NCBI GenBank assembly: GCA_025360085.1
Contig: JANYCW010000015.1
Location: forward strand, 1 to 48,640
DNA from: Actinomycetes bacterium
GTDB taxonomy: Bacteria; Actinomycetota; Actinomycetes; Nanopelagicales; Nanopelagicaceae
Direction of reading: 5' to 3'
Length of the DNA: 48,640 nucleotides
The notes beneath the pieces are model-generated. The model was given only the letters and a program-made list of their open reading frames with translations, made no database searches and was not told the origin of the DNA. Shown in pieces: positions 1 through 48,640 of the stretch. Each line of letters begins with the position of its first letter. Positions within the stretch are counted from its first letter, which is position 1. Position numbers and translations under genes: made by a program.

Positions 1-1081
<1,081 letters not shown>

Positions 1082-1142
1082 GCTGAGCTCCTTTTAATCT
1101 GTTTAGCACTGGGCTAATTCTGCACCCACGCAAGGGGTTCCG

Positions 1143-1880
1143 ATGACCATAAGTGTTGAGGGAAGCACTCAAGTGTTCGGGGATGCAATCTGGGCGAAAG
1201 TGAGGTTCGATACATCTATGGTAAATGAGGATTCCCAGCGGGAAGAGATCAGTCAGATGCGTCGATCGTATGGCAAGAATGGTATCGGCCCACTCGATTC
1301 CAATCCGTTCTTGGCATTTGCCGGTTGGTTACAAGAGGCACATGAAAATTCAATAATCGTGGAAGCAAATGCCATGGTGCTATCGACCGTAGATTCTGAT
1401 GTGGGGATTAGTACGCGTACCGTTTTACTGAAAGATATATCGCACGGTGGATTTACTTTTTTTACTAATTACTCTTCGCGTAAAGCTCACTCCATCGAAT
1501 TGAACCCACAGGTAAGTCTTTTATTTCCTTGGTATGCGATGGAGCGTCAGATTTCAATAAGCGGCACAACTCTTAAAGTAAGTACCGACGAATCACAAAA
1601 ATATTTTGCAACGCGTCCGTGGTCTTCACAGATTGGCGCGTGGGCAAGCCATCAATCGGCGCCGCTGGCTTCGCGCGAAGAGCTTGAACAGAGATTTCAA
1701 GGCGCGGCCGAAAAATGGCCTGAGGGTGAAGTTGTCCCTTGTCCACCACATTGGGGTGGATATCGAGTAATGCCATTGTCAATTGAGTTTTGGCAAGGTA
1801 GAAATTCAAGGATGCATGATCGACTTCGTTATGAGCGGGCAACATTAGAGCGTGATTGGGTGATAGGTCGCTACTACCCG

Positions 1881-1883
<3 letters not shown>
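1143..1883 (+). CDS. pdxH: Pyridoxamine 5'-phosphate oxidase
   Basis: FMN-dependent oxidation of pyridoxamine or pyridoxine 5'-phosphate to PLP. The family body begins at about residue 39 (MRRSYG) and includes RTVLLKD, FFTNYSSRKA, RQISISG and the C-terminal signature RLRYER...W...Y.P that closes PdxH proteins. Length is 246 aa against about 215-220 usual. The extra residues are N-terminal: the ATG at 1143 has AAGGGG 5-6 nt upstream, while an internal ATG at 1218 would give a normal 222-aa enzyme but has no obvious signal. I keep 1143 without certainty. serC starts 10 bp after the stop and makes another B6-linked enzyme, since SerC uses PLP. Confidence 0.93.
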
Positions 1884-3011
<1,128 letters not shown>

Positions 3012-3014
3012 AAG

Positions 3015-4169
3015 ATGCCTAAAACTTTTCACCGCGACCGTTTTTTCTGGGTTATTGCCACCCAAACCGCGATAGTGAATTTTTATCTTGGAGGTTTTGG
3101 TCCTGCTCAATCACTCTTACGTGCAGATCAAGGTACGTCTCTTACTATCGCCGGTCTTCATGGCACCGCCATGGGAATTGCTTCAATTCTTGCCGGTTAC
3201 GCCAATCCGCATATCGCTCATCGCTTTGGCCGCACTCGGGCTAGCTGGATAGGCCTTGTAATTTTTAGTACAGGTTTAATTATCTTTGTTTTATCGCCTC
3301 CTGTTTATCTGACTCTTCCAGCAACTTTGATAACGGGCTTTGGAACTTCAATCGTTATCAATACGATGCTTACATCGATGTCGCATCACTTTGGCAAAGC
3401 CGCAGAAGTTGCGATTCCTCAAGCAAATGGGATCGCATCCGTTGGATTCGTAATTGGAACCGCCTTAATCGGTAGTATTGCAATCGGCTTTCCACACCTA
3501 TGGCGCATCGGATTGCTTTTGGCAATACCCATTGCAATAACACTCTTTCTAGTTGGACGCGAAAGAGGTGCCACTGACTATATTCCTGATGAGGCCGGCC
3601 CTCAGCGCGGAAAACTCTCGCGTGCTTTTTGGGTGTCATGGATTGGATTCGTTGCCTGTATTTCAAGTGAGTTCGCCATTTCTTTCTGGGCAGCTGCATT
3701 ATTAAAAAATCGTGTGGGAACAACAGCGGCTATCTCAACGGTGGCAATAGTTGCCCTCGGAAGCGGAATGGGAGTCGGCCGCTGGTATGGCGGTATTTTT
3801 TTGAAGAAGTTCAAACTTGATACTCAATTGCTGATGGCAATTGCGCTGCAATTTCTCGGATTCCTTGCATTTTGGTTTTCACATTCCATGATTGTTAGCA
3901 TCATTTCTCTATTCTTGATTGGTTTAGGCATTTCAATTCAATTTGCACTTGCCGCAATTCGACTCATCTCTTTTAGTGATGGCCGCCCTGATCTTGCGAT
4001 TGGCCGAACTTCCCTTGCCGCTGGAATTGCAATTGCAACCGCGCCATTTCTTCTAGGAGTGTTGGGTGATAATTTCGGAATCTCTCGGGCTTACATCATG
4101 GTTCCAATATTAATTATCATTGCCTTTACAATTGTAAAACTCGTACCTTCTCACTCAGTTCAGGTTTGA
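3015..4169 (+). CDS. MFS transporter
   Basis: 384-residue polytopic membrane protein with about 12 hydrophobic segments. The motif HRFGRTRASW, between the second and third segments, is the usual MFS loop (G-x-x-x-D/R-R-x-G-R-R-like). A central cytoplasmic loop (GRERGATDYIPDEAGPQRGK) separates two six-helix halves. Substrate is not predictable from sequence. It starts 4 bp after serC, so it is probably cotranscribed with it, but that adjacency does not reveal the cargo. Confidence 0.88.
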   Translation: MPKTFHRDRFFWVIATQTAIVNFYLGGFGPAQSLLRADQGTSLTIAGLHGTAMGIASILAGYANPHIAHRFGRTRASWIGLVIFSTGLIIFVLSPPVYLTLPATLITGFGTSIVINTMLTSMSHHFGKAAEVAIPQANGIASVGFVIGTALIGSIAIGFPHLWRIGLLLAIPIAITLFLVGRERGATDYIPDEAGPQRGKLSRAFWVSWIGFVACISSEFAISFWAAALLKNRVGTTAAISTVAIVALGSGMGVGRWYGGIFLKKFKLDTQLLMAIALQFLGFLAFWFSHSMIVSIISLFLIGLGISIQFALAAIRLISFSDGRPDLAIGRTSLAAGIAIATAPFLLGVLGDNFGISRAYIMVPILIIIAFTIVKLVPSHSVQV

Positions 4170-4173
4170 AACC

Positions 4174-4254
4174 GTGAAGTATCGAGTTCGCAGAATTATT
4201 ACCTTGGTAGTCTTATGCGGATTAATTATCTTGATTGCGATTAGAAGCCTTTAA
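4174..4254 (+). CDS. Possible 26-residue membrane peptide
   Basis: A GTG-initiated frame five bases after the MFS stop encodes a basic N-terminus (MKYRVRR) and one hydrophobic helix (IITLVVLCGLIILIAI) ending in RSL. Its last 33 bp lie antisense to the 3' end of the next gene. There is no Shine-Dalgarno and no -10 hexamer of the local type, so the only support is composition and the tight spacing downstream of the transporter. It may be chance. Confidence 0.3.
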   Translation: MKYRVRRIITLVVLCGLIILIAIRSL

Positions 4255-5505
4255 TACTCCGGCAACGCTTATGTCATCAGGCTTGGCAACTTTATTACGA
4301 TATTTTATCCAGACAAGAATCGATGCACTGAGAGAAATACCTCCGCACCAAGCAATCGTGGCCCGAATACCGATGAAATCGGTGGCCAAACCAATGAGCG
4401 GAGAACCAAATGGCGTACCACCCATAAAGATAAGTAAGTACAGACCCATGACTCGTCCACGAATAGCTTGGTCAGTATTGGTCTGAACAATGGAGTTAGC
4501 CGAAACTAAGGTCGTAAGTGCAGTGACTCCACAGACTGGAAGCCAAAAAATATAGGAAGAGTAATTCGGAAGCACTGAAAGAATAATGATGGATGTTGAA
4601 AAAAGCATTCCTCCAATGATGACAAAGCGCGTAGTTCTAAAACGTTCTAATCGTGCGGAGCCGATTGCTCCAGTCAAAGAACCAATCGCTATAAAAGTTC
4701 CCATCAAGCCAAAACTTGCCGGTCCTAATTTAAACTCATGTGTTGCCATCAACGCGTTAAAGATTTGAAAATTAAGCCCAAAAGTAGCTATAGCAAAGAC
4801 CATTATCATGACAACATAAATGTCTGGACGCGCCTTTGCATATGCGATGCCTTCGCGGATATTTCCTGTTGTTTTTAACTCATCTTGATGAAAGAAGGCT
4901 TTTTTATCGAGTTTAAAGAACGCAAAAATTACGAAGAAGTAGGAGATTCCATTAAGTAAAAATGAAGGCCCAGTACCAAAGGCGGCAATAAGTAAGCCTG
5001 AAACGGCCGGTCCGATTAGTCGCCCACCATTGAAGTTTGCCGAATTCAGACTCACGGCGTTAGGTAAGTCCTCACGCCCAACTAACTCACTAGTAAATGC
5101 CTGGCGCACCGGGGCTTCGATGGCCGTCGCAATTCCAAGTATCCCAGCTAAAGCAAAGACATGCCAGAGTTGTACAAAGTGTGTCATCACCAAAATACCC
5201 AACGCAATAGATGCTGCGCAGCCGAGAATATTTGTCACGATCAGTACCTTCTGCTTATCCAAGCGATCTGCCAAGGCACCGCCATGAAGGGAGAAGAGTA
5301 AGACAGGTGCAAACTGAATTGCGGTGACCAGGCCTAAATATGTACCGTTGTTATTGGTGAGCTCTAAAACGAGCCAATCTTGGGCAATTCGTTGAGTCCA
5401 ACTGCCTATATTTGATACGGCATTTGCTGGAAAGAGAATGCGATAATTTCGATGACGAAATGAGCGCCAGTTGGCACCTTTGGGTGTTGTAACCGAAATC
5501 CCCAT
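4222..5505 (-). CDS. MFS transporter (MFS_3 / enterobactin-exporter-like)
   Basis: 427 aa, 10-12 hydrophobic helices. The N-terminus WRSFRHRNYRILFPANAVSNIGSWTQRIAQDWLVLELT is typical of the MFS_3 family, which includes EntS and macrolide-efflux-like proteins, and the loop motif HGGALADRLDKQKVL matches the conserved MFS A-motif. These proteins are mostly drug or siderophore exporters; the cargo here is unknown. Start ATG 5505 has AAGAAGAG just upstream. It is divergent from the DUF2530 gene with only 12 bp between starts. The 3' end converges on the first MFS gene. Confidence 0.9.
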   Translation of the reverse strand: MGISVTTPKGANWRSFRHRNYRILFPANAVSNIGSWTQRIAQDWLVLELTNNNGTYLGLVTAIQFAPVLLFSLHGGALADRLDKQKVLIVTNILGCAASIALGILVMTHFVQLWHVFALAGILGIATAIEAPVRQAFTSELVGREDLPNAVSLNSANFNGGRLIGPAVSGLLIAAFGTGPSFLLNGISYFFVIFAFFKLDKKAFFHQDELKTTGNIREGIAYAKARPDIYVVMIMVFAIATFGLNFQIFNALMATHEFKLGPASFGLMGTFIAIGSLTGAIGSARLERFRTTRFVIIGGMLFSTSIIILSVLPNYSSYIFWLPVCGVTALTTLVSANSIVQTNTDQAIRGRVMGLYLLIFMGGTPFGSPLIGLATDFIGIRATIAWCGGISLSASILVWIKYRNKVAKPDDISVAGVLKASNRNQDN

Positions 5506-5511
5506 TACTCT
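5506..5511 (+). promoter_or_regulatory. -10 element of the DUF2530 gene (leaderless)
   Basis: TACTCT ends 6 nt before ATG 5518. It fills half of the 12-bp gap to the divergent MFS start, which leaves no room for a normal 5' UTR. Confidence 0.6.
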
Positions 5512-5517
5512 TCTTTC

Positions 5518-5706
5518 ATGACGTCAAATATCCGATCAGTTGTAACCCTAGTAGCAATCGGAACTATTGGTTGGCTGGTCGTTGGAGTGATAGCGATTGC
5601 AATGAACGCCGAATCAAAATTCATCTGGACGTGCATCTTCGGTGCGATTCTTGGTGCACTCGGTATTCGGTATTCAATCCGCCGCGCACGACGAAGTGGA
5701 ATCTAA
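5518..5706 (+). CDS. DUF2530-like small membrane protein
   Basis: 62 residues with two hydrophobic segments (VVTLVAIGTIGWLVVGVIAI and FIWTCIFGAILGALGI) and a basic tail RYSIRRARRSGI. This fold plan, with a WxC/F-x-GxxLGxxG second helix and an Arg-rich end, matches actinobacterial DUF2530 proteins, which occur beside an MFS gene and a cold-shock gene in other actinobacteria. No biochemical function is known. The stop codon overlaps the stop of the convergent csp gene by 4 bp. Confidence 0.72.
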   Translation: MTSNIRSVVTLVAIGTIGWLVVGVIAIAMNAESKFIWTCIFGAILGALGIRYSIRRARRSGI

Positions 5707-6086
5707 GCCTCTAGTTGAGTTGCGATGCCCCGCAGAACTCGGCCCAAGCGCTCAGCTTCTGGACCTGCAGGGTGGCGCCCGTGGCGAAGGCCATTTCCAA
5801 CTCGATCTAAAATCTTGATGGTGTCCTCTATCATCGCGGCTAAGTCATCGGGATTCACACGAGAGTTTTCGGCAAGAGATGGTGGCGCATCCACAATATG
5901 AACGGACATCGCTTGGGGTCCCTTGCGACTATCAGCAACGCTAAATTCAAGTTTGGTACCTGGCTTCACGGTTGATACGCCTTCGGGAAGTGAAGAGGCT
6001 GCAAGATACACATCTTCGCCCTCATCGTTTGCGATAAAGCCGAATCCTTTTTCTAATGAAAACCATTTCACGCGGCCTGTAGGCAT
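5703..6086 (-). CDS. cspB: Cold-shock domain protein with C-terminal extension (Rv0871 type)
   Basis: Residues 1-66 form a cold-shock domain that binds single-stranded nucleic acid: GRVKWFSLEKGFGFI contains the RNP1 motif KGFGFI. The RNP2 strand is atypical (DVYLAASSL instead of DVFVHFSAI). A 60-residue helical extension (VNPDDLAAMIEDTIKILDRV...RGIATQLEA) follows, as in the 135-aa M. tuberculosis Rv0871, and differs from the 67-aa classic Csp. ATG 6086 has AAAGGAG 7-8 nt upstream. Location is cytoplasmic; the role in RNA chaperoning is by family. Confidence 0.9.
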   Translation of the reverse strand: MPTGRVKWFSLEKGFGFIANDEGEDVYLAASSLPEGVSTVKPGTKLEFSVADSRKGPQAMSVHIVDAPPSLAENSRVNPDDLAAMIEDTIKILDRVGNGLRHGRHPAGPEAERLGRVLRGIATQLEA

Positions 6087-6144
6087 GGGGTGACTCCTTT
6101 AGGTTTCAGATGTACGTGTATAGCCGCACGATGCGCTCAGGTGA

Positions 6145-6879
6145 TTAGTTTAACAGAGGTGGTGCAAAGGTCGCTTCAGAGTGAGCCCCGCAGCCATGAT
6201 CAAAGGAGACAACACGTGCATCTTCAGGTGAGATTGCATTGGCACAAACCCCAAAAGTTGAGCGTAACGAGCCCGCAATCTGAATAAAAAAGCCACAGGA
6301 GTAACAAGGCTTCGGTGCAGATTCAGCCATTGGGGATTTAGGCCCACGATCGCCTCCATACCATCGCTTAGCGGCTTGATCGCGACCTTCAATAGACATC
6401 ACGCGTGCTCGACCAAAGCCAAATTCGATCGCCATCGCAGTGTCCAACTCTTCATCGGCTGGAAGTGCTTGCGCACCTGCAACTAAACGTGGATCGTCAA
6501 GTGAACTTGGAACAATGTCACCAACACCTACGTCACCGGGCTGAATGCGATCTCGATACGGAATCCACTCTGGGGCAGTTAATGCTTGTGGGCCGGGAAG
6601 AACCACAACGTCGCAGATCGTTGCAGGCGCATCGGAATCCACTTTTGCAACGGTGACACACCAGCGCCAACCATTATACCCAGCAAGGTGGGCTTCAAAT
6701 AAATATGTTGCAACACGATCATCATCTGCAAATTCTACGGAGACAAAACTACCAATCTCAGAGGCACCATGTAGTTCGTCGATTATTGCGTTGCGGGCAA
6801 GTTCGATTGCATCAAAGGGATTTGCACCCATCGAAGTTTTCTCTTTTGATGCCCGTTTGAGCAACGATTTCTTTCCCAT
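6145..6879 (-). CDS. DUF3027 family protein
   Basis: 244 aa. The central block HLAGYNGWRWCVTVAKVD...ICDVVVLPGPQALTAPEWIPYRDRIQPGDVGVGDIVP is the DUF3027 core of actinobacteria, found next to the cold-shock gene as here. The C-terminal part holds CYSCGF, FGVCAN and DHGCGAHSEA, a set of Cys/His residues that could bind a metal; this is inference from spacing. Function is unknown. The start at 6879 is supported by a -10 hexamer immediately upstream. It is transcribed toward csp, with 58 bp between them. Confidence 0.85.
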   Translation of the reverse strand: MGKKSLLKRASKEKTSMGANPFDAIELARNAIIDELHGASEIGSFVSVEFADDDRVATYLFEAHLAGYNGWRWCVTVAKVDSDAPATICDVVVLPGPQALTAPEWIPYRDRIQPGDVGVGDIVPSSLDDPRLVAGAQALPADEELDTAMAIEFGFGRARVMSIEGRDQAAKRWYGGDRGPKSPMAESAPKPCYSCGFFIQIAGSLRSTFGVCANAISPEDARVVSFDHGCGAHSEATFAPPLLN

Positions 6880-6885
6880 GCGCTT

Positions 6886-6891
6886 AGGATA
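6886..6891 (-). promoter_or_regulatory. -10 element of the DUF3027 gene (leaderless)
   Basis: On the minus strand TATCCT ends 6 nt before the ATG at 6879. It lies just downstream of the hairpin that follows groEL. Confidence 0.55.
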
Positions 6892-6897
6892 AAGCAG

Positions 6898-6963
6898 AAC
6901 GCCGCCCTCGTGTTAATCGGCGATTTATGAGCCGATACATAAACACAACGTGAAGGCGGCGTT
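6898..6963 (-). terminator. Hairpin downstream of groEL
   Basis: Outer arms AACGCCGCC (6898-6906) and GGCGGCGTT (6955-6963) are perfect complements. An inner pair ATCGGC/GCCGAT (6916-6921, 6931-6936) nests inside. The hairpin starts 19 bp past the groEL stop and separates groEL from the next gene on the same strand. It lacks a clear U-tract, so it may be a factor-dependent terminator or a 3'-end stabiliser. Confidence 0.55.
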
Positions 6964-6981
6964 TAGTGCTACTAAGTAGCT

Positions 6982-8610
<1,629 letters not shown>

Positions 8611-8638
8611 TCACTTTCCTTGTGTTTAGACGGGGGCA

Positions 8639-8665
8639 TTATCACTCGCACCCCGAGAGTGCTAA
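8639..8665 (-). promoter_or_regulatory. CIRCE operator and promoter of groEL
   Basis: On the minus strand TTAGCACTC - 9 nt - GAGTGATAA matches the CIRCE inverted repeat (TTAGCACTC-N9-GAGTGCTAA) with one mismatch. CIRCE is the binding site of the repressor HrcA. A possible -35 (TTAGCA) and -10 (GATAAT) 16 bp apart fall inside the repeat, so HrcA binding would block RNA polymerase. Confidence 0.93.
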
Positions 8666-8711
8666 CGCCAAATCTACGGGAGCTCCCCCATAGACGCAAA
8701 ACGAGAGGGGA

Positions 8712-8975
8712 TTAGCGGGCGATACGGGTGGACATTCGGGCCTCGCGCAGGCGACGAAGGCGCTTTACCAGCATTGGAGCGGCGAAAAGGGCATCGTCTC
8801 GGTCAATCAAATCATTGAGGAGTTGGTAAAAGCGAGGAGCGCTCACATCGAAGAGCTCTTTTATAGCCGCCTCTTTTGCCCCAGCGTAGCGCCACCAATT
8901 CGCTTCAAAATCAAGGATGCGCGTCTCTAAATCACTCAAGCCAGTATTTATCGTTGGCTCTTCTTGTGCAGACAT
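8712..8975 (-). CDS. DUF3263 family protein
   Basis: 87 aa. LETRILDFEANWWRYAGAKEAAI...FDVSAPRFYQLLNDLID is the DUF3263 core, a small protein confined to actinobacteria. The middle part (KELFDVSAPRFYQLLNDLI) has the look of a helix-turn-helix and suggests DNA binding, but no function is established. A -10 hexamer 7 nt before the ATG supports this start. It lies just upstream of groEL on the same strand, with groEL's own promoter in between. Confidence 0.88.
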   Translation of the reverse strand: MSAQEEPTINTGLSDLETRILDFEANWWRYAGAKEAAIKELFDVSAPRFYQLLNDLIDRDDALFAAPMLVKRLRRLREARMSTRIAR

Positions 8976-8982
8976 GGATTAA

Positions 8983-8988
8983 ATCGTA
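8983..8988 (-). promoter_or_regulatory. -10 element of the DUF3263 gene (leaderless)
   Basis: Minus-strand TACGAT ends 7 nt before ATG 8975. Confidence 0.5.
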
Positions 8989-9014
8989 TCGGTTAGTCTG
9001 AATAAGTGTGGGAT

Positions 9015-10361
9015 TTAAAGCCTATCCAAAATTATCTTGATGTCACTAACTTTCGTCCATGGATTAACAATTGCAAATCGCAGAATTGATTGGCCGTGAT
9101 GTGATGATGGCGGAATAAAGCCAACTTGATCTGCCAACAATGTGTCCGCCCAACTTTGATAATCCTTTGCACTCCAACCATTACGTGTAAATGCAACAAT
9201 CGAAAGCTCGGGTTCGCACACAAGTTCGAGATTAGGATGTACACGAATTAAATCGGCGGCAGATTTTGCAACTGAAATCGTGTGTTCCATCGCATCGGTA
9301 TATGCATCAGTGCCGTGAGCCGCTAGCGAAAACCAAAATGGTAGTCCCCGTGTTCGTCGCGTTAATTGAATTGCATAATCTGAAGGTGACCATGAACCAT
9401 CATGCAACGTATCTAAATAAGAAGCGTGCTGTGTATGTACTTCACGGGCAAGCTCAGGCTCACGATAAATAAGTGCACAAGCATCGAACGGGGCAAAGAG
9501 CCATTTATGCGGATCGACAATAAATGAATCAGCATCTTCGACACCAGCAAACTTCTCGCGTACAGATGGTGCGCATAGAGCGGCCAGGCCATATGCCCCA
9601 TCTACGTGAAACCAGATTCCTCGAGCATGGGCGGCAGCGCCGATTCCCTTTAAGTCGTCAATGATTCCTAAATTAGTAGTCCCAGAAGTCGCGACGACCG
9701 CAAATACACGTTTAGATGTTGTTGCATGAAGTCCATCAATGGCTTTAGCAAGCGCGTCGCCCATCAACTTTCCGTTTTCTGAGACTGGCACTCTTAATAC
9801 ATCGACATCCATAACATTTGCCGCAGTCGTTATGGATGAGTGTGCTTCTTCGCTGCAGGCAATTACCCAACGCTGTGCATCTGGATATTTTTTACGCGCT
9901 TGGGCACGGGCCACAACTAATGCCGAAAGATTTCCAACAGTTCCGCCCTGTACAAATACTCCACCAGCAGATTGTGGTAATCCCGCTAAATCCGATAACC
10001 ATCGCAGCGCTTGATTTTCCGCAAAGACGGCGCCGGCTCCTTCTTGCCACGAGCCGCCGTATAAAGCGCTCGCACCGACGACTAAATCAAAAAGATTTGC
10101 GTACTCACTTGGCGCTGAGGGAATAAAAGCTAAGTTACGTGGATGATCGGTAGAGATACATGCCTTTGCTAAAACATTCGTAAAAACTGCGAGGGCATCA
10201 TGTCCGCCAAGTCCAGCAGGGGTAATTGTGTTTCCTAATTCCGAAAATAGATCTTGCGCGGTGCGGGGGCCATCAAGTGGTGGATCATTTTTTAAACGAT
10301 CAAGACTGTACGCCAATACCTCTTGGGCAAGGGCTTCAACTTCGGCCGTGAACTCATGCAT
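9015..10361 (-). CDS. Group II PLP-dependent decarboxylase (aromatic-L-amino-acid / glutamate decarboxylase-like)
   Basis: Fold-type I PLP enzyme of the group II decarboxylase family. FVQGGTVGNLSALVVAR binds the cofactor phosphate, FHVDGAYG carries the aspartate contacting the pyridine nitrogen, and VDPHKWLFAPFDACALIYR holds the PLP-binding lysine (about residue 285). Full length at about 448 aa. Substrate (aromatic amino acid, glutamate, DAB or other) cannot be settled from motifs. I prefer ATG 10361, which overlaps the stop of the SDR gene by 8 bp (translational coupling), over the ATG at 10373. Confidence 0.9.
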   Translation of the reverse strand: MHEFTAEVEALAQEVLAYSLDRLKNDPPLDGPRTAQDLFSELGNTITPAGLGGHDALAVFTNVLAKACISTDHPRNLAFIPSAPSEYANLFDLVVGASALYGGSWQEGAGAVFAENQALRWLSDLAGLPQSAGGVFVQGGTVGNLSALVVARAQARKKYPDAQRWVIACSEEAHSSITTAANVMDVDVLRVPVSENGKLMGDALAKAIDGLHATTSKRVFAVVATSGTTNLGIIDDLKGIGAAAHARGIWFHVDGAYGLAALCAPSVREKFAGVEDADSFIVDPHKWLFAPFDACALIYREPELAREVHTQHASYLDTLHDGSWSPSDYAIQLTRRTRGLPFWFSLAAHGTDAYTDAMEHTISVAKSAADLIRVHPNLELVCEPELSIVAFTRNGWSAKDYQSWADTLLADQVGFIPPSSHHGQSILRFAIVNPWTKVSDIKIILDRL

Positions 10362-11832
10362 CGGCGGCCGCATTCTTTAGGATATTTCGAAGCATTGTTG
10401 GAAATACAAAGAGATGAAATGGAGATAAGGCATACCAATATAATTGCCCACCTAAACCGCGAGGACGAAATGTCGCTTCTTGCACAATGTGGACTACTCC
10501 ATTCTCTTTAGTAACCGTAAACTCCAACCACGCTTTACCGGGTAAGACCATCTCTGCGTACAGTTTTAGGCGATGTTCTCGCTCAAGCTCTTCTACTCTC
10601 CAAAAATCTAAACTATCTCCCACACGCAGATAATTTGAGTCGCGACGACCCCGATGCAAACCTACACCTCCAACAAAACGATCTAAGAGTCCTCGGCCCC
10701 ACCAAAGAAAATCTGCTCCAAACCAACCATGATCACCACCAATACCTTCAATCTGTCGCCAGATTTTTTCGATTGAAATATCTGTGTCCACTTCGCGGCG
10801 ATCACGTAAAACTGTTTCACCGGCCCATGCGGGATCGCCTTGAGCTTTCTGCCAAGGTGCAGTATGGCTTGTTGCATCCGACCAACGCGTTTCAACACGG
10901 TGATCAGTAATTCTTGAAATCGCCAAGTTAATCGCGGTGGCGATGTCGGTCAATCCTTCAGGAGGCGGCGCAATGACAGCGTCAATACTCTTTGCCGGAT
11001 CGGCAACAACTTCACTTATTAATGAACCAACAAGCGGACGGGCAAGTGCCGTAGGTACAGGTGTCACTAAACCAATCCACAAACTTGAAAGCCCCGGAGT
11101 CAAAACTGGAATTTTGATAATTATGCGTTTCTTCAAGCCAGATAACTTGGCGAATTTCTGCATCATGTCGACATAAGTCAGTACTTCGGGTCCTGCAATA
11201 TCAAAGACTCTTCCGATTGGTTCGGGCAAAACCGCGGTGTTCTTTAGGTAATACAGGACATCTCGAATCGCAATTGGATGGGTTCGATTCATGACCCACT
11301 TAGGCGTAGTCATAATTGGTAAACGGTGCGTTAAATGGCGCAACATTTCAAAACTAGCAGAGCCTGAGCCAATAATAATTCCGGCACGAAGCTCCATCAC
11401 AGGAACCGAGGTACTAGCAAGTTCTGCACCTGTTCGAACACGAGAGGCCAAGTGTTTACTGATCTTTTTATCGTTTGCGATGCCACCTAAATAGACTATT
11501 TGTTTTACGCCAGCTGCTTCGGCGGCAAGGGCAAAGCTCCGCGCCATATCAGCTTCAATCTCGTTAAAATTGGGACCTAAATTAATAGAGTGCAATAAGT
11601 AATACGCGGTATGTACTCCAGCCAATGAAGCATCTAAGTCGGCGCGATTTTCTGCACTTCCTTCAATAATTTCAACTGACGGAGCCCAAGGCTGGCCAAG
11701 AACTCTTTTACGATCGCGCACTAGGATTCGTACATCAAAGTTCTCTTCAACTAATATCCGAACTAAGCGACCTCCTACATATCCTGATGCGCCAGTAACA
11801 AGGTATTTACGGCGTTCAATTGGTTGGCCCAT
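10354..11832 (-). CDS. NAD(P)-binding SDR protein with DUF2867 domain
   Basis: 492 aa. Residues 8-290 are an atypical short-chain dehydrogenase domain with the nucleotide-binding motif VTGASGYVGGRLV and the YbjT-like stretch GVHTAYYLLHSI. The C-terminal part (about 330-490; VDTDISIEKIWRQIEGIGGDHGWFG...LRVGDSLDFWRVEELE...LKLYAEMVLPGKAWLEF) is DUF2867, a START-like/ligand-binding fold. This two-domain arrangement is common in actinobacteria; substrate unknown. The gene is divergent from ndh with 24 bp between starts and coupled to the decarboxylase behind it. Confidence 0.88.
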   Translation of the reverse strand: MGQPIERRKYLVTGASGYVGGRLVRILVEENFDVRILVRDRKRVLGQPWAPSVEIIEGSAENRADLDASLAGVHTAYYLLHSINLGPNFNEIEADMARSFALAAEAAGVKQIVYLGGIANDKKISKHLASRVRTGAELASTSVPVMELRAGIIIGSGSASFEMLRHLTHRLPIMTTPKWVMNRTHPIAIRDVLYYLKNTAVLPEPIGRVFDIAGPEVLTYVDMMQKFAKLSGLKKRIIIKIPVLTPGLSSLWIGLVTPVPTALARPLVGSLISEVVADPAKSIDAVIAPPPEGLTDIATAINLAISRITDHRVETRWSDATSHTAPWQKAQGDPAWAGETVLRDRREVDTDISIEKIWRQIEGIGGDHGWFGADFLWWGRGLLDRFVGGVGLHRGRRDSNYLRVGDSLDFWRVEELEREHRLKLYAEMVLPGKAWLEFTVTKENGVVHIVQEATFRPRGLGGQLYWYALSPFHLFVFPTMLRNILKNAAADA

Positions 11833-11843
11833 AGTTCAGAGCC

Positions 11844-11849
11844 TAGACT
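11844..11849 (+). promoter_or_regulatory. -10 element of ndh (leaderless)
   Basis: TAGACT ends 7 nt before ATG 11857, in the 24-bp gap between divergent genes. It argues against an upstream TTG at 11824 as the start. Confidence 0.6.
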
Positions 11850-11856
11850 CAGGTGC

Positions 11857-13092
11857 ATGCAAAAGACACTCGAAAAACCACGCGTGGTGATCCTAGGTGC
11901 CGGTTTTGGTGGCCTAACCGCAGCTAAGGCCATGGCCGACTTTGCCGATGTCACTCTTGTTGATCGACATAATTTCCAAACCTTTTTACCTTTGTTATAT
12001 CAAGTTTCAACTGCAGGCCTTGCCGCCGATCATGTCGCTCATCCAATCCGAGGCGCACTTCGTAAATCGGGAGTTGCTTTTCGAATGGGCTCTCCTATTT
12101 CAGTGGATCACAAAAATAAATCTGTAAAATTAGATAGCAGTGAAATCCTTGAGTTCGATCACCTTGTTGTCGCGCTGGGATCGGCAACGAGCGATTTCGG
12201 TCTTCCTGGAGTGCATGAGCATGCTTTTGGGATGAAAAGTGTTCATGATGCCATCACAATCCGCGCCGAAGTTATGCGTCGCTTTGAAGACCTCTGTCGC
12301 TTTGAAGATGAGACAGTTTTATCAATTGCCGTTGTCGGTGGTGGGCCAACGGGGGTTGAAATGGCCGGAGCTTTTGCTGAGCTTGTTCGCGGCCCTTTAA
12401 AAAATGATCAAGCTCATGCCGCTGCCCATATTGATATCTACCTAATCGAAGCAGGACCGCGTTTATTACCTAGTTTTTCGGCGAGCCTTTGCGCACGAAC
12501 AAAAAAAGATCTCGAAAAACTTGGCGTAAAAGTTCGCCTCAATACAGCAGTTGCGGCAATTACGCCTCGGATGATTGAAGTTAAAGATGGAGAATCTATT
12601 CCTTCAGAGGTAACAATCTGGGCCGCTGGAGTACAAGGAGAACCAACGGCCACAAAATTGAACCTTCCTTTAATCGACACGCGCATCGATGTTGAGCAAA
12701 CTCTCCAAGTCAAAAACTATCCTTACATCTGGGCAATCGGTGATATCGCTGGAATAAAGGGCAAAGATAAGCGCTACTTGCCAATGGTTGCCCCTGTTGC
12801 CTTGCAACAAGGAAAATTTGTTGCAAGGCAGATAAAACGCGTTTTAGAGGCAACGCCATTGTTGCCATTTGCCTACCGCGATAAAGGATCGATGGCAACG
12901 ATTGGGCGTCATAAGGCAATCGTAGAAGTTAAGAGCTTCAAGCTCGTTGGTATTCCAGCTTGGTATGCGTGGTTATTTTTACACTTGTTCTACCTTTTAG
13001 GTGGGCATAATAAAATTGGCACTTTGGCGGATTGGACTTGGAATTATCTGACTTTTGATCGGGGTAATCGACATATTATGGATTCGATGTAA
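11857..13092 (+). CDS. ndh: Type II NADH dehydrogenase (NDH-2)
   Basis: Single-subunit, non-proton-pumping NADH:quinone oxidoreductase at the inner face of the membrane. It has two Rossmann motifs, VVILGAGFGGLTAAKA for FAD (residues 8-23) and IAVVGGGPTGVEMAGAFAEL for NADH (about 150-170), plus the FAD-binding VWAIGD-type motif (PYIWAIGDIAG). The C-terminus has a hydrophobic WYAWLFLHLFYLLG segment expected to anchor it to the membrane. An alpha/beta hydrolase gene overlaps the stop codon (TAATG), so the two are translated together. Confidence 0.95.
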   Translation: MQKTLEKPRVVILGAGFGGLTAAKAMADFADVTLVDRHNFQTFLPLLYQVSTAGLAADHVAHPIRGALRKSGVAFRMGSPISVDHKNKSVKLDSSEILEFDHLVVALGSATSDFGLPGVHEHAFGMKSVHDAITIRAEVMRRFEDLCRFEDETVLSIAVVGGGPTGVEMAGAFAELVRGPLKNDQAHAAAHIDIYLIEAGPRLLPSFSASLCARTKKDLEKLGVKVRLNTAVAAITPRMIEVKDGESIPSEVTIWAAGVQGEPTATKLNLPLIDTRIDVEQTLQVKNYPYIWAIGDIAGIKGKDKRYLPMVAPVALQQGKFVARQIKRVLEATPLLPFAYRDKGSMATIGRHKAIVEVKSFKLVGIPAWYAWLFLHLFYLLGGHNKIGTLADWTWNYLTFDRGNRHIMDSM

Positions 13093-13868
13093 TGCCAGAA
13101 TACGTGAACCTTCGTGGTCACCAAATTTATAATTACGAATGGGAAAATGATGGTGAAGCAGTCGTATTGCTTCACGGTGGCTTGAGTAGTACTGCAAGCT
13201 GGGATTATTTGATGGTGCCTCCGCTTGAAAATGACTTCCATATTTTTGCTTATGATCGAACTGCGCATGGCTTTTCTGGAGATCAACAGGGTAGTTTGCA
13301 TTTTGAGTTTCAAACAAAAGAGGCAATTGCTTATTTAGAGGATACGGTCAAAGAGCCCTCACATTTGATTGGCTGGAGTGATGGAGGAGTCATCGCTTTA
13401 ATGGTTGCAATACAACGGCCAGAGCTCGTGAAATCAGTTGTCGCCATCGGTGCAAATTATCACTTTAGTGGAGTTGTTCAGTCTTTCGGAGATGTATTAA
13501 TTTCACCTGATGATCAAGCTGAATACAATTTAATTTCCCCTGATGCCCCACATACTTTGTTAGAAAAAACAGAACGCATGATTACCATTTGGGAAAGCGA
13601 ACCAACGCTTAATGTCGCCGAAATCTCAACAATTCAATGTCCAGTACTTGTTTTAGTTGGTGACGACGATGTTGTCGATCTTTCACACTCCTTAACATTG
13701 TATGAAGCACTACCATTTGGACAACTTGCTGTTATTCCTGGGTGTTCGCACATTGTTGTGAAGGAAAAGCCTGATCTTATGAATGCCGTGATTCTGCAGT
13801 TCTTAGCGGATTTAAGTTATCCGGTTACACGAATGCCTGTGCGCAGAGCTAACAATCAACTGGAGTAA
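13092..13868 (+). CDS. Alpha/beta hydrolase
   Basis: 258 aa, alpha/beta-hydrolase fold. HGG at about residue 28 forms the oxyanion loop, the nucleophile elbow is GWSDGG (serine about 95), an acid lies in VLVGDDDVVD, and the catalytic histidine is in PGCSHIVVKEKP. Natural substrate unknown. Its ATG overlaps the ndh stop by one base. The 3' end runs 20 bp into the convergent carbonic anhydrase gene. Confidence 0.9.
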   Translation: MPEYVNLRGHQIYNYEWENDGEAVVLLHGGLSSTASWDYLMVPPLENDFHIFAYDRTAHGFSGDQQGSLHFEFQTKEAIAYLEDTVKEPSHLIGWSDGGVIALMVAIQRPELVKSVVAIGANYHFSGVVQSFGDVLISPDDQAEYNLISPDAPHTLLEKTERMITIWESEPTLNVAEISTIQCPVLVLVGDDDVVDLSHSLTLYEALPFGQLAVIPGCSHIVVKEKPDLMNAVILQFLADLSYPVTRMPVRRANNQLE

Positions 13869-14361
13869 TTTTGCCTGAAGTAACGTCATAAATTGCACCA
13901 CCCACGACTACCCCATCATTGAGTAATGGATATTTTCGTACACGATTCACATCAGTAATTAACGCTTGAGTGATATCAGAAACGATCCCAAATTCAAGAC
14001 TACGAGTATCGACGCCATGTTCTTTCAGAATGATTTCATGAATATCAGACTCTTCATCCATGGCCATGCGGCAGTTAGTATGCGGCATAATCAAAATACG
14101 TTTAACGCCAAGTAAATATGTAGCAAGGACAAGAGTGCGCAAAACATCTTCAGTTACGCGGGCGCCAGCGTTGCGTAATATCTTTGCATCTCCAGATTTC
14201 ATACCAACTACGGACAATGGGGTAATGCGCGAATCCATGCAGGTAACAATGGCTAAACCGCGTTGAGCCACTCCGGTAAGCCCTGAATATTTAAATCCTT
14301 GAACATATTCCGCATTTGCAACTAAAGCATCGGCAAACTCTTCATGTGGAAAGGAAGGCAT
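13849..14361 (-). CDS. Beta-class carbonic anhydrase
   Basis: Zinc enzyme interconverting CO2 and bicarbonate. The beta-class signatures are CMDSR (Cys41 ligand with the Asp43/Arg45 dyad), RNAGARVTEDVLR, and HTNC (His94 and Cys97 zinc ligands). Length 170 aa and layout resemble M. tuberculosis Rv1284. A strong Shine-Dalgarno, AAGGAGG, lies about 6 nt before ATG 14361. It probably supplies bicarbonate for carboxylases; no carboxylase gene is adjacent. Confidence 0.94.
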   Translation of the reverse strand: MPSFPHEEFADALVANAEYVQGFKYSGLTGVAQRGLAIVTCMDSRITPLSVVGMKSGDAKILRNAGARVTEDVLRTLVLATYLLGVKRILIMPHTNCRMAMDEESDIHEIILKEHGVDTRSLEFGIVSDITQALITDVNRVRKYPLLNDGVVVGGAIYDVTSGKITPVDC

Positions 14362-14386
14362 GTTTTCCTCCTTATCTAAAACTACG

Positions 14387-14458
14387 AGCCCCCCGTCAGG
14401 ATTGAACTGACGACCTGCGCATTACAAGTGCGCTGCTCTACCACTGAGCTAGAGAGGC
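14387..14458 (-). tRNA. tRNA-Thr (anticodon TGT)
   Basis: Read on the minus strand the 72 nt fold as a cloverleaf. The acceptor arm is GCCTCTC with GGGGGGC (two G-U pairs), the D stem is GCTC/GAGC, the anticodon stem is GCGCA/TGCGC around loop CTTGTAA (anticodon TGT), and the T stem is GTCAG/CTGAC with loop TTCAATC. The CCA end is not encoded. It lies between carbonic anhydrase and ppx. Confidence 0.96.
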
Positions 14459-14459
14459 C

Positions 14460-14475
14460 TGCGTGCAAGCACGCA
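14460..14475 (-). repeat. Perfect palindrome just 5' of tRNA-Thr
   Basis: TGCGTG-CAAG-CACGCA forms a 6-bp perfect stem (palindromic over 16 bp) one base before the mature tRNA 5' end. It would sit in the 5' leader of the precursor if transcription starts from the CATAAT-like -10 at 14497-14502. It may help processing or bind a regulator; neither is shown. Confidence 0.6.
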
Positions 14476-14552
14476 TCGATCTTTCGACCAGCGGCAATTA
14501 TGGCAGTGAGTAGCAAAATCTTAAAATCGGGAACCAGTGGCCTGCCAAACGA

Positions 14553-14558
14553 TAGGTT
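14553..14558 (+). promoter_or_regulatory. -10 element of ppx (leaderless)
   Basis: TAGGTT ends 6 nt before the GTG at 14565 and supports that non-ATG start. Confidence 0.6.
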
Positions 14559-14564
14559 TGACTT

Positions 14565-15482
14565 GTGAGATTAGGCGTATTGGATGTGGGATCAAACACC
14601 ATCCATCTTCAAATTATGGATGCTCATATTGGCGCCAGGCCATCGCCCACCACTAACTTGAAAGTCGAACTTCGGTTGACACAGTTCCTCAATAAAGCAG
14701 GCTCGATATCAGATGAGGGCATCACGTTACTTCATGAGGCAGTTGCCGGGGCCGTTGCTCATGCTAATAAGAATAATACTGATGAGATTTTAGCTTTCGC
14801 GACTTCTGCAATAAGAGATGCCAAAAATGGCCAACTTATTATCCAAGAGATAAGTAATCGACACCACATTGATCTGCAGATTCTTACGGGTGATGAAGAA
14901 GCACGTATGACATTTTTAGCGGTGAGACGTTGGTTGGGGTGGTCGGCCGGAAAAATCTTAGTTCTCGATATTGGAGGTGGTTCTTTAGAAATAGCATCTG
15001 GAATAGATGAAGGACCTGAAGCGACGCTTTCATTACCCTTAGGTGCTGCGCGATTGACGAGAGATTTTTTGAGCGGTGACCCATATTCTTTAAAAGACGT
15101 GAAATTTTTGGAGAGTTTCGTTGAACATAAACTTGATGAAAAACTTTCAGTCAATCTTCGCTCGCACGATGCACATCATTTTGTCGCAACTAGTAAGACG
15201 TTTCGCACTCTCGCTCGGCTTTCAGGACATTGGTTTAATGAGAATCCAAAATACCTAGAGATTGCAAATTTAGAGGCAATGACTCAAAAGCTCGCAATCA
15301 TGAGCGAAAAAGAAAGAGCTAATTTGCCTGGAGTTTCGGCAAGTAGGGCTCAACAGATTGTAGCTGGCGCAATAGTTGCTCGTTCTGTGATGAATATATT
15401 GGATATTGATAGAGTTGAAATATGTCCTTGGGCGCTTCGAGAGGGAATTGTGTTGCGAAGATTAGATTGGCTTCACGTTTAG
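14565..15482 (+). CDS. ppx: Exopolyphosphatase / guanosine-pentaphosphatase family protein
   Basis: Ppx/GppA phosphatase of the ASKHA fold, which removes terminal phosphate from polyphosphate or pppGpp. It has LGVLDVGSNTIHLQIMD at the N-terminus (phosphate-1), LTGDEEARMTFLAVR, and ILVLDIGGGSLEIA (phosphate-2, about residue 132). At 305 aa it is the short single-module form, like M. tuberculosis Rv0496. It converges on the mutT1-ppk1 pair, stops being 1 bp apart, so synthesis and breakdown of polyphosphate sit side by side. Confidence 0.92.
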   Translation: MRLGVLDVGSNTIHLQIMDAHIGARPSPTTNLKVELRLTQFLNKAGSISDEGITLLHEAVAGAVAHANKNNTDEILAFATSAIRDAKNGQLIIQEISNRHHIDLQILTGDEEARMTFLAVRRWLGWSAGKILVLDIGGGSLEIASGIDEGPEATLSLPLGAARLTRDFLSGDPYSLKDVKFLESFVEHKLDEKLSVNLRSHDAHHFVATSKTFRTLARLSGHWFNENPKYLEIANLEAMTQKLAIMSEKERANLPGVSASRAQQIVAGAIVARSVMNILDIDRVEICPWALREGIVLRRLDWLHV

Positions 15483-15483
15483 A

Positions 15484-16386
15484 TTAAGTACGAGGTGCAC
15501 TAACCCAGTCAATGGCAATGATTTCTCCATCACGATGGTGCAAGACCCAAGCTTCTGCTGGTTCTAATTTCTGAGCGAACTCCTTAAAATTCTTTTTACC
15601 AATTAACTCCTTTAAAACTTTAGGCAAAATTGGGTTGTGACTACAGATAAGCGCACTATTACCTGAATCCAGTAAATCCTGTGCGTAGTCAAGGGCTGCA
15701 ACCTTGTCTTTAGCATATTTGTACTCGCTCAAATCACTAGAAAATATGGGATGCATCTTTAGTGAGCGTGTCATTGGTTCAATAGTTTCAATACATCGCA
15801 TCGCATCAGATGAATGCACTTCACTAATTGAGTAAGGAAGATACTTTGACAACAACCTCTTCGATTGAATTTGTCCCACTTGTGCCAACGGGCGGTCTCC
15901 GTCATCGCCATCCCAATCTTCGCGCTTTATCGCTTTAGCATGGCGAAGTAATATGAGCGCAGTTGTGCCGGGGCCAAATTCAAGAAAAAAATCGATTATC
16001 GATCGATCGACATCTAAGGTCAATTTCTCACGGGCATCGCGCCCGCTTAACCACAAAATTTCATCGACTTCAAGAGGATCAGGCTTTCCTGTTGGTTGGT
16101 CACGAGCTTCTGCCGCCCAATATTTAACAATCTTTTTTACACCTTCAAAGAGATACGTTGCATCTCCAAGCTCAGGTCCAAAGATAGGGGTGTAACCCGT
16201 CTCTTCCATGACTTCACGAAATGCACAACCAATCATTGATTCGTTTGTATCAACTTTGCCTTTTGGAAGTGACCAATCGTCATACCTCGGCCGATGAATA
16301 ATAGCTATTTCAATTTCATTTTTACTAGCACGGCGCCAAAGAACTGCTCCGGCGGCATAGATCACTGCATTGTTAGGATTTATCAT
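15484..16386 (-). CDS. mutT1: MutT1-type Nudix hydrolase fused to a histidine phosphatase
   Basis: 300 aa, two domains. The N-terminal Nudix domain (about 5-130) has a complete Nudix box, GKVDTNESMIGCAFREVMEETG. The C-terminal SixA-like histidine phosphatase domain (about 143-300) starts with LILLRHAKA and has a second histidine in CSHNPIL. M. tuberculosis MutT1 (Rv2985) has the same design and cleans oxidised guanine nucleotides or hydrolyses diadenosine polyphosphates; it also neighbours ppk1. The ATG follows directly on the ppk1 stop (TAAATG). Confidence 0.92.
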   Translation of the reverse strand: MINPNNAVIYAAGAVLWRRASKNEIEIAIIHRPRYDDWSLPKGKVDTNESMIGCAFREVMEETGYTPIFGPELGDATYLFEGVKKIVKYWAAEARDQPTGKPDPLEVDEILWLSGRDAREKLTLDVDRSIIDFFLEFGPGTTALILLRHAKAIKREDWDGDDGDRPLAQVGQIQSKRLLSKYLPYSISEVHSSDAMRCIETIEPMTRSLKMHPIFSSDLSEYKYAKDKVAALDYAQDLLDSGNSALICSHNPILPKVLKELIGKKNFKEFAQKLEPAEAWVLHHRDGEIIAIDWVSAPRT

Positions 16387-18444
16387 TTACCGGTTTCTTG
16401 TATATAACTCAATCATTGAGGCATGAATATCTCTTATTGGCGCACCGTGCTCATCGACGCTCTTTCTAATCCATTGCGTTCGATTGAGCTCCCAACTAGA
16501 AGTTTGATCTGAAAGACCAATATCAAGAATTCCTTGAAGTCTTTGGTGGTGTTCTTTTTTATCAACACGGATCAAACTCTCGACTCGGCGATCTAAATTC
16601 CGACCCATTAAATCTGCGCTTCCAATCCAGTATTCATCTTCGCCACCATTGACGAAATGAAAGATTCGTGAATGTTCAAGAAATCGTCCGAGGACCGACT
16701 TAATGGTGATATTTTCCGACAACCCTGGAATTCCGGGTTGTACGGCACAAATTCCGCGAATGAGAAGTTCGATTTTTACTCCAGCAGTTGAAGCTTCGTA
16801 GAGTTTGGTCACAAAACTCTCATCAAGAATCGAGTTTAACTTGAACTGGATTCCGGCAGGCTTACCAACTTTAATATTTTCGATTTCGCGGTCTATCCGT
16901 TCGGTAAGTCCAGAGCGAAGAGTACGAGGTGCGACAAGTAAACGCGAGTACATTGATTGTGGCGCAAATCCAGAGAGTTGATTGAAGAGTTTAGTTAAGT
17001 CTTCAGTGAGATTCTTATCGGTACTAAGTATCCCTAAATCCTCATACATACGTGCAGTCTTTGGATTGTAATTGCCTGTCCCAATGTGGCAATAACGGCG
17101 CAAACCCCTAGGTTCATCACGGACTATCAGCGAAAGTTTGGCATGAGTTTTCAACCCCATTAAGCCATAAACAACGTGTACGCCTGCGGCTTCAAGTTTT
17201 CTGGCCCATCGCACATTTGCTTGTTCATCAAAGCGCGCCCTAATTTCGATAACTGCCAAGACTTGTTTGCCCGCTTCGGCCGCTTCAATGAGAGCCTCAA
17301 CTATCGGCGAATCGCCCGACGTGCGATACAAAGTCTGTTTAATAGCTAAAACATGCGGATCTTGGGCCGCGCTTTGTAAAAAGTGCACAACCGATGAAGT
17401 GAAGGATTCATACGGGTGGTGGAGCAGTATCTCTCCTTGCCTAATTGCCGCGAAAAAAAGATCGGAATCTTGTGGATCAACCTCTGAAAGTGCCGGTGCA
17501 GTTCGCGATCTAAATTTTTCATATTTTAGGTCAGGAAAACCAAGATCTGCGATTTTATTGAGAGCCGTCAGATCAAGAGGTGACGGTGCATGAAAGATGT
17601 TCTCTTCACTTATTCCTAATTCCATTGCTAATCGATCCACTAACTTGGCTTTGACTCCACTCTCTATTTCAAGTCGCACCGGAGGACCAAATCGACGACG
17701 ACTTAGCTCTGCTTCAAGTGAAAGTAAAATATCCTCTGATTCCTCTTCGTCAACTTCGAGATCCTGATTTCGCGTAATTCGAAATGTGTAATGCTCTTCA
17801 ATTACCATGCCGGGAAAAAGTTCTTGCAGGTTAAATGCAATGAGCTCCTCAATCAGAATAAAGCGAGTTGATCCTCGCTTAGCCGTTGCGATAAAGCGTG
17901 GGAGAATTTCAGGTACTTTAATGCGTGCAAAAAACTCTTCATGCGTGACTGGGTTTTTTACAATTACCGCCAGATTTAGGGATAGCCCTGATATATATGG
18001 AAACGGGTGAGAAGGGTCTACGGCAAGCGGAGTTAGCACTGGAAAAATACGATCTACAAATAATTTGCTGAGGTAACTAAGTTCAGTCTTATCAAGATCA
18101 TCTAAGTGCAAAAATTCAATTCCTTCAGTGTTCAGTTTTGGAACAATGTCATCGTGAAATACTTTCGATTGCCGCTCAACTAAAGCATTTGTACTTTCGG
18201 AGATTTCATTCATTAGATCTTGGGGGGCAAATCCCGAAACATTTGGCGCAGTAATTTCATTTTCAATTTTGCTCATGAGAGTTGCAACACGAACCATGAA
18301 AAACTCATCGAGATTTGAAGAGAAAATTGCGAGAAAACGGAGCCTTTCAAGGAGAGGAATCGACGGGTCTTCGGCCAATTCCAAGACCCTTTGATCAAAG
18401 GAGAGCCAACTGAGTTCTCGATCTGTTATATTTTCAAACTTCAT
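16387..18444 (-). CDS. ppk1: Polyphosphate kinase 1
   Basis: Makes polyphosphate from ATP. The N-terminal domain begins ITDRELSWLSFDQRVLELA and includes RFLAIFSSNLDEFFMVR. The catalytic half has GLKTHAKLSLIVRDEP, which carries the phosphorylated histidine, then CHIGTGNYNPKTARMYEDLG and WIGSADLMGRNLDRRVE. Length about 685 aa is typical. ATG 18444 has GTGGAG 9 nt upstream and is preferred to the GTG at 18459, which is that same GTGGAG. It is divergent from lacZ and forms an operon with mutT1. Confidence 0.96.
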   Translation of the reverse strand: MKFENITDRELSWLSFDQRVLELAEDPSIPLLERLRFLAIFSSNLDEFFMVRVATLMSKIENEITAPNVSGFAPQDLMNEISESTNALVERQSKVFHDDIVPKLNTEGIEFLHLDDLDKTELSYLSKLFVDRIFPVLTPLAVDPSHPFPYISGLSLNLAVIVKNPVTHEEFFARIKVPEILPRFIATAKRGSTRFILIEELIAFNLQELFPGMVIEEHYTFRITRNQDLEVDEEESEDILLSLEAELSRRRFGPPVRLEIESGVKAKLVDRLAMELGISEENIFHAPSPLDLTALNKIADLGFPDLKYEKFRSRTAPALSEVDPQDSDLFFAAIRQGEILLHHPYESFTSSVVHFLQSAAQDPHVLAIKQTLYRTSGDSPIVEALIEAAEAGKQVLAVIEIRARFDEQANVRWARKLEAAGVHVVYGLMGLKTHAKLSLIVRDEPRGLRRYCHIGTGNYNPKTARMYEDLGILSTDKNLTEDLTKLFNQLSGFAPQSMYSRLLVAPRTLRSGLTERIDREIENIKVGKPAGIQFKLNSILDESFVTKLYEASTAGVKIELLIRGICAVQPGIPGLSENITIKSVLGRFLEHSRIFHFVNGGEDEYWIGSADLMGRNLDRRVESLIRVDKKEHHQRLQGILDIGLSDQTSSWELNRTQWIRKSVDEHGAPIRDIHASMIELYTRNR

Positions 18445-18488
18445 ACCGTGATTCTCCACTGAATGAGTGAACTACGGGTGTATGAAGT

Positions 18489-18512
18489 GCGACTATCGGG
18501 TTAATCAGTCGC
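18489..18512. repeat. Inverted repeat in the ppk1-lacZ divergent region
   Basis: GCGACT (18489-18494) and AGTCGC (18507-18512) are perfect complements separated by 12 bp. They lie between the divergent starts of ppk1 and lacZ and could be an operator; no known consensus is matched. Confidence 0.4.
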
Positions 18513-18526
18513 AATTTCACCCAAAA

Positions 18527-18541
18527 TGCCATCGAATGGCA
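18527..18541. promoter_or_regulatory. Candidate operator palindrome before lacZ
   Basis: TGCCAT-CGA-ATGGCA is a perfect 15-bp palindrome ending 11 nt before the likely lacZ ATG at 18553. Position and symmetry suit a sugar-responsive repressor site. No regulator gene is adjacent. If translation began at the ATG at 18526, the palindrome would instead be coding. Confidence 0.45.
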
Positions 18542-18552
18542 GACTTAAGCCC

Positions 18553-21500
18553 ATGATTACGAACTATTGGATGAGCCCGGAGACTACTTCCGTTAATCGT
18601 CTGCCAATGCTCAATATTGAACATATTGAGAAGATCTCCCTCGATGGTACTTGGCGCTTCCAACTTCTTCATAGCCCTTTAGAGCGCATCGGCAAGAAAT
18701 GGAGCTCCATCCCAGTCCCTGGTTTGTGGACTATGCAGCCAGAGAGCGATGTATTTTTCGATAAGCCAATCTATACAAATGTTCAGATGCCCTTTGACGA
18801 ACAACCTCCATTTGTTCCGGCTGAAAATCCACACGGAGTTTATGAGCGTGACTTTGATATACCCGATAGTTGGAAAGAAAAGCGAATCGTTTTACACATT
18901 GGTGGCTATGAATCAGTTGCTCTTATTTTGATCAATGGCGTTGAAGTTGGATTGACTAAAGACTCTCGACTTGCCGCTGAGTTCGATATTACACAGTTTG
19001 TTCGGCGTGGATCAAATATTATCCGAATCGATATCACGAAATGGTCTGATGCCACTTTTATAGAAGATCAAGATCAGTGGTGGCATGGTGGCATTACGCG
19101 CTCAATAAAATTATTTGCGACAAATAAGGTGTATATAGAAAGATTTTATACAACAGCTGGACTTGAAAAAGATTGTACAACTGGCACTCTCGATATCCGT
19201 GCCCAAATTTCATCTATCGAAAATGTATCCACAGATGGGTACACACTGCGTGCGCGAATCGAAGAGCTCCCCAAAGTTAAATCGGCCCAGTTATCACAAA
19301 CAGTACATACATTTGCTGCCCCAATTTGGACTGAATTCAACGAAGAACTTCGAAACGCAAGCAGCGAATATTTTCACGGAAAATTCTGGGCCGGCGATAT
19401 GCCGGAAAAAGTTCGAGCCATCCTCGAAAAGGCCGAGCCATACCCAGCAGGTGCAGTTCACTTTAAAACCTTCATTCCAAGAATTACACCTTGGTCGGCT
19501 GAAAACCCCCATTTATATACGTTAAATATCGAACTTTGCGACCCATCAGGCCAAGTGGTAGAAATCTCATCTCAGCGAATTGGCTTCAGATCGGTCAAAG
19601 TAGTTGGTTGCGATCTCTTGATTAATGGCAAAGCAGTTATTTTCTACGGTATTAACCGCCATGATTTTAATCGTTTTACCGGTCGAGTATTAACTCGGGA
19701 CGACATGCGCGAAGATTTACTAGAACTCAAACGGTGGAACTTCAATGCCGTCCGCACATCGCACTACCCAAATGATGCTGCTTTCTTAGATTTGTGTGAC
19801 GAGTTAGGTTTTTACGTTATCGGTGAGGCAAATATTGAATCTCATGCATTCATTTCCTCAATCTGCAACGACCCAAAATATCTAACCGCCTTTGTTGATC
19901 GCGTTGCCCGAATGATTCAACGCGATATTCACCACCCAGCCGCAGTCATGTGGTCGCTGGGAAATGAATCTGGGGCTGGTATAAATCATGAGGCTGCCGC
20001 AGCCTATGCTCGAGCTTTTGACCCAACACGTCCACTTCACTATGAGGGCGGAATCCGCGGAAACTGGATGGGTAGTCACTCTTTAACAGATGTGATTGCG
20101 CCAATGTATCCTGCCATTAGTGCAATTAAGGAGTACGCAACTTCTAGCAAAGCCGACCGTCCACTGATTATGTGTGAGTACTCGCATGCCATGGGCAATG
20201 CAAATGGAACTCTGGCTGAATATTGGGAGGTCATTGAATCGACTCCAGGGCTGCAAGGCGGATTCATTTGGGAGTTCTGGGATCACGGTCCCATACAGAC
20301 AATGCCCGATGGTAGTAAACGTAACGCTTACGGCGGTGATTACGGTGAAGTCAAGCATGATGGAAACTTCTGTTGTGATGGAATGGTCTTCCCCGATCGC
20401 TCTGCTAAGCCTGCTATGCATGAGTTTAAAGCCATAGCCGCGCCTGCAAATATCAGTTCCATTAAAGCAACAACTGGCAACTTCAAAATTTTCAATAAGA
20501 ACTTCTTCAAGGACTTGAGTGAATATGAGATTCATTGGTCAATTACACGCGACGGAATCATTTCTGATAGTGGGCGAGTGAAGTTACCTAAGGTTGCAGC
20601 ACGTAAAACGATTGCATTTAAAATAAAATCTGCTTTTTTGACCAAGCCTGATGGATTAGGTGAGCGTTTTATAAACTTTACAATTGTGCGTATAGCAAGC
20701 ACTCCTTGGTCACCCTCAATGAGCGAGGTCGGCTGGAACCAACTTCCACTTCCTTCGCGCGCTTTAATAGTAAAAAAAGCAACACTCTCGGAGCAATTTA
20801 CACATGTGGTCGACGAATTTGGGCAGATTGTTATGCCCCATGGTGTTCTCGCACCCGTACTATCACTGTGGCGCGCACCAACTGATAACGATCGCATTGG
20901 ACATATTGCAACAAAGTGGAGCCGTTGGGGCTTACGCGATTTAGATCGCAGCGATTGTCTCGTTTCGCAGAGCGCGACGAGCGTAAAAATCACAAATATT
21001 TGGGAGACTGGTACAGGCTTCACCATTAAACACACCCAAATTATTACTCCAGTTGCCAATGGCTTTAGAGTAAAAGAAAGTGTTGTTCTACCGAAACAGC
21101 TAAATGATGTTGCCCGTATCGGTACAAACTTCGAATTGGATGGCTCGCTAACAGATCTGACATGGTTTGGTTCTGGCCCTCACGAGACCTATCCCGATCG
21201 AAAAATCGCTCGAATTAGCCGTTATGTTTCAACCGTCGCCAATCAATATATTCCTTATGTCCGTCCGCAAGAAAACGGCGGGCACAATGGTGTGCGCTGG
21301 TTTGAACTCACAAACGCTGCCGGGAGTGGGGTTCGTATCCAGCTTGCAAAACCCATGCAGGTATCGGTAACACCCAATCGAGACGTTGATTTAGCTGATG
21401 CAACGCATGATGTTGAGGTTTTGCCTTGCGGAAACACTGTTGTGCATATCGATGCCGCTCACCGTGGTGTGGGCACGGCAGCATGTGGTCCAGATACTCT

Positions 21501-21561
21501 GCCAAAGTACATGATTAAATCCGGCGTACACACATGGGAATGGATTTTGACTTCAATCTAA
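18553..21561 (+). CDS. lacZ: Beta-galactosidase, glycoside hydrolase family 2
   Basis: About 1000 aa, LacZ architecture: an N-terminal sugar-binding jelly roll (GVYERDFDIPDSWKEKRIVLHIGG), a GH2 immunoglobulin-like domain, a TIM barrel and a C-terminal Bgal_small_N domain (SLWRAPTDNDRIG to the end). Active-site marks are HYPND, the acid/base glutamate in WSLGNESG (about residue 471) and the nucleophile in CEYSHAMGNANG (about 541). No signal peptide, so it is cytoplasmic and needs imported galactosides; no permease is adjacent. Starts at 18526, 18553 or 18571 are possible, none with a good ribosome site. The stop overlaps the SGNH gene by 9 bp. Confidence 0.95.
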   Translation: MITNYWMSPETTSVNRLPMLNIEHIEKISLDGTWRFQLLHSPLERIGKKWSSIPVPGLWTMQPESDVFFDKPIYTNVQMPFDEQPPFVPAENPHGVYERDFDIPDSWKEKRIVLHIGGYESVALILINGVEVGLTKDSRLAAEFDITQFVRRGSNIIRIDITKWSDATFIEDQDQWWHGGITRSIKLFATNKVYIERFYTTAGLEKDCTTGTLDIRAQISSIENVSTDGYTLRARIEELPKVKSAQLSQTVHTFAAPIWTEFNEELRNASSEYFHGKFWAGDMPEKVRAILEKAEPYPAGAVHFKTFIPRITPWSAENPHLYTLNIELCDPSGQVVEISSQRIGFRSVKVVGCDLLINGKAVIFYGINRHDFNRFTGRVLTRDDMREDLLELKRWNFNAVRTSHYPNDAAFLDLCDELGFYVIGEANIESHAFISSICNDPKYLTAFVDRVARMIQRDIHHPAAVMWSLGNESGAGINHEAAAAYARAFDPTRPLHYEGGIRGNWMGSHSLTDVIAPMYPAISAIKEYATSSKADRPLIMCEYSHAMGNANGTLAEYWEVIESTPGLQGGFIWEFWDHGPIQTMPDGSKRNAYGGDYGEVKHDGNFCCDGMVFPDRSAKPAMHEFKAIAAPANISSIKATTGNFKIFNKNFFKDLSEYEIHWSITRDGIISDSGRVKLPKVAARKTIAFKIKSAFLTKPDGLGERFINFTIVRIASTPWSPSMSEVGWNQLPLPSRALIVKKATLSEQFTHVVDEFGQIVMPHGVLAPVLSLWRAPTDNDRIGHIATKWSRWGLRDLDRSDCLVSQSATSVKITNIWETGTGFTIKHTQIITPVANGFRVKESVVLPKQLNDVARIGTNFELDGSLTDLTWFGSGPHETYPDRKIARISRYVSTVANQYIPYVRPQENGGHNGVRWFELTNAAGSGVRIQLAKPMQVSVTPNRDVDLADATHDVEVLPCGNTVVHIDAAHRGVGTAACGPDTLPKYMIKSGVHTWEWILTSI

Positions 21562-22341
21562 ATGGTTCAGCGGCCAGTGAATTGCAATTGGATACTTGCA
21601 GCTTCGTCCATCTCCTGATGATTTTCCTCTTGCATGTCGCCACATCCACGGTAGTGCAAATGTAGTAAACCAGAGCATGGTTACAAAAGTGCGCACAATT
21701 TTAGGCCGTGGCTGTGCATATGGCAGCGGTTGCCTCCACATTGGATCATAGGGAAGTTCTAAAATTTCAAGTACGGCTTGGGCAACGCGGTCCTGACCTA
21801 TCGTATTTAAATGGAGACGATCAAAGGACAGCAATCTGCGATCGCGAAAAACAACTTCTTCATTTGCTTCGGCGATGATTGCGCCGACTTCAAGACCAAC
21901 TGCTCGAACATTACGATTGAATTCGCTGAATCGTTGCTCCCATAATGTGGCTGAGCGACCTGTGTTGCCAGTCTTTTCCAAAACAGTAAATAATATAACG
22001 GTGGCTCCCGATGCGGCCAAGCGCCGTACGGCATCGGAATATAGTGGCAATACACGTTCGGCTTTATAGCCTGGGCGAATTACATCATTTGCTCCAGCGT
22101 GGAAAGATACAAGAGTATTCTCGCCAGTAATTTGCGCAGTCGCAGCATCGATTTGTTCGTTGAGAACTTGGTGCACCAATTTTCCACGTACCGCTAAGTT
22201 GGCGTAAGTAAAATCTGAATTGTTTTTTGCCATTACATCTGCGACACGATCGGCCCAGCCACGGTATTGGCCATAACGTTTTTCATCGCACATTCCCTCG
22301 GTGTAAGAGTCCCCAAGAGCGATAAAACGGTTGAAAATCAA
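21553..22341 (-). CDS. SGNH/GDSL-family hydrolase
   Basis: 262 aa, GDSL esterase/lipase fold. Block I is ALGDSYTEG (nucleophile serine 12), block III is FHAGANDVIRPG, and block V is SFDRLHLNTIGQ with the catalytic Asp/His. No signal peptide. The last 60 residues have a hydrophobic patch (VTMLWFTTFALPWMW) that may associate with membrane. Substrate unknown (acyl or acetyl esters by family). A TTG start at 22341 lies 5 bp after the rlmB stop, implying cotranscription. Confidence 0.87.
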   Translation of the reverse strand: MIFNRFIALGDSYTEGMCDEKRYGQYRGWADRVADVMAKNNSDFTYANLAVRGKLVHQVLNEQIDAATAQITGENTLVSFHAGANDVIRPGYKAERVLPLYSDAVRRLAASGATVILFTVLEKTGNTGRSATLWEQRFSEFNRNVRAVGLEVGAIIAEANEEVVFRDRRLLSFDRLHLNTIGQDRVAQAVLEILELPYDPMWRQPLPYAQPRPKIVRTFVTMLWFTTFALPWMWRHARGKSSGDGRSCKYPIAIHWPLNHLD

Positions 22342-22346
22342 AACAA

Positions 22347-23348
22347 TTAGCGCTTACGTCGAGCCTGATCAACGAAGAACAAGGCAATTGCAGTGGCAAC
22401 GCTGGCGTTAAGTGATTCGCTAGTTGCACTGATTGGAATCGAGATTACGAGATCGCACTTTTCACGAGTTAAGCGCGCTAAGCCCTTGCCTTCACTACCC
22501 ACAACAATCATGATCGCCTCACTTGCAATTTTCATGGTACTGATGAGCTCTTCAGATTCACCATCAAGACCCACGACAAATAAGCCCTCTTTTTTGGCGG
22601 CATCGATGGTTCGCGCAAGATTTGTAACTTGCGCAATAGGCAAGCGCGCCGCGGCACCAGCAGATGATTTCCACGCAGCAGCGGTCATTGATGCCGCACG
22701 GCGTTCGGTCATAACAACTCCTGCCGCGCCAAAGGCGGCTGCGCTTCGAATAATTGCACCTAAGTTACGAGGATCGGTGACACCATCGAGTGCAACTAAA
22801 AGCGCTGGATATTTAGCGCGCTGCATAATCTCTTCAAAGCTTGAGTATTGAAATGGTTTAATTGCAAGAATAATTCCTTGACTATTTGGCGAGATACCTT
22901 CAACCTCTGCGCGGTGAGCTTCGCGAATAGGCAGACCTAAGTGAAGCGCCAGTTTTAGAGACTCGGCAACACGGTCATCAACTTCAATGCTTCGCGCAAC
23001 TAAAAGTTCGGTCGACGGAACGCTTTCGCGTAAGGCCTCTAGTACCGCATTTCGTCCGGCAACAATTTCACCTCGTGGCCGATCACCTCGCGGTGCACGA
23101 GTAGGTCTAATTTCTTTTCCATCGCTTCTGCCACTCGTTACTTTTCCAGCGCCTCTTTCTGTTGTTTTACTGGAGCTCTTTTTCGCAACAGCCTTCTTGC
23201 GTTTTGCCGCGGCATGATAAGGACGATCCTCAGCTTTTGGAGTCGGACCTTTGCCCGTTAAACGTTTTTTATTTTTACCGCCAGTGCCCCCCGTCGGACC
23301 TTTTTTCGATGCACGTATCGCGCCTTTTCGAGATGAATTTCCAGCCAT
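22347..23348 (-). CDS. rlmB: 23S rRNA (guanosine-2'-O-)-methyltransferase RlmB (TrmH family)
   Basis: SPOUT methyltransferase. A lysine/arginine-rich N-terminal tail (about residues 1-75) precedes the substrate-binding domain (IVAGRNAVLEALRE) and the SPOUT core with motifs DGVTDPRNLGAIIRSA, VVGSEGKGL and ISATSESLNASVATAIALF. By family it methylates the 2'-O of G2251 (E. coli numbering). ATG 23348 with GGAAAAGAG upstream is preferred to the longer frame from 23375, which overlaps cysS. The order rlmB-cysS-ispDF-carD equals Rv3579c-Rv3583c. Confidence 0.93.
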   Translation of the reverse strand: MAGNSSRKGAIRASKKGPTGGTGGKNKKRLTGKGPTPKAEDRPYHAAAKRKKAVAKKSSSKTTERGAGKVTSGRSDGKEIRPTRAPRGDRPRGEIVAGRNAVLEALRESVPSTELLVARSIEVDDRVAESLKLALHLGLPIREAHRAEVEGISPNSQGIILAIKPFQYSSFEEIMQRAKYPALLVALDGVTDPRNLGAIIRSAAAFGAAGVVMTERRAASMTAAAWKSSAGAAARLPIAQVTNLARTIDAAKKEGLFVVGLDGESEELISTMKIASEAIMIVVGSEGKGLARLTREKCDLVISIPISATSESLNASVATAIALFFVDQARRKR

Positions 23349-23350
23349 CG

Positions 23351-24742
23351 TTAGCTCTTTTCCATTATCGACCAACGCGGCCCTTGTGCTGTGTCCTCTA
23401 TGGTAATTCCCAAAGCGAGTAACCCGTCACGGATTGCATCTGAGGCCGCGAAATCGCTTCGTTCGCGTGCAGATGTCCGCTCCTGCAGGGCCAATGCAAT
23501 GACACCACTTAAAGCAGAAGTTAATTGCGTTGAGGCAGTGAGAGTGAAATCAAGTGGATCGCATCCTAGAATCTGTAAGGCTCCACGTAATTCACTAGCA
23601 TTCTTTGATAGAGCGTTCCTGTCGCCATCAGTAATGGCTTGGTTTCCAAGACGCAGGTTTTCCGAAATTGTTGCAAGTCCCGCAGGTACTGCTAAGTCAT
23701 CATTCATTGCCTTTGCAAAGCTATCGCCAACAACACCTTGAGGCGCTACTGACAAAATCTCCTGCGCGCGATTTAAGAAGTTCTCAATCCGTCGAAAAGC
23801 AACGGCAGATTCATCCAGAGCGGCTTGCGAGTATTCGAGCATTGAGCGGTAATGCGCGCTTCCTAAGTACCAACGAAGTTCAACTCCCCGGACTCGTTCA
23901 AGGATGACATCGGCCAAAAGTGAGTTTCCAAGGGACTTACTCATTTTCTCGCCAGATTGGGTTACCCATGCGTTATGTAGCCAACGGTTAGCAAAACCGA
24001 AACCTGCAGCCTCTGATTGCGCGATTTCATTTTCGTGGTGAGGAAAAATCAAATCTAAACCACCGCCATGGATGTCAAAGCACTCGCCTAAATATGCATA
24101 TGCCATCGCCGAGCATTCAAGATGCCACCCAGGTCGCCCCTCACCCCATGGTGTTGGCCATGATGGTTCACCCGGTTTTGCCGATTTCCACATTGCAAAA
24201 TCTCGTGGATCCCGTTTATAACTGGCATCGGAGCCTTCGGCTGGCAACAATTCTTCAATTCGTTGATGAGACAGTCTGAGATAACGCTTCAATTTTCGTA
24301 CTTCCACGTAGACATCACCATTGCCTGGAGCATAAGCAGCGCCATTATCAACAAGAGTTTGCATAAGTTGTACCATCTGAGTGATGTGGCCCGTTGCGCG
24401 TGGTTCATATGTTGGTGGCAAAATATTAACTGCTGCAAATGCATGAGAAAATTCCCGCTCATATTTCATGGCAAGTGCCCACCATGAAGTCTTTTCAATT
24501 ATCGCTTTCTGTAAAATCTTGTCGTCAATATCGGTCACATTACGAATAAAAGTAACCTTATATTCGCTATGAATTAACCAACGGCGTAAAATATCAAAGT
24601 TGACTGCACTTCGAATATGTCCAATGTGTGGTGAGCCTTGAACTGTTGCACCGCACACATAAATCGAAACTTCACCGGCGATTAGCGGTTTAAATTCGCT
24701 TATCTGGCGGGTTGCAGTGTCGTATAAGTTCAAGGCGGACAT
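23351..24742 (-). CDS. cysS: Cysteinyl-tRNA synthetase
   Basis: Class I aminoacyl-tRNA synthetase charging tRNA-Cys. The N-terminal block VYVCGATV-like sequence ([21 protein letters not shown]) contains the zinc-binding Cys and the HIGH motif. [10 protein letters not shown] and [21 protein letters not shown] hold further zinc ligands, and [10 protein letters not shown] is the KMSKS loop. Length 463 aa is normal. It could be confused with the related MshC, but MshC lacks this C-terminal helical domain and CysS is the syntenic gene here. A -10 hexamer precedes the start inside the ispDF stop region. Confidence 0.96.
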
Positions 24743-24748
24743 TGTGTG

Positions 24749-24754
24749 ATTCTA
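24749..24754 (-). promoter_or_regulatory. -10 element of cysS (leaderless)
   Basis: Minus-strand TAGAAT ends 6 nt before ATG 24742, and its first three bases are the ispDF stop codon. It suggests an internal promoter in the carD-ispDF-cysS-rlmB operon. Confidence 0.55.
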
Positions 24755-25870
24755 CTGCTTAAAAACCAAGGCTGTTGCGATAGCGGCAATACCTTTTCCT
24801 TCGCCAGTAAGTCCCATACCGTCTGTGGTTGTTGCCGACAACCAAACATCGGCACCACCTAATGCAGTTGAGAGTACTTGAATTGCCTCAGTTCGACGCT
24901 TGCCGAGCTTGGGCCGATTTGCGATTATCTGAACTGTTACATTCGCTATCGAAAATCCCGAAGCGCAAATCTTTGAGTAGGTTTCTTTCAGCAATTGAAC
25001 TCCACTTGCGCCAGCATATTCCGAGCGATCTACACCGAAATTACTGCCAAGATCTCCAAGTTGAGTCGCAGCAAATAGCGCGTCACACATCGCATGGGCT
25101 GCAACATCACCATCGGAGTGACCATCGACACCAACTTCATCAGGCCAATACAGGCCACCCAGCCACATTGGTCGGCCAGCGGCAAATGCATGAGCATCTA
25201 TCCCAATGCCAGTTCTAAAACTGGAGTTGAATCCAAGAAAACTCAGAGCTTTCACTAAATCCATCGGTGTTGTTATTTTCATCGCGCGTTCTTCGCCTTC
25301 AATAACTTTTACTTTGATGCCTATAGCTTCTACCATCGCCGAATCATCGGTTGCATCAAGATTACTTACGTGCGCCTCTTGCAGTATTGAAGTTAAAAAA
25401 CCTTGCGGTGTTTGAATAGTACGAAGCTTTCTTCGATCAGGAGTTGATGCAACAAATCCATCTGCGCAAATGATCTTTACCGTATCGATTTGAGCAAGCC
25501 CAGGAATAACTGCTTTTTCGCCCGCTATTAACTGGTCGATGATGCGTTGAGCTAATGTGGTACTTGCTAATGCTCGTGCGGCATCGTGGACCAAGACATA
25601 GTCGCTCGTAACGAAAACAAGTGCGTTACGAACACTTTCTGCGCGTGTAGCACCGCCCGTCACAACCGTGATTTCATTGCCAACAAGCTCACTAATCTGC
25701 TTTTCAAATCCAGCCGGTGCACTAATGATTATCTGATCGGTAACAGGAGCAAGAGATGCAATGGCGTGTTCCAGAAGTGTGCAACTACCTAATTGAATAA
25801 GCGCCTTTGGATAATCTGCGCCAAATCTTTCACCGCTGCCAGCTGCGGCGATGATGGCGCTTACCGACAT
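24752..25870 (-). CDS. ispDF: Bifunctional IspD-IspF (MEP cytidylyltransferase / MECDP synthase)
   Basis: Two consecutive enzymes of the non-mevalonate isoprenoid pathway in one chain. Residues 1 to about 215 are IspD ([34 protein letters not shown]), making CDP-ME. From about 218 to 372 is IspF ([27 protein letters not shown] with metal ligands, [15 protein letters not shown]), making the cyclodiphosphate. IspE, which acts between them, is not here. In M. tuberculosis the two are separate adjacent genes (Rv3582c, Rv3581c), so this is a fusion of neighbours. The start lies 4 bp after the carD stop. Confidence 0.95.
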
Positions 25871-25873
25871 GGT

Positions 25874-26356
25874 TTAGGACGCAAGAACCTCGTCAAGGAT
25901 GGTTGCAGCCTTTTCTTCATTAGTGCGCTCAGCAAGAGCGAGCTCTGAAATAAGGATCTGCTTCGCCTTGGCGAGCATACGCTTTTCACCAGCGGAAAGG
26001 CCACGGTCTAAGTCGCGGCGGTACAGGTCACGGACGACTTCGGCGACCTTAATCACATCTCCTGATGCTAATTTTTCAAGATTTGCCTTATAACGTCGTG
26101 ACCAGTTTGTTGGTTCTTCTGTGTATGGCTGGCGCAGTACATTAAATACACGATCTAGGCCAGCTGAATCTACGACATCGCGGACTCCAACGAGGTCGAT
26201 ATTTTCTGCTGGGACTCGTACCGTTAAATCCCCTTGAGCCACTTTTAATACTAAATAGGTCTTTTCTTCACCTTTGATCACTCGAACTTCAATCGCTTCG
26301 ATGAGTGCTGCTCCGTGATGGGGATAAACAACGGTTTCGCCGACCTTAAATGTCAT
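25874..26356 (-). CDS. carD: CarD-family RNA polymerase-binding transcription factor
   Basis: 160 aa. [25 protein letters not shown] at the N-terminus is the RNAP beta-subunit-interacting domain (Tudor-like), and the helical C-terminal domain ([30 protein letters not shown]) contains the tryptophan and basic surface that contact promoter DNA at the bubble edge. CarD stabilises open complexes in actinobacteria. ATG 26356 matches mycobacterial CarD and has GAAGGG upstream. The longer TTG frame from 26380 would begin inside the -10 box and is rejected. It leads the ispDF-cysS-rlmB operon. Confidence 0.96.
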
Positions 26357-26379
26357 GTGTTGCCCTTCGCTAGAGGACA

Positions 26380-26408
26380 ATTGTACCAGCGATTTAGCAT
26401 CGAGTCAC
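26380..26408 (-). promoter_or_regulatory. Promoter of carD
   Basis: On the minus strand GTGACT (26403-26408) and TACAAT (26380-26385) are separated by 17 bp, close to the sigma-70/SigA consensus. It places the transcript start near 26373, a 5' UTR of roughly 15-20 nt. Confidence 0.72.
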
Positions 26409-26472
26409 CTAGCGATAAATAGCTCAAAACTACTGTATTTAACTGCTTATGTGTTGTGAGAGAATACCCCTT

Positions 26473-26949
26473 ATGCGCCGCATCGTAATTGCTCTCTTAA
26501 TCACAACGCTTGCTTTATCACTAACTGCATGTGGGGCTGGCTTTAATGCATCGACGCGACAAGTTTCCCAAGTTACTGATGGTGTTGAAGGCGCAATTAA
26601 AACGGCAGGTAACAATATGAAGCTCGCTGGTGTTCTTATAGTAGAAACTCCAGGAGGTGCGGGAGTTTTAGTTGGTACCGTTGTCAATAGCCAAATGGAT
26701 GAAGATGCCCTTCTTGGAGTCAGAATTAATGGCGTCGTCGCAAATGTAACGGGTACAAACACTCTGGCGCAAAATGCGCCAGTTCGCTTTGAGGGCGAAA
26801 GTGCAAATGCAAAAGCGGTGGTACCAGTCCTCAATGCAAAAGCTGGATCCCATGTTCAAGTGACAATGTTTTTTGCACATGCTGGAGAGATTACGCTTTT
26901 AGCAATCGTGCGTGATCAACGCGATACCTATGCAGGAATTACCGCTTAA
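26473..26949 (+). CDS. LpqE-like lipoprotein
   Basis: Signal peptide (MRRIVIALLITTLALS) followed by a lipobox LTAC (residues 14-17), so the protein is probably lipid-anchored at the outer face of the membrane with Cys17 as first mature residue. The mature domain (about 140 aa) has the beta-rich sequence VETPGGAGVLVGTVVNSQMDEDALLGV. Position divergent from carD is that of M. tuberculosis lpqE (Rv3584). Function of LpqE is not known to me. An ATG at 26449 would add eight residues before the basic n-region and is less likely. Confidence 0.78.
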   Translation: MRRIVIALLITTLALSLTACGAGFNASTRQVSQVTDGVEGAIKTAGNNMKLAGVLIVETPGGAGVLVGTVVNSQMDEDALLGVRINGVVANVTGTNTLAQNAPVRFEGESANAKAVVPVLNAKAGSHVQVTMFFAHAGEITLLAIVRDQRDTYAGITA

Positions 26950-26954
26950 AAAAC

Positions 26955-27698
26955 TTACTTTTTGCCCTGATCCGCGACGGCCGCCATCGCATCTATTGCC
27001 GCCACTGGATCTAAATACTCTCCACCCTTAATTTCTGGTGTTAAATCAGCTTTGAGCTTATACAACAAAGGGATTCCAGTAGGAATGTTTAATCCAGCAA
27101 TATCGGCATCACTAATTCCGTCAAGGTGTTTAACAAGGGCACGCAACGAGTTCCCATGCGCCGTGACAAGGACTCGCTTACCTTGCTTCAAATCAGGCAC
27201 GATGCAATCATGCCAATAAGGCAACATTCGATCTATAACATCTTTTAGGCATTCAGTTTTCGGTACGACGATATCGGCATATCTAGGATCTTTACTCTGT
27301 GAAAACTCACTCTCATCATCAATAGGAGGTGGAGGAACATCGAAAGAGCGCCGCCATAACTGGAACTGTGCCTTGCCATATTCGGCCAATACCTGCGCTT
27401 TATCTTTTCCTTGCAACGCCCCATAGTGACGCTCGTTTAAGCGCCACGAACGTTGAACTGGAATCCATTGACGATCACTGGCATCGAGGGCTAGCTGCGA
27501 AGTATTGATAGCGCGTCGCAGCAGTGATGTGTGCAGCACATCTGGCAATAATTCGCGTTGAGCCAGTAATGCACCGCCACGTCGAGCTTCTCCCTCGCCC
27601 TTTGCCGATAGGCGCACATCGACCCAACCAGTAAAGAGATTTTTAGCATTCCACTCGGATTCACCGTGACGCAGAAGGATTAATTCAAAACTGTTCAT
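26955..27698 (-). CDS. gpmA: 2,3-bisphosphoglycerate-dependent phosphoglycerate mutase
   Basis: Interconverts 3- and 2-phosphoglycerate in glycolysis. [29 protein letters not shown] at the N-terminus carries the phospho-histidine, [15 protein letters not shown] and [14 protein letters not shown] complete the site. About 247 aa, usual length. ATG 27698 has a -10 hexamer 6 nt upstream, so the longer GTG frame from 27704 is dropped. The order gpmA-ybjN-mshA matches Rv0489-Rv0486. Confidence 0.95.
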
Positions 27699-27704
27699 AG
27701 GCAC

Positions 27705-27710
27705 ATCCTA
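27705..27710 (-). promoter_or_regulatory. -10 element of gpmA (leaderless)
   Basis: Minus-strand TAGGAT ends 6 nt before ATG 27698 and overlaps the stop codon of the ybjN-like gene. Confidence 0.55.
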
Positions 27711-28190
27711 AACGAGATGTCTAAAAGCATCTAAATTGGCAAGTGATTCGCCGCGTGAGATGCGCCAAGCCCATTCACGGCGAATTGCATGAGCAAAGCC
27801 GAGTTCAAGTAATGGGTTAAAGGATGCGTCTGAAATTTGAAGAACTGTGCCGATTAGACGATCAATCTCTTGATCGGTGACCGCCGATAATGGAAGGCGC
27901 CCTACTATGAAAATATCACGCACATCGTTGATGGCAAAAGCAACTCCATATAAAGATGCGTTTTTCGCCATGCACCAAGCATGAACTTCGGCTTCATTCT
28001 CATCGGGCTTTCGAATCACGAAAGCATTTATGCTCAAAGAATGATCTCCAACGATGAGTGCACAGTGAGTCTGTAACTTCTTTTCACCAGGTAGTGTGAT
28101 TAAAAATGTATCACTATCCTTTTTTTCAAACTCCAAATCATGGGAGTCTAAGAACTCCTCTATTACATCTCTAGGGTCAATCACAGCCAT
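27708..28190 (-). CDS. YbjN-domain protein (Rv0487-like)
   Basis: 160 aa, YbjN/sensory-transduction-regulator-like alpha+beta fold: DVIEEFLDSHDLEFEKKDSDTFLITLPGEKKL, HAWCMAKNASLYGVAFAINDVRDIFIVGRLP. The same protein follows mshA in mycobacteria. YbjN-domain proteins resemble type III secretion chaperones; no specific role is known here. Its ATG overlaps the mshA stop (TAATG), so translation is coupled to mycothiol biosynthesis gene mshA. Confidence 0.85.
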   Translation of the reverse strand: MAVIDPRDVIEEFLDSHDLEFEKKDSDTFLITLPGEKKLQTHCALIVGDHSLSINAFVIRKPDENEAEVHAWCMAKNASLYGVAFAINDVRDIFIVGRLPLSAVTDQEIDRLIGTVLQISDASFNPLLELGFAHAIRREWAWRISRGESLANLDAFRHLV

Positions 28191-29446
28191 TACAACCTTA
28201 CTGTTTTTGCTAATGCTCTATTTTCAGTAATCACTTGATCATAAATATCTAAAGTTCCACGGGCGGTTGCATCCCAACCGAAGTGTGAGGCATGTTCAAG
28301 CGCACCAACTGAAAGCAGAACGCGGCGTTGTGGCTCTTGTAATAAGCGTGCCATTACAGAAGACCACGCTTTAGGGTCGTGACCATCGACTAAAACCCCG
28401 GAAATTCCATCGGCGATGGCCGTGCGAAGGCCACCAATGGCCGTAGCAATAACTGGTGTACCGCAAGCTTGGGCTTCAAGTGCAACGAGACCAAAACTTT
28501 CTGAATAACTAGGAACACAAACAAAATCTGCGGCTCGATACCATTGAGGTAGTTCTGCACGGGGTACAGGAGGTGCGAAACGGACCACGTCATCGATTCC
28601 AAACCATGCTACTAACTCTTTCAAACGCTCGACCTCTTCGGTATTAGCCCCCGAAGATCCACCGATAATGTTGACTCTCAACTTTGGACGTAGCGCTGGA
28701 GAGTGTTTGATAAGCTCGAAAGTACTTCGGATCAATACTTCTGGACCTTTGTGTGGTTGGATTCGCCCAACAAAAGTAACAACTAATGCATCTTGGTCAA
28801 CACCCTGTAAAGTCCGAGCAGATTTACGACCAGCACCTGGAGTAAATGTATATAGATCGACTCCTGGTGCAACCACATGAACTTTATCTGGGCATGCATC
28901 ATAAAGAGAGACCAAACTAGCTGCTTCAGAGTCAGTATTAGCAATTAATGCATCGACAGCGGCGGCGACTTGAGTTTCACCCTGTACTCGAATCATTGGC
29001 TCTGGAATCTCTCCCTCTGCTAAATTCAAATTCTTAACCCTTGCCATTGTATGCATCGTATGAACAAGTGGAATACCCAATTCTTTGGCCGCCAACATCG
29101 CAACTTTACCTGAAATCCAATAATGGGAATGGATGGCAACGAAATTTTCTTCTTTAACTATTCTTAGAAACTCTTTGGACAACCCATTAATATGTGCGGG
29201 CAACTGTTCTTTAGTTAAAATTCCATGTCCACAATCAAAATATCGAACTCGTACACCTTGAGAAATTTCAATAATGTCAGGAGATACGTTTTCAGTGCGA
29301 CGCGTAAATATATCCACTTCGATGCCCATAGCAGCCATTCGTCGCGCAGACTCAAGAACATAAATATTCATTCCGCCAGCATCACCCACACCGGGCTGAT
29401 CCAGCGGGGAAGTGTGAACCATTACGGTTGCAATACGGCCGTTCAT
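28190..29446 (-). CDS. mshA: D-inositol-3-phosphate glycosyltransferase MshA
   Basis: First enzyme of mycothiol synthesis: transfers GlcNAc from UDP-GlcNAc to 1L-myo-inositol-1-phosphate. GT-B fold of family GT4. It has the N-terminal HTSPLDQPGVGDAGGMNIYV, HSHYWISG, TMHTMARVKN, VTFVGRIQPHKGPEVLI and the donor-binding CVPSYSESFGLVALEAQACGTPVIAT. Length 418 aa is normal. With mshD at 34.1 kb it indicates that the organism uses mycothiol as its main thiol. Confidence 0.96.
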   Translation of the reverse strand: MNGRIATVMVHTSPLDQPGVGDAGGMNIYVLESARRMAAMGIEVDIFTRRTENVSPDIIEISQGVRVRYFDCGHGILTKEQLPAHINGLSKEFLRIVKEENFVAIHSHYWISGKVAMLAAKELGIPLVHTMHTMARVKNLNLAEGEIPEPMIRVQGETQVAAAVDALIANTDSEAASLVSLYDACPDKVHVVAPGVDLYTFTPGAGRKSARTLQGVDQDALVVTFVGRIQPHKGPEVLIRSTFELIKHSPALRPKLRVNIIGGSSGANTEEVERLKELVAWFGIDDVVRFAPPVPRAELPQWYRAADFVCVPSYSESFGLVALEAQACGTPVIATAIGGLRTAIADGISGVLVDGHDPKAWSSVMARLLQEPQRRVLLSVGALEHASHFGWDATARGTLDIYDQVITENRALAKTVRL

Positions 29447-29452
29447 TACTTA

Positions 29453-29458
29453 AGAGTA
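29453..29458 (-). promoter_or_regulatory. -10 element of mshA (leaderless)
   Basis: Minus-strand TACTCT ends 6 nt before ATG 29446, in the short gap after the asparaginase stop. Confidence 0.55.
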
Positions 29459-29465
29459 CGGCGAG

Positions 29466-30392
29466 TTAGAACGTTGCGCGAATGGAGCCGACGATTGTGT
29501 CACCACCATAGACCTTCTCCAACTCATCAATGGTATTTACGCCTAATAATTTCAATCCCGCGATACTTAGCGCCCTTTGCGGACGCATTCCACCATCATT
29601 GACTTTATAAGCAAAGCTACGACCGTCAGGCACCGATGCAACCATCACCGATTCGGCCCCACTTTTCATAAAGACGCCTGGATAATTTTGCATGAAACGC
29701 GTCGTTGTGCGATGTGGACCAGCAACCATTTCGGGAAACGCGCGACATGCATCTACAACACTTTGGTGTACGCGATCATCCGAAATAGTTAGCGACCTAA
29801 TCGCCCGTGCCAATCCAAGTAACGTAATAAGAAATAGTGGAGCACCGCAACCATCAATGGTGGTGTGTGTAATTTTCTCTCCTGAAAGGCTTTCTAACTC
29901 GTTTTTGAAGGCAACCTGAACTGGGTGTTCGGGATCTAAATAATTATTCACTGACCAACCATTTGTTCTAGCGCCTAATAGCATTCCCGCATGTTTACCA
30001 CTGCAGTTCATGGCAAGCCTAGTTGGAACAACCGTTGCAAACGCTGCGCTCTCATCTAGTGGTTTGCCTTTTACATTCTGCAGTGAACTTTCATCTAAAC
30101 CAGCTAATGCTAAAATCTCTAGCACGCCCTTTTGATGCATTTCAAGACCTGAGTGAGATGCACATGTAAGTGCAAGTAAACGGGGCTCTAATTCAACTCC
30201 GCTTCTGACCATGGCGGCGGCTAAAATCGATTTATAAGACGACCTCGGATAAATGAGTTGGGATGGATCACCTTTTTTTATCATGATTGACCCATCGCTA
30301 TTGAGTGCAACAAAATGGCCTACATGGCTGGATTCAACAACATCGTCGCGGACTAATTGCGCCAGAACTTCACCGACACCTAATGAAATCAA
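29466..30392 (-). CDS. L-asparaginase II family protein (PF06089 type)
   Basis: 308 aa, the asparaginase family described from Rhizobium etli, unrelated to E. coli AnsA/B. Recognised by ESSHVGHFVALNSDG, the serine-lysine region YPRSSYKSILAAAMV, CASHSGLEMH and the conserved AMNCSGKHAGML, then TIDGCGAPLF. It would release ammonia from asparagine in the cytoplasm. A TTG start at 30392 overlaps the stop of the preceding gene (TAATTG), so the unit is coupled. Confidence 0.9.
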   Translation of the reverse strand: MISLGVGEVLAQLVRDDVVESSHVGHFVALNSDGSIMIKKGDPSQLIYPRSSYKSILAAAMVRSGVELEPRLLALTCASHSGLEMHQKGVLEILALAGLDESSLQNVKGKPLDESAAFATVVPTRLAMNCSGKHAGMLLGARTNGWSVNNYLDPEHPVQVAFKNELESLSGEKITHTTIDGCGAPLFLITLLGLARAIRSLTISDDRVHQSVVDACRAFPEMVAGPHRTTTRFMQNYPGVFMKSGAESVMVASVPDGRSFAYKVNDGGMRPQRALSIAGLKLLGVNTIDELEKVYGGDTIVGSIRATF

Positions 30393-30893
30393 TTACTCAC
30401 TCTGACGTTCAAGGGAGGACCAAATATGGGTTTGAAGTGGGTGGCTCTCGGTGGCCATGTCATAAGCAAAAAAAAGTTCACCTTCAACGAGACCGTAGAG
30501 ACGAGCACCTTTAGTAACTTTCTTCGCCGTTGGTGCTGAATATCCTCTATCTAAAACTAATTGGATTTTGGGACCATCAAAATGTCCGACCCAGCCTTCT
30601 GCAATTCCAGTGTTGTGTGCAAGCACAACCTCCAGCGTTTTATTTTCTTTAATGCGCCAGAAACCAGTTTCAGAGCCACCCGGGCGAAGGATTTCGCCTT
30701 GGCTATCTAAGATCCATGAACGCGAGTAGTAGTTAAGAAATGGGCGTCCATCGTGATTAAAAACTACTTCTTGGGCAAATTCGAAAGGCTCAATTGTTGG
30801 ATATTCTCCACGACCTTTTCCACGCCATGTACCCACAAGCCACGCCAACGGGTTCAAATCAGTATGAACTCCTTCTGGGATTGTAAATACCAT
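30393..30893 (-). CDS. Nitrobindin / FABP-like beta-barrel protein
   Basis: 166 aa. LNPLAWLVGTWRGKGRGEYP contains the GxWxGxG signature of the THAP4/nitrobindin family, a ten-stranded barrel that binds ferric heme. The conserved proximal histidine is in LQTHIWSSLER at the end. Actinobacterial relatives are annotated as peroxynitrite isomerases or FABP-family proteins. Its ATG follows immediately on the TAG of the 42-residue membrane peptide, so they are in one transcript. Confidence 0.88.
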   Translation of the reverse strand: MVFTIPEGVHTDLNPLAWLVGTWRGKGRGEYPTIEPFEFAQEVVFNHDGRPFLNYYSRSWILDSQGEILRPGGSETGFWRIKENKTLEVVLAHNTGIAEGWVGHFDGPKIQLVLDRGYSAPTAKKVTKGARLYGLVEGELFFAYDMATESHPLQTHIWSSLERQSE

Positions 30894-31022
30894 CTAAGGG
30901 CGTTCTCTTAATTTAGGTGAACGCTTGACCTGCGATTGGCGTCCGCGAAATGCATAGAGAATAAGCGCGATACCAAGAACTATGGCAGCGATACCAAGAA
31001 AAACGGAAGTAAATAACTCCAT
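30894..31022 (-). CDS. Small 42-residue membrane protein
   Basis: Frame MELFTSVFLGIAAIVLGIAL...ILYAFRGRQSQVKRS with one hydrophobic helix (residues about 6-24) and a basic, presumably cytoplasmic, tail ending LRERP. A TAGAGT hexamer ends 6 nt before the ATG, the signature seen before many genes here, and the stop abuts the ATG of the nitrobindin-like gene. Both facts, and the helix, argue for a real gene. I recognise no family. It sits between ygfZ and the heme-binding barrel protein. Confidence 0.75.
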   Translation of the reverse strand: MELFTSVFLGIAAIVLGIALILYAFRGRQSQVKRSPKLRERP

Positions 31023-31028
31023 GGACCA

Positions 31029-31034
31029 ACTCTA
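31029..31034 (-). promoter_or_regulatory. -10 element of the 42-residue membrane protein gene
   Basis: Minus-strand TAGAGT ends 6 nt before ATG 31022, in the 18-bp gap after the ygfZ stop. Confidence 0.5.
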
Positions 31035-31040
31035 CCGCGC

Positions 31041-31940
31041 TTAAACAATGCCCTGCTGCGAAGCCGGGACTCCTTCGACTGTAAGCGTGGCGGTCATTGG
31101 TGTGGTTCGTTTTACGATTGCGAGGGCAATAGTGCCAAGCTCGTGATGTCGCGCAACGGTGCCTATAAAACCAACCGTGGTACCTTCATTTTGAATGAGC
31201 GCACCTTTCGATGGAAATGCCACATCGCTGCCATCTAAGTGCAACATAACTAATCGCCGTGGTGGCTTCCCTAAGTTAAATATTTTAGCGACAGTTTCTT
31301 GGCCGCGGTAGCATCCCTTACTCATATGCACCGCACCATTTAAGACGCCGATTTCATTTGGCAAGGATTTATGATCTGTTTCAAATCCAATTCGCGGGCG
31401 ACCTGCAGCCACGCGTTCGGCATCTAAGGCCCAAGTGCCAACTTGTGTCGCAACTTGATTAAATGTTGAACTTATTTGCGTAATTTCAGCGCGAGGTACA
31501 AGTACAAACGGTCCACCTAAATCGTTTGTCAATCCCGGAGCCTTAAAAACTGCTAACTCATCAGATGCGTCGCGAACATCTACGCGAAGCATGAACTTCA
31601 TTTTTGTTAAATATGCAAGTAAGGCATCAGAATAACCTGGATCTAATATCAACCACGTTGTTGTAGCGTCATCAACAACATTGAATTGAAACTCAATGTG
31701 GCCTTGCGGATCTAAAATCATCGCCGCTTTCCAGACGTCAGGGCTTAAATCATTCAGAAACTGAGTTGTTAAATCATGCAGCCACTTCAAGCGGTCTTGA
31801 CCACTGACTGCAATAATTTTTAAATGTGAAAGATCGGCCCATGCCGAGCCTGCCTCTAAGGCGCGCGCCTCTTTTACAGGTTCGCCAAAGTGCCAGATTG
31901 CACCTTTATCGACCCCTTCTTCCACAATGACAGCGCTCAT
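31041..31940 (-). CDS. ygfZ: YgfZ / GcvT-like folate-binding protein
   Basis: About 299 aa. The YgfZ signature is MSKGCYRGQETVAKIFNLGKPPRRLV (K-G-C-Y-x-G-Q-E, about residue 205). The N-terminal half (LSHLKIIAVSGQDRLKWLHDLTTQFLNDL) is GcvT-like. YgfZ proteins use tetrahydrofolate and support maturation of certain Fe-S enzymes. ATG 31940 overlaps the fur stop as ATGA; the longer frame from 31955 is not needed. Confidence 0.92.
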   Translation of the reverse strand: MSAVIVEEGVDKGAIWHFGEPVKEARALEAGSAWADLSHLKIIAVSGQDRLKWLHDLTTQFLNDLSPDVWKAAMILDPQGHIEFQFNVVDDATTTWLILDPGYSDALLAYLTKMKFMLRVDVRDASDELAVFKAPGLTNDLGGPFVLVPRAEITQISSTFNQVATQVGTWALDAERVAAGRPRIGFETDHKSLPNEIGVLNGAVHMSKGCYRGQETVAKIFNLGKPPRRLVMLHLDGSDVAFPSKGALIQNEGTTVGFIGTVARHHELGTIALAIVKRTTPMTATLTVEGVPASQQGIV

Positions 31941-32341
31941 TGACAGGACGAACAAGTTCCATAGATTGCAAAGTGAGTGACATCGGTCTTAAAACCATAA
32001 TCATCTGCGAGGGAGTTAACGAAGTTAGCGGCAACATCAATTGGCGCGTCACCGACTGATCCGCACTTTCCACACACTAAGTGCAAGTGAGTCAGGACTT
32101 GCGCCGCGTGATAAGTAGCGCCGCCGTGACCTAAATGTGTGTGTACAACTAATCCAACGTTTTCAAGTGTTTCAAGGTTGCGATACACCGTTGAAAGATT
32201 GATCCCTGGGTGGGTAAGGCGCACTTTTTCTGCAATCTCCTCAGGGGTTGAATGCCCTAAATCACGAACGGCAGCTAAAACGAGTTCGCGTTGAGGGGTT
32301 AGCCGCAACCCCTTTTCATGAAGTTCGTGTTTTTTGACCAT
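31937..32341 (-). CDS. Fur-family metalloregulator
   Basis: 134 aa. Winged-helix DNA-binding domain (GLRLTPQRELVLAAV...STVYRNLETLENVGLV, residues 11-66) and a dimerisation domain with the metal site HLHLVCGKCG. Structural-zinc cysteines are Cys90, Cys93, Cys130 and Cys133. Repressor subtype (Zur, Nur, PerR-like) cannot be told safely. In other actinobacteria a Fur-type gene likewise neighbours ygfZ and the nitrobindin gene. It overlaps DUF4395 by 26 bp at its start. Confidence 0.93.
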   Translation of the reverse strand: MVKKHELHEKGLRLTPQRELVLAAVRDLGHSTPEEIAEKVRLTHPGINLSTVYRNLETLENVGLVVHTHLGHGGATYHAAQVLTHLHLVCGKCGSVGDAPIDVAANFVNSLADDYGFKTDVTHFAIYGTCSSCQ

Positions 32342-32783
32342 ATGGCAATCTTAGGCGAAGAAGCAGTACATACAGTTCGCAGCCAAGGCAGAAGTTAAAT
32401 ACCGCATTCAAGAAGGCCGCCGCTAAGGCAAAACTCACGGCAACCATGAATATAGGCTCAATACCAATGGTGTTTCCTGCAATTGCTGCCAAAGCAAAAA
32501 GCAAGCCCACACTTTGAGCAAATTGCGGTGGGCGAACATCCTCCATGTTTGCGGTGCTCTTAAGTCGAGGTCTAATAAATTTTCGAAATATAAAGGCATA
32601 TGGTGTGAACTGTGGTCCTTTAATTGCACCAATGGCAAAGATAACTGCTTGAGCAATCACAATCCAGATATTAGAGGTTACAAGCGCGAACGCTAATACG
32701 ATAGTGGTCAAGCTGGCCGCAAAGCGAGGCCCTCGTGCATCAATTGAATCAACGGCTATTTCTCTTGCTAAAACTTTAGTCAT
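32316..32783 (-). CDS. DUF4395 membrane protein
   Basis: 155 aa, four hydrophobic segments. ARGPRFAASLTTIVLAFAL, GPQFTPYAFIFRKFIRPRL and the C-terminal NFCLGCELY are DUF4395 hallmarks; the CLGC pair may be redox active. DUF4395 genes in actinobacteria usually follow a thioredoxin-like gene and precede sulfurtransferase genes; here only the thioredoxin-like gene is kept. AAAGGA lies about 9 nt before ATG 32783. A short leader-peptide gene sits 50 nt upstream. Confidence 0.88.
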   Translation of the reverse strand: MTKVLAREIAVDSIDARGPRFAASLTTIVLAFALVTSNIWIVIAQAVIFAIGAIKGPQFTPYAFIFRKFIRPRLKSTANMEDVRPPQFAQSVGLLFALAAIAGNTIGIEPIFMVAVSFALAAAFLNAVFNFCLGCELYVLLLRLRLPYGQKTRTS

Positions 32784-32833
32784 GAACTATTCCTTTGTTA
32801 GTTGAATGGATAATTGTTTTTAAATTACAACAA

Positions 32834-32911
32834 TTACATTCGACACAAAGAACCAGCAAGGCGCCCGAAATCAATTACTCGGCGCTTAGTGAAATTGCTA
32901 GCGATAGACAT
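32834..32911 (-). CDS. 25-residue leader peptide of the actinobacterial sulfur-gene type
   Basis: ATG 32911 to TAA 32834 encodes MSIASNF followed by TKRRVIDFGRLAGSLCRM. The string RR-x-[VI]-D-[LF]-x-R-[LV]-[AS]-x-x-[LI]-C-R is the pattern I recall for the short ORFs called putative leader peptide upstream of sulfur-metabolism and thioredoxin/DUF4395 genes in Streptomyces and relatives; I could not run a search. Cys23 near the stop fits a cysteine-sensing attenuator. A TAGAAT hexamer ends 7 nt before the ATG. It occupies the gap between the thioredoxin-like and DUF4395 genes, 50 nt before the latter. Confidence 0.75.
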   Translation of the reverse strand: MSIASNFTKRRVIDFGRLAGSLCRM

Positions 32912-32918
32912 GATATGA

Positions 32919-32924
32919 ATTCTA
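32919..32924 (-). promoter_or_regulatory. -10 element of the leader peptide / DUF4395 transcript
   Basis: Minus-strand TAGAAT ends 7 nt before ATG 32911, giving DUF4395, fur and ygfZ a promoter separate from the thioredoxin gene. Confidence 0.6.
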
Positions 32925-32955
32925 AGGCGTTAAACTTGTTAAAGCGAGTTGCGAA

Positions 32956-33366
32956 CTATTCGCGAATAGCTTCAAGTGCAGAGATGACCTGTTCACGCTT
33001 TGGTGCCCCAACCGCTCGACCCACTTCTCGCCCATACGAATCCAAAATTAACGTCGTTGGAGTGCTCAAAATATTTAACTCTCGCACAAGCTCTAACTGC
33101 GACTCGGCATCAACTTCAACATGGACGACACCGTTTAAACCCATCACTATGTTCTCGAGTAAGACACGTGTTGCTCGACATGGAGTACAAAATGCCGATG
33201 AAAACTGCACCAATGTTGCCCGAGACCCCAACGGCGCACCAATCATCAGCTCTGTTATAAATGCTTGCCCCGATTTTGCTTTTACGCTACCGCGCGAGCG
33301 CTGGTACCAGAGGCCATAGACGCTTGCTAGCCCCAAAACAAGGGCGAGTGGTAGGAATGAATTCAC
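32956..33366 (-). CDS. Membrane-anchored thioredoxin-like protein
   Basis: One N-terminal hydrophobic segment (FLPLALVLGLASVYGLWY) anchors a thioredoxin domain with the redox motif CTPC (QFSSAFCTPCRATRVLL) and the cis-proline STPTTLIL. It probably reduces or exchanges disulfides near the membrane, perhaps with the CLGC pair of DUF4395. Start uncertain: the TTG at 33384 would share bases with the divergent glnR ATG, so I prefer GTG 33366, giving about 136 aa. Confidence 0.82.
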   Translation of the reverse strand: MNSFLPLALVLGLASVYGLWYQRSRGSVKAKSGQAFITELMIGAPLGSRATLVQFSSAFCTPCRATRVLLENIVMGLNGVVHVEVDAESQLELVRELNILSTPTTLILDSYGREVGRAVGAPKREQVISALEAIRE

Positions 33367-33371
33367 AAAGG

Positions 33372-33377
33372 TAGTCT
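33372..33377 (+). promoter_or_regulatory. -10 element of glnR (leaderless)
   Basis: TAGTCT ends 6 nt before ATG 33384, within the very short gap to the divergent thioredoxin-like gene. Confidence 0.6.
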
Positions 33378-33383
33378 GTACCA

Positions 33384-34097
33384 ATGGCCAGAGTGTTGCT
33401 ACTTACACATACATCTGGTGCCAGCGCGGAGGTTTTACCCGCACTTGGTTTACTAGCCCACCATGTTCGTATACTGCCAGCCGAAGCTAGCGTTCTCGTA
33501 GACGTTCCAGATGTTGACGTAATCCTGCTCGATGCACGCCGCGATCTTCCGGGGGCAAAATCTCTTGCACGCTTACTAACTACTACTGGAGTTGGATGTC
33601 CAATTATCGCCATTGCCACTGAGGGTGGGTTATCTGCCGTGAGTGCCGAATGGGGAATCGATGATGTCATGCTCGATACGTCGGGACCGGCAGAAGTCGA
33701 TGCACGTGTGCGCATAGTCGTCGGAAAATACAGTGCGGTAATCGCACAGCGCAATCCGCACTCAGGAGAGATTCGAACCGGTGATGTAGTTATCGATGAG
33801 TCAAGTTATACCGCGCGACTTAAGGGCAATGTCTTAGATTTAACTTTTAAAGAGTTTGAACTTCTTAAATATTTGGCGCAACATCCAGGACGAGTGTTTA
33901 CTCGGGCCCAACTGTTGCAAGAGATTTGGGGTTATGACTACTTTGGGGGCACACGTACCGTCGATGTCCATATCCGCCGTTTGCGTTCAAAACTTGGTCC
34001 CGAATTCGAATCGATCATCGGGACTGTACGTAACGTCGGCTATCGATTTACAATGCCAAGCGGTGGTAACGAAGGCGCCATTAACGAGCGCGTTTGA
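33384..34097 (+). CDS. glnR: GlnR-type nitrogen response regulator
   Basis: 237 aa OmpR-family regulator controlling nitrogen-assimilation genes in actinobacteria. The atypical receiver ([22 protein letters not shown]...[36 protein letters not shown]) closely follows S. coelicolor GlnR, an orphan regulator without a partner kinase. The winged-helix effector is [20 protein letters not shown]...[16 protein letters not shown]...[11 protein letters not shown]. mshD follows after 3 bp, as in mycobacteria (Rv0818-Rv0819). Confidence 0.95.
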
Positions 34098-34100
34098 GCA

Positions 34101-34574
34101 ATGCGTCACATTTTAAAAATTCACCGCTCTTTACAGGGGACAATTCCAGATACCGATCACGGTTTTACAATCGAAAGCTTTAATCCAGCGGTACATAAGC
34201 AGGCATGGCTAAACCTGAATAATAAAGTATTTGTTAACCATCCCGATCAAGGTAATTGGGCCATGGAGGATCTTGAAAACCGGATGGGCGAACCTTGGTT
34301 TGATTCGGCTGGCTTCTTTCTCGCCATAGACAAGGGGGCGATTGTAGGTACCTGTTGGAGCAAAATTCACCATGATTTAGTGCATCAAGCACCGGTTGGC
34401 GAGCTCTATGTAGTTGGAGTTGATCCAGAGTACATGGGTCACGGAATTGGCCGTGCAGTTTCGATTGCGGCTATGAATTATTTCTTTACCAAAGGCATTA
34501 AGGATGTGATGTTGTACGTCGATGCCGATAATAAAAAAGGCTTAAAACTCTACGAGTCTCTGGGATTTAATTAA
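34101..34574 (+). CDS. mshD: Mycothiol synthase, single GNAT domain only
   Basis: Last step of mycothiol synthesis: acetylates Cys-GlcN-Ins with acetyl-CoA. The 157 residues correspond to the C-terminal, catalytic half of the usual ~300-aa two-GNAT MshD: HRSLQG linker, AWLNLNNKVFVNHPDQGNWAMEDL, EPWFDSAGFFLA, the acetyl-CoA loop VVGVDPEYMGHGIGRAVS, and LYVDADNKKGLKLYESLGF. The N-terminal GNAT domain is absent and the chain stops right after LGFN, about ten residues earlier than relatives. Placement behind glnR supports identity. Whether it is active is unproved. Confidence 0.85.
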   Translation: MRHILKIHRSLQGTIPDTDHGFTIESFNPAVHKQAWLNLNNKVFVNHPDQGNWAMEDLENRMGEPWFDSAGFFLAIDKGAIVGTCWSKIHHDLVHQAPVGELYVVGVDPEYMGHGIGRAVSIAAMNYFFTKGIKDVMLYVDADNKKGLKLYESLGFN

Positions 34575-34578
34575 GGAT

Positions 34579-34611
34579 AGAAAAGGAGCCCGAGGAACTG
34601 ACTCCTTTTCT
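34579..34611. terminator. Bidirectional terminator between mshD and the exported peptide gene
   Basis: AGAAAAGGAG (34579-34588) and CTCCTTTTCT (34602-34611) form a perfect 10-bp stem with a 13-nt loop between two convergent genes, 5 bp after the mshD stop. The stem's own A/T-rich base gives a U-rich end in either direction. Confidence 0.75.
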
Positions 34612-34622
34612 TCCTTGGTGTT

Positions 34623-34742
34623 TTAAGGCCGAACAGGTTCTATAACTTTAGCCGGAACGTTTGCTTTAGCCCCCGTTATACCCGCAAGCGCAAAGAGTCC
34701 AGCCATAGTTGCAGCTGCAATACTTCGCCGAAAGATCCTCAT
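34623..34742 (-). CDS. Small exported peptide, 39 residues
   Basis: ATG 34742 is preceded by GGAGGG with 4-5 nt spacing, one of the strongest ribosome sites in the window. The frame begins MRIFRRSIAAATMAGLFALA, continues GITGAKA and ends NVPAKVIEPVRP. A basic n-region, hydrophobic core and AKA site look like a signal peptide, so processing would release a 12-residue peptide rich in Pro and Val. I recognise no family. A terminator lies just beyond the stop. A 7-bp hairpin is upstream at 34762-34779. Confidence 0.72.
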   Translation of the reverse strand: MRIFRRSIAAATMAGLFALAGITGAKANVPAKVIEPVRP

Positions 34743-34761
34743 GAATCCCTCCAATTTCCCA

Positions 34762-34779
34762 CTTGTTCTTGCGGACAAG
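34762..34779 (-). promoter_or_regulatory. Hairpin in the 5' region of the exported peptide gene
   Basis: CTTGTTC (34762-34768) and GGACAAG (34773-34779) pair over 7 bp (one G-U) around a 4-nt loop, about 20 nt upstream of ATG 34742. It lies between the class V aminotransferase stop and the peptide start and may be a terminator remnant or a translational control element. Confidence 0.4.
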
Positions 34780-34841
34780 CAAAAAGTAAAGGTCGGCTGA
34801 GTGGAAATCCATATATTTAACTGTGTCTTTCTTGTGAGTTG

Positions 34842-36044
34842 CTATCCAACCAACTCTTGAAGAGCGTGAACGAGGCGATCAATATCGTGCCGAGTTGAAT
34901 AAGGTGCCAATCCTGCACGCAGTGCGCCGCCATCACCTAAGCCAAGTTTTCTAGATACCTCAAGAGCATAAAAATTGTGCGCGGGAAGATTTATTTTTTT
35001 AGTAGCTAACCTTCTATACACTTCGGAACTTTCGTGGCCTTGAAATGAGAAATAAATCGTAGGGGTGCGGTGCTTGGCATGGCTATACATCATTACATGT
35101 GGGAGTTTTTTAATTGCGCTCTCCATATACTCCAAAAGCTCATCTTCATACTTTTCGAGAACTCCCATTGAGTTGACTATTTTTTCTCGCCGTGTCATAC
35201 CGGTTCCTGGTGCCATTTCGGCGATGAAGTCAATGGCGGCGGTGCAGCCAGCCATAATTTCATAGGGAAGTGTGCCGAATTCAAACTTTTCCGGAACAGC
35301 GATAGTCGACGGTAAAAGTCGATCATTTTCGAGCGAGTTTAAAAGTGCTGGCGATGCTGCTAGAGCTGCGCAGTGTGGTCCCATTAACTTGTAAAATGAA
35401 AAGCCAAAAAAATCTGCATCAATATCTTTAACACTAATGGCAGCGTGTGGAGTCAAGTGCACGCCATCGACGTAGAAAAGCGCACCAGTTTTGTGCACGG
35501 CATTTCCTATAGCCTTTAGATCAGGCCGCGTACCCAGCGTATTTCCAGCACCGGTAACTGCAACAAGCTTGGTTTTATCTGAGAGAACTGCTTCAACGGC
35601 CTCAACTGTTAGCTCTGAGGTGGCAACATCGAATTCGGCCCATCGCACGCTTGCGCCGACGGCCTGCGCGGCTTGAATCCATGGACGAATATTTGAATCA
35701 TGATCTAAACGCGAAACTACAATTTCATCACCAGACTTCCAACTCTTGGCTAAAGTACGCGAAAAGTCATAAGTCAGTTGAGTCCATGAGCGGCCATACA
35801 CAACACCAAGTGGATCAACATCGATTAAATCACCAACGGCGTTTCGAAATTCAAGCACAATATCATTGGCATTTTTCTCAGACTCAGTAAGTACGTTGCG
35901 GTTAGATATTGGCTTAGTAATAGCCGCCGCAATCGCCGCGCCAACAACGTCAGGGACTTGACTACCACCTGGGCCATCAAAGAAGGCGATACCAGTATTG
36001 AGTGAGGGAAAGTGGGAGCGAACTCTATCTACGTTGTATTCCAT
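34842..36044 (-). CDS. Class V aminotransferase, cysteine desulfurase-like
   Basis: About 400 aa, fold-type I PLP enzyme. VDRVRSHFPSLNTGIAFFDGPGGSQVP, SRLDHDSNIRPW, FYVDGVHLTPH (the Asp binding the PLP ring) and FFGFSFYKLMGPHCAAL with the PLP lysine (about residue 217) match the cysteine-desulfurase-like subfamily (TIGR01976), whose members lack an assigned role. I see no IscS/SufS-type cysteine loop. ATG 36044 with its -10 hexamer is preferred; the frame extended to 36113 would enter the upstream pseudogene. Confidence 0.9.
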   Translation of the reverse strand: MEYNVDRVRSHFPSLNTGIAFFDGPGGSQVPDVVGAAIAAAITKPISNRNVLTESEKNANDIVLEFRNAVGDLIDVDPLGVVYGRSWTQLTYDFSRTLAKSWKSGDEIVVSRLDHDSNIRPWIQAAQAVGASVRWAEFDVATSELTVEAVEAVLSDKTKLVAVTGAGNTLGTRPDLKAIGNAVHKTGALFYVDGVHLTPHAAISVKDIDADFFGFSFYKLMGPHCAALAASPALLNSLENDRLLPSTIAVPEKFEFGTLPYEIMAGCTAAIDFIAEMAPGTGMTRREKIVNSMGVLEKYEDELLEYMESAIKKLPHVMMYSHAKHRTPTIYFSFQGHESSEVYRRLATKKINLPAHNFYALEVSRKLGLGDGGALRAGLAPYSTRHDIDRLVHALQELVG

Positions 36045-36051
36045 GTGCGGC

Positions 36052-36057
36052 AGGCTA
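36052..36057 (-). promoter_or_regulatory. -10 element of the class V aminotransferase gene
   Basis: Minus-strand TAGCCT ends 7 nt before ATG 36044 and includes the stop codon of the upstream pseudogene. Confidence 0.5.
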
Positions 36058-36885
36058 CCACTGTGTGAGTTCGGTACACATCGTTCGAAAAGCCTTTGTA
36101 TGGGCATCGACAACCGTGGTATCCGGAGACATTAAGGCCATGTTGTGAAATGGTGTAATCAAAAACCCATCGTTGAGCATGCGCAAATGGATGAATTGTT
36201 CTAATTCAAAATCTCCTGCGAGATCGGCTTCGGCGCCCGTAACCGGCGGCGTTTTTGCAAACATATATTCACCTCGGGCACCTAAACGGTTACATGTCCA
36301 AGGCAGTTCAAACTCCATTATTGCCGCAACATCACAATGGGCTAAGGCTCTCTCCATGCCAGCAATGTCGTTGAAGGCGACAACACGAGTCGTAACATCT
36401 AATGCGACGGGAGCCCCAATATTTCCTTGGCGGGCTACTGTTTTCCCGGTCTCATCAAGAGTTGCAAAGCTCTCATCGACACTTCCGTGATATCAGCGAT
36501 CAATAACAATGAACTTGGAACGACCTGTAATCATGCGCGCATATCGAATCACATGCCGGTTAGCATCGGTCGCCGAAACCGTGAACTGCCATAGTAGCAG
36601 GCCAAAGCGGCGAGCTAATTCTGCTGAAACGATTATGGCATCGGCCGTGGGCAGCATGGTGGTAATTCCCTTACCGACTTGACTGGTCACTCCCCTAAAC
36701 AAAAATCAATATACGTATTTCCGTCTTGGATACGTCCCGGGCCATTTCGCCATCCACGACATAGGGAGACCACCGGGCATATTGGTTTTGGCCTGCTCAA
36801 AGTACTCTCCACTCTTTGGGTGCTTGGCCAAGAAACGTACATGCTCGATCTCTGTTAAGTGTTTTAGGGTATCCCGATTAATCAA
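36055..36885 (-). pseudogene. Decayed class III aminotransferase (glutamate-1-semialdehyde aminotransferase-like)
   Basis: Minus-strand pieces in order: a start region ending NMPGGLPMSWMAKWPG; a shifted piece QDGNTYIDFCLGE ending in TGA; GITTMLPTADAIIVSAELARRFG to ITGRSKFIVIDR, then an in-frame TGA at 36493-36495 where relatives have Cys (GCYHGSVDE); YHGSVDESFATLDE to CDVAAIM; then directly the C-terminal ELPWTCNRLGARGEYMF...FLITPFHNMALMSP. About 200 residues with the PLP lysine are missing between AAIM and the C-terminal block, and two shorter gaps occur earlier. Intact relatives are about 430-450 aa. It cannot make an active enzyme. Confidence 0.88.
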
Positions 36886-36888
36886 GTG

Positions 36889-37662
36889 TTAATCCATATC
36901 TAGGCGCTCGAACACAAACAGGGCTTCAATATAATCTTCGCCCGTGATTCCTAAATTTTGTGCATCGGGCGGCGCCGTTTGCGGTTCGATGCATATACCT
37001 TCGCTATCTTCAGAATATACAACCCACCACGGAGCATCACTTTCGATTGAGATCCGCGCGAGACCATCCCAAACAACGGCCGGGGTTCCTTTAACGCCTG
37101 TAAATGCATCATCCCAAGGCGCAGACGTGGGTGCGCACCGCTCACCGGTTGGAATACCTTCAAAGTTGCGCACGAGCATCTGTGTTGCTTCAAATTCGAT
37201 TTCAGCACTTGCTCCGCGATCTAGATCACGGGCAAACCATGGATGCATTCCCATCCAAACAGGTAAATCGCAGCCATTAGCATCATATTCAAGTGACCAA
37301 CGAACGGCATCATCGAGAACTTCAATCCGTTGTTCGACGCTCGCGCCGTTATAAGGCGCCGGTAAGTGCAGTAACGATCTACCAGGTCCAATCTCTTGCC
37401 ACGATGAGATTAAACCAAAGCCATGCAAAGCATGCGGCGGATCAATAGTTGCCGGCAATTGAAAACTCACTCCCTTTGAATTGGTAATTAATCCTTCATT
37501 GATTCGACCGGCCCACGGCACCATTGAATACCAACCCGATGTATGAACTTGGCCACGAAATGGCACGGCGAATTCATTATCGCGCCATTTGAGCGAAACG
37601 ATACGCCCCCCATTGTCATCATCAATTGCAATTTGGAATTCGGCATCATCGATAAACTGCAT
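36889..37662 (-). CDS. Aldose 1-epimerase (galactose mutarotase-like)
   Basis: 257 aa, beta-sandwich of the aldose-epimerase superfamily. GGRIVSLKWRDNEFAVPF, SMVPWAGRI (conserved Arg), PHALHGFG (His), and MGMHPWFARDL (second His) mark the active site, and EPQTAPPDA near the end supplies the catalytic glutamate. It interconverts alpha and beta anomers of a hexose. Its ATG follows the PfkB kinase stop directly (TAAATG), so it belongs to the small sugar operon upstream. Confidence 0.9.
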   Translation of the reverse strand: MQFIDDAEFQIAIDDDNGGRIVSLKWRDNEFAVPFRGQVHTSGWYSMVPWAGRINEGLITNSKGVSFQLPATIDPPHALHGFGLISSWQEIGPGRSLLHLPAPYNGASVEQRIEVLDDAVRWSLEYDANGCDLPVWMGMHPWFARDLDRGASAEIEFEATQMLVRNFEGIPTGERCAPTSAPWDDAFTGVKGTPAVVWDGLARISIESDAPWWVVYSEDSEGICIEPQTAPPDAQNLGITGEDYIEALFVFERLDMD

Positions 37663-38565
37663 TTATTTTTCCATCGCTTCTATGAGTTCATGTCTTCGCG
37701 GGGGCTCAGCCCCTGCACGTGAGCATGTTATTCCCGCCGCAATCGCGGCTATGTGTAGTAGTGCGTTGAGTTCGTGACCTTGAAGACCCGATACTGAGTG
37801 TTCAATAACTCCCTCAACAATAATTGCTCCCACCGTGTCGCCTGCACCCACAGAGTCGATTACAACGACCTTTTCGCCATCTACTTCTTCGAACCCATGC
37901 TCGGTAAATCCGATTAATCCACGCGCACCGCGGGTAACAATGACGCAGCTAACGCCTTGCTCAATCCAGCGATAAGCGACCTCATCCAAACTCTCATCTG
38001 GATATAACCATTTAATGTCCTCATCACTAACTTTTACAATAGATGAAATACTCACCCACTTTTCAACAGAGGCCGAATACGTTGTGCGCTCTGACATAAC
38101 CGATGGACGTACATTTGGATCAAAAATAATCGGCGCATATTCACCAACGTGCATCGCCCAATCAAATAAAACGCTTGCACTTGGCTCGATAATCGTGGCC
38201 AACGTACCGATATGGAGTACCGATGGCTTTAACACTGAAGGATCTGGCAACCATGATGCGTTAAAATCAAATGTTGCAGTGTCATTAATTAAAAATTGAT
38301 AACGTGCCACGCCTTTTGAATCTAAATCTACGCTCGCGGTACACGTGGGCAGATCACTAACCATACTGAGCTCTAAGCTAACTCCATCACGCATTAACTT
38401 TTTTCGTGCATTGACGCCATGGTTATCGGTCGAAAGACCACCGATAAAATCAACTTCATGTCCCAATCGCGCTAGCGCTCTAGCCGTATTAGCTGGACCC
38501 CCTCCAACAACTGCCCCGCTTGGCAAGATATCAATAAGAACTTCGCCAGCAACCCAGATACTCAA
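37663..38565 (-). CDS. PfkB-family carbohydrate kinase (fructokinase-like)
   Basis: 300 aa ribokinase-fold kinase. GGGPANTARALARLGHEVDFIGGLSTDNHG binds the sugar near the N-terminus, and VIDSVGAGDTVGAIIVEG holds the PfkB signature with the catalytic aspartate (about residue 248). Closest in feel to fructokinases; the sugar is not certain. A TTG start overlaps the stop of the UPF0303 gene (TTGA). With the mutarotase and the oxidoreductase it suggests catabolism of a free hexose. Confidence 0.9.
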   Translation of the reverse strand: MSIWVAGEVLIDILPSGAVVGGGPANTARALARLGHEVDFIGGLSTDNHGVNARKKLMRDGVSLELSMVSDLPTCTASVDLDSKGVARYQFLINDTATFDFNASWLPDPSVLKPSVLHIGTLATIIEPSASVLFDWAMHVGEYAPIIFDPNVRPSVMSERTTYSASVEKWVSISSIVKVSDEDIKWLYPDESLDEVAYRWIEQGVSCVIVTRGARGLIGFTEHGFEEVDGEKVVVIDSVGAGDTVGAIIVEGVIEHSVSGLQGHELNALLHIAAIAAGITCSRAGAEPPRRHELIEAMEK

Positions 38566-39053
38566 TTTAATTCACCTTTGCGTGCTAAAAATTCGGCAAT
38601 AACTTCAACACCCAGCAAATGATCTTGTATTTGAGGCAGGCCGCTAATGAGCAAAATGCCAACTAAACCAATGCCAGAAACATTTAAGGGCAGTGCTCCA
38701 CCATGGATTGCATGAGTCTCTTCTGGCATACCTTTAACTTCATACCAATTAATCTCCTGCTCCTCGGCTAGAACTCTTTCATACATCGTTGAATTCTTAG
38801 TTGCCAGAGTTACACGTGCTTTGCGTGCAATCCACGAATCATTTTCCGCCGTTGAACCTGGCAGTGATACATGAAAAACCACCCACTCTTCTAATCGAAC
38901 TTCGATTGCGATTGGCAGCGCGCGTTCGGTTGCAATGGCTTTGGCGATCTCCCCGATCTCAACTGCCTCGGCCTGCGTCAGCGATGTCAAAACCAAAGTG
39001 CGTGCTTCAAGGGCCAAACCCTCACTTGTGAAACCACCCGTTGTTTCGACCAC
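38562..39053 (-). CDS. UPF0303 / heme-degrading-domain (HbpS/GlcG-like) protein
   Basis: About 163 aa with GTG start at 39053, the usual UPF0303 length. FTSEGLALEARTLVLTSLTQAEAVEIGEIA, ALPIAIEVRLEEWVVFHVSLPGSTAENDSWIARKARV and HAIHGGALPLNVSGIGLVGILLISGLPQIQDH are the conserved blocks. Function unknown; relatives group with HbpS-like small-molecule binding proteins. A frame from 39116 is longer but would overlap the divergent aldo/keto reductase. A CACAAT hexamer lies 7 nt before the GTG. Confidence 0.85.
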   Translation of the reverse strand: MVETTGGFTSEGLALEARTLVLTSLTQAEAVEIGEIAKAIATERALPIAIEVRLEEWVVFHVSLPGSTAENDSWIARKARVTLATKNSTMYERVLAEEQEINWYEVKGMPEETHAIHGGALPLNVSGIGLVGILLISGLPQIQDHLLGVEVIAEFLARKGELN

Positions 39054-39068
39054 GGCGTAATTGTGCCT

Positions 39069-39074
39069 TATTGT
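39069..39074 (+). promoter_or_regulatory. -10 element of the aldo/keto reductase gene (leaderless)
   Basis: TATTGT ends 6 nt before ATG 39081. It argues against the in-frame GTG at 39063, which lies upstream of it. Confidence 0.6.
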
Positions 39075-39080
39075 GCGTAC

Positions 39081-40013
39081 ATGATTACTATTCCAGAGAC
39101 CGACCTTGTTGTTCACCCGTTATGCCTTGGGAGCAACATCTTCGGCTCTAATGCCGATGAGGCGCAATCACACGATGTTTTAGATGCCTATAGCGCTCAT
39201 GCCGGTAATTTCATTGATACGGCCGATGTTTACAATCAATGGGTAGAAGGTCATGTCGGTGGCGAATCTGAAACCATCATTGGATCGTGGATGAGATCCC
39301 GTGCCAACCGCGCGACTATGGTGATTGCAACAAAGGTTTCAAAAATGGATCGGCGTCCAGGGTTATCGGCTGCAAATATCTTTGCTGCCTGTGAAGAGTC
39401 ACTCAACCGCTTACAGAGTGATTACATTGATCTTTACTATAGCCATGAAGATGATGCCACGGTTCCTATGGAGGAGACTCTTGCCGCCTATGGCCAACTC
39501 ATCGCTCAGGGCAAAGTTCGCTATATAGCGGCCTCAAATTTTTTACCAGAGCGTCTTCGTCTTGCAATGAAAATTAGTGAAGAGAACTACTTGCCCGCAT
39601 ATTGCGCCGTGCAGGATTTATATAACTTAGTTGATCGCACAACGTACGAAAATGGGATGGCTCAAGTCGTGGCAGAGTTCGGAATATCAAATATTCCTTT
39701 TTATGGAATTGCTCGTGGATTTTTAAGCGGAAAATATCGCCCTGGAGTAACCGAGGTTGACTCAAAGCGAGCCGCAGGCGCACGGGAATATGCAACTGAA
39801 AAGGGTTTTGCCATCATTGCCGCAATGGACGAAATCTCACGTGCACACAATGATGCGCCTTTAGCCGCAATTGCTTTGGGTTGGCTTCGAGCACAACCCA
39901 CGGTCAGCGTGCCCATTGCATCGGCACGTACTGTTACACAGTTAAACGAGATTATTCAAGTTATTGAACTAACTTCTGAAGAGATTGAAAAATTAAATAG
40001 GGTCTCTACCTAG
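39081..40013 (+). CDS. Aldo/keto reductase
   Basis: 310 aa (beta/alpha)8 NADPH oxidoreductase. Catalytic tetrad: Asp/Tyr in FIDTADVYNQW, Lys in VIATKVSKM, His in YYSHEDD. The NADP-binding end is VPIASARTVTQLNEII. Closest to the YhdN/YajO-like group acting on sugar or aldehyde carbonyls; substrate unknown. Divergent from the UPF0303-PfkB-mutarotase operon, and convergent with the FN3/Ig protein. Confidence 0.92.
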   Translation: MITIPETDLVVHPLCLGSNIFGSNADEAQSHDVLDAYSAHAGNFIDTADVYNQWVEGHVGGESETIIGSWMRSRANRATMVIATKVSKMDRRPGLSAANIFAACEESLNRLQSDYIDLYYSHEDDATVPMEETLAAYGQLIAQGKVRYIAASNFLPERLRLAMKISEENYLPAYCAVQDLYNLVDRTTYENGMAQVVAEFGISNIPFYGIARGFLSGKYRPGVTEVDSKRAAGAREYATEKGFAIIAAMDEISRAHNDAPLAAIALGWLRAQPTVSVPIASARTVTQLNEIIQVIELTSEEIEKLNRVST

Positions 40014-40032
40014 ATTTTCTACAGGGCACCGC

Positions 40033-43000
40033 TTAAGTACTTAAATTTTGTGACGTTAATGTATATACCGAGCTTGAACCAGTATTTGTCGTTAACGTTT
40101 CACGAACTCGGATTCGATATCCAACATCACCCGCCACGATCAAATACGAAGTACCCGTTGCGCCAGAGATGACACTCCATGAAGCCCCACCATCGGCCGA
40201 TCGCTCCCATTGGTAGGTTTGGAAAGTACCGTTTGTCGTGCTCGGCCAGAGGCCTCTGGTGGTTGTAAAGGTGGAACCGACAGTTGTTGTGTCATTAAGA
40301 ATCGGAAGTGTTGTTGGAGCCGATGGTGGCAAGAAGCCTTCAATAGAGGCTGATGTAACTGTTGAAGTATCTGCCGCATTTACTGCGGCAACAATAACCC
40401 GAATTTTAGCGTTGCAGATATCGAATGTTGGCAGATAAGTCGAAGTTGCCCAACTGCCTATATTTATCCAAGAAATGCCATCGGTCGAACTCTGCCACTG
40501 GTATGCAAAGGAAGTTGGTGAATTAACCCAAGTTCCGGTGGTAACGGATTGTGTCGAGCCAATTCTCAATGTCCCCGAGATAACTGGTAAAACGGTGTTA
40601 CTTGGTGCCCCAACTTTGGCAGTGGCAGCTGAATAGGCAGTACCCGTAATCGCCCCTGAAGAAATTGAGTTAGTCACCTGGACTCGAACCATGCCTTCAC
40701 TACCAGTAACGACATAAGTACTGTTGGTTGCACTAGAAATGTTTGTCCATGTCGAGCCGCTGTTAACACTGCTTTGCCATTGGTAACTAAAAGTGCCACT
40801 TGTGGACCAGGTACCTGTCGAAGCGGTCAATGCTGATCCGACCGTTAACGAGCCTGTAATTACTGGCAAAACAGAGTTAGTCACATTAGAGGCTGGAACA
40901 ACTACCGTTGCTGCAGTATTTGCCGTCGTTTGATAAACGACTGCTGAACCAGAGGTGTAGTTACCAAAAACTTGCGTTCGAATATAAAGCCCTGACTCTG
41001 CGGATGTGAGGGTATAGGACGACGATGCAGCACCGACTATTGCGTTCCAAGTAGATGAATCACTGCTGGATTGCCATTGATAAGTATTTGTTGTTGCGTT
41101 GAACCACGTACCATTTGAAACCGAGAGTGTGGCCCCAACCCGGACCGTGCCCGAGATTGTTGGAAGTGTCGAGTTGCTCACGGCTAGAACTGTGCCGCGA
41201 GAGGCAGTCGTAACCGATAAAGATCCTTGGGCAGTCGTTGCGGTGACAGTAACGGAAATTGCCTTTCCAATATCAGCATCAACAAGTGTGTACGTGGACG
41301 AGACTCCATTAGTTGTAATACTTGTACTATCACGTTTCCATTGGAAACCAAGGACTATGGAAAATGGTGAGACCCAAGTTCCATCAGTAGCCTCTAATAA
41401 CTGTCCCTTAACAAAGTTTCCGCGTATAACTGGTGCCACTGTGTTATAGCCAACTGCACCAATGGTAGTTTGCGCCGCAAAAACTGTTCCAGTTCCATTT
41501 GTATTTGTTGCCGTAATTTTAATTCTCAATAATTGAGCAATATCAACAGTTGCAACGACATAGGTCAAACTTGTCGCACCAGATATATCGTTCCACACTG
41601 GAGTCGATAAATCGGCCGAACGTTGCCATTGATATGTATAAGACGAAACCGCCGGCACCGCAGTCCAAATACCCGCTGTACTTGTAAGCGTTGCTCCCAC
41701 AATTGGGTTTAGAGCATAAGGAAGAGTAATAACGGGGTTTGTATTAATTGCTGGCTTATATGAAGTATCAATAAGCGTTGCCACTGAAACCTCTTTGAGC
41801 TCTGTAGTCGTTGTGACTTGCGAGCCGTTGAGATAATTCGCCCTCACACCAAGTCTGTAAGTAACGCCTGGTGCCAGAGAAGAAAATCCGTAGGAAAGCG
41901 TGGTTGGTGAGATCGATGAAGCTATCACTAAGCCATCTTTAAGAACTTCATACGACGTCGCGGCTGAAATTGCGCTCCAACCCAATGTTATTGATGTGGT
42001 CGTAATGTTTGATGTTACGACCGAAGATATACCTGCGGTTAACGTCGTAAATACCGCTAAAGGCGAGGCTATTGACTTGTTATTTCCATTGACAACCACA
42101 AATCCCACTGAGTAACCAGTCAAGGGTGCTAGACCGGTAAATTGAGTCGAAGTAATACTGGAGTTAATGCTCTTTGTTGCAACGACATTTGTACCCAGTG
42201 CGTCATACAACGTAACTGTATAAGAAGTGGCTTTAGGCGCCAGAGCCCAACTTACCGTGGCAGCTACCGACGTTACAGTTGAAACTGTCGGCACAGTCGG
42301 ATTGGCCAAAATCTCCTGATCAGTTTTAACATTAATTTTTTCAGATGCCTCGGTCACTACATCGGTAAAGACCGCTTCAACCCAATAATCCGCCGCAACA
42401 TCGGGTAACAATGACTTAACGGCGTATGAAGTAGTTTTTGCACTACCTAAGAAAACACTGTTTTTATAGACGTTATAACTAGTTGCACCGTCAACACCTA
42501 TCCACTCTAAAAGAAAAGAGTTAGTGTTGATCTGAGAGGCTTTTAGCGATGTCGGCCCCGACGTAAGTGTTGAAAATTCAAATAACGGTGTCGGCTCACC
42601 TTTATTGGCTCCAGAGATGGGACGGACAGAGAACTGACCGACAGCGCCCGGTTTTAATCCAGTGAAAGTGAAATTAGGCGTCTTTGTTCGCTTTGGCACG
42701 TTATTGTTGAGAGTGACGTCGTAACCAGTTGCACCGACGGTCTCTTCCCAAGCAACTTCAACCGATGTGTGAGTGGTTTTAACAATGCTTACATTGTTTA
42801 CTGGATCACCAAGGGTAGTAAATCCCTTCGAGTTTGACCACGCGCCTTTAGCTACTCCTTTAGATTTAACGCGAACGTTGTATTTCGTATACGCGTTGAG
42901 CGTATTTGTAATAGTAGTATCTGCTGAACGAAGGACGCGTGTGAAGGGCACCGGAAAAACACTGGAAAATTCAATTTCAAAAAAAGCGCCCTTGGGTAAC

Positions 43001-43155
43001 TTAGGTGAACTCCACTGAACGGTGGCCGTACTTGCCACGACGCTGACGCTTAAAACTTTGGGCTTTACTACCCGAGGTGCAGCCTGGGCCGCGGGAAGAA
43101 GGTTTGACAACAAAACAGCAAGCGCGAGCGCGCAGATTTTGTTGGCATATTTCAC
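40033..43155 (-). CDS. Large exported FN3 / Ig-like repeat protein
   Basis: About 1040 aa. Signal peptide with AQA cleavage site (residues about 1-26), then five fibronectin type III domains (about 30-465), then six Ig-like repeats of about 95 residues (about 465-1040), each with the plan PVISGTL..G..L....GTW....YQWQSS...W..I.GA..STY. No LPXTG, no C-terminal helix and no enzyme domain, so it is secreted or held non-covalently; adhesion or matrix function is by analogy. GTG 43155 is chosen because TACAAT ends 6 nt before it; the TTG two codons earlier has no signal. Serine/threonine-rich throughout. Confidence 0.9.
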   Translation of the reverse strand: MKYANKICALALAVLLSNLLPAAQAAPRVVKPKVLSVSVVASTATVQWSSPKLPKGAFFEIEFSSVFPVPFTRVLRSADTTITNTLNAYTKYNVRVKSKGVAKGAWSNSKGFTTLGDPVNNVSIVKTTHTSVEVAWEETVGATGYDVTLNNNVPKRTKTPNFTFTGLKPGAVGQFSVRPISGANKGEPTPLFEFSTLTSGPTSLKASQINTNSFLLEWIGVDGATSYNVYKNSVFLGSAKTTSYAVKSLLPDVAADYWVEAVFTDVVTEASEKINVKTDQEILANPTVPTVSTVTSVAATVSWALAPKATSYTVTLYDALGTNVVATKSINSSITSTQFTGLAPLTGYSVGFVVVNGNNKSIASPLAVFTTLTAGISSVVTSNITTTSITLGWSAISAATSYEVLKDGLVIASSISPTTLSYGFSSLAPGVTYRLGVRANYLNGSQVTTTTELKEVSVATLIDTSYKPAINTNPVITLPYALNPIVGATLTSTAGIWTAVPAVSSYTYQWQRSADLSTPVWNDISGATSLTYVVATVDIAQLLRIKITATNTNGTGTVFAAQTTIGAVGYNTVAPVIRGNFVKGQLLEATDGTWVSPFSIVLGFQWKRDSTSITTNGVSSTYTLVDADIGKAISVTVTATTAQGSLSVTTASRGTVLAVSNSTLPTISGTVRVGATLSVSNGTWFNATTNTYQWQSSSDSSTWNAIVGAASSSYTLTSAESGLYIRTQVFGNYTSGSAVVYQTTANTAATVVVPASNVTNSVLPVITGSLTVGSALTASTGTWSTSGTFSYQWQSSVNSGSTWTNISSATNSTYVVTGSEGMVRVQVTNSISSGAITGTAYSAATAKVGAPSNTVLPVISGTLRIGSTQSVTTGTWVNSPTSFAYQWQSSTDGISWINIGSWATSTYLPTFDICNAKIRVIVAAVNAADTSTVTSASIEGFLPPSAPTTLPILNDTTTVGSTFTTTRGLWPSTTNGTFQTYQWERSADGGASWSVISGATGTSYLIVAGDVGYRIRVRETLTTNTGSSSVYTLTSQNLST

Positions 43156-43161
43156 CTCCAA

Positions 43162-43167
43162 ATTGTA
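43162..43167 (-). promoter_or_regulatory. -10 element of the FN3/Ig protein gene
   Basis: Minus-strand TACAAT ends 6 nt before GTG 43155. The rest of the gap to 43320 holds no gene or repeat that I can support. Confidence 0.6.
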
Positions 43168-43320
43168 CGCTACTCAACCAGTAAACGCATTTCGAGCTCT
43201 GCTTTAACCTCTTTTTTTACTCACTTTTCCCATAGAAAGTTACGCGGGTTACACTCGGACGTTGTTAGGAAAGTATATTTTTTCCAGAATCTTCAATTTT
43301 TGCTCTACCACGTCAGCCCT

Positions 43321-45948
43321 CTATCCGCGAAGTCGGTTGGCTAAAACCACCGCCATATCCAACCAACTCGAAATTTGAGAATCGCTAAATTCACTCTCAC
43401 CCGACTTCATGACATAGAGGCCAGTGAAAATTGCTCCATTGAATTGATAAATTCCGAGGAGTTGCCGTGCACTCATGCCACTGTCAATCTGCGTGCGAAC
43501 CAGCACGCGAGAGTTTTCAGGCAGTAACCCTTGCGGCAGATTTTTAATCTCGCTAAAGAGATAAGACATTTGTCCGCCGGCTGGATTCTTAAAACCCTTG
43601 TCAATCTGACACGCAGCCAACGCCGTTACAAGCTCGCGTTGTGCGCTTTGGGCAGCCCCAACCGATGAGTATCGAACGACTTCGGATGATAGAAATGAAT
43701 AAGGAGAATCATTTTTTGTCGCGATAACTTGGCGGCGCTCGATACGATCTTTTTCAGATTTATACACTCCATTACACAAATCCAGCGAAGGGTCAATCAA
43801 AGTTGTTCCGTCATTCATAGGGAGAACTTTCCATTCTTGACTTAAATCACTTGCCGAAAAACCGTATTTAGCTAAAGCAACTTGTTTTGCATCACTCAAA
43901 GATGGATCTGTAATTGTGGGTTGACGATCTATGTCTTTCGAGTCCGTAAAACTGGCCTTTATCGATGCCAGACCAATGAGAACAAAGTCGCTTCCACTAA
44001 CTCGTATAACTTTTCTTCCAATACCTGTGTCAACACTGGCACCTATCCGAAGTTTTGTAACCTTTGAATCGGGAACAGTAGCTAAAATTTTTGTACCGGA
44101 TGTGATCATCGCGGCACCTGTGCCGACCAATACATCAATGCGATCCTGCACTGAAAACGATGCCGTACATTTTCCACTGCACTTAAGTGCACCGGTTCCA
44201 AATGAAATGCCGGCCGATAACCACTTTCCGGTGCGAGAAGATTTATCGGCCGGTGCTAAAACGTTAACTACGGATAAATCACCAGAAATACCATTACCGA
44301 GGCAGTCAAAGATCTGAGCGGTGACATGTAATAGGACACCGTCAGTTAATTTGATTACTGGTGCACTCTTAGCCGTGCTACTTTGCAAAATTAAGCCATC
44401 GCTATTTACTAGGTTTGTTAGGCAAAGACCACTGCCGATATCCTTTGCCCCAGTCCATGTAGTTGAAATTTGGTCACCACTAATAGTTGAGATACGTACG
44501 TCACTCGTCACCACCGGACGCCCTAGATCAATAGTGATCTTCATAGACGGCGACCACTGGCTCACATTGCCCGCCACATCGGTAGCACGAAGTGCAAACG
44601 TGTATGTGCCTTCGGGAAGATCTCGCACATGCACGGTGAGAGGGGCGCTAAAGGGGTTCAGGTAAGTGGGGCGCCAGTTATCAATGGGTGTTATGGGAAG
44701 GTCTTTAATTTTTCCATCTATCAACCCTTGAAAAGATGCAATTGCAGTATCGGCATCGGTATAGCCGCGTTTTGTAATTTCAATGCCAGGAAATCGCCAC
44801 TCGCTAAAAGGCAGTAAAACGGGCACCGGCGGCGGAGTTACATCGGGCTTGATTTTCACCGCAACCATTGCGCCAGTTTCGGAGGCCACCGTGCTAAATG
44901 AGATGTTTCCTGAATACGTGGCGGCGGTTAATGCCGTCATCGAACCATTAATGAATTTCGAATTAGAGTATCTATACGAATCGAGATTGAGCATCCAAAC
45001 ATCGGTGCTCAACTCCTCGCCAAATTCGTTAGCAGTCGTATCTTCTGGATTGAGTGAGACCACCGAGGCTATTGGCGGAGGATCTATTCGAAAAATTACC
45101 AGGCCAGGTTTGTAACCAACTCCACTTAATGTTCGTCGATACTCAATCCAATACGCTGCATTACCGTCGCGTAAAAAAATTGCACGTATGCCTTGCGCAA
45201 AATCCGATGGAACAAGATTAACACTTTCGCTCTGCCAAATTTGTTTTACTTGCGAATCTTCGAGTAGCCCCATTCGCCATTGATGATATGTATTGAGGGG
45301 AGAGTTGGTTGCCTTATTTCCCATTACATCAACGGTGCCACCGTATTCAACGGCTTTGCACGTGTCACTCCATGCACCATCTTTTTTACCGTCATCGCAG
45401 CGTAGAAAATTAGTGTGTCCTAAACCAAAAGTGTGTCCGAGCTCGTGCACGATGATAAATGCCTCACCCGAATCATGGAGAACTACAGTTCCTTTTCTTG
45501 AAGTTGAGCTGCCTAAAGGAGCCCGTCCAGACCAGATGCAACCGGCTTTTGGCGATGCAATCATCAGATATCGCTTGCTGTAATCATCAATACCTAAACG
45601 TCTATAGGCCTCGGCGCGAACAAAGCTCATGAACTCTGATGCTGCTGCCCCCGAACAAGCCATTTTGGCATTCAGTGCGATTGCATCGCTCAAAATCTTT
45701 CCTGAGACAAATGAAACACTTCGGTCCTGAGTATTACCGACAAGTGTTGTGAAGGATTTCCAGCTCGCATTGACCTCTGTATTAACGACGACCGCCAGTT
45801 GTTCAACAGTGACAGGAAGAGGTGCTGAGCCCGCCCAGCTCACCGAAACGATATCTATAACGCGCTCATCAACGGCCAACGCTGGAGTTAAACCAAGACT
45901 GGCAATGCCAACAAGCATCACAGCGACTACGGAGATGCGCTTTCTCAT
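43321..45948 (-). CDS. Exported metzincin-type zinc metalloprotease
   Basis: About 875 aa with a signal peptide (SVVAVMLVGIASLGLTPALA). The zinc motif HELGHTFGLGH (about residues 168-178) is the HExxHxxGxxH of metzincins, followed about 30 residues on by a plausible Met-turn, VDVMGN. The region around it (GTVVLHDSGEAFIIVHELGH) recalls gametolysin (M11)-like peptidases. A PDVTPPPVP linker follows (about 380), then beta-rich domains (YTFALRATDVAGNVSQWSPSM) and an unassigned C-terminal domain. It would cleave external proteins. ATG 45948 is chosen by the -10 hexamer; the frame from 45987 overlaps apbE. Confidence 0.87.
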   Translation of the reverse strand: MRKRISVVAVMLVGIASLGLTPALAVDERVIDIVSVSWAGSAPLPVTVEQLAVVVNTEVNASWKSFTTLVGNTQDRSVSFVSGKILSDAIALNAKMACSGAAASEFMSFVRAEAYRRLGIDDYSKRYLMIASPKAGCIWSGRAPLGSSTSRKGTVVLHDSGEAFIIVHELGHTFGLGHTNFLRCDDGKKDGAWSDTCKAVEYGGTVDVMGNKATNSPLNTYHQWRMGLLEDSQVKQIWQSESVNLVPSDFAQGIRAIFLRDGNAAYWIEYRRTLSGVGYKPGLVIFRIDPPPIASVVSLNPEDTTANEFGEELSTDVWMLNLDSYRYSNSKFINGSMTALTAATYSGNISFSTVASETGAMVAVKIKPDVTPPPVPVLLPFSEWRFPGIEITKRGYTDADTAIASFQGLIDGKIKDLPITPIDNWRPTYLNPFSAPLTVHVRDLPEGTYTFALRATDVAGNVSQWSPSMKITIDLGRPVVTSDVRISTISGDQISTTWTGAKDIGSGLCLTNLVNSDGLILQSSTAKSAPVIKLTDGVLLHVTAQIFDCLGNGISGDLSVVNVLAPADKSSRTGKWLSAGISFGTGALKCSGKCTASFSVQDRIDVLVGTGAAMITSGTKILATVPDSKVTKLRIGASVDTGIGRKVIRVSGSDFVLIGLASIKASFTDSKDIDRQPTITDPSLSDAKQVALAKYGFSASDLSQEWKVLPMNDGTTLIDPSLDLCNGVYKSEKDRIERRQVIATKNDSPYSFLSSEVVRYSSVGAAQSAQRELVTALAACQIDKGFKNPAGGQMSYLFSEIKNLPQGLLPENSRVLVRTQIDSGMSARQLLGIYQFNGAIFTGLYVMKSGESEFSDSQISSWLDMAVVLANRLRG

Positions 45949-45955
45949 GGAGATG

Positions 45956-45961
45956 ATTTTA
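45956..45961 (-). promoter_or_regulatory. -10 element of the metalloprotease gene
   Basis: Minus-strand TAAAAT ends 7 nt before ATG 45948. Confidence 0.5.
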
Positions 45962-45974
45962 TATCTCGTATGCA

Positions 45975-46736
45975 CTAATTGCTCCATGAGGTACCTTCGT
46001 AACGATCAATGGCCCACACCTGATAACCCGCAAGCTCGTCCTGACCAAACCACTTGGCGGCCTCTGTGCCCGCGACCATCACGGACGTTGCCAGCGCGTC
46101 GCATAGCCAGCCTTTTTCGCCAACGATGGTCGCAGACTTTGCCCCGATTGCAATCATTCCCGTGTATGGATCGGTGATGTGCGCCCCACGTTCATAGGTT
46201 CCTGAAGTGGCAATCGCACCGTTAGTAATGTCAAAAATCTTTAGAACCTCGGCCCGATTATCAGGATTAACTACACCGATTTTCCACGGCTTGATTTCAC
46301 GCGCATCAGGGTCAAAATAGCCGCCTCGAAGAGCTAAATCTCCGGCGGCATTTACCTGCACATGCTCTGCCCCAGCGGCCATCAACATATCGGCACAGAT
46401 ATCGGCGGCCCACCCTTTAACTAAACCGGATGGATCAAAACCATCTGCGACTTTCCATGGATCAAAAGCACCGTCGCTTAAATAATTAGCTTTGGCACAT
46501 AAATCCCAAACTTCTCGCACATAATCAGGACAGACATCGATTGTGGTTTTACCACGGCGTAATCGAGAGACCCACGAACTATCGATGTACGTTGAAAAAT
46601 CTTCATCGACTTTCTTACAAAACTCAATAACTTTTTGCAGACCGGCGTGCAAGCTACTTTCACTTGCAATTCTCGACGAACAATCCACATCCACTACCGT
46701 TCCCCAGACTGGAAACTGCTCGCGCACATGATTCAT
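45975..46736 (-). CDS. apbE: FAD:protein FMN transferase (ApbE)
   Basis: 253 aa. Transfers FMN from FAD onto a Thr/Ser of target proteins outside the cytoplasm. VDEDFSTYIDSSWVSRLRRG, DGAFDPWKVADGFDPSGLVKGWAAD, VNAAGDLALRGG (nucleotide binding), and ATSGTYERGAHITDPYTG (Mg-binding region) are ApbE marks. No clear signal peptide: the chain starts directly MNHVREQFPVWG. The next genes upstream encode an FMN-binding-domain protein and a ferric-reductase-like protein, its likely substrate and partner. Confidence 0.94.
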   Translation of the reverse strand: MNHVREQFPVWGTVVDVDCSSRIASESSLHAGLQKVIEFCKKVDEDFSTYIDSSWVSRLRRGKTTIDVCPDYVREVWDLCAKANYLSDGAFDPWKVADGFDPSGLVKGWAADICADMLMAAGAEHVQVNAAGDLALRGGYFDPDAREIKPWKIGVVNPDNRAEVLKIFDITNGAIATSGTYERGAHITDPYTGMIAIGAKSATIVGEKGWLCDALATSVMVAGTEAAKWFGQDELAGYQVWAIDRYEGTSWSN

Positions 46737-46742
46737 TATCTG

Positions 46743-46748
46743 AGCCTA
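46743..46748 (-). promoter_or_regulatory. -10 element of apbE (leaderless)
   Basis: Minus-strand TAGGCT ends 6 nt before ATG 46736. Confidence 0.55.
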
Positions 46749-46757
46749 TCGGCCACT

Positions 46758-47405
46758 CTATATGCCCGCTTTAGCTAGTGCCCCTTGCAAGGATGTATAC
46801 CAACCATAGGAAGTGTATGAAGCACCTGAAGCACCTTGAATATTTGCACTTTGGGCCGCTAACGTCTGCTTCTTTAAAACGGGCAATGCCATATCGGTGT
46901 AACGACTATTTCGTCCAGTTGGTGCCTGCAAAGCCGTAGCATCGGTGATGCGTCCATCTTTAACTGTTATTTGAACTTGTACCGTTCCATAGTTTACAAA
47001 GATCGTAGGCCCGACAAATGTTCCAGTGACGCTCTTTGATGCAGGCGTAGCTGCCGGCGTTGGTGCAACGGTTTTTGTTACAACTGCAGTTGGACTGGTT
47101 CTCGCTGCGCCATTATTTGAATTTTTTGTTGCACTTGCCGATGCGGAGGCTTTTTTTGTGGCGTTAGCTTTATTCGTTGCCTTCTGGGTAGCTGATTTTT
47201 TTGTTGCAACGGGTTTAGCCGCACTTTGGGTAGGCGTTGCTTGAGCACTGTTTGTCGTAGTTGGAGAGTTTGTCGCAGTGCCACCGATTGCCCCTGCCCC
47301 ACTAATAGCTAAGTTGCCGGAGGAGTTCAACTGTGGTGGTGTAATAGCCATGACGGCACTGAGGCCACCTAAGGTGCCCCCAACAATCAATAATGTTCGC
47401 TTCAT
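46758..47405 (-). CDS. Exported FMN-binding-domain protein with Ala/Thr/Lys-rich linker
   Basis: 215 aa. An N-terminal hydrophobic segment (LLIVGGTLGGLSAVMAI) exports or anchors it; residues about 40-125 are a low-complexity Ala/Thr/Ser/Lys linker; the C-terminal 85 residues are an FMN_bind domain (GPTIFVNYGTVQVQITVKDGRITDA) ending with GASGASYTSYGW (about 191-202). That motif corresponds to the SGAT-type site where ApbE attaches FMN; here the acceptor would be Ser or Thr. AAGGAGG lies 7 nt before ATG 47405. Confidence 0.9.
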   Translation of the reverse strand: MKRTLLIVGGTLGGLSAVMAITPPQLNSSGNLAISGAGAIGGTATNSPTTTNSAQATPTQSAAKPVATKKSATQKATNKANATKKASASASATKNSNNGAARTSPTAVVTKTVAPTPAATPASKSVTGTFVGPTIFVNYGTVQVQITVKDGRITDATALQAPTGRNSRYTDMALPVLKKQTLAAQSANIQGASGASYTSYGWYTSLQGALAKAGI

Positions 47406-47438
47406 CGTGAGGCCTCCTTATGAAAAGTGAGTTGATAC

Positions 47439-48640
47439 TTACGCATAAGAAAATGATTCGTCGTGGAATCTATTCTTTGGAACTCCAGCATCCGATGCCG
47501 CATTTCGAACTGCCGAGACAAGGGCTTCGGGTCCACAGATATAGATGTCGGAATCGGCGAACTGCGGCACTAGTTTTTGCAATGAGCGCGCATCCATCGG
47601 ATGGTTTTTACGTGAGCCCACTAAATAATGAACGCGAATCGAACCACCGCTGTTGAAAGCTAAATAATCCAACTCATGGCGCAACACTAAATCCTCTTCG
47701 CGAGAGGCTCGATAGATTAAATCCATCTGTACTCCGCCACTGAGTTCATCCATTAATGCACGAACAGGGGTGATTCCAACACCACCACCAACTAGAACAA
47801 CGTGCGGACGCGTCGAACGACCTGCAGTAAATGCACCGTATGGACCTTCCACAAAGACGCGGGTTCCAGGTTTAATAAAAGCTAAAGATCGTGAGTGATC
47901 GCCCAAATCCTTCACGGTGATGCGCATTAAATGCTCAGTTGGAGCCGCCGATAGCGAATAGGGATGCGACATTAAAAAATGCCCGCGTGTGAAAAAACGC
48001 CAACCAAAGAACTGTCCACCTTGGGCACCGAGTGTATGTAATTTGCGACCCTTCATAATGACCGAAATGACTCCTGGGCCCTCTAAAACAACTTTTTCAA
48101 CCTTCAAGTTCACTCTCATTGACCGTACAAGAGGAGTTCCAAAGCGCCAGTAGACAATCGAAAATGCCATCATGAGATAAAGGGCAGTCCAGTAAGCACG
48201 GTTAAGTGGATGACCAATAAACATCTGACCATTGAGAACTTGATGCATGAAAGATGCGGCAACAGCAATGTAGGTATAGACATGCACCAGCCACCATGTT
48301 TCATAACTCATCTTTGCCCGCGCTTTTTTGTAGGAAGTCACACCTGCCAATATCATTAAAAAGAAACCAGCTAGTGCAGGCCACATCCACTCATAAGAGT
48401 TCAACATGCGCCACAACTCTTTATATAATGGAATTGAATCTTGTCCGGAAAATGCAAAGATAATAAAAAATACATGCACGCCGATTCCATACAATGACCA
48501 CGGTCCCAATTTTCGATGCCATGTCACTAAGCGATCATGACCTACCCCTTTTTCAACCCATGGAATGCGTGCGACTAAAAAAATCCCAACGATGGCAAAG
48601 TACGTTCCAACTAAAGCCGACAGCCGAGATGCCGATGCCA
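47439..48640 (-). CDS. Ferric-reductase-like flavocytochrome / ferredoxin-NADP reductase fusion, N-terminus off window
   Basis: The open frame continues past the methionine-like codon at 48527 to the window edge, so at least 399 residues are visible and the start is missing. Helices ALVGTYFAIVGIFLVARI, VHVFFIIFAFSG, AGFFLMILAGV and others with histidines form a ferric-reductase-like membrane domain. The C-terminal half has HPYSLSAAP (FAD), GPYGAF, VVLVGGGVGITPVRAL (NADP) and ICGPEALV. It can pass electrons from NAD(P)H across the membrane to the FMN-bearing partner encoded downstream. Confidence 0.9.
   Translation of the reverse strand, partial: ASASRLSALVGTYFAIVGIFLVARIPWVEKGVGHDRLVTWHRKLGPWSLYGIGVHVFFIIFAFSGQDSIPLYKELWRMLNSYEWMWPALAGFFLMILAGVTSYKKARAKMSYETWWLVHVYTYIAVAASFMHQVLNGQMFIGHPLNRAYWTALYLMMAFSIVYWRFGTPLVRSMRVNLKVEKVVLEGPGVISVIMKGRKLHTLGAQGGQFFGWRFFTRGHFLMSHPYSLSAAPTEHLMRITVKDLGDHSRSLAFIKPGTRVFVEGPYGAFTAGRSTRPHVVLVGGGVGITPVRALMDELSGGVQMDLIYRASREEDLVLRHELDYLAFNSGGSIRVHYLVGSRKNHPMDARSLQKLVPQFADSDIYICGPEALVSAVRNAASDAGVPKNRFHDESFSYA

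Follow-up and report, generated by a model that had tools for sequence, protein, structure and literature searches.

Does the short open reading frame (ORF) between a thioredoxin-like gene and a DUF4395 gene in this Nanopelagicaceae genome encode a working leader peptide, and if so, which genes would it control and how? The window, by which we mean the whole 48,640-nucleotide stretch analyzed, carries in this gap a 25-codon ORF with its own -10 box, both as described in the initial annotation, whose upper bound of 32924 takes in the box, followed by a DUF4395-regulator-YgfZ unit of overlapping genes (Table 1). The locus is flanked on its other side by divergent GlnR-like and MshD-like genes, and similar neighbors surround cysA2-sseC2 in Mycobacterium tuberculosis. 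The MshD-like mycothiol synthase (window 34101-34574) was matched by its family profile in the C-terminal half only (128-286 of 294). No Rfam family was found at the leader site, the sole match over threshold in the window being a tRNA.

Table 1. Features of the leader locus, in window coordinates.
Feature	Position	Strand	Basis
YgfZ/CAF17-like protein gene, overlapping the regulator gene	31041..31943	-	TIGR03317, 1e-24
Fur-family regulator gene	31937..32341	-	closest solved relative S. coelicolor Nur (3eyy)
DUF4395 protein gene, first downstream of the leader	32316..32783	-	Pfam PF14340, 3.2e-40
Shine-Dalgarno AAAGGA of DUF4395, paired in predicted fold	32791..32796	-	sequence and fold
Stop-spanning stem-loop, 32829-32836 with 32811-32818	32811..32836	-	predicted fold; compensatory changes
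Leader ORF, 25 codons, MSIASNFTKRRVIDFGRLAGSLCRM	32834..32911	-	ORF translation, NCBIfam match, conservation
Predicted helix arm GUCGAAU over Cys/Arg codons, pairing with 32801-32807	32838..32844	-	predicted fold; compensatory changes also in another clade
Cys codon 23 (TGT) of the leader	32843..32845	-	Cys in 53/53 distinct cores, TGT in 52/53
Predicted anti-Shine-Dalgarno arm UUCUUUGU inside the leader, pairing with 32791-32798	32845..32852	-	predicted fold; helix without two-sided changes
Internal hairpin of the leader, formed by 32880-32885 and 32861-32867, pairing KRR with FGR codons	32861..32885	-	RNAalifold, conserved
-10 box TAGAAT, 7 nt before the leader ATG	32919..32924	-	sequence; conserved in relatives
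Conserved 20-bp element, spanning the stop codon of the thioredoxin-like gene	32945..32964	-	relatives
Palindrome CGCGAATAGTTCGCA within the 20-bp element, resembling the Nur box	32950-32964	-	published consensus
Thioredoxin-like gene, upstream of the leader promoter	32956..33384	-	Pfam PF00085, 4.7e-9

Conservation was followed in a genus and family genome set and in a set of named relatives (the best 80 of 280), mostly metagenome-assembled genomes (MAGs) of Candidatus Planktophila and uncultured actinobacteria (acI); the two sets share organisms and are not independent. Because the motif used for leader detection itself requires RR and D/N, the search was repeated on spacing alone, taking a start codon 31-34 nt past the promoter box which was not the DUF4395 start and ignoring the peptide. 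Among the named relatives 53 ORFs, 23-29 codons long and lying before DUF4395, were picked in this way; every one contained RRxxD and a Cys within the last eight residues, and all 53 had been found by the motif search. This bears out the proposed conservation of RR-x-x-D; as to the proposed C-R pair, Cys was present in all 53 but an Arg directly followed the last Cys in 37/53. The window peptide ends in SLCRM*, so that its single Cys lies near the end as had been noted, although two codons (Arg, Met) separate it from the stop.

Differences among 53 distinct 16-codon cores (motif-found, our own included) were 0.17/0.06/0.47 at codon positions 1/2/3, and nonsynonymous single-base codon differences amounted to 0.08 of uniform expectation, a crude pairwise figure which ignores relatedness. 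Substitutions are biased to synonymous sites, as the selection surmised in the initial annotation would have it. The Cys codon was TGT in 52/53 cores compared with 51 TGT : 54 TGC in the genes of the window, a count which is descriptive only as the sequences are related, and the N-termini of the peptides varied between lineages. A short ORF might arise by chance, and ORFs of 20 aa or longer that overlap the surrounding 7 kb number 126; this explanation is contradicted by the codon pattern and by RRxxD and Cys in 53/53 spacing-picked ORFs, and with the family match given below we regard its probability as negligible.

The leader is patchily distributed. In the genus set of 41 genomes (own included, many incomplete) DUF4395 was matched in 23, with a leader ORF containing the KRR core in 14 of them (own included) and absent in 9. 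The 80 named relatives comprised 54 with a leader and a callable DUF4395 start, 22 without leader and 4 which were not assessable, while a count by motif alone, for which no callable DUF4395 start was required, gave 56/80. The ORF is conserved among close relatives, as anticipated, but is absent from 22/76 assessable loci. Presence and absence changed at least eight times on a tree of 77 DUF4395 proteins (54 with leader, 23 without, including L245, which was not assessable in the spacing count), a rough number as the tree had few columns. Leaderless loci lack the leader's spacer as well. Lineages with and without the leader are natural pairs for testing its role. At the Planktophila lacus MMS-21-148 locus (L186, 2415-2490) the leader ORF and pairing arm are gone and the promoter and Shine-Dalgarno (SD) site are kept; the closely related L185 has kept the leader. 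We also observed acI-like loci in public MAGs (L188, L203, L226, L255) whose titles name Bifidobacterium breve or Streptomyces griseus; these labels look wrong.

The leader matched NCBIfam leader_Ms5788A (NF042933) with E=1.1e-5 and 25 bits, below the 45-bit cut-off, and NF042934 cis_reg_atten with E=0.0047 and 16.6 bits, below the 27-bit cut-off. The first match agrees with the earlier view that its core is of the actinobacterial sulfur leader-peptide type. NF042933 exceeded its cut-off in 0/151 family genomes and 18/148 class genomes; at E<=0.01 it matched 118/148 class genomes and 1/14 controls. At E<=1 it was noisy, matching 7/14 control genomes, and for this reason we counted only matches whose ORF and neighboring gene were read. 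Of 57 family matches chosen from those listed, two (L049, L077) were dropped, and the remaining 55, with a recognized neighbor, comprised 36 leaders before DUF4395, 10 before cysK and 9 before a gene for a rhodanese-domain protein, the rhodanese assignment including a Pfam run on one. At class level the leader ORF was found in 28 of the best 30 loci, preceding sulfurtransferase or DUF4395 genes wherever the downstream gene was recognizable by eye.

Conservation at the peptide level would also be expected of a small protein acting in trans. All 55 family leaders, however, precede cysK, DUF4395 or rhodanese genes, the N-termini differ by lineage and the leader is lost along with its spacer, which makes such a role highly improbable. 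We conclude that the leader ORF is real, conserved and selected, and is a divergent relative of the actinobacterial cysteine leader peptides; by score it is not a formal member of NF042933, and the likeliest reading is that it functions like one.

A second leader, MKSIITWFFTRNRIVDFCRSTSCSC (G000:C33:27786-27863, L045), lies before cysK (TIGR01139, 9e-129) in the same genome, behind the same promoter box. It matched NF042933 at E=0.0069 and contains three non-contiguous Cys residues; most cysK leaders have several Cys at the end. The initial annotation mentioned neither this second leader nor the Nur-box-like palindrome described below.

Mycobacterial Cys-rich leader sORFs were reportedly treated by Canestrari in 2020. 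In mycobacteria, leaderless poly-Cys sORFs precede cysA2 (Shell 2015, PMC4633059), and mycobacterial Cys leaders are described as attenuating translation of downstream genes in PMC13236596 and PMC9031893. The acI leader is like the mycobacterial Ms5788A family in its short ORF, apparent leaderless-type start, KRRxxD core and Cys near the end, and it appears to head a related sulfurtransferase/DUF4395 operon. It differs in having a single Cys where mycobacterial leaders carry a poly-Cys run, in scoring below the family cut-off, in the Nur-box-like palindrome at the promoter, and in that the sulfurtransferase is missing from the operon in this genome. The RRxxD...C core is likewise common to the 'putative leader peptide' family NF042934, for which the acI leader is under the cut-off. 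Streptomyces lividans, too, is reported to have leader ORFs in front of amino-acid genes, and the transcripts of several are leaderless; the eight leaders considered (PMC8079986) are for Leu, Trp, Ala, Ile, Met and Thr, with none for Cys, and they are discussed there as transcription attenuators, terminators having been found for some only.

The position of the promoter relative to the first start codon was nearly fixed. A T at -7 was present in 54/54 leader loci and T/T/T/A at -14 to -11 in 78-94%; a search of the region gave no consensus sigma-70 promoter. The distance from the 20-bp element (loose pattern) to the leader ATG was 32 nt in 46/54 and 33 nt in 7/54 loci, with one of the 54 unmatched; in the window the element ends 33 nt and the palindrome 38 nt before the leader start. 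In leaderless loci it was the DUF4395 ATG which stood 32 nt after the element (20/22), the other two (L186, L234) keeping a short 5' UTR. This rigid spacing to the first ATG, whichever ORF comes first, points to a transcription start at or near that ATG, and with the -10 box 7 nt before the ATG the leader mRNA is probably leaderless.

The 20-bp element contains the palindrome TGCRA-N5-TYGCA. An 11-bp direct repeat bound by the neighboring GlnR had been our first idea, and was dropped once the palindrome and its Nur match appeared. The proposed Nur box is tTGCaa-N5-ttGCAA according to PMC3919588, and this resemblance suggests that the palindrome is a candidate Nur site. Strong forms of the box in our own genome were located in front of both leaders (this one and that of cysK) and between NicO, a nickel transporter gene, and a divergent gene with a DMFA2_C domain (G000:C34:61515-61534; L101, L161), where there is no leader. 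Many weaker matches of the short box pattern fell inside genes, and one exact match (G000:C16:6789) was set aside as it lies inside an ORF (L085:1091-1741) and is probably due to chance.

Across 61 family genomes the 20-mer gave 103 strand-matches in 51 genomes, a few near-perfect palindromes being counted on both strands, compared with 7 for the reversed control. As the pattern was derived from the DUF4395 and cysK sites, independent support comes only from NicO and other genes. In 40 chosen stretches, nearly all taken from 20-mer matches, the genes recognized behind the box were cysK, DUF4395, NicO, the DMFA2_C gene, mshA and a sulfhydrylase gene, and several sites had no clear gene. The box preceded NicO in six relatives (Pfam 6/6) and the DMFA2_C gene in three (3/3), and in one relative each mshA (L154 244-1619; TIGR03449 8e-168, over cut-off) and an O-acetylhomoserine/O-acetylserine sulfhydrylase gene (L172; NF005872, over cut-off). 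The box of the L154 mshA (mycothiol glycosyltransferase) gene is about 3.4 kb from a leader box on the same contig, and sites of similar spacing were seen in G091 and G101.

Box and leader do not always occur together. The box stood 31-33 nt before the ATG of cysK leaders in 10/10, and in four loci (L150, L152, L171, L177) cysK itself followed about 32 nt behind the box without any leader. No box was seen by eye at the corresponding place before the nine rhodanese-gene leaders read, so that leader and box are separable. At class level a loose TGC-N9-GCA was present upstream in 3 of the loci (28 with ORF among the best 30), and in this sample leader and box together therefore seem to be a peculiarity of the acI side.

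Among solved structures the operon's Fur protein was nearest to 3eyy (1e-43; next 2.3e-15), identified in PMC7055735 as Streptomyces coelicolor Nur, a nickel-responsive Fur-family repressor. Nur relatives (E<=1e-25) were present in 57/61 family genomes and Ni-SOD in 40/41 genus genomes. What we take to be the nickel-site histidines of 3eyy are H33, H86, H88 and H90; three of the four are conserved in our regulator, with Leu at the H86 position. The relative L324 reads the same at that position as the window regulator (31937-32341). Likeness to S. coelicolor Nur thus extends from the closest solved structure to a matching palindrome (PMC3919588, PMC7055735), a nickel transporter among the putative targets and the presence of Ni-SOD in this genome, whereas the replaced histidine, and putative acI targets which include cysK and DUF4395 combined with Cys leaders, set the acI regulator apart.

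Alternatively, the palindrome might be bound by a different regulator, or serve these genes as a common upstream promoter element. Conservation continues past the palindrome into the tail GCAANTNG, and the distance to the start is tightly kept. In the best 30 nur loci of the genus, moreover, DUF4395 lay within 900 nt upstream in 18, and the search for a box before nur was negative in the other 12, so that autoregulation is not general. Against this stand the match to the published consensus, the box before NicO in our own genome and six relatives, the wide occurrence of a Nur relative and the separability of box from leader, and we hold a site unrelated to Nur to be rather unlikely. Among open-licence papers searched by title and opening of the abstract, none joined Nur with cysK or Cys leaders, which is weak evidence of novelty.

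The downstream unit with Fur and YgfZ named in the initial annotation is present in the window, but the Fur protein is Nur-like and the pair is a putative lineage-specific target of the leader. In two relatives examined, a sulfurtransferase and DUF1416 lie in between: G040 has box-DUF4395-rhodanese sulfurtransferase-DUF1416-nur without a leader (Pfam run on the G040 copies), and G036, by reading, has leader-DUF4395-sulfurtransferase-DUF1416-nur. Since DUF4395 overlaps the regulator gene in the window, both intervening genes are absent from the operon here; a rhodanese query against our own genome gave no match, the query being the secreted form, by which a diverged one could be missed. The regulator and YgfZ appear to have come directly under the leader by loss of the sulfurtransferase and DUF1416.

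The RNA between leader and DUF4395 was predicted to be structured. For the stretch taken from the window the predicted free energy was -39 kcal/mol (z = -2.60), and in this fold the Ser-Leu-Cys codons pair with AAAGGA while a second stem crosses the stop codon. When this structure was applied to 21 chosen sequences (window plus 20 relatives), 85.7% of cells could pair compared with 33-50% when it was slid, a comparison which favors the tested structure as it came from one of the 21. Two-sided changes were found in 11 cells, mainly in the stop-spanning stem (0/500 shuffles as high), and further pair types at a level reached by 35/500 shuffles; the SD-proximal helix had no two-sided changes in the 21 sequences. 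In a separate clade of 10 the helix over the Cys codon was kept, two of its pairs showing compensatory changes. RNAalifold on the 21-sequence set predicted the internal hairpin only and not the SD helix, and no clear SD pairing was seen in the cysK leaders. When leader and spacer partners were swapped the value shifted modestly, from -15.9 for own partners to -15.0 (sd 0.34), and it was -14.0 with shuffled leaders; against the spacers of unlike leaders the own spacer was beaten by 23% on average. Simulated masking by a ribosome gave mean SD accessibilities of 0.41 free, 0.42 stalled and 0.44 at the stop (n = 55), no rise which would support release of the SD, and in the window itself accessibility went down from 0.57 free to 0.44 stalled. 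Structure in the leader-spacer region is supported by these comparisons, while the switching step is taken by analogy from mycobacterial Cys leaders.

For the form of attenuation, which the initial annotation had proposed to act through cysteine or sulfur supply, the RNA evidence leans to SD sequestration. A terminator hairpin as in classical amino-acid leaders would be in keeping with a leader plus hairpins in the gap. No terminator-like site was found between leader and DUF4395, however (two were found inside DUF4395), and the predicted hairpin includes the SD site and is not followed by a U run; we rejected terminator-based attenuation as very unlikely. A nascent-chain arrest peptide, in which TKRRxxDxGR is read in the ribosome tunnel and sets the stall, Cys being merely the last residue sensed, is a more serious alternative. 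Residues are kept while synonymous codons vary (Thr in 53/53 cores, spelled by 4 codons), which counting of codons alone would not need, and the RRxxD core is common to leaders of other Actinobacteria. The internal RNA hairpin can explain part of the KRR/GR conservation, and the genes behind the leaders fit cysteine supply, and we consider arrest unlikely.

We therefore favor, with a probability of roughly two in three, a cysteine-sensing cis-regulatory small ORF in which translational attenuation is relieved by cysteine shortage, combined with a Nur-like transcription layer. Transcription would start at or next to the leader ATG, as the -10 position implies, and ribosomes would load on the leaderless mRNA. 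As long as Cys-tRNA is plentiful, the ribosome would pass the Cys codon and terminate, and the leader end would fold onto the spacer and hide the DUF4395 SD; DUF4395, and with it the overlapping regulator and ygfZ genes, would then be translated less. With scarce Cys-tRNA the ribosome would wait at the Cys codon and cover the pairing arm, and the SD would stay open. In the second layer a Nur-like Fur-family repressor, in this genome a product of the same operon, would bind the palindrome before the start. The same two-layer arrangement would recur before cysK, and the box without a leader before the nickel transporter.

New here are the shared Nur-like box, the cysK twin leader and the way in which the leader, like a cassette, is missing from some relatives. 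The four acI genomes of PMC5301498 lack assimilatory sulfate reduction. In a wider reading, to which we give about even odds, thiol supply and nickel homeostasis are wired together in acI: a Nur-type repressor would act over NicO, cysK, the DUF4395 operon and, in some lineages, mycothiol synthesis, and cysK and DUF4395 would carry in addition a cysteine-sensing translational gate which is a removable cassette. With this second gate, expression of the cysK and DUF4395 units would require agreement of the metal signal with a low cysteine level. In lineages which drop the cassette, the downstream gene would take over the unchanged start point and be leaderless itself. If the wider reading is true, lake actinobacteria would combine, within a single short promoter, a nickel-type switch with a gauge of cysteine, and streamlined genomes would retain such regulators.
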